This document shows positions 1-44,337 of a DNA stretch of 44,337 nt, piece by piece. Both the position numbers and the translations under genes were made by a program. The DNA is from Hydrogenimonas thermophila (GTDB lineage Bacteria; Campylobacterota; Campylobacteria; Campylobacterales; Hydrogenimonadaceae): the NCBI RefSeq assembly GCF_900115615.1, contig NZ_FOXB01000016.1, positions 1 through 44,337 of the forward strand. Direction: 5' to 3'. Each line of letters starts with the position of its first letter. The stretch's first letter is position 1. Below the pieces are notes generated by a model. The model worked only from the letters and a program-made list of their open reading frames with translations. It did not search any database and had not been told where the DNA came from.

Positions 1-2
1 CT

Positions 3-119
3 AAAAAAGAAGCACTCATTATTACGGCAAGAAAACTATTGCAGATTATCTATGCAATCTATGTGCATAATACACCTTATGATCCTAAGAGAGTATTTGT
101 TGCACAACCAACAAAATAG
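3..119 (+). mobile_element. IS110-family transposase, C-terminal end (cut by window edge)
   Basis: An open frame enters from the left edge and ends with TAG at 117-119, giving 38 residues that begin KKEALIITARKLLQIIYAIY and continue through NTPYDPKR. The pattern R-K-L-L-x-I-I-Y-A followed by a T/P-Y-D-P turn is typical of the C-terminus of IS110/IS116/IS902 transposases, which are DEDD-type recombinases with a C-terminal serine-containing domain. The catalytic parts lie outside the window, so it cannot be said whether the gene is intact. It lies just downstream of the convergent sulfate-assimilation operon. Confidence 0.75.
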
Positions 120-323
120 ATAGCACTTCCTCTTGATTGTATTTGTGCCATTGACAATGAATTGTTAAAGAGCTAACACAACAACAAAAATCAAACTATA
201 TCGGCTCTATTAAACTACAAGCCGATACCTTGTTAGTGTTATTGATGAAACTTATGTTTCATCATCAAAACACTTCGCAGTTTTGAAGTGTTTTAAAAAT
301 GAAACAAAAAGGTATGTTTTTTT
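120..323. other. Structured non-coding stretch between IS110 gene and cys operon
   Basis: No credible gene is present here. Three perfect stem-loops lie in about 100 bases: TATCGGCT/AGCCGATA (199-206 with 220-227), GATGAAAC/GTTTCATC (244-251 with 256-263, loop TTAT) and AAAACACTTC/GAAGTGTTTT (267-276 with 285-294). IS110-family elements lack long terminal repeats and encode a structured bridge RNA in a flanking non-coding end; in the IS1111 group this is downstream of the transposase. The position and folding would fit that role for the left hairpins, but this is inference. Confidence 0.4.
267..294 (-). terminator. Probable terminator hairpin of the cys operon
   Basis: This is a perfect 10-bp stem (AAAACACTTC/GAAGTGTTTT) with an 8-nt loop, about 30 bases past the stop codon of the last gene of the minus-strand operon. 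On the minus strand the 3' arm ends in TTTT. It is symmetrical enough to act for the IS110 gene on the other strand as well. No long U-tract follows the stem, so efficiency is uncertain. Confidence 0.45.
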
Positions 324-1667
324 TTAAAATTTCAGCCGTTTAAGTTGTTTCTTATAAAACGGCTTTGTATTAGTTATTTTATGTAATGCATCAACTAAAT
401 GATCTATTTGTTCAAACGTATGAATAGGATGAAGTGAAATCCTAAGCCAACCTGGTTTAAATGATAAATCTCTATCATCTTCCAATCCTAAAAGATCATG
501 CCCGTAAGGTCCAGCACAGGCACATCCTGCTCGTGTTTCTATCTGAAATTTTTGTGAAAGAACCTGACATAAAGCATAAGGACTCATCTGTTTTGGAATC
601 AGTGAAACAATCCCTATATTTTCAGCTTCAGGGTTTCCAAGGATCTTAAATTGATCGTTTTTTTGAATATGTTGAACCAAGTATCTATATAACTTCTCTT
701 TTTGCTCTTTAATCCAAACTAATCCCATCTCATTTCTTAGCTGATATGCTAATGCTGCTCGAATCATCTGCAATACGGCAGGCGTACCTGCATCTTCTCT
801 TATTTCAGGATTTTTATGAAACATATGGCTTGTACGACTTACATAAGTAACCGTACCACCTCCAGGGTAAGTCGGAGCAATCGATGTATCTACCAAATCT
901 TTACGAATCACTAAAAGCCCGCAAGCTCCAGGACCTCCAATAAGTTTATGGGCAGAAAGAAACATTGCATCAAATAGATAGGATGAAATATTCATATAAG
1001 GAGATGTTGCCGCTGCATCAAAACATACTACTGCACCATAATGGCGTAAAAGTTTTGAAATCTCCTCATATGGAGTTATAATCCCTGTGGCATTGGATGC
1101 CACACAAAATGAACCTATAATCTCTCTGCCTCTATTCTTTTTTAAAACATTCTCTAAATTCTGCAAATCTACTTTGCCATCAGCTGTAAGAGGAACACGG
1201 TGAATATCACATAAAGACTCCCGAAAACCAAGTTCATTGGAGTGATGTTCATAAGGACCTACTACTACCAACGGTTTTTTTGGTACATCTGGCTTGCTGC
1301 CAAGACGCTTACATACAGCTGGTGGAATATAAAGCCCCATCAACTCTTGAAAACGCTTAATGGCTCCCGTTGATCCATATCCGGATGGAATAATTAAAAA
1401 ATCATCTTCTAAATCAAGAGAACTCTTTAATGAACTTCGAGCATTTTCATAGCATTGTTGCATAGTTTTAGCTAAATAAGCTTCTTCTGAATGTGTATTG
1501 GCATAATACTCCAAAACTTCAGCCATACGCTCTTCTATAGAATGATAACCAAGCCCTGTTGCTGTAAAATCGAAATAGGTTGACTTGCGTTTGCCAATTG
1601 TGTTGTCAAAAAGCTCCTGTCTGGTATCTTTACTTTTAAGAAGCGGCTGAAATAGTCTCTGGTTCAT
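324..1667 (-). CDS. Class V aminotransferase (cysteine desulfurase-like), last gene of cys operon
   Basis: This is a PLP-dependent fold type I enzyme of the aminotransferase class V/cysteine desulfurase superfamily. The motif SAHKLIGGPGACG holds the Schiff-base lysine (about residue 241), and a later RAGCACAGPYGH segment sits where cysteine desulfurases carry the catalytic cysteine. The ATG at 1667 is preceded by AGAGAG; a longer reading to 1715 would need a TTG, so the ATG was chosen. The gene overlaps the 3' end of the sulfite reductase gene by 32 bp, so it is co-transcribed with sulfate assimilation. Its substrate is not known; it may handle cysteine or another sulfur amino acid made by this operon. 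It is clearly not a standard IscS or SufS, because the regions around the lysine and cysteine motifs differ from both. Confidence 0.8.
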   Translation of the reverse strand: MNQRLFQPLLKSKDTRQELFDNTIGKRKSTYFDFTATGLGYHSIEERMAEVLEYYANTHSEEAYLAKTMQQCYENARSSLKSSLDLEDDFLIIPSGYGSTGAIKRFQELMGLYIPPAVCKRLGSKPDVPKKPLVVVGPYEHHSNELGFRESLCDIHRVPLTADGKVDLQNLENVLKKNRGREIIGSFCVASNATGIITPYEEISKLLRHYGAVVCFDAAATSPYMNISSYLFDAMFLSAHKLIGGPGACGLLVIRKDLVDTSIAPTYPGGGTVTYVSRTSHMFHKNPEIREDAGTPAVLQMIRAALAYQLRNEMGLVWIKEQKEKLYRYLVQHIQKNDQFKILGNPEAENIGIVSLIPKQMSPYALCQVLSQKFQIETRAGCACAGPYGHDLLGLEDDRDLSFKPGWLRISLHPIHTFEQIDHLVDALHKITNTKPFYKKQLKRLKF

Positions 1668-3228
1668 AAAATCTCTCTTTAATATAGTGTCTAAAACTAA
1701 TATAGTTGCTTCCAAGGTACTCTTCTATTATGTCTCCTATAACTTTTGCAGCATCCTCTGGAGCAACCTTTATTCCACTTTTAATAGCAAACTCGCTTCG
1801 ATCCTCACCTTCAAGATACCCACCAAACAGAAGCTCAAAACCTTGATGACGCACATCATTTTGCTTGACAATTGTTCCCATTAATCCAATATCCACAATA
1901 TGTGGATGGGCACAACTGTTTGGACAACCATTTACGCTTATACTTATAGGTTCTTTAAAATCAGGAAAACGCTTTTCAAGATATTTAACAATCTCTTCAG
2001 CACGATCTTTGGTTTCACTAATTGCAAATTTACAATACTTTAACCCTGTACAAGCCATTGTTTTAGATCTGAAAGCCGATGGAAATGGTGTAAAACCAGC
2101 CTCTTGCAATAAAGATACAGCTTCTACAGTTTTATGTTCAGGTACATCTGTAACAATAAAATCTTGTGTTGGTGTTATGCGAATAGCTGTAGCACCAATC
2201 CGTTTTAAAACTTCATAAAGAGAAAATAGTCCACCTGAACCAACACCACTGGTACTAACAGAACAGCCGATATAGTTGTACCCTATCTCTTTGCTTGGAT
2301 GCACGCCAAAATGTGATCTCACTGGGTATGGTGTCAAATGATGTGATGATCCTTTAATAAGTTTATACCCCAATATCTTATTTTCAAGAATATTTTTAAA
2401 ATGTTCAACTCCCCATGCATCTATTAAATGTCTCAATCTAGCCTTGGTACGGTTTTCTCTGTTGCCGTAATCTCGAAAAATGACTGCAACAGCTTCTGCA
2501 ATCTCAGGAAGTTGATGAGCATAAGCATAACCAATATGTGTAGCAAAGCGCTTATTCTTGGCAAGCCCTCCACCAACCATTACGCTAAAAATATCTGAAT
2601 GTCGATCATTTGGTGTTGCCACAAAACTAAGATCGTGAATCTCAGGATTTGTACAATGTTTATGGCATCCGCATACACTGATCTTAAACTTTCTTGGCAG
2701 ATTGGAAAAGAGCCTCTTTTTTTGATCAAATAGTTGATTTATTTGTCGAACAATTGATCGTACATCAGCACTCTCTTTAGGATCCAACCCATTTACAGGA
2801 CAACTGACAATATTTCTAGGACAATCTCCTGCTGCCATTTGTGTTGTAAGCCCAGCTTTTTGCAAACGATCAAATATTTCAGGAAGATTCTTAACCTCAA
2901 TCCAGTGAAACTGTACATCTTGCCTAGTTGTAAAATCAGCAGTATCTCTTGCAAAATCTCTAGAAATTTCTGCCAAAGTCTTCAGCTGATCATCGGTGAC
3001 CAATCCACCAAGCAGTTTGACTCTTAGCATAAAATATAGAGTCGGATCATCATCTGCTTGCAAACTTTTGTTTTGTGTATAAAGACCATACCATTTAAAC
3101 CGGTCAATATCATCAGGATCAATCTCTTGACCTGTTTGTGCATAGTGTAAGATATCGTCTAAAACATCCAAGCCATCCTTGGTTCTCTTAATGCGTTCAA
3201 CTCTTTGTGCCGCTGTCTCTTTAGCCAT
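1636..3228 (-). CDS. Siroheme-dependent sulfite (nitrite/sulfite) reductase
   Basis: This is the ferredoxin-type nitrite/sulfite reductase family, about 530 residues in the usual duplicated layout. C-x5-C (CTGLKYC, about residues 393-399) and C-x3-C (GCPNSC, about 435-439) bind the 4Fe-4S cluster coupled to siroheme. A third cysteine group (CGCHKHC) lies near residue 190. The operon setting, directly after cysN and in the same transcript as cysH, argues for six-electron reduction of sulfite to sulfide rather than nitrite reduction. The chosen ATG has AAGGAG eight bases upstream; a GTG at 3237 overlaps that site and is less likely. The start overlaps the cysN stop by 8 bp, suggesting translational coupling. 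No separate flavoprotein subunit (CysJ) is nearby, so ferredoxin is the likely donor. Confidence 0.88.
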   Translation of the reverse strand: MAKETAAQRVERIKRTKDGLDVLDDILHYAQTGQEIDPDDIDRFKWYGLYTQNKSLQADDDPTLYFMLRVKLLGGLVTDDQLKTLAEISRDFARDTADFTTRQDVQFHWIEVKNLPEIFDRLQKAGLTTQMAAGDCPRNIVSCPVNGLDPKESADVRSIVRQINQLFDQKKRLFSNLPRKFKISVCGCHKHCTNPEIHDLSFVATPNDRHSDIFSVMVGGGLAKNKRFATHIGYAYAHQLPEIAEAVAVIFRDYGNRENRTKARLRHLIDAWGVEHFKNILENKILGYKLIKGSSHHLTPYPVRSHFGVHPSKEIGYNYIGCSVSTSGVGSGGLFSLYEVLKRIGATAIRITPTQDFIVTDVPEHKTVEAVSLLQEAGFTPFPSAFRSKTMACTGLKYCKFAISETKDRAEEIVKYLEKRFPDFKEPISISVNGCPNSCAHPHIVDIGLMGTIVKQNDVRHQGFELLFGGYLEGEDRSEFAIKSGIKVAPEDAAKVIGDIIEEYLGSNYISFRHYIKERFYEPETISAAS

Positions 3229-4666
3229 TTTGCACACTCCTTAACTGTGTAATATCTGGTACACCCCAATGAGGAAAATATTTGCGTACCAATGCATTTA
3301 ACTCTTTTTCAAAATCACTAATATCACCTTGTATTACTTTCTCATCTTCTGCTACTTCAGTAGAGACAATCATTCCGGCACCAACTGTTCGGTTGGTGAT
3401 TTTATCTATTAAAATAAAACTTCCTGTTCGTTTGATATCTTTATAAGCATCACACACAATAGGTTGAGAAAGAGAGATACGGCAATGTGCGATATCATTC
3501 AATCCAAGTGATTGCAATGGTTTATGTTCAAATGTATTGACATCAATTGCATAATGGATCTTTTCAACTTCAGCCAATACACTCTGATACGCACCACCTT
3601 TAAAACCGTATGTTTCTTTTAAAACCAACTCATTATCATCCATCCATACGATAATAGCATCAGCCTTGTCAGTGACACTGGCACAATTTTTAGAATGTAC
3701 TATTACATCTGAACGGCTGATATCTATTTCATCTTCTGTTGTAATCGTTACAGCCATAGGTACAGATGCCTCTGTAACGGTATGAAGCGTCTGCTCTTTC
3801 TTACCATTATCTGTAAATGGGGCAACTATTGATTTGACTTTGGTTCTCTTTTTAGATGGAAGAACCATAATCTCATCACCCTCGTGAATTGTTCCAGAGG
3901 CAATTGTTCCACTAAAGCCCCTGAAATTAAGGTTTGGTCTGTTGACATACTGCACAAGAAATCTAAGTTCCGTATCAGCTTCACTCTTGCCTATTTCAAT
4001 ACTATCAAGAAGTTCAATTAAAGATTTTCCGCTATACCAAGGCATATGCTCACTACGATGAACAATATTGTCACCAACCAAGGCGCTGATTGGTACAAAA
4101 TGTACCTCTTCAAGATCAAGCTTATTAGCCACTTCATTACTATAGCTTTGTACAATCTCTTCAAAACGCTCAGAAGAGTAATCAACAAGATCCATCTTAT
4201 TAACAGCTACAACAATATGTTTAATTCCCAAAAGGTTGACAATATAACTATGTCTTCTTGTTTGAGTTAAAACACCTTTGCGCGCATCAATTAAAATGAT
4301 GGCAAGATCAGCTGTTGAAGCACCGGTTACCATGTTTCTTGTATACTGTTCATGCCCTGGTGTATCGGCAATAATATATTTCTTATGCTCTGTTGAAAAA
4401 AAGCGATACGCTACATCAATAGTTATGCCTTGTTCACGTTCACTTTGCAGTCCATCTACCAAAAGAGCAAGGTCGAATGCTTCTCCTGTTGTGCCATATT
4501 TTCGACTCTCATGCTCAACTGCTAAAATTTGATCTTCAAATACAGTTTTAGTATCATAAAGAAGTCGACCTATCAAGGTACTCTTTCCATCATCAACACT
4601 GCCACATGTAATAAAACGCAAAAAATCTTTTTCTGCATACTCTTTTAAATATCTCTCTATCTGCAT
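3221..4666 (-). CDS. cysN: Sulfate adenylyltransferase large subunit, GTPase (CysN)
   Basis: This is the GTP-hydrolysing subunit that drives formation of adenylyl sulfate (APS) from sulfate and ATP with CysD. The translation-factor-type GTPase domain is complete: P-loop GSVDDGKST at residues 22-30, DTPGHEQY (G3) and NKMD (G4), followed by two beta-barrel domains resembling EF-Tu domains II and III. At 481 residues it is a CysN without a fused CysC kinase domain, consistent with the pathway using APS directly. Its ATG overlaps the cysD stop by one base (TAATG) and its end overlaps the sulfite reductase start, so the genes are translationally linked. Confidence 0.95.
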   Translation of the reverse strand: MQIERYLKEYAEKDFLRFITCGSVDDGKSTLIGRLLYDTKTVFEDQILAVEHESRKYGTTGEAFDLALLVDGLQSEREQGITIDVAYRFFSTEHKKYIIADTPGHEQYTRNMVTGASTADLAIILIDARKGVLTQTRRHSYIVNLLGIKHIVVAVNKMDLVDYSSERFEEIVQSYSNEVANKLDLEEVHFVPISALVGDNIVHRSEHMPWYSGKSLIELLDSIEIGKSEADTELRFLVQYVNRPNLNFRGFSGTIASGTIHEGDEIMVLPSKKRTKVKSIVAPFTDNGKKEQTLHTVTEASVPMAVTITTEDEIDISRSDVIVHSKNCASVTDKADAIIVWMDDNELVLKETYGFKGGAYQSVLAEVEKIHYAIDVNTFEHKPLQSLGLNDIAHCRISLSQPIVCDAYKDIKRTGSFILIDKITNRTVGAGMIVSTEVAEDEKVIQGDISDFEKELNALVRKYFPHWGVPDITQLRSVQNG

Positions 4667-5577
4667 TAGAAGTACCCCTCTATTTTCTTCTTTTCCATTG
4701 CACCTTCTTGATCTTTGTCGATCAGACGACCCTGACGCTCACTAGTACGGCTTACAAGCATCTCTTCAATAATCTTTGGCAGAGTGTCGGCCTGTGATTC
4801 AATAGCACCTGTTAATGGGTAACAACCAAGTGTTCTAAAACGTACTATCTCCTCTTTTGCCTGAGCACGCAAATGAGCAGGCATACGCTCGTCATCTACC
4901 ATAATTTTTACTCCATCAATCTCTACAACTGGTCGCTTCTTCGCATAATAAAGCGGTACTATAGGTATATCTTCAAGATAAATATACTGCCAAATATCAA
5001 GCTCCGTCCAGTTTGAAAGAGGAAAGACTCTTACGCTTTCACCCTTATGTATTTGTGTGTTATAAATACTCCACAATTCTGGACGCTGATTTTTTGGATC
5101 CCAGCGATGATTTTTCCCTCTAAATGAAAAGATACGCTCTTTTGCCCGACTCTTCTCTTCATCACGCCTTGCACCACCAATAATTGCATCAAACCCAAGT
5201 GCATTAAGTGCCTGTTTGAGTGCCTCTGTTTTCATAATATCAGTATGCACACTGCTACCATGTATAAATGGATTAATATCCATCTCTTTGCCCTTAGGGT
5301 TGACATGAACAATTAAATCAAGCCCAAGCTCTTTGACACGACTGTCTCTAAACTCAATCATCTCTTTGAATTTCCAAAGTGTATCGACATGCAAAAGAGG
5401 AAAAGGAATTTTCCCAGGATAAAATGCTTTCAAAGCCAAATGCAACATGACAGACGAATCTTTACCAATACTGTACATCATAACGGGGTTTGAAAACTCC
5501 GATGCCACTTCTCTTAATATCTCAATAGATTCTGCTTCTAAACGCTTTAAATGACTTATCTTATTTTTATCAAGCAT
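4666..5577 (-). CDS. cysD: Sulfate adenylyltransferase small subunit (CysD)
   Basis: This is the catalytic subunit of ATP sulfurylase, a PP-loop ATP pyrophosphatase family protein that adenylates sulfate. The PP-loop appears as [14 protein letters not shown] near residue 35, and the length of 303 residues is normal for CysD. The C-terminal part holds the conserved [19 protein letters not shown] region. The ATG overlaps the cysH stop by 8 bp (ATGCTTGA), and the gene runs directly into cysN. No cysC is encoded nearby. Confidence 0.95.
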
Positions 5578-6289
5578 GCTCTTTTACCCCTTTGTCATGT
5601 AAATGAAGTCCACACTCCTTTTTCTCAGGTGATTCCCACCACCACCGTCCGGCACGGCTATCTTCTCCTGGCTGTACAGCTCTTGTACAGGGTGCACAAC
5701 CGATACTTGGGTATCCTTCATCATGCAACTTGTTGTATGGCACATTATGAAAACGAATATAGCTCCATACATCGGTTTCACTCCACTCAGCCAATGGATT
5801 GATTTTATAAAGACCATGTGTTGCATCATATTCGACAATCTGTACATCATCCCTTGTAACTGACTGCTCTTTTCTTAACCCGGTAATCCACGCACTTAAC
5901 CCTTTTAATGCCCTTTTAAGTGGTTTGACTTTACGGACATAGCAACACTCTTTTCTATTTTCAACTGAGCTATAAAACCCATTCACACCCTGCTTGGCAT
6001 ATAGTTTTTCAATATCTTCAGTATCAGGAAAAAAGATTTGAATATCAACACCATATTTTTCTCTTGTCTTGTCCATTAAGGCATACGTTTCTGCAGGTAG
6101 TCTTCCTGTATCAAGTGTAAAAATCTTTATATTAGGATCAATACGGCAAAGCATATCTGTTAGCACTTGGTCCTCTGCTCCAAAGCTGGAAGCCAAAGCA
6201 ACATTTCCATTAAATTGTTCCAATACATAAGCAAGAATCTCTTCAGGAGACTTATGTTGCAATGTGCTGTTAATCTGTTTTAAATCCAT
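5570..6289 (-). CDS. cysH: Assimilatory APS reductase (CysH family, 4Fe-4S type)
   Basis: The protein reduces adenylyl sulfate to sulfite and AMP using thioredoxin-type thiols. It has the PP-loop domain ([10 protein letters not shown] near residue 34). It also carries the paired cysteines KECCYVRK (C115, C116) and GCAPC (C198, C201) that ligate a 4Fe-4S cluster in APS-specific reductases, plus the C-terminal ECGLH active-site cysteine (C226). Enzymes that use PAPS lack the CC/CxxC set, so APS is the predicted substrate. That agrees with the absence of an APS kinase. It is preceded by the DUF2061 gene after a 16-bp gap. Confidence 0.93.
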
Positions 6290-6305
6290 AACAAATTTCC
6301 TTCTT

Positions 6306-6536
6306 TTATATGTTATATTCAGGCTCTTTTACTTTAACCCGTCCAATATTCAACCTGCTCCACCCTCTTTCATGCAGGTAGTAAAGAACCATTTTTGTAA
6401 ACAATTCTATTCCACCAATTGATGCCGCCATTGAGACATCTCCTGTAATGAAGTATGAAATCAAAATTGTGTCTATTGTTCCAAGAGTGCGCCAAGAAAT
6501 GGTTTTAAGCACACTCCGGTATGGTTTTTCATACAT
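6306..6536 (-). CDS. DUF2061 small membrane protein in cys operon
   Basis: This 76-residue protein matches the DUF2061 pattern: an N-terminal RSVLKTISWRTLGTIDT segment, a transmembrane helix (ILISYFITG), an amphipathic second helix around the GGIELFTKMVLYYLHERGW motif, and a short basic tail. The function is unknown. The family is often found inside sulfate-assimilation operons and adjoining gene clusters, as here between cysK and cysH. The ATG at 6536 overlaps the cysK stop as TAATG with GGGGG five bases upstream; an ATG four codons earlier was rejected because it lies inside cysK without a better ribosome site. Confidence 0.8.
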   Translation of the reverse strand: MYEKPYRSVLKTISWRTLGTIDTILISYFITGDVSMAASIGGIELFTKMVLYYLHERGWSRLNIGRVKVKEPEYNI

Positions 6537-7486
6537 TAAAGCCCCCATAACTCCAAGTCTGTCTGTTCTGGCTTAGAAAAGAGTTCTGTACTTAAGTATC
6601 TCTCTCCGGTATCACATAAAATTGTGACTATTACTTTGCCTTTATTCTCTTCTCTGTTACCTACAATCGAAGAGGCATAAAGGTTTGCTCCAGATGAAAT
6701 ACCTACTAACAACCCTTGCTCTTTTGCTATGCGTCTAGCTGTAGCCATTGCATCATCATTACTGACTTGAATTACTTCATCATAAATTTTTGTATTTAAT
6801 ACATCAGGTACAAAACCTGCACCAATTCCCTGAATTTTATGCGCACCAGGCTTTCCACCAGAAAGCACAGGTGAATCAACCGGTTCTACTGCAATAATTT
6901 GAATAGAAGGGTTGTAAGATTTAAGCTTCTCTCCAATACCTGTAATTGTTCCGCCGGTACCTACTGCTGCAACTAAAATATCAACTTTTCCGTCTGTATC
7001 TTTCCAAATCTCTTCTGCTGTTGTTTCAGAATGAATTTTTGGATTCGCCGGATTCTCAAATTGTCTTAGCAATACAGCATTTTGTAGCTTTTGCGCTAAC
7101 TCTTCAGCCTTTTTTACTGCACCGCTCATACCTTTTGATGCACTAGTTAAAACAATATCTGCACCTAATGCGCTCATTAGCTTTCTTCTCTCTACACTCA
7201 TTGACTCTGGCATTGTTAAAATTAATTTCAATCCAAGTCCTGCTACAGCAGATGCTAGTGCTATTCCTGTATTTCCGCTTGTTGCTTCAATAATTACACT
7301 CTCTTTATCTATCTTTCCGCTTTTTATTGCCTCTTTAATCATACTTACAGCAATTCGATCTTTTACAGAACTAGTTGGATTCATAAATTCACACTTACCA
7401 AAAAGTTCACTAGAAGAAGTAAGATTTCTAATTCTTACTAAAGGAGTATTACCTACCAACTCTGTTACATTTTCTGCTACATTCAT
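6536..7486 (-). CDS. cysK: Cysteine synthase (O-acetylserine sulfhydrylase)
   Basis: This PLP enzyme makes cysteine from O-acetylserine and sulfide, completing the pathway encoded downstream. The PLP lysine lies in NPTSSVKDRI (K42), and the phosphate/substrate loop TSGNTG is near residue 70; the glycine-rich GTGGTITG loop is near residue 178. The length of 316 residues is normal for CysK/CysM. It is the first gene of the operon, with AAAGGAG six bases before the ATG and a consensus promoter at 7536-7564. CysK and CysM cannot be separated with certainty by eye, but CysK is favoured. Confidence 0.93.
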   Translation of the reverse strand: MNVAENVTELVGNTPLVRIRNLTSSSELFGKCEFMNPTSSVKDRIAVSMIKEAIKSGKIDKESVIIEATSGNTGIALASAVAGLGLKLILTMPESMSVERRKLMSALGADIVLTSASKGMSGAVKKAEELAQKLQNAVLLRQFENPANPKIHSETTAEEIWKDTDGKVDILVAAVGTGGTITGIGEKLKSYNPSIQIIAVEPVDSPVLSGGKPGAHKIQGIGAGFVPDVLNTKIYDEVIQVSNDDAMATARRIAKEQGLLVGISSGANLYASSIVGNREENKGKVIVTILCDTGERYLSTELFSKPEQTDLELWGL

Positions 7487-7502
7487 TCTGTCTCCTTTAG
7501 AC

Positions 7503-7523
7503 TCAGTTAAATCAAATAACTGA
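7503..7523. promoter_or_regulatory. Perfect dyad in the cysK leader (possible operator)
   Basis: TCAGTTA and TAACTGA form a perfect 7-bp inverted repeat around a 7-base spacer. It sits just downstream of the predicted transcription start and 16 bases before the cysK start codon. At this position it could be an operator that blocks transcription, or a leader hairpin near the ribosome site. The binding protein is unknown; a sulfur-status regulator is a reasonable guess. Confidence 0.4.
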
Positions 7524-7535
7524 ATATTTGAAGAA

Positions 7536-7564
7536 ATTATAATTAAATATTAGATTAATGTCAA
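7536..7564 (-). promoter_or_regulatory. Consensus sigma70 promoter of the cys operon
   Basis: On the minus strand TTGACA (7564-7559) and TATAAT (7541-7536) are separated by exactly 17 bases, a perfect match to both hexamers and to the spacing. The predicted start is near 7529, giving a leader of about 43 bases before cysK. A perfect -35 is unusual in Campylobacterota, where promoters usually rely on an extended -10 and T-rich upstream tracts. Confidence 0.75.
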
Positions 7565-7843
7565 GTATTTCTATAGGAATTATAGATATTGCTATATCAT
7601 CCCCATAAATACGGCGTTTTGTATAGTTTTAAAATAGCTAAAAAATTAAAATTTTGAAAGAAAGTTGGTTAATATCTACTATTTTTGTAGACTTTATGGC
7701 TTTTTTTGAAATATAAAGGTTTATACAGCAATGAACTAATTAAAGAATAAATCAAGAAGAGGAATAAAAGATAGCTTCTTATAGTATGAAGATAATAAAC
7801 AGCAAGAAATAGCAGTAAAAAGTTTATTTGAAAAAAGGTTCAA
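7565..7843. other. Intergenic AT-rich stretch, no gene seen
   Basis: This part of the 400-bp gap between cysK and the SUI1 gene holds no open frame with a credible start or family match, and no tRNA or recognisable riboswitch. A-rich and T-rich runs are scattered through it, and an imperfect short palindrome (CTATA-GGAAT-TATAG) lies near 7571-7585, upstream of the cys promoter. A small RNA cannot be excluded. Confidence 0.4.
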
Positions 7844-7877
7844 AGCTAAATAGATGAGATAACTCAACTATTTAGCT
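7844..7877 (-). terminator. Hairpin terminator after the SUI1 gene
   Basis: AGCTAAATAG pairs with CTATTTAGCT (10 bp); after one A/A mismatch TGAG pairs with CTCA around an ATAA loop. The hairpin starts 17 bases after the SUI1 stop codon. On the minus strand it is followed by TTGAACC and a run of six T. It is a good rho-independent terminator for the arsC-ybiT-SUI1 operon. Confidence 0.7.
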
Positions 7878-7893
7878 ATATAACATTTTGGTT

Positions 7894-8256
7894 TTATTTT
7901 TTAAAACGGTAACCAGCATTTTGTAAAAGTGGACGAACTACATCAGCCTTTTCTCCTTGCAGTTCCATCCACCCATCTTTAAAGGTTCCACCGCTTCCTA
8001 GGCTTTTTTTAATACTTTTTAATAAAGATTTGATTTCATCTTTATCTATGAAAAACTCCCCAACGAGTGTAACTGGCTTTCCACGCCGTTTCTCACGCTT
8101 AAAGACAAGTCGATGTTCAGCTGGAGTTAGAATTTTCTTCTCATTGTTACAGATGCATTCACTTCGGTTCTCACCACATTTAGGGCAGAGGTCATCAACC
8201 TCCCACCCATTGCCAAATGATCCAAAAGAGAGATCTAGTTTTGTTCCGCGTGCCAT
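7894..8256 (-). CDS. yciH: SUI1/YciH-family translation initiation factor
   Basis: This 120-residue protein has the SUI1/eIF1 fold in its C-terminal half, with the signature SLGSGGTFKDGWMELQGE about 30 residues from the end. The N-terminal part carries a CPKC...CIC cysteine group resembling a small zinc knuckle. Bacterial YciH proteins are thought to influence start-codon selection, as eIF1 does; the exact role is unsettled. The ATG overlaps the ybiT stop (TAATG), so the gene is translationally coupled to an ABC-F ATPase that also acts on ribosomes. Confidence 0.88.
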   Translation of the reverse strand: MARGTKLDLSFGSFGNGWEVDDLCPKCGENRSECICNNEKKILTPAEHRLVFKREKRRGKPVTLVGEFFIDKDEIKSLLKSIKKSLGSGGTFKDGWMELQGEKADVVRPLLQNAGYRFKK

Positions 8257-9863
8257 TAATTTTTCGCTTCACCTATAAACTCAGCATACTCTTCATAGTT
8301 GCCTTTGAAGTCAACTATCTCACCATTTGGCTTAATTTCTATAATGCGATTTGCAAAAGCATCGATCAACTCACGGTCGTGGGTAACACAAATGACATTG
8401 CCTTTAAAGTTATAAAGAGCTTCACCAAGTGCAATGATCGCTTCAAGGTCAAGGTGGTTAGTTGGTTCATCAAGTACAAGGAAGTTGCCTTGCTCCAACA
8501 TCATTTTACTAAGCATCATACGGTGCTTCTCACCACCGCTTATTTTTTCAATGCTCTTTTCTTGCTCTTCACCGCTAAATAGCATACGTCCAAGACAGTT
8601 GCGAATTTCTGAAATATCAGCTTCTCTATCGTGACTTCTTAGCCACTCATAAAGTGTTTCAGTACCCTTAATGCGATCAGTTGTATCTTGCGGGAAGTAG
8701 CTTGGCTCAACTGTTGCACCCCATCTAATCTCACCGCTGTCAGGTTTTAAGCCGTCATCCATGATCATTTTACAAAGTGTTGTCTTACCAACACCATTTG
8801 GACCGATTAGTGCAACTTTATCGCCCGGATTAAATTTAAGTGTAAGATTTTCAAACACAACGTGGTCATCAAACTTCTTGCTTACATTTTCAAGCTCCAA
8901 CGCCTCTTTTCCGATCTCACGTCTTTGACGGAAAACTATGCTTGGATCTCGCCTGCTTGATGTTTGCAAAGCACTTAAATCAAGCTTTTCAAGCTGTTTT
9001 TGTCGGCTTGTTGCCTGCTTTGCCTTTGAAGCATTGGCACTAAAGCGGCGTATGAAGTTTTCAAGCTGCTCTTTCTCTTTTAGCTTTTTTGCACGCTCCA
9101 TCTCTCTTTGCTTTTGCAGAAGGTTTGAAGCAATATACCAATCATCATAATTGCCCGTAAACTCTCGAATCGTCTTAAAATCAAGGTCAAGAATATGAGT
9201 AACAACACTGTTTAGAAAGTGACGGTCGTGCGAAATAACTATCATTGTACCTTCGTGTCGTTTTAGCTGCTCTTCAAGCCAAGCAATTGCGTGAATGTCT
9301 AGGTTGTTTGTAGGCTCGTCAAGGAAGAGAATATCAGGTTTTGGAAAGAGTACCTGTGCTAAAAGCACTTTAAATTTGTCAGCACTTGGCAAAGAGCTCA
9401 TCAGTTCAGTGTGCTGCTCTTCAGGGAATCCAAGCTCTTCGAGGATCTTTTTGATGCGTACATCATATTCATACATTGGATCCTCTTCGACACAGATCAT
9501 CTCTAATTCACCAAGGCGTTCATTGACTTTATCATCATCAAAATTGCCTTCCATATAGAGACGCTCTTTCTCTTTAATAGCATCATAAAGGCGTTTGTTA
9601 CCGTAAAGTACTGCATCAGCAATGGTAAAATCCTCAAAAGCAAACTGGTTCTGTCCAAGTACCCCAACTTTTAAACCACTTCCAATGATGATCTCACCGC
9701 TTGTTGGCTCCTCTTCACCGGCAACAATCTTCAAAAAGGTACTCTTTCCCGCACCATTTGCTCCTATAAGGCCATAACGCTTGCCTGCATCAAGTTTAAG
9801 ATTGACATTTTCAAATAAAACACGCCCGCCAAAGCGTTTGGTCAAATCGACTGTTTGTAACAT
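8256..9863 (-). CDS. ybiT: ABC-F ATPase, YbiT type
   Basis: This is a soluble ABC-F protein with two nucleotide-binding domains and no membrane segment, predicted to bind the ribosomal E site and influence elongation. The first P-loop is GANGAGKST (about residues 36-44) and the second is GPNGVGKTT. Both DEPTN Walker B motifs are present, and the linker carries the RFSANASKAKQATSR sequence typical of YbiT. The first domain has MSSLPSADKFKVLLAQ where most ABC domains have LSGGQ, a feature shared with YbiT; the second has a normal ISGGEKHR. At 535 residues its length is normal. It lies 6 bp after arsC and is coupled to the SUI1 gene. Confidence 0.9.
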   Translation of the reverse strand: MLQTVDLTKRFGGRVLFENVNLKLDAGKRYGLIGANGAGKSTFLKIVAGEEEPTSGEIIIGSGLKVGVLGQNQFAFEDFTIADAVLYGNKRLYDAIKEKERLYMEGNFDDDKVNERLGELEMICVEEDPMYEYDVRIKKILEELGFPEEQHTELMSSLPSADKFKVLLAQVLFPKPDILFLDEPTNNLDIHAIAWLEEQLKRHEGTMIVISHDRHFLNSVVTHILDLDFKTIREFTGNYDDWYIASNLLQKQREMERAKKLKEKEQLENFIRRFSANASKAKQATSRQKQLEKLDLSALQTSSRRDPSIVFRQRREIGKEALELENVSKKFDDHVVFENLTLKFNPGDKVALIGPNGVGKTTLCKMIMDDGLKPDSGEIRWGATVEPSYFPQDTTDRIKGTETLYEWLRSHDREADISEIRNCLGRMLFSGEEQEKSIEKISGGEKHRMMLSKMMLEQGNFLVLDEPTNHLDLEAIIALGEALYNFKGNVICVTHDRELIDAFANRIIEIKPNGEIVDFKGNYEEYAEFIGEAKN

Positions 9864-9869
9864 CTGAAA

Positions 9870-10229
9870 CTACCCTTTTATCAGTTCTATAACTTTTTGT
9901 GGTGGTCGTCCGATTGTTGCCTTACCATCTTTAATGACAATAGGACGTTCAATTAAACGTGGATGTTCAACCATCGCTTCAATCAGTTTCTCATCATCCT
10001 CTACATCTTTAAGACCCAGCTCTTTATAAACTGCCTCTTTGGTTCGCATAATCTCTCGCGGTTTTAAACCAAGCATGTTAAGAATCTCTTTAATTTCCTC
10101 TTTGCTTGGAGATTCATCAAGATATTTGTAAACTTTTGGCTCAATACCCTCTTCTTGAAGAAGTTTCAGTGCTTCCCGTGACTTAGAGCATCTGGGATTA
10201 TGCCAGATAATGACATTATCGGTTGCCAT
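9870..10229 (-). CDS. arsC: Arsenate reductase, ArsC (glutaredoxin type)/Spx family
   Basis: This 119-residue protein has a thioredoxin-like fold and the motif HNPRCSKSR, whose cysteine (C14) attacks arsenate. The later segment RPIVIKDGKATIGRPP supplies the RP...IGRPP arginines of the ArsC active site. ArsC enzymes reduce arsenate to arsenite using glutathione and glutaredoxin or similar thiols. No arsB, arsR or acr3 gene lies beside it, so a housekeeping or Spx-like role is possible. AAAGGA precedes the ATG by six bases. It is the first gene of the ybiT-SUI1 operon. Confidence 0.85.
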   Translation of the reverse strand: MATDNVIIWHNPRCSKSREALKLLQEEGIEPKVYKYLDESPSKEEIKEILNMLGLKPREIMRTKEAVYKELGLKDVEDDEKLIEAMVEHPRLIERPIVIKDGKATIGRPPQKVIELIKG

Positions 10230-10259
10230 AAACGATCCTTTTATGATAAAGTTTTAAGT

Positions 10260-10556
10260 ATGAACAGAAATGAAGAGAAACCTATTATTGAACTTCTTCC
10301 ACCACTAAATAAACGTTGTGAAATGATAGTACGAATTTTTCGTATATCATTTACACTCATACCGATTATCATAGGCATATGGGCTTGGCTAAAATTTGGC
10401 TGGCTCTATGGACTATTTTTTTGGATAGTCGGTGTTTTTGCCGGAATTATCATCTTAAGCAAACTAAAAATTGCCTATATACCTCTTAATCAGCACGAGT
10501 TATCTCACTCTGCCACAGCCATACTTAAATGGTATGTGGCAAAAAGATTTTGCTGA
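10260..10556 (+). CDS. Small two-helix membrane protein, unknown function
   Basis: The 98-residue product begins MNRNEEKPIIELLPPLNKRCEM. Two adjacent hydrophobic segments (about residues 28-42 and 46-64) form a likely membrane hairpin, and a soluble tail IPLNQHELSHSATAILKW follows. No family is recognised. The ribosome site is weak (TAAAG), and an in-frame ATG at 10200 lies inside the divergent arsC gene, so the later ATG is preferred. It diverges from arsC with 30 bp between start codons and converges on dapD, its end sharing a terminator hairpin with that gene. Confidence 0.6.
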   Translation: MNRNEEKPIIELLPPLNKRCEMIVRIFRISFTLIPIIIGIWAWLKFGWLYGLFFWIVGVFAGIIILSKLKIAYIPLNQHELSHSATAILKWYVAKRFC

Positions 10557-10573
10557 ACTTAGTGAAGTTCAGC
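10552..10573. terminator. Bidirectional hairpin over two convergent stop codons
   Basis: GCTGAACTT and AAGTTCAGC form a perfect 9-bp stem with an AGTG loop. The stem covers the stop of the small membrane protein and the last codons and stop of dapD. On the minus strand it is followed by AAAATCTTTTT and on the plus strand by GTTTAGTTT, so it can serve both directions, more likely dapD. Confidence 0.6.
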
Positions 10574-11767
10574 GTTTAGTTTAACCTCTCTTCTACTTCG
10601 CATAGCGATAATTTGTCCAGTCATACTGTTTTGTCTAAAATGTATTCCATTCTTGCCTGCAAGCTCAACACCTTTAAAGATGTTTTCATCTTCTACAGCA
10701 ACATCCCAAGATGGGTTAACCTCTTTAATTTTTTCAAGTTCAGCTTTGCTTATAACTACTTTAGTTCCTTCTAAGATTGCAATACCAGCATCTACAATAC
10801 AACCATCACCAAGAGGAATACCTGTTACACTGTTTGCACCAAGAAGTACGTTTTCTCCAATTGTTACAGGGTTTCCGTTTGTACCGCTAAGTACTCCAAG
10901 AATAGAAGCACCACCACCAACATCTGAACCAGGTCCAACAATTGCAGAACTTGAAATTCGTCCTTCAACCATAACAGCACCAGTTGTTCCTGCATTGAAG
11001 TTGATGTAGCTTGCACCAGGCATTACTGTTGTACCAGGGTGTAGTTGCGCTCCCATACGTACTTTTGCACTATCTAAGATACGTGTATTGTCTGCTGGAA
11101 TGATGTGTTGTAGGTAGCGTGGGAACTTGTCAACACTCTCAATTTCAGGGTAAGCACCATTAAGCTTAAGTTCAATCTCATTTTCTCTCAACCAATCAAG
11201 CTCAAATGGCTCATTTCCAAACCAAGCAACATTTTGTAAAATACCAAATGCACCATTTAGGTTAACACTTCTAAGTGCCGCTTTACCAAGTGAAAGTGCA
11301 TAAAGCTTAATGTAAACTGCTTCAACACTCTGAGGTGCAGCATCTTCAAACAAAAAGACAACACGGAAGTTATCATCAAGCTCTTCACAATCAGCAATAC
11401 GAGCTAACTCTTTAATTACCTGAACATTCTTATGAGCATCGCCTTCAGCTTCAGCAAGGTATGGGTTAAATGCAGCAACAGCATTAACAATCATTGCATC
11501 GCTTACATCAAACACTTGCTCGCTTGCTGTAAAGTCAACTTTTTCGCCGCTATCTTGTAAAGCTGCTATTAAAACTGCAGCAGAACCAAAGTTTTCATTC
11601 CAGTTAATAAGAGGAAAAACTGCCTGTAAAATCTTATCTCGATTTTTTTGACCACGATCTACACGACAAATACCAAATGCAACCGGCTTTCGATAACCAT
11701 CTTGCGCCTCTACTTTTTCTATAAAACTCTTAAATGCTTCTTTTGTTTCAATTTTTTCAATTGCCAT
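10559..11767 (-). CDS. dapD: Tetrahydrodipicolinate N-succinyltransferase (DapD)
   Basis: The enzyme transfers succinyl from succinyl-CoA to tetrahydrodipicolinate in the lysine/meso-diaminopimelate pathway. The C-terminal third shows the left-handed beta-helix of hexapeptide repeats, from VRMGAQLHPGTTVMPGASYI through GAVMVEGRISSSAIVGPGSD to TIGENVLLGANSVTG. The length of 402 residues matches the long DapD form of Campylobacterota and Actinobacteria rather than the roughly 275-residue enterobacterial type. AGGAG precedes the ATG. It appears to be a single-gene unit with its own promoter. Confidence 0.88.
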   Translation of the reverse strand: MAIEKIETKEAFKSFIEKVEAQDGYRKPVAFGICRVDRGQKNRDKILQAVFPLINWNENFGSAAVLIAALQDSGEKVDFTASEQVFDVSDAMIVNAVAAFNPYLAEAEGDAHKNVQVIKELARIADCEELDDNFRVVFLFEDAAPQSVEAVYIKLYALSLGKAALRSVNLNGAFGILQNVAWFGNEPFELDWLRENEIELKLNGAYPEIESVDKFPRYLQHIIPADNTRILDSAKVRMGAQLHPGTTVMPGASYINFNAGTTGAVMVEGRISSSAIVGPGSDVGGGASILGVLSGTNGNPVTIGENVLLGANSVTGIPLGDGCIVDAGIAILEGTKVVISKAELEKIKEVNPSWDVAVEDENIFKGVELAGKNGIHFRQNSMTGQIIAMRSRREVKLNAELH

Positions 11768-11791
11768 TTTAACTCCTGTAAAATTTGTGAA

Positions 11792-11797
11792 ATTATA
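11792..11797 (-). promoter_or_regulatory. Likely -10 element of dapD
   Basis: TATAAT is present on the minus strand 25 bases upstream of the dapD start codon. No good -35 hexamer is seen at the expected distance, which is normal for sigma70 promoters of Campylobacterota. Confidence 0.5.
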
Positions 11798-11845
11798 CTT
11801 AAAGTTCCCTGATTATGTATTAAATCTTTCCTATAATTCTCTTTA

Positions 11846-11874
11846 TTGTATACATATTTCTCTTTTAGTATGAT
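11846..11874 (+). promoter_or_regulatory. Promoter of the DUF4143 ATPase gene
   Basis: TTGTAT (11846-11851) and TATGAT (11869-11874) are separated by 17 bases. The predicted start, near 11881, coincides with the first of two palindromic repeats, so the promoter looks designed to be repressed. Confidence 0.5.
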
Positions 11875-11880
11875 GTAGAA

Positions 11881-11950
11881 GTAAATGCACATAAACATTT
11901 ACAAAGTTAGTATTATATACAATTGTAAATGTACATAAACATTTACAAAG
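11881..11950 (+). repeat. Two copies of a 26-bp palindrome-containing repeat (putative operators)
   Basis: The copies at 11881-11906 and 11925-11950 differ at a single position (C or T at their eighth base). Each contains GTAAATG-N8-CATTTAC, a perfect inverted repeat; in copy 2 the stem extends to 8 bp. Their starts are 44 bp apart, about four helical turns, which would place two bound dimers on the same face. Copy 1 covers the predicted transcription start; copy 2 ends next to the ribosome site of the following gene. Strong repression is inferred; the DNA-binding partner is unknown. Confidence 0.6.
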
Positions 11951-11958
11951 GCGTAAAT

Positions 11959-13164
11959 ATGATAGATACTCTATATAAATATCAAGATAGATTGCTAAAA
12001 AATTTTAATATTACTTACAAGAGATATATTTTTAAAGAGATTGACCAATTTAGCGATAATAACGATAAAATGGTTGCGATTTTTGGAGCAAGAGGGGTTG
12101 GTAAAACTACAACTTTGTTTCAATACCTGCTTGAACTTCAAAAGAAAAATAAAAAAGCCCTATATATTTCGCTTGATTATCCGTTTTTAAGTGGTGTTGA
12201 TTTGATTGATCTTGTCGAAGAATTTGTTGAATATGGCGGAGAGTATCTGCTTTTAGATGAAGTACATAGATATAACAATTTTAGCTCTTATCTAAAGACT
12301 ATTTATGATCTATTTAACATAAAAGTTCTCTATACAAGTAGCAGTGCAACCTCACTTCTAAATGCAAAAAGTGATTTAAGCAGAAGAGTTACGCTATACA
12401 ATTTAGCTGGTTTCTCTTTTAGAGAGTTCTTAGAGTTAAAGCTTAATTTAAAGTTAGAAACTGCTAAATTGAATGAAATATTAACAAATCATTTAGAGTT
12501 GTCAAAAGAGATTTTAACAATAGCTCCTGATGTCATAAAAGAGTTTAAAGAGTATCTTGAGATTGGTTATTACCCTTTTTATTTCGATAAGCAAAGCTCA
12601 TACTATCAAAATCTTTTGAACACAATTAATCTTACTATTGATATAGACTTAACTTCATTGGGACTGATCGAGCAAAAATATACCTTTAAGCTCAAAAAGC
12701 TTCTTGAAGTTATTTGCGAGAGTAAACCATTTGAAGTAAATTATTCAAAAATAGCAACTATGGCAGAAATTAGTCGAGTTAAACTCTATGACTATATATC
12801 ATACTTAAATGATGGACAGATGCTACTTTTAATAGATGAGTTTTCAAAAGGGGTTAAAAAGATCAATAAACCTGCAAAAATCTACCTCAACAATACTAAT
12901 TTGCTTTTTGCTTATTGTGAAAATGCTGAGATTGGAACCATAAGAGAGACATTTTTTGCAAATCAAGTATCTCAAAATCATAAACTAAATATTCAAAAAC
13001 AAGGTGATTTCATAATCGATGGTAAATATATTGTAGAAATTGGCGGTAAAAATAAAAGTTTCAAACAGATAAAAGATATAAAAAACAGTTTTGTAGTAGC
13101 AGATGATATTAAAATAGGTTCTGACAATAAAATACCTCTTTGGCTATTTGGCTTTTTGTATTAA
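11959..13164 (+). CDS. AAA-family ATPase with C-terminal DUF4143-like domain
   Basis: The 401-residue protein has an N-terminal AAA_14-type ATPase domain with Walker A GARGVGKTT (about residues 43-51), Walker B YLLLDEVHR (about 97-105) and a sensor stretch LYTSSSAT. The middle contains a winged-helix-like region. The C-terminus (GDFIIDGKYIVEIGGKNK) has the D-x(n)-E-x-G-G-K order of PD-(D/E)xK-like nuclease folds, as in DUF4143. The biological role of this widespread, often horizontally moved family is unknown. The ATG at 11959 with AAAGG upstream is preferred to the one at 11929, which lies inside the second operator repeat. It converges on recD2 with a 4-bp overlap of ends. Confidence 0.8.
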   Translation: MIDTLYKYQDRLLKNFNITYKRYIFKEIDQFSDNNDKMVAIFGARGVGKTTTLFQYLLELQKKNKKALYISLDYPFLSGVDLIDLVEEFVEYGGEYLLLDEVHRYNNFSSYLKTIYDLFNIKVLYTSSSATSLLNAKSDLSRRVTLYNLAGFSFREFLELKLNLKLETAKLNEILTNHLELSKEILTIAPDVIKEFKEYLEIGYYPFYFDKQSSYYQNLLNTINLTIDIDLTSLGLIEQKYTFKLKKLLEVICESKPFEVNYSKIATMAEISRVKLYDYISYLNDGQMLLLIDEFSKGVKKINKPAKIYLNNTNLLFAYCENAEIGTIRETFFANQVSQNHKLNIQKQGDFIIDGKYIVEIGGKNKSFKQIKDIKNSFVVADDIKIGSDNKIPLWLFGFLY

Positions 13165-15413
13165 ATTGAGTTCGCCAACAATCCCAGCACTGTTGTCCGA
13201 TCTGTTGTATCGATGCGTCGGCAAGCCCCTTTGAAGGCTGCTTCTTCTCCAATGATAATGCACATCTTTTTGGCTCGTGTTACAGCAGTATATAGAAGTT
13301 TTGTGTTATGCATAATGTAGTGGCTGAAACTTATAGGTATGATGACTGTATCATACTCCATTCCCTGGGTTTTGTGGATTGTCAGGGCGTAAGCAAGCTG
13401 TAAATAGTCTGATATTAGATCAAATCCATACCTAACAACTATTTGTTCGTTTGGGTAATATACAAAGCACTCCTCTTCCTCTTTGTCTATTTTAAAAATC
13501 AATCCAATCATTCCGTTAAAGATTCGGCTCTCTGTTGCGTCATCTCCATTTTTAAAGCCTTCTGGTGTGTAAGATGGCATATTCTCATTTTTTATATGCA
13601 CTACTTTGTCATAAAGTCCATAACTGTAAAGTCCCCGTTTAATGGCATATTTTGCATTTGGATTGAAGAGTTTTTGCAGTTGCTGATTCATATTTTCAAC
13701 ACCTAGCAGACCTCCACGCATCGGAGTAATCACTTGCAAATGGGTTAAATACCCTTTAATATCTTTAGACTTCAACTTCTCTCGTGCTTCAAGAATATAA
13801 GAAACCGACTCACTCTTGATAGCTTCTAAAATTTGCTGATTTATACTCTCTCGAAGCTCTCTTCTTTCATCTTCTGACATTCCATTACGTATGGCATAAT
13901 AGTTAGCAATACTCTTATCTATAAATTTAAAGTCTAAATACTCTTTTTGGTATTCTGGAAGTTCAGCTCGTCTTATCGAATCAGCAATTAGTGTTATAGC
14001 CTGCTCTTCACTTTGACGGTAGATTTTAGTCAGTTTAATAACTGGAATAAGTTCATATTTAATAATATCAGAAAGAACATTGCCTGCTCCAATAGGCGGT
14101 AACTGACCATCATCACCGATAATAAGAAATATTGCATCATCTTTGAGTTTGGAAATAAGCTGGTAAAATATTTGCGAATTTACCATAGATGCTTCATCTA
14201 GCAGTACAACATCATATGGAAACTCATCTTGCTCTTTGTGTGCCACAAGAAGACTCTGGATTGTCATAGATTTGTAGCCAGTTGTATCGTGTATGCGTTG
14301 TGAAGCTATTCCGCTAAGAGCAGTGGCAATAATAGCGTCATAACCAAAACTCTCTTCAAGAAGCTTTAGCATCATCTTTGCACTTGTACTCTTTCCTGTT
14401 CCTGCGTAACCTACAAGTGCCATAACTTTTACACCACTGTTTAGAAGTTTTACCGCTTCACGCTGCTCTTCTCCTAGAGTAAAACCTATGTTTTCTTCTT
14501 GCTCTTGTATAAATTTGTCTATATCTTGCTTTAATTTTCCATCTCTTTTTTTAAGCTTTTCCTTGAAAAACTCAAAGATTCCTCTCTCTGCTTTATAGTA
14601 AAAGGTATGTGCCAAATATCCATCTATTACATATAACACTTCACGTTCAATTAGTTTGTTAATAACATCTTCAATTAAAAGAGTTTCACCATCTAAACCA
14701 AGCTCGTCTTCTAACTTTTCTATAAACTCTTTTTTATCTGTTGCGCTAGAGCCTTGCTGTTCGCTGATTTCACGTAAAAGGTAGTTAATCGCTGCTTCTA
14801 TACGAAATGGAGATTTTGGATCTATTCCCATCGATTGTGCCATCTCATCGGCACGTTTAAACCCTACACCTTTAACTTGCGTAATGATGTAAGGATTCTC
14901 TTTTATTGCTTCAATTAAATTATCTTTACCTATAAATGTTTGATATATTTCAACTATTATGGATTGACCTATTTTATAAGGAGCCAAAAACATTGCCAGC
15001 TCACGCATCTCTTTATACCGCTGCCAGCTCTGGGTAATTTGAGAAAGCTTTTTCTCTTTTATCCCTTTGAACTCCAACAGTTTTTGCGGCTCTTCATCTA
15101 AAATACGTAATAGTTCCTCTTCGCCATAATGAGATATAAGACGCTTAACCAGTTTTTGTCCTACCCCTTTGACCACTTTTGTAAGATAGAAGTAGAGTTC
15201 ACTCCCTTTTATTTGCAATTCATCAAAAACAAATTGAGGACCAAACCTTGGGTGTTCTCCCCATTCACCCTCTAGTTCAACCTCTTGACCTTCCAAAGCA
15301 TCAATATCTGAAATGAGGCAACTGCCTGAAATTTTGGCACCACCCTCTAACTTTGCAATTAAAAAGCCCTCTTTTTGAAAAAGTATCTGATCAATCTTTC
15401 CGCTTAGTTTCAC
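13161..15413 (-). CDS. recD2: RecD2-type ATP-dependent DNA helicase
   Basis: This superfamily 1B 5'-3' helicase belongs to the RecD-like/TraA group that works without RecBC. The N-terminus forms an OB-like domain, followed by helix-hairpin-helix repeats (VKGVGQKL near 81, FKGIKEKKL near 115, VKGVGFKRAD near 180). The helicase core begins with Walker A GYAGTGKST (335-343) and Walker B LLDEASM, and ends with the motif LAYALTIHKTQGMEYDTVII and VTRAKK. The length of 750 residues is normal for RecD2. The start is GTG with only a weak upstream AGAG. It lies at the edge of the accessory island, downstream of a Lon-like fragment on the same strand. Confidence 0.88.
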   Translation of the reverse strand: MKLSGKIDQILFQKEGFLIAKLEGGAKISGSCLISDIDALEGQEVELEGEWGEHPRFGPQFVFDELQIKGSELYFYLTKVVKGVGQKLVKRLISHYGEEELLRILDEEPQKLLEFKGIKEKKLSQITQSWQRYKEMRELAMFLAPYKIGQSIIVEIYQTFIGKDNLIEAIKENPYIITQVKGVGFKRADEMAQSMGIDPKSPFRIEAAINYLLREISEQQGSSATDKKEFIEKLEDELGLDGETLLIEDVINKLIEREVLYVIDGYLAHTFYYKAERGIFEFFKEKLKKRDGKLKQDIDKFIQEQEENIGFTLGEEQREAVKLLNSGVKVMALVGYAGTGKSTSAKMMLKLLEESFGYDAIIATALSGIASQRIHDTTGYKSMTIQSLLVAHKEQDEFPYDVVLLDEASMVNSQIFYQLISKLKDDAIFLIIGDDGQLPPIGAGNVLSDIIKYELIPVIKLTKIYRQSEEQAITLIADSIRRAELPEYQKEYLDFKFIDKSIANYYAIRNGMSEDERRELRESINQQILEAIKSESVSYILEAREKLKSKDIKGYLTHLQVITPMRGGLLGVENMNQQLQKLFNPNAKYAIKRGLYSYGLYDKVVHIKNENMPSYTPEGFKNGDDATESRIFNGMIGLIFKIDKEEEECFVYYPNEQIVVRYGFDLISDYLQLAYALTIHKTQGMEYDTVIIPISFSHYIMHNTKLLYTAVTRAKKMCIIIGEEAAFKGACRRIDTTDRTTVLGLLANSI

Positions 15414-15494
15414 AATTTGTACACTCTACTTTTCTAGACTTATACATCTCAAAATTTTATTCTTCAGTATCTGTTTTATTTATGATGAGCATAG

Positions 15495-15617
15495 CTAATC
15501 AATCAAAATACTTTTAAGATTATCCATAGGAACAATTACTGATTTTGCCCCATTTTCTGACAACATAGTAACTTTATCAGTAAAATTTGTAGCTCTTTCT
15601 ATTGCCCCTCCAATCAT
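15495..15617 (-). pseudogene. C-terminal fragment of a Lon-like protease (BrxL-like remnant)
   Basis: A 40-codon frame starts with ATG overlapping the stop of the preceding gene (ATGA) and ends TAG. It reads GGAIERATNFTDKVTML then ENGAKSVIVPMDNL. It resembles the end of the S16 Lon protease domain, where the last strands read like GGIKTVLIPFENKRDL in Lon and ENGAK-x-V-x-VPMDNL in BREX BrxL-type Lon-like proteins. The catalytic serine region and all ATPase parts are missing, so it cannot be active. It is probably what is left after deletion of a defence-system gene. It was recognised by eye; a profile search would settle it. Confidence 0.55.
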
Positions 15618-17437
15618 GACTTTCTCTCTTTTGTTATATAAGCTTGATTTTTATGATTTCTCTCTTTAAATTTTAACTCCAATAGACCATCTTTTACCAT
15701 TTGCGATAAGTAATGATTTCTAAGTGATGAAACATCTCGATTTAATAATGTTGCAACCTCTGTAGCTGTTAAATATCTATTTGTGCAAACTTCTAATATT
15801 GCCTTTACAACACTATCTTTTGGTGCTTTTTTACTATTTCTTACTTTTTTAACAATTTCTAAATGTTGTAAGCTCTCATCCAAATGTTGTAAGCTATTTT
15901 CTATTTGTTGCAACATTTCATTTTTTTGTTGTAAGTTAAACTCATCATTTAAACTATATGTTGTACCTCTACCAATACCATCAGAAATAAGCAATCCATT
16001 CTCTACTAATTTTCTTAAAATTTTTGTAGCATCAGCTGGGTGCAAAGCAACCACAGATGAAAGTCTTGCATTTGTTACATTTTTTTCAACATAGGCAAGT
16101 ATTAAAGCGAGTCTTGCATCTTTGTCAAGAGTATTGTAACTATCTTGATATTTTTGACTAAGTTGCATTTGAATATCTTCAGGAAAAAGACTAATAGTTG
16201 GCATAAAAAGAGTTGTTGTTTCATAAAGCATATCTTCTTGGACATCTGGATATTGCCAATGTTGTTCCATCCAAGCTCTAAGAATCTTTGGATAACCAGA
16301 TCCTGCTTGTTCTCCCATACCAATATATTGAAACATTTTTTGCAATACTCTATTTCTACAATCACTCTTACCACCTTTAAAAAGATCATCTTTTGAGATC
16401 CTAAGCAATCCTGGATTTCTAAAACTAAATCCTTTTGGATGTTTGATGATTAGTATTCCAAGTCTTCCATTGTAGTTTGCATGAATTAAAGTATTTACAA
16501 GAGCTTCACGAATAGCCTCATGAATATGAGTCTCATCTACTCTTTGAAAAGCATCCTTTAATTTAAATGGAATTTTAAGATCTGCAATCAGTTTTCGATA
16601 AACTTTTTGTGCAAAATCAAATAGATTTCCAGACCAATTCCCATCAGTAGTAATTCTATCTATCCACCTATCTTCAGGATTATCTGTCTGCTCTTGATAA
16701 TCGACAATATAGTTTGGAACAGCATCTAAAATAGATCGTAATTTACCAAACATTAAAAGACCAGCAAGTGTTAGTCCTTCCTCTTTTGTTTTTCTATCTT
16801 TTGCATATCCACCAATCTGGATCAAAAACTCTTTATCTTCAAGTGCTACCCAAGGATGATTTCCTTTAGCACTTTTGTAAAGATTTCTATAAGCCCTAAA
16901 ACTATCCATATCTATATCATCTAAGCAAAACCCACTCAAAATTGCAGTATCATTTGAATCATTTACTGCATCTGCTAACATATGACGAACTATCTCATCT
17001 TTTGCTTTAATATCAGAGTCATGGTATCTTAAATATGTTCCAGTTAAAGGATTTGTTCCTAAAAATATAGGTTTTTGTTTTCGCGAGGCTTGAGGAATTT
17101 TGATTAGTAGTAAGTTTTTATTTTCACAAACAAGCACTTCTACATCAGTAGAAGATAAAATATTAAGATTTACTTTTTGAGTATTGTTTATTGTAGTCCA
17201 AAACTCTTTTTGAATTTTACCAATCTCCTTTATACCTAAAAACTCTAAACTGCCATCTTTTAATTCTTTAGCCCCCAATAAAATAAGTCCACCCTCACTA
17301 TTTGCCATAGCAGAGTAACTCTCCCAAACATCTTTTGGAACTTCACCATTACCATCTCTGCCTTGAGCAGACTTTACTTCAAACTGATAGTTTTCTCTTA
17401 AATCAAGTAGTTCTTGACAGATTGCATTATCTTTCAT
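15614..17437 (-). CDS. AlbA_2 / GHKL-ATPase DNA- or RNA-binding regulator
   Basis: The protein (607 residues from the ATG) begins with an AlbA_2 (Schlafen-like) domain (YQFEVKSAQG through MANSEGGLILLGAKE). A divergent GHKL ATPase domain (HEAIREALVNTLIHANYNG, then FRNPGLLRISKDDLFKGG and MGEQAGSGYPKI) and winged-helix segments follow. Near residue 530 a duplicated heptad, SLQHLDE-SLQHLEI, suggests a coiled coil. In DNA this is a 14-base repeat 21 bp apart (15861 and 15882). Members often sit inside restriction and BREX defence loci, here between PglX-like and Lon-like remnants. The ATG at 17437 is preferred over a TTG at 17449. It appears intact and may now act alone. Confidence 0.8.
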   Translation of the reverse strand: MKDNAICQELLDLRENYQFEVKSAQGRDGNGEVPKDVWESYSAMANSEGGLILLGAKELKDGSLEFLGIKEIGKIQKEFWTTINNTQKVNLNILSSTDVEVLVCENKNLLLIKIPQASRKQKPIFLGTNPLTGTYLRYHDSDIKAKDEIVRHMLADAVNDSNDTAILSGFCLDDIDMDSFRAYRNLYKSAKGNHPWVALEDKEFLIQIGGYAKDRKTKEEGLTLAGLLMFGKLRSILDAVPNYIVDYQEQTDNPEDRWIDRITTDGNWSGNLFDFAQKVYRKLIADLKIPFKLKDAFQRVDETHIHEAIREALVNTLIHANYNGRLGILIIKHPKGFSFRNPGLLRISKDDLFKGGKSDCRNRVLQKMFQYIGMGEQAGSGYPKILRAWMEQHWQYPDVQEDMLYETTTLFMPTISLFPEDIQMQLSQKYQDSYNTLDKDARLALILAYVEKNVTNARLSSVVALHPADATKILRKLVENGLLISDGIGRGTTYSLNDEFNLQQKNEMLQQIENSLQHLDESLQHLEIVKKVRNSKKAPKDSVVKAILEVCTNRYLTATEVATLLNRDVSSLRNHYLSQMVKDGLLELKFKERNHKNQAYITKERKS

Positions 17438-17498
17438 TATATTTACCAATCCGCATTAAGATATTTTTTTAGTTGTCCTGTATTTAGGATATCGTAGC

Positions 17499-17750
17499 TT
17501 AACATTTTTCTTTTTTGAAATAGATACTTCTTAATCTTAGCAGATTGTCTTTGCTCCATTTATATATGATGATATAGCTTTCAAAACCTCTATTTACTCC
17601 ACTGCTTATTTGCCATATAAAAGGAGTTTTTGGCATATATATAAAAACACTAAAATCTTTGAAAAAGTAGTTATTTAAGTATTCATTTAACTCTTTTGGC
17701 AAAGAAACTGTACCAGAAAAATAAGCTTTAATAAAACATTTTAAGTTCAT
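17499..17750 (-). pseudogene. Fragment of a PglX-like (type IIG/BREX) DNA methyltransferase
   Basis: The 83-residue frame contains YFFKDFSVFIY then TPFIWQISSG, GFESYIIIYKW and DNLLRLRSIYFKK. The order [TR]P-[FI]-x-W-x-x-SSG...GF-x-[AC]-x-I-x-Y-[RK]-[WY]...LxRLRS-x-Y is what is seen in the C-terminal specificity region of PglX and related type IIG adenine methyltransferases. Nothing of the SAM-binding or NPPY motifs remains. After its stop a second short frame (17439-17501, minus) follows and no longer matches. GGGAG lies 11 bases before the ATG, so it could still be expressed. It is a probable relic of the same defence locus as the Lon-like fragment. Confidence 0.5.
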
Positions 17751-17798
17751 AGTCAGGAATACTCCCTACTACATTAATATCTGTATTATAACTTAACT

Positions 17799-18500
17799 TC
17801 ATACCAACTGCTTCCGTAACATCTTCCATTCAGGTTCATACTGTTCAACCAATTTCCAAAAAGATTTTTGGTGATGTTTGTGTCGTATATGGGCTAATTC
17901 GTGAATAATGACATAGTCAATAAGAGGCATATCGTAGCGTAGTAGATGGCTATTTAGTGTAATGACATTATCAAAACTACAACAGCCCAAACGCCTTTTA
18001 TAACGGCGGAATTTGAGATCTTTTGGGTAGAGTTTCATACGATTTGAAAAGAGCTCCACTCTAGCTGGAAGGATCTCTTTTGCTTTTCTAAGGTAGAAGC
18101 GATCCAAACTTACAGAAAGTTTATCAAACTCTTTTGCTTTAAATAGAAAGTGATCATCTTTAAACTCAATACTATTTTTAAGAGATCTCTCCAACTTTAC
18201 AGGAAACTCTCTGCCTAAAAACCAGATCTTACAACCATCATAGTACTCAGTAGGATTGTTTTTTGCATAGGTTAAGTTGTGAGAGAGTCTGCTACAAACC
18301 CAACTCTCTCTTTGGGCTAAAAACTTTAACGCCTCTTTTTTAGAGAAGTGGTATGGAGTAGAGATCTCAATAGTACCATCACTCTTAATGCGAAGATATA
18401 GATTTTTTTGCTTGGCTCTTCGCTTATGACAACACTTTAAGAAAGTGCCGTCTAAGCATTGATACTCAAAATATCTCTCACTAAAGCTTTGCTTTAGCAT
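17799..18500 (-). CDS. ygjP: YgjP-like zinc metallopeptidase (DUF45/WLM-type)
   Basis: This 233-residue protein has the M48-like zinc site HELAHIRHKHHQKSFW in its C-terminal third, with the preceding VIIHELAH strand-helix and a downstream acidic segment. The N-terminal part, KNLYLRIKSDGTIEISTPYHFSKKEALKFL, is typical of DUF45/YgjP proteins. Its substrate is unknown. The family is frequently next to type I restriction genes, which fits the adjoining defence remnants. The ATG at 18500 follows GAAG; a TTG two codons earlier is possible. The start overlaps the end of the phosphohexomutase gene by 20 bp. Confidence 0.8.
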   Translation of the reverse strand: MLKQSFSERYFEYQCLDGTFLKCCHKRRAKQKNLYLRIKSDGTIEISTPYHFSKKEALKFLAQRESWVCSRLSHNLTYAKNNPTEYYDGCKIWFLGREFPVKLERSLKNSIEFKDDHFLFKAKEFDKLSVSLDRFYLRKAKEILPARVELFSNRMKLYPKDLKFRRYKRRLGCCSFDNVITLNSHLLRYDMPLIDYVIIHELAHIRHKHHQKSFWKLVEQYEPEWKMLRKQLV

Positions 18501-19854
18501 CTTCAATCAAATCATTCATTAATGTCTGAATACGCTCTAAAGATTCAGGACTTTTTGCTTCAAAGCGGGTAACAAGTATAGGAGTTGTATTGCTAGCTCT
18601 TACCAGTCCCCAGCCATCTTCAAAGATAACCCTAACTCCATCAATCGTTACAATTTCTTTAATTTTAAGCTCACTGTAGCGTTTATTTAAAATGTTTTTA
18701 AGTGCTTCAATTATTGTAAATTTACTCTCATCTGTTGCTTCTATCTTAATTTCATCAGTGCTGTAAAGTACAGGAAGTTTTTCATACTCAGCATCAAAAT
18801 CAAAACCATTTTTCAGCATCTCTAAAATACGCATCATTGCATAAATTGCATCATCATATCCAAAATAACGATCGTTAAAGAAGATATGACCGCTAACTTC
18901 AGCGGCTAAATCTGCTCCTGTCTCTTTCAATTTAACTTTTAAATTGGAGTGACCAGTTTTGTACATAATCGATTTACCGATTTTGTTAATCTCATCATAC
19001 ATAATCTGAGAGCATTTAACCTCTCCAATGACAGTAGGGTTATCCATTGTTTTAGCAAAAAATAGAGCTAAAATATCTCCTTTAAAATTATATTTTTGAC
19101 TCAAAAATGCTATACGGTCACCATCTCCATCAAATGCAAAGCCATATTTGGCTCCTCTTTCCAGCTCTTTTTTAAGATCTTCAAGATTTTTCTCTTCACT
19201 TGGGTCTGGATGATGGTTTGGAAAAGTACCGTCTGGATCAAAGTAAAGTTTACTTGCCGAAATTCCCAATCTCTCTAAAAGTGGTTCAATTGCTATACCT
19301 GCCGCACCATTACCGCAATCTATAACCATATTTGGATCAAAATCTTGCAGACTTGAAAACTCTTTAGCCAAATAGTCAATATAAGCATCTAATGCGCTAA
19401 TTGCAATAGAGTCAGTCTCTGTAGGAATGGCAATATCAGCCTTTTCAACTTCACGCCCTAAAGCATAAATATCTTCACCAAAAAATGGTTCTTGGTTTAT
19501 TGTAATTTTAAAACCATTATATTCAGGAGGGTTATGAGAGCCAGTGATCTGAATTCCGCCTGCTGGCATTACCTGTTTTCCACCAACTTGAAAAGTATTA
19601 AAGTTACAAAAATAGTTTACTGGAGTAGGAACAAGACCACCGTGCAGTACAACAACATTTGCAGCATTCAAACCACTTACTAACCAGTCGCTCAAAATTG
19701 GTGAGTGTGTTCTGGCATCATAAGTTACAACTGCATAATCACCATGCTCTTTTATCTTTTTTCCAAGGAAATATCCGATTAGTTTAACTGTTTTTTCATT
19801 TAAATCTTTTTCAAAAACTCCTCGAATATCATACTCTCTAAATATATGCTGCAT
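18481..19854 (-). CDS. manB: Phosphomannomutase/phosphoglucomutase
   Basis: This alpha-D-phosphohexomutase interconverts hexose 6- and 1-phosphates for lipopolysaccharide and nucleotide-sugar synthesis. All four domain signatures are present: the phosphoserine loop TGSHNPPEYNG (near residue 105), the metal loop DGDGDR (near 245), the sugar-specificity loop AAEVSGHIFF and the phosphate-binding loop VRASNTTP. At 457 residues it matches the AlgC/ManB type. AAGGTG lies before the ATG. No polysaccharide cluster is adjacent. Whether mannose or glucose phosphate is preferred cannot be read from the sequence. Confidence 0.9.
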   Translation of the reverse strand: MQHIFREYDIRGVFEKDLNEKTVKLIGYFLGKKIKEHGDYAVVTYDARTHSPILSDWLVSGLNAANVVVLHGGLVPTPVNYFCNFNTFQVGGKQVMPAGGIQITGSHNPPEYNGFKITINQEPFFGEDIYALGREVEKADIAIPTETDSIAISALDAYIDYLAKEFSSLQDFDPNMVIDCGNGAAGIAIEPLLERLGISASKLYFDPDGTFPNHHPDPSEEKNLEDLKKELERGAKYGFAFDGDGDRIAFLSQKYNFKGDILALFFAKTMDNPTVIGEVKCSQIMYDEINKIGKSIMYKTGHSNLKVKLKETGADLAAEVSGHIFFNDRYFGYDDAIYAMMRILEMLKNGFDFDAEYEKLPVLYSTDEIKIEATDESKFTIIEALKNILNKRYSELKIKEIVTIDGVRVIFEDGWGLVRASNTTPILVTRFEAKSPESLERIQTLMNDLIEDAKAKL

Positions 19855-19876
19855 CTATGATCACCTTTTTTTAAAG

Positions 19877-20461
19877 TTATTTTACCAAAAACGCAATTGA
19901 AGCATCTTTTAACTTTTCTTGTAATTGCTTAACAACACTTTCAGGTCCATAAACAGACCATTGTGCACCATTTTCATCAAACTTGCGATCAATTTTAAGT
20001 GAATTAAAACCAGATACTAAATACTCCCATTTTCTCATATTTGCATAGTCGGTAAAAAAAGAGAGTTGCATCTCTTTTTCATATGGAATGAGTTCAGCTG
20101 AATCTACTACTGCTTTTGCAGCTTCACTGTAAGCTCGTGCCATACCGCCTGTACCAAGTTTTATGCCGCCAAAATATCTGACAACCAAAATGGCACAGTC
20201 TACCAAATCATTTCCTTGCATAACGTGAAGTACCGGCTTTCCAGCACACCCTTTTGGTTCTCCATCATCACTGCTGTCTTCAACAATTTGGTTATATTCA
20301 TTTACTTTTCTAAATGCCCAAACTATATGATTTGCTTTTGGATGTTCAAGATGAAGCTCTTTGCGCATACTCTCAAATTGATCTATACCAACCAAAAAAG
20401 AGAGAAATTTGGAGCGTTTTACCTCGGTTTCACTATGGTATGTATTATCAATCGTCTTCAT
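19877..20461 (-). CDS. yigZ: IMPACT/YigZ family protein
   Basis: This 194-residue protein has the UPF0029/IMPACT N-terminal domain with FLSFLVGIDQFES, the central motif DDGEPKGCAGKPVL and VVRYFGGIKLGTGGMARAYSEAA, followed by the ferredoxin-like DUF1949 C-terminal region. YigZ proteins are predicted to bind nucleic acid and are linked to translation control, but the bacterial role is not established. No Shine-Dalgarno sequence precedes the ATG, so the transcript may be leaderless. It is divergent from the methyltransferase gene, with a palindrome in between. Confidence 0.85.
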   Translation of the reverse strand: MKTIDNTYHSETEVKRSKFLSFLVGIDQFESMRKELHLEHPKANHIVWAFRKVNEYNQIVEDSSDDGEPKGCAGKPVLHVMQGNDLVDCAILVVRYFGGIKLGTGGMARAYSEAAKAVVDSAELIPYEKEMQLSFFTDYANMRKWEYLVSGFNSLKIDRKFDENGAQWSVYGPESVVKQLQEKLKDASIAFLVK

Positions 20462-20464
20462 TAT

Positions 20465-20478
20465 GATAAAATTTTATC
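20465..20478. promoter_or_regulatory. 14-bp perfect palindrome between divergent genes
   Basis: GATAAAA/TTTTATC is a perfect, uninterrupted palindrome in the 41-bp gap between yigZ and the methyltransferase gene. It may serve as an operator or overlap the two divergent -10 elements. Such AT-rich palindromes also arise by chance in this genome. Confidence 0.3.
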
Positions 20479-20502
20479 AAAATTAATATTTAGGTAGGAT
20501 AA

Positions 20503-21096
20503 ATGAGCTTTGATGAACGTGCAAAAACTTGGGACTCTTCTGACAGAAGACAAGCATTGGCAGAGGCAGTTGCAAATGCAATTAAAAGCAGTGTAACATT
20601 AAACAGTTCAATGCATCTTCTAGATATTGGAGCTGGTACAGGACTTTTGACACGAAGAGTACTTCCGTATGTAGATAAAATTACTGCTCTAGATACATCA
20701 GCAGGAATGTTGGAAGAGCTTGAAAAAAAAGTAGAAGGAAATGTAGAGATTTGTCAAACTGATATTATAAAATATGAACCATCTGAAAAGTTTGACGGCA
20801 TCATAAGTTCAATGACACTTCACCATATAGAAGATACCGAAGGTCTATTTAAACACCTCTATAAACTTTTAAAGCCTGGTGGTTTTATAGCTCTTGCTGA
20901 CTTAGCTCCTGAAGATGGTACTTTTCATTCTAATGGAAATGAAGGTGTATTTCACTTTGGGTTTGATGAAGAGAGTTTAAAAAACTATGCAAATATTGCA
21001 GGTTTTAAAAACTTTTCATACAAAATAGTACATAAAGTAGAAAAACCAAACAAAATTTACGAAATTTTTCTATTCTCTTCAATAAAATATAAATAG
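20503..21096 (+). CDS. Class I SAM-dependent methyltransferase
   Basis: This 197-residue protein has the Methyltransf_11/25 fold: motif I LLDIGAGTGLLTR near residue 45, acidic residue of motif II (ALDTSAGML), motif III DGIISSMTLHHIED and the LLKPGGFIALAD segment. The substrate cannot be told. TAGGA lies before the ATG. The downstream sensor gene starts about 30 bp after its stop, so the methyltransferase may be in the same transcript as the sensor-regulator-kinase operon. That would be an unusual companion for it. Confidence 0.82.
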   Translation: MSFDERAKTWDSSDRRQALAEAVANAIKSSVTLNSSMHLLDIGAGTGLLTRRVLPYVDKITALDTSAGMLEELEKKVEGNVEICQTDIIKYEPSEKFDGIISSMTLHHIEDTEGLFKHLYKLLKPGGFIALADLAPEDGTFHSNGNEGVFHFGFDEESLKNYANIAGFKNFSYKIVHKVEKPNKIYEIFLFSSIKYK

Positions 21097-21125
21097 TAGA
21101 AATGGAGAAAAAGGAGTTATGTTTT

Positions 21126-22238
21126 GTGAAAGAATGGTTCTCTAAAAAATCAGTCATTATTACATCGCTATTTCTTTTTATAACAATGGGAATAGGTGTT
21201 TGGTATCTTTCTAAAAAAGTTGAAGAGAACCGTTATATACAATTTAGCGATACATTAAGAAACTACTTTAGAAACAAGCTTGATTCTCAAAAATCACAAG
21301 CACTATCTCTTGCGATTGCATTGGCTGAAAATAAAGCATTAAAAGAGGCTCTATGGGATGATGATGAGGATTTAGGGTATGAAATTCTTTCAAAAACATT
21401 GATGCGCCTTCGTGAATATACATTAATGAGTGATGTAAGAGCGCAAGTAATCACAACAGATTTAACTATTTTTGCAAGAAGTTGGGATAACACTTATGCA
21501 GGTATGCCCCTTGATATCTTCAGAGAAGATCTTAAAGAGATTACAACTCTAAAAAAACCTAAAGTAGCAATTGAACCTGGAAGACTTCTTTCTATTAAAG
21601 CGACAACGCCTATTATGCAGAAGTCAAAAGCTATAGGATATCTTGAAATTTTACAATTCTTTGACAAAATCACAGATGATCTTCGTCAAAAACATATAGA
21701 ACTACTTGTTTTAATGAATGAAAAGCTACTTAATATTGCAACTTTAATGCGTGAGAATCCAACTGTACACAACTTTGTCATTAGCAATAAAAACTATAAT
21801 TCAAATCTTCTAAAAATAGTTAATAGAATAAATATAAAAAAATTACTGCAACAAAGATACCTATATTCAAATGACTACTTTTTTATTATTGAAGATATGC
21901 TTGATGGAAAAGAAAATCAGATAGGTATTTTTTTAATGATTTTAAGTAAAGCCGATCTTAATGAACTCATATATGGTAACAAACCTCTCTCATTTTTTCT
22001 AAATTTTACACAAAAAGATCTATATCAAATTGTAAACAGATGGGAAGCACCTACAGGAGGTTATAGAAGTATTTATGATAAAAACCTTTTTAAACTTTTA
22101 AATACATTTGAAGGTGAAGACAGAATGTTAGTTGAGCAAGAGATTTATGAAGTATTGCAAGAGTATAGTAAAAAAGAGCTTATTGACATTATTCTTTATC
22201 AAAACAGAAGGCGTAAAATAACAGGAGATATAGAATGA
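21126..22238 (+). CDS. Membrane-anchored Cache-like sensor protein without output domain
   Basis: The 370-residue product has one N-terminal membrane helix (about residues 9-30) and then a long soluble region with no kinase, HAMP, MCP or cyclase part. The first half looks like a periplasmic Cache sensor domain: helix-rich start, then VITTDLTIFARSWDNTYAG and the IEPGRLLSIKATTPIM strand. A second region with FFIIEDMLDG and IGIFLMILSK could be a further sensor module. Inferred topology is N-in, C-out. GTG at 21126 with AAGGAG nine bases upstream is chosen; an ATG at 21102 has no ribosome site. The end overlaps the regulator start (ATGA). It may detect a periplasmic ligand and pass the signal to the kinase encoded two genes on. 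Confidence 0.7.
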   Translation: MKEWFSKKSVIITSLFLFITMGIGVWYLSKKVEENRYIQFSDTLRNYFRNKLDSQKSQALSLAIALAENKALKEALWDDDEDLGYEILSKTLMRLREYTLMSDVRAQVITTDLTIFARSWDNTYAGMPLDIFREDLKEITTLKKPKVAIEPGRLLSIKATTPIMQKSKAIGYLEILQFFDKITDDLRQKHIELLVLMNEKLLNIATLMRENPTVHNFVISNKNYNSNLLKIVNRINIKKLLQQRYLYSNDYFFIIEDMLDGKENQIGIFLMILSKADLNELIYGNKPLSFFLNFTQKDLYQIVNRWEAPTGGYRSIYDKNLFKLLNTFEGEDRMLVEQEIYEVLQEYSKKELIDIILYQNRRRKITGDIE

Positions 22239-22891
22239 GAATTTTATTGTTAGAAGATGAGTTTACACTTAGGATCAGTATGGTTGAATTTTTAGAAGAT
22301 CTTGGTTTTACAGTTGATGACTTTGAATCTGGCGATGATGCTCTTGATGCACTGTTTAAAAAAACATATGATCTTATTTTACTTGATGTAAAAGTTCCTG
22401 GAATTAATGGATTTGAACTACTTCGTACTGCACGTGAATATGGAAAAAATCTGCCTGCTATTTTCATTACTTCTCTTACCGATGTAGATGCATTAGCTAA
22501 AGGGTATAAAAGCGGTTGTTGTGACTATATAAAAAAACCATTTGATTTAATTGAACTGCAGTTACGTGTAGAACAAGCACTTAAATCTTCTTGTTTAAAA
22601 ACACAAGACAACTTTATAGACCTTCCAAATAACTATGTTTATGATACAAAAAATTTTGTTTTACTACATAATGAAGAGGAAATAACTTTAACTAAAACAG
22701 AAAAACGGATACTTGAACTTCTTATTCAAAACCGTGGCAATGTAGTAACTCCTGAACAGTTTCAGGAATTCGTTTGGGGAGAAGCAGTTGATCCAGCAAA
22801 TATTAGAGTACAAATTAATAAATTAAGAAAAAAACTATCTGCCGAACTTATATCAAATGTTCGTGGTTTAGGATATCGCATTGATCTTTGA
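22235..22891 (+). CDS. OmpR/PhoB-family response regulator
   Basis: The 218-residue protein has a receiver domain with the acidic pair LLEDE, phospho-acceptor D51 in LILLDVKVPGINGFE and the lysine motif YIKKPFDLIELQLR. A C-terminal OmpR-type winged helix follows (TKTEKRILELLIQNRGNVV, VRVQINKLRKKL-like stretch, VRGLGYRI). It is a DNA-binding transcription regulator. The overlap with the sensor upstream (4 bp) and the kinase downstream (11 bp) implies a single signalling unit. Direct repeats spaced 11 bp, the spacing preferred by this family, lie upstream of soxX. Confidence 0.92.
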   Translation: MRILLLEDEFTLRISMVEFLEDLGFTVDDFESGDDALDALFKKTYDLILLDVKVPGINGFELLRTAREYGKNLPAIFITSLTDVDALAKGYKSGCCDYIKKPFDLIELQLRVEQALKSSCLKTQDNFIDLPNNYVYDTKNFVLLHNEEEITLTKTEKRILELLIQNRGNVVTPEQFQEFVWGEAVDPANIRVQINKLRKKLSAELISNVRGLGYRIDL

Positions 22892-24038
22892 TAGAAAAAA
22901 GTTTGCACTAAAATATGCTCTGCTTTATGCTCTTCTTATCTCTTTAGTTATGCTTGTTCCACTATTTGTCTATACACAGCTAATGCTTGCAATAAATGAA
23001 GCTAAAACAGAAAATGATCTGCTAAGGGAAGCAAGAAATATAATAATGCAAATGGAAAAGTTTAATCCATCAAGAGATAAAACTTTCCATTTTCCACGAT
23101 ATTCAAGCTATCAGGCAGGACTTTATGACAGCAATATGCAAAATATATTTACTCTTTTAAAATTTGTTCCACCCAGTTTTACACCAGGTTATCATAAATT
23201 TAATGAATATCGCTACTATGTAATGAGACTCCCAGAAGATCGATATTTTGGTGCAAAATACCTTGTTATTTCCAAAAAAGAGAATAGTATGGAAATATAT
23301 TTGACAGTATTAATGATAATAGTTGGAATTGTTATAATGCTCTTTTTACTGACTTGGATGGTATTTAGAAACTTTGCAAGACCTTTTGAAATTATAAATC
23401 AACAACTAGATAACTTTATTAAAGACTCTATGCACGAAATAAATACTCCACTAAGCATTATACAACTCAATGCAGATCTTTTTGCTAGAAAATTTGGCTC
23501 TAGCAAATACCTTACACGCATTAAAGCAGCTGCAAAAACATTGGCAACGATCTATAACGATATGGATTATTTAATTAAAAAAGAGAAATTAACATATGAA
23601 AAAGAGAGAATTGACTTTTCAAAATTTTTACAGACACAAGTTGACTATTTTAAAGAGGTTGCTACTCTTAGAGAGATAGAGATTTATACAAAAATTGATA
23701 ATGAAGTATTTATAAACTTCAACCCTACAAAACTACAAAGAATAGTAGATAATACACTCTCTAATGCTATTAAATATAGCCATGAAAGAGGTAAAGTTTT
23801 TGTAGAATTGAAAAAAAATGGTACTAACACAATATTTAGTATTAAAGATGAAGGTGTAGGTATGAAAGAGCCTGAAAAAGTCTTTGAACGTTATTATAGA
23901 GAAGATAGTTTCAAAGGGGGATTTGGTATAGGTTTAAATATTGTTAAAAACATTGCAGATCAAGAAGGCATAATAATCGAAGTTGACTCTAAATTAGGTA
24001 AAGGAAGCACCTTTACCTATATTTTTGAGACTCTTTAA
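22881..24038 (+). CDS. Sensor histidine kinase
   Basis: This 385-residue kinase has two membrane helices (about 13-34 and 140-162) flanking a roughly 105-residue periplasmic segment. The dimerisation and phospho-acceptor site is SMHEINTPLSII (H185), followed by the N box VDNTLSNAIKYS (near 289-300), G1 DEGVGM (323-328) and G2 GGFGIGLNIV (346-355). The start is TTG, well placed seven bases after AGGA and overlapping the regulator gene. The periplasmic part is short and has no recognised ligand domain, which is in keeping with signal input from the separate Cache-like protein. The 3' end overlaps the convergent DUF302 gene by 4 bp. Confidence 0.9.
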   Translation: MIFDRKKFALKYALLYALLISLVMLVPLFVYTQLMLAINEAKTENDLLREARNIIMQMEKFNPSRDKTFHFPRYSSYQAGLYDSNMQNIFTLLKFVPPSFTPGYHKFNEYRYYVMRLPEDRYFGAKYLVISKKENSMEIYLTVLMIIVGIVIMLFLLTWMVFRNFARPFEIINQQLDNFIKDSMHEINTPLSIIQLNADLFARKFGSSKYLTRIKAAAKTLATIYNDMDYLIKKEKLTYEKERIDFSKFLQTQVDYFKEVATLREIEIYTKIDNEVFINFNPTKLQRIVDNTLSNAIKYSHERGKVFVELKKNGTNTIFSIKDEGVGMKEPEKVFERYYREDSFKGGFGIGLNIVKNIADQEGIIIEVDSKLGKGSTFTYIFETL

Positions 24039-24964
24039 TCATTGACTTTTTGCAATAATTCAACCATATCAACTTGTGCTTTTTCAAGAACTTTAACTGA
24101 TTCTGGGTCATCAATTGCAAGAGTTGAGATCCAGTTGTAAACATTTGGATATACAATTTTTACATTATTAGACCCTTTTTTCTTATATAGAGCCATTGTG
24201 CAAGGAGCAAAAACTCCAGCTTCAGGATGGATTTTTGATACTGTATATATGACCTTCAGTTTACAAAGCGAATATGTGTCATAAAAATCATAAATTTTAA
24301 TATTATTTTCATTAAGAAAATAGTTACTGTCAAAAAAGTTTGCCATTACAAAACCAATAGGTTTTAAACCATCCTCAATAACCATCTCTATCTCTTCTTT
24401 AAACTCCTCAATATCTATATCTTCATCATCAATCTCTACCTCAAAACGGGTCAAAAGTTTATTTGTAATAGCTTTTGGAGTATAGTTAAACTTCACCCTT
24501 TTTGCTCCAGGCAATGCTTTAAGTAGAGTCTCTATATTTTTAGCTTCTAACTTTTGTAGTAACTCATTATTATATGATAATCCCAATATCTTTGCCTGGG
24601 CAGAAGAGCTTAAAACACCTGCATAAATTGCATCATCACCCTTTTTTTGGTAGATAACAATAGAAAAAGGAGCAAATACTCCAGACTCTTCATATTTGAC
24701 TAACAAATCTTTAGTGATTTCAGGATAATAGAGTGTCATCAAATTATAAATTGAAAAATCAGTATCTTTAAATTGCTTAATAAAAGGTCCATTCATATCA
24801 CGATTGGCTTCTACTATATATCCTGCTTTAATAAAAGTATCTTCAATAGATTTAGTAGTTATCTTGTCACTTTTTTTAACATTAAATAGAATAATATCTT
24901 TATTGTCAGCATATGCACCTGTAAATATTAACAAAACAATAATAAATTTAAGAATTTTTTTCAT
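24035..24964 (-). CDS. Secreted protein with two DUF302 domains
   Basis: This 309-residue protein has a signal peptide ending near GAYA-DN. Two DUF302-like domains follow in tandem: the first includes FSIYNLMTLYYPEITKDLL and GVFAPFSIVIYQKKG, the second DFYDTYSLCKLKVIYTV and GVFAPCTMALYKKKG. The repeated GVFAP-x(2)-[MI]-x-[LI]-Y-x-KKG marks the duplication. DUF302 domains are small alpha/beta folds of unknown function that recur near sulfur-oxidation genes. It is the last gene of the sox-associated run, 19 bp after the DsrE-like gene. Confidence 0.78.
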   Translation of the reverse strand: MKKILKFIIVLLIFTGAYADNKDIILFNVKKSDKITTKSIEDTFIKAGYIVEANRDMNGPFIKQFKDTDFSIYNLMTLYYPEITKDLLVKYEESGVFAPFSIVIYQKKGDDAIYAGVLSSSAQAKILGLSYNNELLQKLEAKNIETLLKALPGAKRVKFNYTPKAITNKLLTRFEVEIDDEDIDIEEFKEEIEMVIEDGLKPIGFVMANFFDSNYFLNENNIKIYDFYDTYSLCKLKVIYTVSKIHPEAGVFAPCTMALYKKKGSNNVKIVYPNVYNWISTLAIDDPESVKVLEKAQVDMVELLQKVND

Positions 24965-24983
24965 TAGTTCATCCTCCTTGTTT

Positions 24984-25415
24984 TTATGGTCGAATATATA
25001 CCCAACCTTTTAAATCTCTTTCAACCAGCTCTACTATACCGGCAGTTACAATCTCAACATCTTCTATTAAATCTTCAGGTTTGATCTTTAAAGTACGCAT
25101 AGTATTGCCACAAGCAATAAACTCTACATCATAAGTTTGCAATGAACGCACTCTAACAGCAATCTTTTTCTCTTTTTTCAGCAATGTACGAATCCCTTTT
25201 GAGTAACAGATAATTGCTATCTCTACATTCTCAGGTCCATAAAATTTCATGACATTGTTTGCTGAACTTAATACATGATTTATAGACTCATCATCTCCTT
25301 TTGTTATAGGAAAAACAATCTTTCTTGGATTATCAATTGAAGGCTTTGGTTCTGCAAATTCTGTATCTGCAAAAGATAATACAAAAACCATCATTAGCAA
25401 TAGAATCTGCTTCAT
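24984..25415 (-). CDS. Periplasmic DsrE/DsrF-like protein
   Basis: The 143-residue product has a signal peptide (about 16 residues) and one DsrE/F-like fold. A strand leads into NVEIAIICYSKGIRTLL (C70), and the conserved loop EFIACGNTMRTLK carries C102, the cysteine position used for sulfur transfer in DsrE-type proteins. Cytoplasmic relatives carry persulfides in the Dsr pathway; the exported form suggests handling of sulfane sulfur in the periplasm. It is translationally coupled to the preceding cytochrome-thioredoxin gene (ATGA). Confidence 0.8.
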   Translation of the reverse strand: MKQILLLMMVFVLSFADTEFAEPKPSIDNPRKIVFPITKGDDESINHVLSSANNVMKFYGPENVEIAIICYSKGIRTLLKKEKKIAVRVRSLQTYDVEFIACGNTMRTLKIKPEDLIEDVEIVTAGIVELVERDLKGWVYIRP

Positions 25416-26188
25416 CTCTCATCTCCTTCAGAATGCTTTACCTCTTTTAGAATTGTTAAAAAATCATCTTTCATCCAAGCCCCCGGAACTGTTTTTAGCA
25501 CACTGCCATCGCTATTAAGAAAAATAAAAGTTGGTGTCATACTCCACTTAAGATTATTTGGAAGTTTTTGGCGACTCACATCAACACGTACAGGAATAAA
25601 GTCTGATGAAATTAAAGCAACTACATCTGGATCTTTAAGTGTTGTTTCTTCCATCTTTATACAGTAGTGACAGGTTGGACTAGTCACTTCTATCATAATA
25701 ATTTTTCCTAGCCTTTTGGCTAAACTAAACGCTTTTTGATAGTCAACATATTGAAGCTCATTTACCTCTTTTACAGGTGGCAGATAAAAGTAGATCCATT
25801 CTGCCACAGCTTCCATCTCTTCATCACTGATTTTACCTTTAAAAGAGGGCATTGTATTGAAATAAGAGAGTATCTCTGGCAAACAAATACTCTTTTGCTT
25901 ATCTGGATGAAGCAGATAATTTTGAATAAATGCAGTAACCTCCATTAACTGTATATCTTTATCCCCTTTTGGGTCACCTATTCTCTGTTTTAAACGGTAT
26001 GAAAGCTGGTTAACAGTTGGTGCTTTAAGATGAAGAAGAGTATTATTTTGCTCCATAAAATTCTTCATCAAAACTTCAACTGGAACATAGAGTTGATGAC
26101 AAGATGAACACTTTTTCTTATATACTTCTTCTCCATCTATACCAAACAAGGACAAAGAGAAAAACAATAAAATCCACAAATATTTCAT
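25412..26188 (-). CDS. Fusion of cytochrome c and thioredoxin domains
   Basis: The 258-residue secreted protein combines two redox modules. The N-terminal half is a monoheme cytochrome c with CSSCH (C27-H31) and a probable distal methionine in NTMPSF (M113). The C-terminal half is a thioredoxin fold with the active-site pair CHYC (C173, C176) and the cis-proline stretch WSMTPTFIF. It could pass electrons between thiols or persulfides and the respiratory chain, perhaps keeping Sox partners such as SoxYZ active, like SoxW elsewhere. Both ends overlap the flanking genes by ATGA. Confidence 0.85.
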   Translation of the reverse strand: MKYLWILLFFSLSLFGIDGEEVYKKKCSSCHQLYVPVEVLMKNFMEQNNTLLHLKAPTVNQLSYRLKQRIGDPKGDKDIQLMEVTAFIQNYLLHPDKQKSICLPEILSYFNTMPSFKGKISDEEMEAVAEWIYFYLPPVKEVNELQYVDYQKAFSLAKRLGKIIMIEVTSPTCHYCIKMEETTLKDPDVVALISSDFIPVRVDVSRQKLPNNLKWSMTPTFIFLNSDGSVLKTVPGAWMKDDFLTILKEVKHSEGDER

Positions 26189-27093
26189 TCACTCTCCCAT
26201 TCCAACTCTTCATAAGCTTTAATAACATTTTTACCATGCAACATTTTATAAAGTACCATTTTATGATACTCAGGCAAGTAAACCTTTTTGGTAACATCTA
26301 CCATATCAATATCATCTTCAATAGCCCTTTTAACCTCTATATAGAGTTTGTTTAAATAGGCTTCAATAAAATTCATTGCATCGCTGCCTGTTTTATAGCC
26401 ATGACCACCAACCATTACACTCCATTGCAAATTTTTAAGTTTTTTAACTGCTTTTAACCATCCTGAAAGTGAACCGTCTCGTAATGATGGAAGTCTGTCA
26501 TTAAAAACCAAATCACCAGCTAACAAAATCTTCTCATTAGGAATAAAAACTGCAATATCACTAAAAGTATGTGCTGGATGAGAAAAAGCAAGAATTTGCA
26601 AAGTAATATTGCCTATTTTAAGTGTTCTGGAATCAGAAATAAGGCGATCAGGAGCTACTGGAACAGTTCCTTTATAAAATAAAGGCTTTATAGCTATTTC
26701 TATGCGTGTTGGAGTAGCCAAATGATTACTGGAAAAGTTTTTGGGTCCATAAATCATTACACCTTTTTCATGATAAAAGCCATTACCAAGCCAGTGATCA
26801 TCATGCACATGCGAGTTAAAAACTGCCAAAACAGGCTGTGTCTTTACACTCTGCATAACACTAAAAGCCTCTTTTGCATAGAGATAAGTGGGTCCACTGT
26901 CAAAAACAATCCAGCCACTGCCGGCATCAATATAGCAAGTGTTTACCATATTGCCGTTATTTTCAGTGTTTGGAACCTGAAGATCACCAAAAAAACAGTA
27001 TAGCTTTGGTGCTACCTGCTTTGGGCTCAAGCCATACTCCTGCGACCAGAGCATCATACAACTTACAAACAGCAGGAGTAGACTCTTTTTCAT
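26185..27093 (-). CDS. Secreted metallo-beta-lactamase fold hydrolase (SoxH-like)
   Basis: The 302-residue protein has a signal peptide and the MBL metal motif HVHDDHWLGN (H95, H97, D99, H100). Further ligands lie in the HPAHTFSD segment, LLAGDLVFND and VMVGGHG. Members near sox genes are called SoxH and related ones belong to the quinoprotein-relay metallohydrolase group; their substrates are not known, glutathione- or thiol-linked sulfur compounds being candidates. AGGAAA lies before the ATG. It lies between the porin and the cytochrome-thioredoxin gene. Confidence 0.82.
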   Translation of the reverse strand: MKKSLLLLFVSCMMLWSQEYGLSPKQVAPKLYCFFGDLQVPNTENNGNMVNTCYIDAGSGWIVFDSGPTYLYAKEAFSVMQSVKTQPVLAVFNSHVHDDHWLGNGFYHEKGVMIYGPKNFSSNHLATPTRIEIAIKPLFYKGTVPVAPDRLISDSRTLKIGNITLQILAFSHPAHTFSDIAVFIPNEKILLAGDLVFNDRLPSLRDGSLSGWLKAVKKLKNLQWSVMVGGHGYKTGSDAMNFIEAYLNKLYIEVKRAIEDDIDMVDVTKKVYLPEYHKMVLYKMLHGKNVIKAYEELEWESE

Positions 27094-27107
27094 ACTATTT
27101 TCCTAAA

Positions 27108-28616
27108 TTAAAATAGATAGTTCAGCTCAAAACGATACTCATTATATGAAGGATCGCTTTTTGTTACAGTTCCTGTTTGAGGATCTCCATTAACTAATCC
27201 TATACGAACACGTGCTTCCAATCCTGGGAAAGATTTGATTTTTTGAATAGCATCTAAATGAATTACCTGCGTATCTGCCTGAACACCAGGTTTATTATCA
27301 TCAAAATCTTGAATTGCATATCTGAACATTGCAGTTAACCCAGGGACAAGACCTGCTTTATCAAAGCTATAGTCACCACGAATCATATATGTTTTAGTAT
27401 TTGCATACCAGTTATACTGAGCCATAGCTCTTGTAAAACCACCTGTAGGGAATCCTCGCCACGGTGCTACAATGTCTGCTTCATCAGCAATTTTTGAATA
27501 ACCAAGTCTAAATTTCCAAGCTTGATTGCTCTTAATGTCAACTCTAGCAGCAAACAACCAGCTATCAAGGCTATATTTATTTGTATATCCAGTAACATCT
27601 CCTTTAAGGTTTGCAACTGCAACAGGTCCTGTAGAAATAGCTGCAAATTTATCACCAACTCCACCATCAAACTGTTTCATATATCTTACACCTGGAATGA
27701 TCTTTAAACCACCAGCAGGAATTGTGTAGTAAGCTTCTACTGTAGCAGATGATACAACATCTGGAACTGCTGTATAGTTAGCTTTTAGTTTCAGATTTTT
27801 TATAGATTTATTTGCAGCTTCCAATACAACAAGATCGTGGTTCGGATCCATACCCGCTGCAAGGAAATTACTATAAGACAACGATCTATTAACTGCAGAA
27901 TCATCATTATTTGCCCAAGATTCTTTAGTATTATCATAACCATCATCTACAGTGTTATATGTAATTACATCATGAAAACTAGTATGGTCACGAAGTTTTT
28001 GTTTTGTAAGGTAAGCAGCTTTTAGAGTTGTTTTTGGAAGATCTTTTGAGACAACAGTAACACCTTCAAATGTATTTGGGATCATCTTTGTATCGTTACT
28101 TTTTGTCAAAAAGCTTTCAAAAATTTGTCGTCCAACTCTAACTTTGGTTTTGTTTAAGCGGTACTGCATATATGCTTGTGCAAGTACTGTCATACCCCAA
28201 TCACCAGTAGCTTTTACATTGTATCTGCTTGTTGTATCTTTACCTGCTTTTATGAAACCAACATCTGCATCATCCATATGCCAAGGACTTTGTGATGTAT
28301 AAAGTCCTGCCATACCACTGAAACCTTTATATTCAGCCGATTTATAGAGTAAACTTCCTCCAAATCCTGCTGCCCAGTTATCTTGATTTTTTGATGTTTC
28401 TTCTTTCCAGTCCCATTTAAAAGTATTTATACGAATACGTCCATAAAACATACCTTCAGTCAACATGTCTTTTAGACTATCAACCTTTGGAGGAACTTTG
28501 TTAAATACTAATGTTCTGTTTGCTTTAAGTGTTACTTTAGGCTTATCTGCTGCATTTAAAGAGATACCTACACCTACGGCCATCAAAGCTGCCAAGCTTA
28601 ATTTAATCATTTTCAT
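27108..28616 (-). CDS. OprD-like outer-membrane porin
   Basis: The 502-residue protein has a 22-residue signal peptide (ending NAA-DK). Its beta-rich body carries alternating aromatic strands and ends NEYRFELNYLF, whose terminal phenylalanine is needed for outer-membrane insertion. Sequence style and length match the Campylobacterota Opr-family porins. It may admit thiosulfate or another anion for the Sox proteins; this is inferred from position. AAAGG precedes the ATG. It is separated from soxB by 126 bp containing a long-armed hairpin, so its expression may be set separately. Confidence 0.8.
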   Translation of the reverse strand: MKMIKLSLAALMAVGVGISLNAADKPKVTLKANRTLVFNKVPPKVDSLKDMLTEGMFYGRIRINTFKWDWKEETSKNQDNWAAGFGGSLLYKSAEYKGFSGMAGLYTSQSPWHMDDADVGFIKAGKDTTSRYNVKATGDWGMTVLAQAYMQYRLNKTKVRVGRQIFESFLTKSNDTKMIPNTFEGVTVVSKDLPKTTLKAAYLTKQKLRDHTSFHDVITYNTVDDGYDNTKESWANNDDSAVNRSLSYSNFLAAGMDPNHDLVVLEAANKSIKNLKLKANYTAVPDVVSSATVEAYYTIPAGGLKIIPGVRYMKQFDGGVGDKFAAISTGPVAVANLKGDVTGYTNKYSLDSWLFAARVDIKSNQAWKFRLGYSKIADEADIVAPWRGFPTGGFTRAMAQYNWYANTKTYMIRGDYSFDKAGLVPGLTAMFRYAIQDFDDNKPGVQADTQVIHLDAIQKIKSFPGLEARVRIGLVNGDPQTGTVTKSDPSYNEYRFELNYLF

Positions 28617-28671
28617 TATTCAACCTTTCATTACATTATGCTACAATTTAATGCTTTTTTTCTAACGTAAA

Positions 28672-28731
28672 GTGCCTCACTTAGGTCTGTTTTTATAGGA
28701 GTAGGAATGAGCAAACCAAAAAGTGAGGCAC
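28672..28731 (-). other. 11-bp inverted repeat in the soxB-porin gap
   Basis: GTGCCTCACTT (28672-28682) and AAGTGAGGCAC (28721-28731) are perfect complements around a 38-base loop. No T-tract follows on the minus strand, so it is not a standard terminator. It could be a stem that protects or processes mRNA between soxB and the porin, or the ends of a tiny mobile repeat. Confidence 0.5.
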
Positions 28732-28742
28732 GGAAACGACTA

Positions 28743-30506
28743 CTAACAAATACCCCCTGCCTTAGGACAGCCGCATCCTACATCTACAACATTTACATTA
28801 GATGTTCTAGATATATCGACAGTACCTTTTTTCTTAATATAATCAGCTGTAATATCATAAACAGGACGAATCTTACTTTCACGAAGATTTTTTCCTGCAC
28901 TTTGAAGATTACCACCCCAAGCTGAAACTACATAATTCCTGTTTGGATCAAGCGGTTTACCATTAACTTTTAAGTTGGAGATACGCTTTCCACTTGGTGC
29001 ACCAATCTTAATGTCATAAGTTACACCTGTTAAACGACTCATATCTCCACCTTGCTGGTATAGAGGATTGGCATTGAAAACATTATCGGCAATATCTTCA
29101 AGCAATTGAGCTATTCTTGCTCCTTGCAACTCAAAAGTATACACTTCAGGATATGTAATTGCTGTCATCTCATAAACATTATCCATTAAAATATCATCTC
29201 CAGGTAATAGAGTGGTTCCCCATCGATACCCAGGAGTAAATGTGATCTCATTATCCATCTCATCATGAATTGCTTCACCAATTAATGCATCAAATGTAGA
29301 GTAGAATGTATCTCTCTTATAGAGCAAACCTTTAGTTTTGCCAAGTACTTGATTCAACTCTTTATCATAAGGTTTATAGAGAGCATCAACCAACTCTATT
29401 CCCTTCTTATCAGGTGTGATCAAGTTTGATGCTATTGGAATTAGTTTATAGTTATAATCAACTACTCTTTTGTTCTTAATATCTATATCAAGACGACCAA
29501 CATATTTGCCGTGGCTTCCGGCAATAATGATAACAGTACCGTTAATTGTGATCGGCTTAGGTCCAGGGTCATGAGTATGTCCACTTAAAATAAAGTCTAT
29601 ACCATGCACTTTTCTGGCAACTTCCTGATCTACACTAAAACCGTCATGGCTGAGTAGAACTACACAATCAACCTTCTTATCTTTACGTAGCTCATCTACA
29701 TACTCTTGAAGAGTATCAAGGCGTAAACCAAAACTCCACCCTTCAGTAAAACGTTTTGGATTAGCTGTTGATGTAAATGGAAATGATTGACCAATAATGC
29801 CTACCTTAGCTCCACCAACCTCTTTAATGGTATATGGCTTAAATACAAGCTCTTCAAACTCATCACTAAATGGATCGTTATCGACTATATTCTGGGAGAT
29901 AAAATCTGCCTCAAGCATATCAATCAGCTCAAGTACACGCTCTTTTCCGTATGTAAACTCCCAATGTCCAACCATTACATCAACACCAAGATAATTTTGA
30001 GCCTTTACAATAGCCTCACCGCCTGTTTTAAGTGCAACTGCTGTTCCTTGCCATGTATCACCTGAATCAAGCAACAGTACATTATCTTTGCCACGATCTC
30101 GGCGTACCTCATCAACAACTGTTTTTATATAAGCTATACCTCCCATTTTTCCAAACTTTTTGGCAAGCTCTTCAAAATTTAGGTAAGTATCAAAATAACC
30201 TTCTAAAGTTCCTGGTTTTACACCATAAAACTCTGCAAAACTCTTGCCACATAAAAAGCCCGGAGTACCAGTTAAATTTGAAGCAGAAATAAGAGTAGAA
30301 GGCTCACGCCAATAGAGTGGTTTTATATGTGCATGCAAGTCGCAAATGTGTAACAGCGATACATTACCTACCGATTTAAAATCCATAATATCTGTAGCAG
30401 TCACCTCATCAATACGTTTAGAGGTTCCTGCCATTAAATTACCGCCTGCTCCTAAAAAACCCAAAGCTGCGGCAATTTGTAAAAAATCCCTTCGGTTTAT
30501 ATCCAT
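28743..30506 (-). CDS. soxB: Thiosulfohydrolase SoxB
   Basis: SoxB hydrolyses sulfate from the thiosulfonate group carried on SoxY. It is a 5'-nucleotidase/metallophosphatase family protein of 587 residues. The N-terminus has a twin-arginine signal (RRDFLQIAAALGF), as expected for folded export. The two-manganese site appears as DLHAH (D56, H58), DSGDTWQGT, GHWEFTYG and SGHTHDPGP. The last 17 residues include GCGCPKAGGIC, a cysteine cluster that is odd for SoxB. AAGGA precedes the ATG, 13 bp after soxA. Confidence 0.93.
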   Translation of the reverse strand: MDINRRDFLQIAAALGFLGAGGNLMAGTSKRIDEVTATDIMDFKSVGNVSLLHICDLHAHIKPLYWREPSTLISASNLTGTPGFLCGKSFAEFYGVKPGTLEGYFDTYLNFEELAKKFGKMGGIAYIKTVVDEVRRDRGKDNVLLLDSGDTWQGTAVALKTGGEAIVKAQNYLGVDVMVGHWEFTYGKERVLELIDMLEADFISQNIVDNDPFSDEFEELVFKPYTIKEVGGAKVGIIGQSFPFTSTANPKRFTEGWSFGLRLDTLQEYVDELRKDKKVDCVVLLSHDGFSVDQEVARKVHGIDFILSGHTHDPGPKPITINGTVIIIAGSHGKYVGRLDIDIKNKRVVDYNYKLIPIASNLITPDKKGIELVDALYKPYDKELNQVLGKTKGLLYKRDTFYSTFDALIGEAIHDEMDNEITFTPGYRWGTTLLPGDDILMDNVYEMTAITYPEVYTFELQGARIAQLLEDIADNVFNANPLYQQGGDMSRLTGVTYDIKIGAPSGKRISNLKVNGKPLDPNRNYVVSAWGGNLQSAGKNLRESKIRPVYDITADYIKKKGTVDISRTSNVNVVDVGCGCPKAGGIC

Positions 30507-30519
30507 AATAGTATCCTTC

Positions 30520-31290
30520 TTATCGCTTCAATCCGGGGATGGAAATCTTTTTATCTTTCTTTTTTGCCAGATTGGTTACATAAACTTCTAAAGCCACCAT
30601 TTCTTTACTACCTATAGGAAGTACTGCCAAAAGAGCATTTTTCATACACCCCTGAAAACGGCGTTGTAGTGTTCTAAGAGATGATTTTGTCATTCGATAT
30701 GCAGGCCAAGTTCCACCAGCATTTACATCACCGAGATTTGGTAATGGCTGTGTACGTAAAATTAGTCCAACAACCTCTTTTGAGTGGCAACTGTTGCAAG
30801 AAAGCCCCCGTTTCCCTCTTTTGGTCATAAACATTTTCTCTCCGAGTTTGAAACTTTCTTGCATCTTTTTATTGGCATTTACATCAATATTGATTTGCTC
30901 ATCATTTGCCAAAGATTTTGCATATGCAAGCATTTCAAACATTTCACTACTTTTAAGTTTATATGGCTTGTGTCCGTTAAGATACATAACTGCCTGCAGT
31001 ACCTGATCAAGTCCTAAAACCTCATCCACTTGAGGAATGTAGCGTGGAAATGAAGCTATTGTCTTTGGCAACTCATCTACTTTTACACCAAGAAATTTAG
31101 CCAAAGCCTCTTCTGTTACCAATTCATCAAACAGTTCACTTCCCTCTTCAACAAAAATATCAGCCGGATTATTCTCAAGCATCTCCTGATAAAGAGCACG
31201 ATCTGCATCTGACATACTAAACTGTTCAGAAGCCATTGTTAGTGAAACAGTCAATGCTGAAGCAGCTATGAGTGATATCATCTTTCTCAT
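30520..31290 (-). CDS. soxA: L-cysteine S-thiosulfotransferase subunit SoxA
   Basis: SoxA is the heme subunit that, with SoxX, attaches thiosulfate to the SoxY cysteine. The 256-residue protein has a signal peptide ending TMA-SE, one CxxCH heme site (CNSCH, C165-H169) and the active-site cysteine C215 in RRFQGCMKN that ligates heme as a persulfide. Only one heme motif is present, so this is the monoheme type rather than the diheme form. It is 3 bp from the soxZ stop. Confidence 0.94.
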   Translation of the reverse strand: MRKMISLIAASALTVSLTMASEQFSMSDADRALYQEMLENNPADIFVEEGSELFDELVTEEALAKFLGVKVDELPKTIASFPRYIPQVDEVLGLDQVLQAVMYLNGHKPYKLKSSEMFEMLAYAKSLANDEQINIDVNANKKMQESFKLGEKMFMTKRGKRGLSCNSCHSKEVVGLILRTQPLPNLGDVNAGGTWPAYRMTKSSLRTLQRRFQGCMKNALLAVLPIGSKEMVALEVYVTNLAKKKDKKISIPGLKR

Positions 31291-31293
31291 TGA

Positions 31294-31632
31294 TTATCCT
31301 TTTTTAGGCTTGACCTTTTTGGTCTTTTCGTGCACTTCACCCTGATTATCTTTATAAACTACTTTTATAACTCCACGACCTGTTATTTTCATATTTATAG
31401 AGAAATATGGGTTAGTAGAGACTGACTCCCAAACGATCATTTTTGTAACAAGTTGATCATTATAGAAAAACTGTACATCATTAATGTAATGCGCCGGAAT
31501 AATCTTCCCTGTCTTTTTATCTTTGCGCATACCTGTATCCATTGGATGAATAACAATAAAATCAACTTTGACTGTATCGCCTACTTTATACTTTTTAGGT
31601 TTTATTTTAATAAGTGATTTTCGTTTTGCCAT
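31294..31632 (-). CDS. soxZ: Thiosulfate oxidation carrier complex protein SoxZ
   Basis: This 112-residue partner of SoxY has the immunoglobulin-like fold with VKVDFIVIHPMDTGMRKDKKTG and ends in a lysine-rich tail. It is exported as a complex with SoxY and has no signal peptide of its own. GGAG precedes the ATG. It sits between soxY (18 bp) and soxA, the order seen in Campylobacterota sox clusters. Confidence 0.94.
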   Translation of the reverse strand: MAKRKSLIKIKPKKYKVGDTVKVDFIVIHPMDTGMRKDKKTGKIIPAHYINDVQFFYNDQLVTKMIVWESVSTNPYFSINMKITGRGVIKVVYKDNQGEVHEKTKKVKPKKG

Positions 31633-31650
31633 AATTTTCTCCTTTTCCTA

Positions 31651-32121
31651 TCAACCGCATCCGCCGATGGTTACTTTTACACTTTTGTGCGCCTTAATAA
31701 ATGTTCCGTCTCTAAGTTCAGCAACTGCTACAACTTCCTGTGTTCCGCCAAGCTTAATGCGCGTAGCAAAGTATGCTTTCCCATTTAGCGGTGTTAAAAA
31801 TACATCTGCACATCTTGCATTAGAGTTTTTAGTTGCCAATACATGAATTGACTTGACATAATTATTTGGCTCCATTGGATAATCAACAGTAACTTTTACC
31901 GGTACAACAGCACCATTTTCCGCAATTTCAGGAACTACCAAATTTACTTTGTCTGAATCTTTTGCACCTTTTCCATTTGTGATGATCTCAAGTGCTTTTT
32001 TATAAGAGATCTCATTTGGACTTTTTGGTTTTTTACCTGCCCCCAGTGAAATGGTTGGCGCTCCTACAGCCGTTAATGCACAAGCACCAGCCAATCCTTT
32101 TAAAAATCCTCTTCTTTCCAT
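31651..32121 (-). CDS. soxY: Thiosulfate oxidation carrier protein SoxY
   Basis: SoxY carries the sulfur substrate on the cysteine of its C-terminal swinging arm, here GGCG as the last four residues. The 156-residue protein starts with a twin-arginine-like region (MERRGFLKGLAGACAL), explaining export with SoxZ. The body is the Ig-like SoxY domain. AAGGAG lies just before the ATG. It follows soxX by 18 bp. Confidence 0.95.
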   Translation of the reverse strand: MERRGFLKGLAGACALTAVGAPTISLGAGKKPKSPNEISYKKALEIITNGKGAKDSDKVNLVVPEIAENGAVVPVKVTVDYPMEPNNYVKSIHVLATKNSNARCADVFLTPLNGKAYFATRIKLGGTQEVVAVAELRDGTFIKAHKSVKVTIGGCG

Positions 32122-32139
32122 TATTTTCTCCTTTAGCTC

Positions 32140-32697
32140 TTATTTTTTTTCACTCACAACATAAGATGTAATATCGCAAATTTCACGAGGCGTAAACAGA
32201 CCTGTTGTTAGATTTACAGTCATATGTGTATTTGGATTGTGTACACGTGGATCAGCTATCTGCTGATAGACATACTCATATGTCCTAACACCAGTATCTA
32301 TGAAGTGTTTTTTGTAGTTATGAAGATCAGGGCCTATGTTTCCACCGCCTTTAGCACCCTCTATATTGTGACAAGCTACACAGTTTCCATACTGTTTAGG
32401 CTTTTTCTTGCCACCTGCAATTACAAACTTTGCTAACCCTTTTGGCGGTTTGCTTTTTGCTTTTTTTCCGTTGAGATTATGAAAGATATATTCGCCTCTA
32501 GCTATTGCCAAAGGATCTGTTATAATACACTCTTTTGGCATTACATACTTTTTTGGCGGTGCAAGTTTATCTTTTTTCAAGATTTTACTTGCATCCGGCA
32601 TTTCTACAATACTTTTGAGATCAGCAGAATATAGCGTCTCAGAAAGACAAAATGCCAGTAATCCGGCACTAAGCATCAAGCTTCTGTTCCGATGCAT
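32140..32697 (-). CDS. soxX: Cytochrome c subunit SoxX
   Basis: SoxX partners with SoxA and receives electrons from the thiosulfate coupling reaction. The 185-residue protein has a signal peptide, one heme motif CVACH (C106-H110) and a distal methionine in NTHMTVNL (M159). It is longer than the minimal SoxX, with a lysine-rich insert around residues 80-100. AGGAG precedes the ATG. It is the first gene of the soxXYZAB run, with an upstream region of 89 bp holding direct repeats. Confidence 0.93.
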   Translation of the reverse strand: MHRNRSLMLSAGLLAFCLSETLYSADLKSIVEMPDASKILKKDKLAPPKKYVMPKECIITDPLAIARGEYIFHNLNGKKAKSKPPKGLAKFVIAGGKKKPKQYGNCVACHNIEGAKGGGNIGPDLHNYKKHFIDTGVRTYEYVYQQIADPRVHNPNTHMTVNLTTGLFTPREICDITSYVVSEKK

Positions 32698-32742
32698 GTT
32701 AAACTCCTAAATTTAAGTTCAACAGCATCGTAACAATTAATT

Positions 32743-32764
32743 GTAAATTTTTAGTAAATTTTCT
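32743..32764 (-). promoter_or_regulatory. Pair of 11-bp direct repeats upstream of soxX
   Basis: Two consecutive repeats, GTAAATTTTTA and GTAAATTTTCT (read on the plus strand), sit about 46-67 bases upstream of the soxX start codon. Eleven-base spacing in the same orientation is how OmpR/PhoB-family regulators bind. A weak -10-like TACGAT lies closer to the gene (32732-32727, minus), putting the repeats around its -35. An activator site for the regulator encoded at 22235-22891 is inferred. Confidence 0.4.
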
Positions 32765-32786
32765 CTATATATACATATTTAAAAAA

Positions 32787-33689
32787 CTAATCTATCTGCT
32801 TACTCTTTCGATGGTACCTTTGTACAATCTCTGGATCTGGATGAAGAGTAGTTTTGGCTTTCTCTTTGCCTTTGTAAGGTATATGAGAAAGGACATATCG
32901 AATAGATTCTAATCTGGCAGATTTTTTGTCGTTGCTTTTAACAATAATCCAAGGAGAGTATGTAGTATGTGTTCTGCTAAACATCTCCTCTTTATAGTAG
33001 GTTATCTTATCCCACATCTTTTGTGCCTGCAAGTCTACAGGACTTAATTTCCACTGCTTCAAAGGATTGTTCATTCTCTCTTTAAATCTCTTTTTCTGCT
33101 CTTTTTTAGAAATGGAAAACCAAAATTTGATCATAATAATTCCATCATCTATAAGAGCGTGCTCTATTTCAGGGACTTCTTGCATAAACTTTTCATACTG
33201 CTCTTCAGTACAAAAACCAAATACCGGCTCTACAATAGCACGGTTATACCAGCTTCTATCAAAAAAGACTATTTCACCAGGATTAGGTAAGTGAGCAAAG
33301 TATCGTTGAAAGTAAAACTGTCCAGCTTCAACTTCTGTAGGTTTTGGTAGAGCTACAACTCTGTAGCGTCTTGGATTTAAACGCTCAGTAAAACGTTTTA
33401 TTGCCCCACCTTTACCAGCAGCGTCACGCCCTTCAAAAATGATAAGTACACGTTTTTTATTTTCATAAACCCAGTTTTGAAGTTTGATCAACTCTACTTG
33501 AAGATTTATGAGATCCTCTTCATATCTTACTGTTTTTAATGTTTTTTCTAAACTTTTGCCTTTGGCAAGAAGACATAAGCCACTTTTAGTACATAAATCA
33601 TCTAATGCTTTTTGAATATTTTTAATCTTTCTTTTCAGCTTTTTGTCATCAATACCCTTCTTTAACTCCTCAAGCTCCTCATATATCAT
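32787..33689 (-). CDS. ppk2: Polyphosphate kinase 2 (PPK2 family)
   Basis: This 300-residue P-loop kinase uses polyphosphate as donor to phosphorylate nucleotides (GDP or ADP). It has Walker A EGRDAAGKGG (86-95), the lid motif NPRRYRVVALPKPT and Walker B EIVFFDRSWYNRA. The sequence GVxxKFWFSIS-like stretch (MIKFWFSISKKEQKKRF) and the ending are of class I PPK2. AAGGA precedes the ATG by six bases. The leader has paired repeats that could fold in two ways. It lies upstream of soxX on the same strand. Confidence 0.9.
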   Translation of the reverse strand: MIYEELEELKKGIDDKKLKRKIKNIQKALDDLCTKSGLCLLAKGKSLEKTLKTVRYEEDLINLQVELIKLQNWVYENKKRVLIIFEGRDAAGKGGAIKRFTERLNPRRYRVVALPKPTEVEAGQFYFQRYFAHLPNPGEIVFFDRSWYNRAIVEPVFGFCTEEQYEKFMQEVPEIEHALIDDGIIMIKFWFSISKKEQKKRFKERMNNPLKQWKLSPVDLQAQKMWDKITYYKEEMFSRTHTTYSPWIIVKSNDKKSARLESIRYVLSHIPYKGKEKAKTTLHPDPEIVQRYHRKSKQID

Positions 33690-33700
33690 TATTAATCCTT

Positions 33701-33738
33701 ATTACTGTTGTTTTACACACAGTAATATTCTATTACTG
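33701..33738 (-). promoter_or_regulatory. Leader with mutually exclusive hairpins before ppk2
   Basis: On the minus strand segment A (CAGTAATA, 33738-33731), B (TATTACTGT, 33727-33719) and C (ACAGTAAT, 33708-33701) follow one another. B pairs perfectly with A (8 bp, GAA loop) or with C (8 bp, 10-base loop), but not both. C abuts the AAGGA ribosome site of ppk2. It may be a translation switch or an array of operator half-sites. Confidence 0.4.
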
Positions 33739-33760
33739 AAGTGATTAATTTAACTTAAAT

Positions 33761-34390
33761 TCAAAATAAAATTTCAGTTAGCTCAAGTGGTTTAGAAACA
33801 CTCTTTATATGAGACATCTCTTTAGGCAAAACTTTTGAATACCCCCAAGATGCAAAAATGGCATTTACATTAGCCTGCTCTGCTGCCATTATATCTTTTG
33901 GGCTATCTCCTATCATCCATATCTCATCATAGTTTGCAGCTTCACAGATTTTATGGATCATCTCTGGGTGTGGTTTAGGATTTTTAACAAGATCTGCACC
34001 TACAATATCTTTAAAACATCTCTCTATTCCATTATTTTGTAAAATAAGTTTTGATGTAACAGTAGGTGCATTGGTTGCTACAAAAAGTTCGCATTTGGCC
34101 CCAAGAAGATGATCTAACACTTCAATAATTCCATCAAATGTTTTTGCATTTAGCAAACACTGTTTACTGTAATGCTCTTCAAATAAATTTTCAGCTTCTG
34201 GTTCATAATTTTTTACACCATAAAACTCATAAGCAAGATTTAACCCAGGTATATTCATTAACTTTGTAATCTCATCAGCACTCATTGGCTCAAGACCATA
34301 AATCTCTCGTCTTACATGGTTAATAGAAGCAGTAATATCTGCATGCGTATCTACCAGTGTTCCGTCAAGATCAAAAATAACTGTTTTCAT
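33761..34390 (-). CDS. gph: HAD-family phosphatase (phosphoglycolate phosphatase-like)
   Basis: The 209-residue protein has HAD motif I DLDGTLVDT (nucleophile D7, acid D9), motif II ATNAPT, the lysine in KNPKPHPEM and motif IV IGDSPKDI. A helical cap of subclass I follows motif I. Phosphoglycolate is the usual substrate of this group, but other phosphates are possible. It lies between prmC and ppk2 on the same strand, with a 71-bp gap before ppk2. Confidence 0.8.
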   Translation of the reverse strand: MKTVIFDLDGTLVDTHADITASINHVRREIYGLEPMSADEITKLMNIPGLNLAYEFYGVKNYEPEAENLFEEHYSKQCLLNAKTFDGIIEVLDHLLGAKCELFVATNAPTVTSKLILQNNGIERCFKDIVGADLVKNPKPHPEMIHKICEAANYDEIWMIGDSPKDIMAAEQANVNAIFASWGYSKVLPKEMSHIKSVSKPLELTEILF

Positions 34391-34406
34391 AATTTAAAAA
34401 AATCTC

Positions 34407-35222
34407 CTATAATTTTAAATAGAATCCTCTATCTAAATCTGCCAAATCCTTATAAAAAATTGGTTCACTAAGATTCATACTCTTACAAAAATTAAAGATA
34501 GGTTCACGCTGATCATAACCCATTTCACAAACTAGATGAGGAATATCTCTATCTTTTGCTGTTAAGATAATTTTACGAAGTAATTCATCTCCTGACTCTC
34601 CTCCAATAAGAGCACTTTTTGGTTCAAACAAAACTGGTTTTGGCAAATCAAACTCTTTACAAATGTATGGAGGGTTGGAGACAATGATCTCTATATTTTT
34701 ATCAATGTTGTCTAGCAGATTGGTATTATACAGTTCTATACGGCTTTCAAGACCATATCTATTTATATTTTTTTTTGCATAGTTTAAAGCATCTTCAGAG
34801 ATATCTGTAGCAATAATTTTCAATTCTGGAAAAATTTTAGCTAGCATTATGCTTACTGCACCACTGCCTATGCCTATCTCACACATAACTTTTAGATTAT
34901 GTTTGCGTATGATCTCAGCTGCTTTATCTACAAGTAGCTCTGTTTCAGGTCTTGCTATTAAAACACCTGGTCCTACTTCAAGCTCAATATCATAAAATGA
35001 TACACGTCTAGTTATATACTCTATAGGCTCATACTCTTTTCTTCGTTTTACAAGTTTAAAAAACTCTTGAAGCTCACCAATCTCTTTATTACTATTCGTA
35101 TGAAGCCATACTCTATCTTGATTAAGATAGTATGACATCAATATCTCAGCTTCCAAACGCGGTCTTTGTGCTATATTTGAAAGCTCTTTTGCAGCAGTAC
35201 GCAACGCATCTTCTATTATCAT
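34407..35222 (-). CDS. prmC: Release-factor glutamine N5-methyltransferase PrmC
   Basis: The enzyme methylates the glutamine of the GGQ motif of release factors RF1 and RF2. The 271-residue protein has the N-terminal helical substrate domain, the SAM motif CEIGIGSGAVSI and the catalytic NPPY (IIVSNPPYICKEF). The ATG overlaps the M48 peptidase stop by 4 bp (ATGA). The usual neighbour prfA is not here. Confidence 0.9.
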   Translation of the reverse strand: MIIEDALRTAAKELSNIAQRPRLEAEILMSYYLNQDRVWLHTNSNKEIGELQEFFKLVKRRKEYEPIEYITRRVSFYDIELEVGPGVLIARPETELLVDKAAEIIRKHNLKVMCEIGIGSGAVSIMLAKIFPELKIIATDISEDALNYAKKNINRYGLESRIELYNTNLLDNIDKNIEIIVSNPPYICKEFDLPKPVLFEPKSALIGGESGDELLRKIILTAKDRDIPHLVCEMGYDQREPIFNFCKSMNLSEPIFYKDLADLDRGFYLKL

Positions 35223-36469
35223 ATATTACAATCACCTTTAAGTGCTTCATCTCTATTTTCAAACTTTATACTTTTATCACCCAATGCTTTTAATCGCTCT
35301 ACTACAGGTGGATGGGAATGATAAAAAAAGATTGTAAGTTTATGAGATAGAGGAAAACTCTTATTTTCATCAACCAGTTTTTTAAGTGCACTTATTAAGT
35401 CTTCACTATTTCCATGAATTTCAACAGCATATCTATCTGCTTCATACTCATTACGTCTGCTCACAAGGCTCATAACAGGCATAAATATAAACAGATATAC
35501 AGAAATCAAAAGCATAAATAGAATCTCTATCATTGCAGGAGTCTCTCTAACTCCAAGCTCCATAAATAGTTGCGAAGGAAGATGTCCTAAAATATAAAAT
35601 CCAACAAATAAAATTGCTCCTAGCATTGCAATATTTTTATATATATCATTATGTTTAAAGTGACCAAGTTCATGTCCTAAAACAGCTAAAAGTTCATTAT
35701 TGCTGAGTTTATCAAGCAGAGTATCAAATAAAACTACCCGTTTTGATTTGCCAAGACCTCCAAAATATGCATTTAATCTTGCATCACGCTTACTTGCATC
35801 AACAACAAATACCCCTTCACTCTCAAATCCACTTTTTTGGAGTAAATTTTTTATTTTTTCACTTAAAGCTTCATCTTTAAGAGGTGTAAACTTGTTGAAC
35901 ATTGGTGCAATGTATGTTGGAAAAAGAAGGTTAAGCAGTACAATTACAGAGAAGATAAGTAAGAAACTGAAAAACCACCAAGATGGAACATTAATAATGA
36001 TCCAAGCTACTGACGCACTTAAAATAGATGCTATTATTAAAGTTAACAATCCACCTTTTATCTGATCTTTTATAAAAAGTTCCGGAGTTGAGTGATTAAA
36101 TTTAAATCTCTCATCAATAACAAAAGTTTGATATATAGTAAATGGCAACTCTACAATATAGTTAACTATTAAAAATATATTTACGGCTATAGCCGCTTGT
36201 ATAACTGGGTCAATATTCCAAGTCATTGTATCTATCCACCGTATTCCCCACGAAAGCCAAAAGATAAAGAGAGCATACTCAACAAGCGTTTCTAAAATTT
36301 TAAGACGCTCATTGGTAATGAGATACTTTGCAGACTTTATCCAGCTACTTGGTTTCATAAGTACAGGAGGCATATCTTTTGCTTTTGAAACATACCCTAT
36401 TTGCATAACACTTATATATATCTTTATCAATACATACAAAAAGAATATAATAGATAAAACTTCAACCAT
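35219..36469 (-). CDS. M48-family membrane metallopeptidase (Ste24-like)
   Basis: The 416-residue protein has several membrane segments and an N-terminal CAAX-protease (Ste24) region. The zinc motif HELGHFKHND lies near residue 265, with the third ligand in RRNEYEADRYAV. Ste24-like proteases cleave CAAX proteins in eukaryotes; in bacteria they act more like HtpX in membrane protein quality control. The substrate is unknown. It is translationally coupled to prmC and divergent from the uup-type gene. Confidence 0.87.
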   Translation of the reverse strand: MVEVLSIIFFLYVLIKIYISVMQIGYVSKAKDMPPVLMKPSSWIKSAKYLITNERLKILETLVEYALFIFWLSWGIRWIDTMTWNIDPVIQAAIAVNIFLIVNYIVELPFTIYQTFVIDERFKFNHSTPELFIKDQIKGGLLTLIIASILSASVAWIIINVPSWWFFSFLLIFSVIVLLNLLFPTYIAPMFNKFTPLKDEALSEKIKNLLQKSGFESEGVFVVDASKRDARLNAYFGGLGKSKRVVLFDTLLDKLSNNELLAVLGHELGHFKHNDIYKNIAMLGAILFVGFYILGHLPSQLFMELGVRETPAMIEILFMLLISVYLFIFMPVMSLVSRRNEYEADRYAVEIHGNSEDLISALKKLVDENKSFPLSHKLTIFFYHSHPPVVERLKALGDKSIKFENRDEALKGDCNI

Positions 36470-36572
36470 TTTTTACTATCCTTTTATTCAGATTAGGTGG
36501 ATTATAGCCAATATAGGTTAAAATTCCATTCAATAATATTAATTTAACTCAACTTTATAAGAAAAGGTATCT

Positions 36573-38516
36573 ATGGCACTTGTAGACCTACTGGAAGTCG
36601 ATAAACAGTTTGAATCGCAGATTATTTTTCAAGGCATAAATTTTCATATTGATGAGTATGAACGCATTGTTATTGTTGGACGAAATGGTAGTGGTAAATC
36701 AACACTAATGAAGATAGTCAGTGGTGAAATTGAACCAGATGCAGGAAAAAGAATTGTTAGACAAGGGTTAAAAATTGAGATGCTGGCTCAGCAACCAGTG
36801 TTTGAAGCGGGACTTAGTGTACGAGAAGCTATAGAAAATGAGTTGACTGAAATCCAAGAAGCAAAAAAAAGATATGAAGTTATCTCTGCAAAATTGGCTG
36901 AAGATTTTGACAATAAATCACTGCTTGAAGAGCATTCAAAGCTATCAGCTTTTTTGGATTTCCACAATGCTTGGAACCTTGATGATAAAATTGAGCGTAT
37001 TTTAAAAGAGTTTGATCTTAAAATTTATGAAGTTCGTCCTGTAAACCTACTAAGTGGGGGAGAACAAAGACGTGTAGCTCTTGCCTCATTACTTCTTAAA
37101 AAGCCAGATATTCTTTTATTAGATGAGCCAACCAACCATCTTGATGTGTATATGGTTGAATTTTTAGAAGAGTTACTTCTTAAAGAGAAATTTACACTAT
37201 TGCTTATATCTCACGACAGATACTTCATAGACCGCATAGCCACACGAACAGTTGAGATAGATGATCATAAACTTCGTAGTTTTAAAGGTGGATATGAGAG
37301 CTATCTGCAACAAAAAGAGGCTCTTTTGCATGCAATGCGTAAAGAGCATGAAAATCTTTTAAAACTTCTAAAAGCTGAAGAGGAGTGGCTTAACCGTGGT
37401 GTAAAAGCTCGTCTAAAACGTAATGAAGGAAGAAAAAAACGTGTTTTAGAGATGAGAGAGCAGGCAAAGAAAAATCCTGCAATGATACGAAAAATAAAGC
37501 TGGAATTGGAAAGAGAAAAGCACCACTTTAATCGTGAAGATGGAGTAAGCCGCAAAAAAGTACTCTTTGAGATAGAACATCTTGAAAAAAGGCTTGGCGA
37601 TAAACTTCTTATACACAACTTTTCAAACAGAATACTTCAAAAAGATCGCATAGCTATTGTTGGTAAAAATGGTAGCGGTAAATCAACACTTTTAAAACTT
37701 CTTCTTGGAAGAGAAAAGCCAGATGGAGGAGTCATAAAACGTGGAGATTTTACTATAGGTTACTTTGATCAGCACCGTGAAATGTTAGATGACAATAAAA
37801 ACCTTATAGAGACTTTCTGTCCATTTGGCGGTGACAGGGTTGATGTACAGGGTAAAAATATGCACGTATTTGGATATCTTAAAAATTTCCTCTTTCCAAA
37901 GGAGTATTTGGATAAAAAGATAGGAGTACTAAGCGGTGGTGAAAAGAATCGTGTTGCACTTGCCCTGCTTTTTACTAAAAAGGTTGACTGCCTAATTTTG
38001 GATGAACCAACTAACGACCTTGATATTCCAACAATTAACATTTTAGAAGAGTATCTGCTAAATTTCCCAGGTGCACTCATCTTTGTAAGCCACGATAGAT
38101 ACTTTGTAGATAAAATTGCAAAGAAACTATTTATATTTAAAGGTGAAGGTATTGTTGAAGAGAGTTATCAACCCTACTCTGAATTTCTTGCTATTGAAAA
38201 AGAGATTAAAAATATTGAGCAGTTTGAACACGAAATTGAGATAGAAAAAGAGAAACCAAAAGTTGAGCCTAAAAAACGTAAGAAAAAATTGAGTTATAAT
38301 GAAAAACGCGAGTTAGAGTCACTGCCTGAAGAGATAGAGTCACTTGAAAACCGTATTGCAGAGATTAATGCTTGCCTTGCAGACCCTAAGTGTTACCAAG
38401 AAAAAGGTATTCAAAATCTAACTGATGAATTAAATAAACTGGAAGTTGAGTATAATTTAAAAGCTGATCGATACCTTGAACTTTTAGAATTGCAAGAAGA
38501 GCTGGAAGGAGAGTAA
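36573..38516 (+). CDS. uup: ABC-F ATPase, Uup type
   Basis: This 647-residue soluble ABC-F protein has two complete nucleotide-binding domains: first P-loop GRNGSGKST with LSGGEQRR and DEPTNHLD; second GKNGSGKST with LSGGEKNR and DEPTNDLD. A charged linker lies between them. The C-terminal 90 residues (lysine-rich KPKVEPKKRKKKLSYNE then a long coiled coil) form the Uup CTD that binds DNA or branched structures. AAAGG lies before the ATG. The downstream thioredoxin starts 3 bp after its stop. Confidence 0.88.
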   Translation: MALVDLLEVDKQFESQIIFQGINFHIDEYERIVIVGRNGSGKSTLMKIVSGEIEPDAGKRIVRQGLKIEMLAQQPVFEAGLSVREAIENELTEIQEAKKRYEVISAKLAEDFDNKSLLEEHSKLSAFLDFHNAWNLDDKIERILKEFDLKIYEVRPVNLLSGGEQRRVALASLLLKKPDILLLDEPTNHLDVYMVEFLEELLLKEKFTLLLISHDRYFIDRIATRTVEIDDHKLRSFKGGYESYLQQKEALLHAMRKEHENLLKLLKAEEEWLNRGVKARLKRNEGRKKRVLEMREQAKKNPAMIRKIKLELEREKHHFNREDGVSRKKVLFEIEHLEKRLGDKLLIHNFSNRILQKDRIAIVGKNGSGKSTLLKLLLGREKPDGGVIKRGDFTIGYFDQHREMLDDNKNLIETFCPFGGDRVDVQGKNMHVFGYLKNFLFPKEYLDKKIGVLSGGEKNRVALALLFTKKVDCLILDEPTNDLDIPTINILEEYLLNFPGALIFVSHDRYFVDKIAKKLFIFKGEGIVEESYQPYSEFLAIEKEIKNIEQFEHEIEIEKEKPKVEPKKRKKKLSYNEKRELESLPEEIESLENRIAEINACLADPKCYQEKGIQNLTDELNKLEVEYNLKADRYLELLELQEELEGE

Positions 38517-38519
38517 AGA

Positions 38520-38855
38520 ATGGAAAATAGTCAACAAATATCGTTAACAACAATTCAAGATGAGATTCGTAATGAAACAGGAGTCATGCTCTACTTTTGG
38601 GGTGAGCATTGCAATGTCTGTCATGCTCTGCAACCCAAACTCTTTGAAGCATTTGAAGAAAATTTTCCAGCCATTAAACTAATCACCATAGATGTTGCTG
38701 AACATGCCAATATTGCCGCACACTTTGGTGTTTTCTCGATTCCAACAGCGATCATATTTTTAGATGGAAAAGAGTTTGCCCGTGTCAGTCGAAATGTGAG
38801 TATTCCAGCACTTATCAAGCAAATAGAACGTCCATACAAAATCTTGACATTATAA
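38520..38855 (+). CDS. Thioredoxin-family protein (CNVC)
   Basis: The 111-residue protein has a thioredoxin fold with a CNVC active-site pair (C31, C34) in FWGEHCNVCHAL and the cis-proline FSIPTAIIF. No signal peptide is seen, so it is cytoplasmic. The unusual CNVC and the histidine after the pair separate it from the CGPC of general thioredoxin; its partner is unknown. It is joined to the uup-type gene by 3 bp. Confidence 0.85.
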   Translation: MENSQQISLTTIQDEIRNETGVMLYFWGEHCNVCHALQPKLFEAFEENFPAIKLITIDVAEHANIAAHFGVFSIPTAIIFLDGKEFARVSRNVSIPALIKQIERPYKILTL

Positions 38856-38985
38856 AATTTCTTCCAACAACTATTCTAGTATCAGACATTTACTAACCTT
38901 ACATAATTTGAAGATTTTTACGATTTGAGCTAAAAAATTGCATGATTAAAAATGCATAAAGTTATTTATTAAATTAACTTAAATT

Positions 38986-38991
38986 TATAAT
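38986..38991 (+). promoter_or_regulatory. Likely -10 element of the c-type cytochrome gene
   Basis: TATAAT lies 57 bases before the cytochrome start codon in a strongly AT-rich region that also has T-rich tracts further upstream. No matching -35 hexamer is visible. The rest of the 190-bp gap (38856-39047) holds no other feature. Confidence 0.5.
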
Positions 38992-39047
38992 GTCGTTCGA
39001 AATACAATTGGGGTAGACTGCTCTTATCTCTTATGAAAGGAGTTGCC

Positions 39048-39491
39048 ATGAAAAAAATACTCTTGGCACTTGGACTAGGAATTATAATGTTGGTCGCTGG
39101 TCAAGCTGAAAAACCTTTGACTCCAGAGCAAAAAGCTCTAAAAAATACGATGCAAACCTTGTCCAAAGGACTGATGCGCATTCAAAAAGCAATTTTATAC
39201 AATAACAAACAGGAACTACTTGCAGGTATACGAATGCTTAAAACAGTAGAGACAGGCTTTTTGACAAGACATGGTGAAGCATTAAAAAAGTATATGCCCA
39301 AAAATCCAAATTTTGCTATAAGTTTTGCAAAACTTAGTGAAAAGAATATCGAACGCTATGTCCGTATGATGCGAAGCGACATCTATTCAAAACGCGACTA
39401 CAGCAGAATAACAGCGGGTTATACCCATATCATGCAAGAGTGTATAGGCTGTCATCAAAAAATAAGACAATGGAAATGGGAAGAAAATTAA
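39048..39491 (+). CDS. Periplasmic c-type cytochrome, cytochrome c'-like
   Basis: The 147-residue protein has a signal peptide (MKKILLALGLGIIMLVAGQA) and a helical body with the only heme motif near the C-terminus, CIGCH (C132-H136). Heme at the C-terminal end of a four-helix bundle is the plan of cytochromes c' and c556. Function in respiration or in binding NO or CO is possible. The ATG at 39048 has AAAGGAG five bases upstream; the one at 39033 lacks a site. It is monocistronic and convergent with the flavoprotein gene. Confidence 0.8.
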   Translation: MKKILLALGLGIIMLVAGQAEKPLTPEQKALKNTMQTLSKGLMRIQKAILYNNKQELLAGIRMLKTVETGFLTRHGEALKKYMPKNPNFAISFAKLSEKNIERYVRMMRSDIYSKRDYSRITAGYTHIMQECIGCHQKIRQWKWEEN

Positions 39492-39506
39492 TTTAAATAT
39501 ATTAAA

Positions 39507-40730
39507 CTAAGGGTGCCTTTTCATAGAGTTACCTGCCAAATAACCGCTTGCCCAGGCAAAGTGGAGATTATACCCTCCCCTTTTGCCAACAATATCGAGT
39601 ACTTCACCTGCAAAATAGAGACCAGCAACCTTTTTTGATTCCATTGTTTTAGGATCAACTTCAGCTGTATCTACACCACCACCTGCCACTTCAGCATGTT
39701 TGTATCCATGTGTATCTGTAACATCAAAACGCCAATCAAGAGTTTGAGATGCTATACGTCTTAACAGTTTTGCTCCAGCTTCAACTGCCAATATAGTACT
39801 ATCTATCTTTAAAGAGTCAATAAGTACTTGTACTATCTTATATGGTAACAACCCTTCTAAAAGTGATTCTATTGTTAAATAAGGTGCCAGCTTTGCTGTA
39901 CGTTGTAAATATGATACTAATGCTTGACGATCAAATGATGGTAAAAGATTAACTCCAATTGTTACCTTCTCTCCTTGAGTAAGTGCCGGTACAGCAAAAG
40001 ATGATATATCAAGTATGGCAAACCCTGAAACACCATAGCGTGTAAATAGCAGATCACCTCCTATTGTTACCTCTTTTTTTCCATTTATGTATAGTGTTAC
40101 TTCAGCATCACACTTTACACCACTCATTCGCTCATGCCATCTATCTGCTAAATGTAAACCTACTAACGTTGGATAAGTTGGAACTATTGTATGACCAAAA
40201 GATTTGGCAAACTTGTAACCGCTATCACTACCGCCAAGCTGTGGTGCTGCAGGTGAGCCTGTAGAGATTAGAAGTTTGTTATAACTCTCTTTTTTATCAG
40301 AAGTTTCAACAACAAATTTGTCTGAAACCTTTTTAACAGAATTAACAGTTGTTTGTGTAACTATCTTAACACCAAGGTAGAGCGTATAACATTTCAAAGA
40401 GTTTTGAACAGATTTAGCTGTATTGCTAAGTGGATAACATCGTCCATCAGGCTTAGCTTCAAGCAATAGCCCAATCGATTCACAAAAACGCTCAAAAGCT
40501 TTAAAATCAAACTGTTTAAGTGCAAAATTTACAAAAGATGGATGACGACCAAAATAGTCATTAAAAGATAGTGAAGTGTTGGAAATGTTACATCTTCCAT
40601 TACCGGAAGCTAGGATCTTTTTACCAACTTCACTGTTTTGTTCGTAAAGATCTACTTTGACTCCGGCTTTGGCAGCTGTGATAGCTGCCATTAGCCCTGC
40701 GGCTCCACCGCCTATAATGGCTACGTGCAT
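39507..40730 (-). CDS. HI0933/YhiN-family FAD-dependent oxidoreductase
   Basis: This 407-residue flavoprotein has the Rossmann motif AIIGGGAAGLMAAITAAKAG at its start, the VGKKILASGNGRCNISN segment and the C-terminal AGEVLDIVGKRGGYNLHFAWASG that is typical of the HI0933/YhiN (BaiN-like) group. The substrate is unknown. The ATG overlaps the thrC stop (TAATG). Confidence 0.88.
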   Translation of the reverse strand: MHVAIIGGGAAGLMAAITAAKAGVKVDLYEQNSEVGKKILASGNGRCNISNTSLSFNDYFGRHPSFVNFALKQFDFKAFERFCESIGLLLEAKPDGRCYPLSNTAKSVQNSLKCYTLYLGVKIVTQTTVNSVKKVSDKFVVETSDKKESYNKLLISTGSPAAPQLGGSDSGYKFAKSFGHTIVPTYPTLVGLHLADRWHERMSGVKCDAEVTLYINGKKEVTIGGDLLFTRYGVSGFAILDISSFAVPALTQGEKVTIGVNLLPSFDRQALVSYLQRTAKLAPYLTIESLLEGLLPYKIVQVLIDSLKIDSTILAVEAGAKLLRRIASQTLDWRFDVTDTHGYKHAEVAGGGVDTAEVDPKTMESKKVAGLYFAGEVLDIVGKRGGYNLHFAWASGYLAGNSMKRHP

Positions 40731-42196
40731 TATATAAACTTAAGAATCTCTTCCTCAATCTTCTCTTTATCAATTACCGTTTTATGAACAATCGGTTTTT
40801 CAAAGAGTTCAGCAATCATTTTAGGTACAGGTACATTAAACTTCTCACTGATCCACTTCAATGCATCAAGATCACGCTCCACTTCTCGTCCTAGAGCTTC
40901 ACAAACAGTTGGACTAAATTTCGTCCACTCAGCAGTTGAATAGATGATTGTTTTAAGGCTCTTTTTTCGTAAGTTTTTATATGCTTTAAAACATGTAGCT
41001 GTATGAGGGTCCATAATATACCCTTTTTTGGCATACTCAGCTATAACCTCCTTACCCTCTTCATCACTGCTGAATGTTGCATCAAAATCTTCACGTAGAA
41101 TCTCTAGCTCTTCGTGAGTTAGCTTATATTTGCCATTTTCAGCCAAATCATCCATTAATTGCTTAGTTCTGCTACTTCCAAACTTATCAAAAAGGATACG
41201 TTCAACATTAGATGACTTCAAAATATCCATTGCAGGAGATGTTGTTTGAATAAGTGACTTGCAAGTAAGGTCATACTCACCTTTTGTAATCAGATCAGTT
41301 AGAATATTGTTTATATTGGATGAAATCAGAATTTTTTCAACAGGCAATCCCATTTTCTTTGCATAGTAACCACCTAAAGCATTTCCGAAGTTTCCACTTG
41401 GAACTACAAGATAGACTGTTTCGCCTAAGCTGATTTCACCACGTTTTACAAGCTCTAAATAGCTATGAACATGGTAAATAATTTGGAAAATAATACGACC
41501 AAAGTTTACAGAGTTTGCGGCTGAAAGCTGTGTATTGCTCTCTTGCAGTTTTGCTTTGAAACTATCACTTGCAAGTAAGCTTTTTAGTGCTGTTTGGGCA
41601 TCATCAAAGTCACCATTTATTCCGATCACCTTTTCATTGTTTGCCTCTTCAGTAACCATCTGCAAACGCTGAACATCACTTGTTCCACCACCAGGGTATA
41701 GACAAGCCACTTTTACATTTGATGCATTTTTAAAAGTTTCTAATGTTGCAGGACCTGTATCACCGCTTGTAGCCGCCATAATTAGGTAGTGCTCTTTGCG
41801 TTTTTCAGCAAGTTTGGAGAGAATGTAGCCAAATGGCTGAAGTGCCATATCTTTAAAAGCACGAGTTGGTCCATGCCACAACTCACTTACGAAAGCATCA
41901 TCTTCTACTTTTTTCAATGGTACCGGATCATTTGGATCATCAAATGCATCATAACGATCAAGAGCAGCATTAAGATCAACTTCCGCTATATCTACATCAA
42001 ACTTCTCAAAAAGTGCTTTGCAAAGCTCTTTGTAGTGACTATTGGAGTGTGCTTTAAAAAAGTCAAAATCAAGAGTTGGCAGCTTTTTAGGAACATATAG
42101 CCCACCAAAACTTGCACTTGGACTTAAAATTGCCTGACTAAATGTAACTTCTGCTGGTTTTACTCCATCATTTCCACGAGTTTCTATAAATGTCAT
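40730..42196 (-). CDS. thrC: Threonine synthase
   Basis: This 488-residue PLP enzyme converts O-phosphohomoserine to threonine. The PLP lysine is in GPTRAFKDMALQP, the phosphate loop is SGDTGPA and a second glycine-rich region is PSGNFGNALGG. Length and order fit the longer bacterial/fungal ThrC class. AGGAA lies before the ATG. It is coupled to the YhiN-type flavoprotein gene downstream, with no evident functional link. Confidence 0.93.
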   Translation of the reverse strand: MTFIETRGNDGVKPAEVTFSQAILSPSASFGGLYVPKKLPTLDFDFFKAHSNSHYKELCKALFEKFDVDIAEVDLNAALDRYDAFDDPNDPVPLKKVEDDAFVSELWHGPTRAFKDMALQPFGYILSKLAEKRKEHYLIMAATSGDTGPATLETFKNASNVKVACLYPGGGTSDVQRLQMVTEEANNEKVIGINGDFDDAQTALKSLLASDSFKAKLQESNTQLSAANSVNFGRIIFQIIYHVHSYLELVKRGEISLGETVYLVVPSGNFGNALGGYYAKKMGLPVEKILISSNINNILTDLITKGEYDLTCKSLIQTTSPAMDILKSSNVERILFDKFGSSRTKQLMDDLAENGKYKLTHEELEILREDFDATFSSDEEGKEVIAEYAKKGYIMDPHTATCFKAYKNLRKKSLKTIIYSTAEWTKFSPTVCEALGREVERDLDALKWISEKFNVPVPKMIAELFEKPIVHKTVIDKEKIEEEILKFI

Positions 42197-42240
42197 AGAC
42201 TTTCCTGACTATTTTTTTGTGCGATTATATCTAAATCAAG

Positions 42241-42558
42241 CTATTTAACGACTGAATCGATCCAGTCTAAATAGTTATCATCCCCATCATCAATTTTTAA
42301 AACTAGGATTTCTGGAACTTCATAGCTATGCAGCTTTTTTATCTCTTTTTTTAGCTTTTTAACTTTTGAATCAACTGTTTTAATAATCATTAAAGACTCT
42401 CTTGAGTGTTGCACTTTGCCTTTCCATTTATATATTGAACGAATTTTAGGGACAATATTTACACAAGCAGCAAGAGACTTTTCTACAATTTTATATGCTA
42501 TTCGCTCCGGTTCATCAAGTTTAGAAGCAGTCACAATAACCAAACGATATTTACTCAT
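42241..42558 (-). CDS. cutA: CutA divalent-cation tolerance protein
   Basis: This 105-residue protein has the CutA1 trimer fold with YRLVIVTASKLDEPERIAY, SLAACVNIVPKIRSIYKWKGK and the ending LHSYEVPEILVLKIDDG. It is linked to copper tolerance in some bacteria, though its role is not settled. AAGGA lies before the ATG. It follows argB by 22 bp, so it is probably co-transcribed. Confidence 0.9.
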   Translation of the reverse strand: MSKYRLVIVTASKLDEPERIAYKIVEKSLAACVNIVPKIRSIYKWKGKVQHSRESLMIIKTVDSKVKKLKKEIKKLHSYEVPEILVLKIDDGDDNYLDWIDSVVK

Positions 42559-42580
42559 ACTTTAATTCCTTCTAGCAAAA

Positions 42581-43432
42581 TTAATGAACAATCTGTGTTC
42601 CAATTCCTTCACTCGTAAAAATTTCAAGCAAAATTGAATGCTCAATGCGTCCATCTATAATATGCGCTTTTTGAACACCGCCATTGATTGCTTCTAAACA
42701 AGCATCAACTTTAGGTACCATTCCACCGCTTATGACCCCTTCATTTTTAAGCAGATTTATCTTTTCTGTTCCAAGTGTTCCAATGAGATTTCCTTCACCA
42801 TCTAAAACACCTGGAGTATCTGTCAAAAATACTACTTTACTTGCTTTCAATGCAACTGCTACTTTACTTGCTGCAAGGTCAGCATTTATATTAAACCCTG
42901 GTTCACCAGGATCTTTACTAGCAGCAATTGGTGCAATAACAGGTATAAAATCTTCATTCATTAAGTTTTGTACTACATCTGCATGAATCTCTTCAATTAC
43001 ACCTGTATAACCCCACTTACTTCTATCTTTTGCTCGTGCCTGAATAAAATGGGCATCCTTTCCACTTATTCCAATTGCCTTAGAGCCATGATCATTAAGC
43101 AGTGAAACAATCTCTTTATTTACCTCTCCACTAAGTACCATTTCAACTATGCGCATAGCCTCTTTTGTTGTTACTCTTTGCCCCTCTACAAACTCAGTTT
43201 TAATACCAAGATCAGATAAAAGCTGAGTAATCTTAGGACCACCACCATGCACTACAACAGGTTTAATACCTACTAGATGCATCAACACGATATCTTGTGC
43301 AAACTTCTCTTTAAGCTCTGGAGAAGTCTGAGCCGCTCCACCGTATTTAATAACAATAGTCTGACCTGCAAATTTTCTAATAAAAGGAAGTGTATCAAGA
43401 AGAGTCTGTACAACTTGCATTTTCTTTTTCAC
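42581..43432 (-). CDS. argB: Acetylglutamate kinase
   Basis: The 283-residue amino acid kinase phosphorylates N-acetylglutamate in arginine synthesis. Motifs include VIKYGGAAQ, VVVHGGGPKITQLL near residue 60 and the FNINADLAASKVAVAL and VSGGMVPK-like region (GVISGGMVPKVDACL). A GTG at 43432 has AAGGA six bases upstream and is preferred over the ATG four codons later, which lacks a site. It is the first gene of a short run with cutA. An IS256 element lies 90 bp upstream. Confidence 0.92.
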   Translation of the reverse strand: MKKKMQVVQTLLDTLPFIRKFAGQTIVIKYGGAAQTSPELKEKFAQDIVLMHLVGIKPVVVHGGGPKITQLLSDLGIKTEFVEGQRVTTKEAMRIVEMVLSGEVNKEIVSLLNDHGSKAIGISGKDAHFIQARAKDRSKWGYTGVIEEIHADVVQNLMNEDFIPVIAPIAASKDPGEPGFNINADLAASKVAVALKASKVVFLTDTPGVLDGEGNLIGTLGTEKINLLKNEGVISGGMVPKVDACLEAINGGVQKAHIIDGRIEHSILLEIFTSEGIGTQIVH

Positions 43433-43575
43433 GGTATATCCTTAAATTTTAAAAGTCTTGAAAAAAATATTATGGACTATAATATATAGTGGCTTTTTTT
43501 GTACTGAACAGTTTTATATTAGGGACCGTTCAGAATTTTGTGTCAACAACCAATAGTTACTAAGATTATATCATA

Positions 43576-43595
43576 GCTCGAGAGCTTCCTCGAGC
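43576..43595 (-). terminator. Hairpin directly after the IS256 transposase stop
   Basis: GCTCGAG and CTCGAGC form a perfect 7-bp stem around a six-base loop. It begins on the base after the transposase stop codon. There is no clear T-run, but such a stem can end the transposase message or reduce read-through in and out of the element. Confidence 0.45.
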
Positions 43596-44337
43596 CTACC
43601 TTCGAAAAATATAGCCAGTTGTGAGAGTGTCCATCGGCATTATCCACTTTTTCTGTGCGTTCTGAATTCCCATATAGAGTAGTTTTAAAAGTGAATTTTC
43701 ATTTGGAAATGCTCCTTTAGTTTTAGTTAATTTTCTGAACTGTCTATGTACAGATTCAATAATATTGGTTGTATATATAATACGTCTTATATCTGCTGAA
43801 TATTTGAAGTAGTTAGAAAGATTATCCCATTTATTTCTCCAAGAGTTAATGACAATAGGATACTTTTTACCCCATTTCTCTTCAAGTTTATCAAGTTCAA
43901 GTTCGGCTGCTTCTTTGGAGATTGCCTGATAGACTTGTTTAAGATCTTTCATAAACTCTTTCTGGTTTTTAGAAGCCACATAACGCAATGAATTACGTAT
44001 CTGATGAACGATACATAGTTGCACTTCTGTTTGTGGGAATATCGCATTGATTGCTTCTGGAAATCCTTTCAAACCATCAACACTGGCAATAAGGATATCT
44101 TCAACTCCACGATTGTTTAAATCACTAAGAACTTGTAACCAGAAGTTAGCACCTTCATTTTCTGAAAGGTATAGTCCAAGTATCTCTTTTTTCCCCTGAA
44201 GATTAACCCCAAGGATGGTATATACGGCTTTAGTTATATATTTGCCATTCTCTTTGATCTTATAATGTATTGCATCGAGCCATACAAATGGATAGATAGC
44301 TTCAAGTGGACGCTGTTGCCACTCTTTAAGAAGGGGA
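43596..44337 (-). CDS. IS256-family (Mutator) transposase, partial
   Basis: The frame is open from the right edge to TAG at 43596 (about 246 residues). It contains FVWLDAIHYKIKENGKY (first catalytic aspartate), ASVDGLKGFPEAI (second) and TTNIIESVHRQFRK (glutamate), the DDE triad of IS256/Mutator transposases, plus the CxxH-type motif LCIVHQIRNSLRYV. The N-terminal part is outside the window. No frameshift is seen in the visible part, so the copy may be functional. Confidence 0.9.
   Translation of the reverse strand, partial: PLLKEWQQRPLEAIYPFVWLDAIHYKIKENGKYITKAVYTILGVNLQGKKEILGLYLSENEGANFWLQVLSDLNNRGVEDILIASVDGLKGFPEAINAIFPQTEVQLCIVHQIRNSLRYVASKNQKEFMKDLKQVYQAISKEAAELELDKLEEKWGKKYPIVINSWRNKWDNLSNYFKYSADIRRIIYTTNIIESVHRQFRKLTKTKGAFPNENSLLKLLYMGIQNAQKKWIMPMDTLTTGYIFRR

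Follow-up and report, generated by a model that had tools for sequence, protein, structure and literature searches.

At many vents and redoxclines, Campylobacterota are the dominant sulfur oxidizers. In the deep-sea vent-type bacterium Hydrogenimonas thermophila, the soxXYZAB genes are followed by a porin gene and four genes for exported proteins. This arrangement raises the question of whether the exported proteins belong to the Sox pathway and, if so, what they do in it. We analyzed a stretch of 44,337 nt, here called the window (GCF_900115615.1, NZ_FOXB01000016.1, positions 1 to 44,337, forward strand). The block is linked to Sox by its composition, conservation, operon geometry and conserved catalytic residues, and by the co-occurrence of SoxB and DsrE. 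We favor, with a probability of roughly 55%, the reading that it shares an operon with the soxXYZAB (thiosulfate-loading) branch of the Sox pathway and serves that branch as an accessory module, with the exported DsrE-family protein as its core.

Gene content and coupling of the sox block

Profile searches placed SoxX, SoxY, SoxZ, SoxA and SoxB each above the NCBIfam equivalog cut-off (Table 1); the soxXYZAB core is present, and the C-terminus of SoxY fits the GGCG(G) pattern. The preliminary description had seen soxXYZAB, the porin and the four exported proteins as one tight block, and we found all ten genes on the minus strand. The tight coupling was likewise observed: ATGA overlaps of 4 nt join the metallo-beta-lactamase-fold (MBL) hydrolase gene to the fusion gene and the fusion gene to dsrE, and 19 bp separate dsrE from the DUF302 gene. 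The gaps between porin and MBL and between soxB and porin are 14 bp and 126 bp, respectively. Hydrophobic N-termini and plausible signal-peptidase sites were seen in all four accessory proteins by a simple scan, not SignalP.

Table 1. Features of the sox block and the adjoining genes in the window.
Feature	Position	Strand	Evidence
soxX, c-type cytochrome	32140..32697	(-)	TIGR04485 79.8 bits, cut-off 61
soxY1, sulfur carrier, Tat-type signal, C-terminal GGCG arm (ends IGGCG)	31651..32121	(-)	TIGR04488 163.7 bits, cut-off 125
soxZ1	31294..31632	(-)	TIGR04490 109.6 bits, cut-off 76
soxA, c-type cytochrome	30520..31290	(-)	TIGR04484 198.9 bits, cut-off 110
soxB, thiosulfohydrolase	28743..30506	(-)	TIGR04486 817.8 bits, cut-off 550
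Hairpin, soxB-porin gap	28672..28731	(-)	Fold z-scores; pairing kept across Hydrogenimonas
OprD-type outer-membrane porin	27108..28616	(-)	PF03573 3.4e-15
Exported SoxH-related MBL hydrolase	26185..27093	(-)	PF00753 1e-16; TIGR04559 173.5 bits (< cut-off 280)
Exported cytochrome c-thioredoxin fusion, SoxW/DsbD-gamma type	25412..26188	(-)	CxxCH, CxxC, Pro219; AlphaFold2 model
Exported DsrE-family protein, single invariant Cys102	24984..25415	(-)	PF02635 1.8e-9
Exported double-DUF302 protein	24035..24964	(-)	PF03625 5.1e-8; alignment; AlphaFold2 pLDDT 92.5; PDB 1q9u TMt 0.82
Cache-type sensor, likely cluster regulator	21102-22238	(+)	Trio position in other loci
Response regulator, likely cluster regulator	22235-22891	(+)	Trio position in other loci
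Histidine kinase, likely cluster regulator	22881-24038	(+)	Trio position in other loci

The hairpin between soxB and the porin gene had fold z-scores of -2.9 to -3.8 in three genomes; in other Hydrogenimonas its loop, CATTCCTACTCCTA, is identical and its stem varies with pairing kept. A search of the window against Rfam gave no match. Because promoter and terminator scans returned no more sites than shuffled sequence did, we make no claim about transcription units from them. In 33 of 40 comparable loci, a sensor-regulator-kinase trio sits immediately upstream of soxX, as it does in the annotation of Sulfurovum mangrovi; in H. thermophila the sox block has the reverse orientation with respect to the trio. 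The recurrent position suggests that the trio likely regulates the cluster. A response of the block to thiosulfate, proposed earlier as a check, is found in published data from Sulfurovum indicum: dsrE, soxW and soxH1 are up 2.17-3.83-fold on thiosulfate versus S0, as soxABXY1Z1 also rise (PMC10045233), which speaks against regulation independent of sox.

The MBL hydrolase was nearest to the SoxH-related models TIGR04558 and TIGR04559 (171.6 and 173.5 bits) and did not reach their cut-offs of 300 and 280. Its binuclear metal site is complete, with H95, H97, D99, H100, H175, D194 and H231 invariant in 18 homologues. The fusion protein joins an N-terminal CxxCH haem domain to a C-terminal Thioredoxin_2 domain; CxxCH 27-31, CxxC 173-176 and Pro219 are invariant in 17 homologues, and the AlphaFold2 model shows two domains (pLDDT 87.8). 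With its thioredoxin fold, CxxC and cis-Pro, the thioredoxin domain has the features of SoxW and other periplasmic thioredoxins, and its nearest folds are DsbD-gamma, DsbH and SoxW-like. No DsbD_TM/CcdA gene, as a SoxV partnership would have, lies within the block; other H. thermophila contigs hold one full-length DsbD and one weak match. Among 84 sox-block thioredoxins, 42 were haem-fused, 39 stood alone and 3 lay beside a separate cytochrome gene. Since about half lack the haem domain, the fusion is not an essential feature. On a weak tree of few columns, its state changed eight times, at least two of the changes being forced by well-supported branches.

The DsrE-family protein matched PF02635 with 38.2 bits (gathering cut-off 22.7). 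Its Cys102 is invariant in 22 Campylobacterota sequences and also in 9 sequences spanning three phyla, which is consistent with the sulfur-binding cysteine of the DsrE/DsrF family; in cytoplasmic relatives, a cysteine is the carrier site for sulfur or thiosulfonate (PMC4175335). A DsrEFH or DsrE-TusA relay was not found here: the N-terminus is signal-like, and the block has no DsrF/H or TusA gene. In the last protein, PF03625 matched the second half only (33.1 bits, cut-off 23). BLAST of the two halves against each other aligned just 23 residues, so the duplication of DUF302 that had been described rests on the AlphaFold2 model, which predicts two equivalent halves, both similar in size to the DUF302 structure 1q9u. 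Cys234 and Cys255 of the second repeat are invariant.

Conservation of the block and co-occurrence of DsrE with SoxB

Presence and absence were scored by homology searches because a greedy ORF caller hid genes in several loci. The DUF302 gene came next after DsrE in 55 of the 58 loci that had SoxB and sequence beyond DsrE, and porin, hydrolase and thioredoxin were also present in most of them. The order recurs throughout the Campylobacterota, which rules out a peculiarity of the H. thermophila genome and bears out the order-conservation check; because the identical order appears in dozens of genomes, the block is more than chance. Thus the exported sulfur- and thiol-type set is, as had been proposed, conserved as a module next to sox in this phylum. 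The idea of four genes as one fixed unit did not hold up, for only DsrE is invariant with SoxB and the other members vary. MBL is absent from Nitratiruptor-type loci, and many Sulfuricurvum clusters lack the thioredoxin and retain DsrE. All 21 genomes that have the window's type of SoxB also had the double DUF302 protein, which is invariant with only this one of the two SoxB types. DUF302 adjoins soxCDYZ clusters too.

Among 249 Campylobacterota genomes, DsrE was present in 39 of 39 SoxB-positive and 0 of 210 SoxB-negative ones, with concordance in all eight genera that vary. The Fisher value for this co-occurrence is inflated because many of the sampled genomes are host-associated and have neither SoxB nor DsrE. 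In 33 of the 39 genomes, no more than 6.3 kb separates DsrE from soxB, and simple co-inheritance therefore explains part of the co-occurrence; in four genomes DsrE is present and unlinked, on another contig or 272 kb off. DsrE was found in all nine genomes with SoxB and no SoxC versus none of eight with SoxC and no SoxB. It tracks SoxB, not SoxC, and so is not a simple companion of SoxCD. DsrE accompanies both types of SoxB, which share about 40% identity, differ in cluster layout and have separate sources in a published phylogeny (PMC5401914).

Beyond the phylum, Methylosinus has the order soxZ-soxB-DsrE-DsrE-DUF302, Indioceanicola has DsrE beside soxB, and Runella has DsrE beside a SoxB-like gene. 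Runella plasmids encode a TsdA/SoxA-type cytochrome, DsrE, the SoxB-like protein, a porin and YeeE/YedE; SoxYZ was not seen in the stretch read, and DsrE may stand in for it there. Paracoccus plasmids carry SoxB, and no DsrE of this kind was detectable on the same replicon, one example among many such Sox organisms; this weighs against the accessory-module reading.

Because its occurrence matches that of SoxB, exported DsrE has probably been overlooked as a member of the thiosulfate-oxidation pathway. A more tentative reading, for Campylobacterota and for some Alphaproteobacteria and Bacteroidota, makes it an unrecognized core component of the SoxB-dependent route, in which it would carry sulfane or thiosulfonate in the periplasm and act on the substrate or product of SoxB.

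TIGR04555 gave no SoxC match (E<=0.001) in the H. thermophila genome (completeness 100), and none of 18 Hydrogenimonas genomes had one either. The complete Sox form with SoxCD sulfane dehydrogenase is not found in H. thermophila. SoxC is present in 30 of the 39 SoxB genomes, and several other SoxB genomes outside Hydrogenimonas lack it. Hydrogenimonas has a second SoxYZ next to a flavocytochrome-c-type flavoprotein.

Possible mechanism and alternatives

In established Sox chemistry, SoxAX loads thiosulfate onto SoxY, SoxB removes sulfate and a persulfide stays on SoxY. We infer a sulfur chemistry for the block, including a role for sulfane sulfur, that would start from there. Once SoxAX had charged SoxY and SoxB had cut off sulfate, Cys102 of DsrE would accept the sulfane sulfur from the SoxY persulfide. 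The recipient of sulfur from DsrE would be SoxY2Z2-SoxCD where present; in SoxC-less Hydrogenimonas it might go to polysulfide or S0, or to the second SoxYZ. Mixed disulfides or persulfides on SoxY or DsrE could be resolved by the SoxW-type thioredoxin, whether or not it carries haem, and the haem-fused form could pass dithiol electrons to the c-type cytochrome pool. The porin probably lets in thiosulfate or polysulfide, and the MBL and double-DUF302 proteins may carry out Sox-linked reactions. DsrE was also found with single-cluster systems having adjacent SoxCD, which counts against the relay because transfer from SoxY1 to SoxY2 is unneeded there.

It is less likely that the block is a Campylobacterota replacement for SoxS/SoxV/SoxW, reducing wrong SoxYZ disulfides with electrons from DsbD and carrying no catabolic sulfur. 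The fold neighbors of the thioredoxin and the full-length DsbD on another contig would suit such a role, SoxS is cited in PMC10451225 as reactivating SoxYZ in Paracoccus, and Arcobacter butzleri was reported without SoxV (PMC2147049). However, the Sulfuricurvum clusters without thioredoxin keep DsrE, which has a single conserved cysteine and is therefore not expected to act as a disulfide reductase, and a c-type haem fusion, on general redox grounds, favors electrons leaving the dithiol.

We consider it improbable that the module serves to get rid of surplus sulfane sulfur, by polysulfide or S0 export or by detoxification, in cells whose SoxCD is missing or saturated. The SoxC-less genomes and the porin within the block are in keeping with disposal, as is the finding that SoxCD loss leads to sulfane stress in Cupriavidus (PMC9959259), but the block is equally present with SoxC, and the MBL is nearest to SoxH-related models, not persulfide dioxygenase. 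That the genes are passengers sharing operon and regulator with sox, with no part in thiosulfate oxidation, seems very improbable: individual members vary in their presence, but the co-occurrence includes unlinked copies, and DsrE goes with two SoxB types and, in two further phyla, with soxB or soxB-like genes.

If the reading of an accessory module around DsrE is true, the gene list for calling a complete thiosulfate-oxidation pathway from metagenomes would change. DsrE is a testable candidate for handling SoxYZ sulfane sulfur, above all where SoxCD is missing.

Comparison with known systems

The system had been thought largely undescribed, and this needs correction, because three of the four genes are already named in Sulfurovum indicum ST-419 (PMC10045233), the only paper describing the block that our literature search found. 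Its dsrE-soxW-soxH1-soxBAZYX has the same genes and region beside soxABXY1Z1; that paper gives no account of DUF302, of the haem fusion or of the invariance with SoxB and offers no mechanism, and S. indicum has SoxCD whereas H. thermophila does not. The SoxS/SoxV/SoxW systems of Paracoccus and Rhodovulum also place a periplasmic thioredoxin beside sox genes, with SoxYZ as its likely target. Unlike them, the block lacks a SoxV-type CcdA and has DsrE, and about half of its thioredoxins carry a fused haem domain. Sulfitobacter (Alphaproteobacteria) has DsrE and DUF302 families inside its sox clusters as well, but at other positions, soxB-soxC and soxF-soxH (PMC11034169). Erythrobacter flavus has a TsdA-SoxB-SdoA pathway in which the sulfane sulfur remaining after SoxB needs handling as well, and the gene set resembles that of the Runella plasmids, but the pathway works without SoxYZ and the paper does not mention DsrE (PMC7608252). 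Metallosphaera DsrE3A/TusA resembles the DsrE of the block in using a DsrE-family sulfur-binding cysteine in thiosulfate/tetrathionate oxidation; DsrE3A is cytoplasmic with TusA and Hdr-like partners, whereas the DsrE described here is exported and its partners would be SoxYZ and SoxB (PMC4175335).

Layout of the sox block and its exported proteins

The open reading frames and families that the preliminary description had assigned to the block were confirmed by an ORF and family check. The genes run in the order soxX, soxY, soxZ, soxA, soxB, OprD porin, SoxH-related metallo-beta-lactamase-fold hydrolase (MBL), cytochrome c-thioredoxin fusion, DsrE and DUF302, and the last four products are all exported. 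ATGA overlaps were found at the MBL/fusion and fusion/DsrE junctions, and 19 bp separate DsrE from DUF302. The duplication proposed for the DUF302 protein, barely visible by BLAST between its halves, was borne out by a confident AlphaFold2 model, in which two equivalent halves match DUF302 structures 1q9u and 1j3m. Homologue alignments showed that CxxCH, CxxC and Pro219 of the fusion, Cys102 of DsrE, the complete binuclear metal site of the MBL and Cys234/Cys255 of the second DUF302 repeat are conserved.

A perfect 11-bp hairpin lies immediately 3' of soxB. Other Hydrogenimonas loci (L061, L063) share its C/U-rich loop CATTCCTACTCCTA without change but have other bases in the stem, with pairing kept; in Sulfurovum loci the stem is comparable and the loop different. 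The hairpin is possibly an mRNA processing site or a small RNA.

Positions of the features discussed
Feature	Location	Strand
soxXYZAB to DUF302 block	24035-32697	-
Hairpin in the soxB-porin gap	28672-28731	-
Cache-type sensor, response regulator, histidine kinase	21102-24038	+
Second soxYZ locus of the host (L169)	G000:C56:4486-8101	
Locus with the triplicated unit in closed genome G220 (L184)	G220:C1:1761500-1781400	

Co-occurrence of DsrE and SoxB

The block is a genuine, conserved Sox accessory module, partly known already. Among 249 genomes surveyed across the phylum, strong DsrE matches were present in exactly the 39 SoxB genomes (38 above the cut-off, the other truncated at a contig end) and in 0 of the 210 others, the weakest accepted match having a value of 1.8e-29 and the best in the next genome 1.7e-4. 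The agreement held in all eight genera containing both states (two-sided sign test, 0.008); the Fisher value of about 1e-46 overstates the evidence, owing to relatedness among the genomes and to the many host-associated ones in which both genes are missing. DsrE tracked SoxB, not SoxC, and was retained in four genomes despite being unlinked from soxB. All 21 genomes with the host's SoxB lineage carry the double DUF302 protein, as does 1 of 18 with the other type; in several genomes it has paralogues within a few kb of soxC.

SoxB was found in 5 of the 18 genomes of the host genus, taken as Hydrogenimonas because the closest homologues with a name belong there, and profile searches detected no SoxC in the host or in any of the 18. 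The host's second soxYZ pair, on another contig, adjoins a flavocytochrome-c-like flavoprotein; a small CxxCH protein and a Rieske-like protein are also encoded there, the flavoprotein, Rieske and cytochrome names coming from sequence motifs, not a profile search.

Gene order, fusion state and possible mobility

DUF302 follows DsrE in 54-55 of the 58 loci with SoxB and enough sequence beyond DsrE, the higher count including one a few hundred bases off. Upstream of DsrE stand the porin, MBL and thioredoxin, with completeness varying by locus, and the thioredoxin-DsrE junction is a 4-nt overlap in most loci. In 33 of 40 comparable loci, soxX is immediately preceded by the sensor, response regulator and kinase genes, which in most relatives share its strand. 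In the window, this trio is instead encoded on the plus strand, past the DUF302 end of the block, and converges on DUF302, the kinase and DUF302 genes overlapping by 4 nt; the sox block is thus inverted relative to the trio. In Sulfurovum mangrovi (L179), the entire regulator-sox-MBL-DsrE-DUF302 block is on a 395-kb replicon deposited as a plasmid, so the block may be mobile.

Of 84 sox-block thioredoxins, 42 are haem-fused and 39 stand alone; in the remaining 3 cases the cytochrome is encoded by an adjacent gene. That one position can hold either the split or the fused form supports the view that the two domains function as a pair. Fusion state changed repeatedly, so the haem counts as helpful, not essential. 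In G220, a 3,883-bp unit (partial MBL, two haem-thioredoxin fusions, DsrE, DUF302) forms three identical tandem copies beside single-copy soxXYZAB and porin, which may reflect recent amplification of the accessory module alone or an assembly artefact.

The other SoxB type, about 40% identical, occurs in clusters also carrying soxCD and one soxYZ, where it is followed by a haem-thioredoxin fusion or lone thioredoxin, in many cases a MOSC-domain protein, and DsrE. In three such loci (L145, L146, L154), the MOSC-domain protein adjoins DsrE at the place of DUF302 in window-type clusters; this family is linked to sulfur transfer. Two Sulfuricurvum-type contigs (L073, L075) encode DsrE-like, SoxY, SoxZ, SoxB, DsrE and a second SoxB-like protein, with no recognised SoxA or SoxX in these clusters. 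The Arcobacter butzleri sox cluster is reported to be single, having one soxYZ and lacking soxV (PMC2147049). The two SoxB groups derive from different sources in published trees (PMC5401914) and both have DsrE, so DsrE joined two separately acquired Sox systems or passed from one to the other.

Proposed role and comparison with known systems

SoxB action leaves a persulfide on SoxY. Cys102 of DsrE would accept this sulfur, the thioredoxin would resolve mixed disulfides or persulfides, and its haem-fused form could hand electrons to the c-type cytochrome pool. The main alternative is that the module serves thiol maintenance, replacing SoxSVW; it could do both this and sulfur transfer. That the exported DsrE matches SoxB genome for genome is a striking property, and it makes the role directly testable.

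Outside Campylobacterota, a Methylosinus trichosporium plasmid carries soxZ-soxB-DsrE-DsrE-DUF302, and on an Indioceanicola profundi plasmid soxB and a DsrE of 52% identity are about 5 kb apart, a gene between them being named CcdA-like by reading its sequence and not by profile search. Two Runella (Bacteroidota) plasmids (L180, L182) consecutively encode a TsdA/SoxA-type cytochrome, DsrE, a SoxB-like protein, an OprD porin and YeeE/YedE, with no SoxYZ in the stretch read. Cys102 is invariant in the DsrE of all these plasmids. No DsrE of this kind was found on Paracoccus soxB plasmids, so Sox systems do not all have it.

For the haem fusion, the Campylobacterota DUF302 partner and the SoxB-DsrE equivalence, we found no published report in a search mainly of freely accessible literature. 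The earlier view of the system as poorly described was partly wrong: in Sulfurovum indicum, expression of dsrE, soxW and soxH1, adjoining soxABXY1Z1, was 2.17-3.83-fold higher on thiosulfate than on S0 (PMC10045233), so part of the block was already on record.
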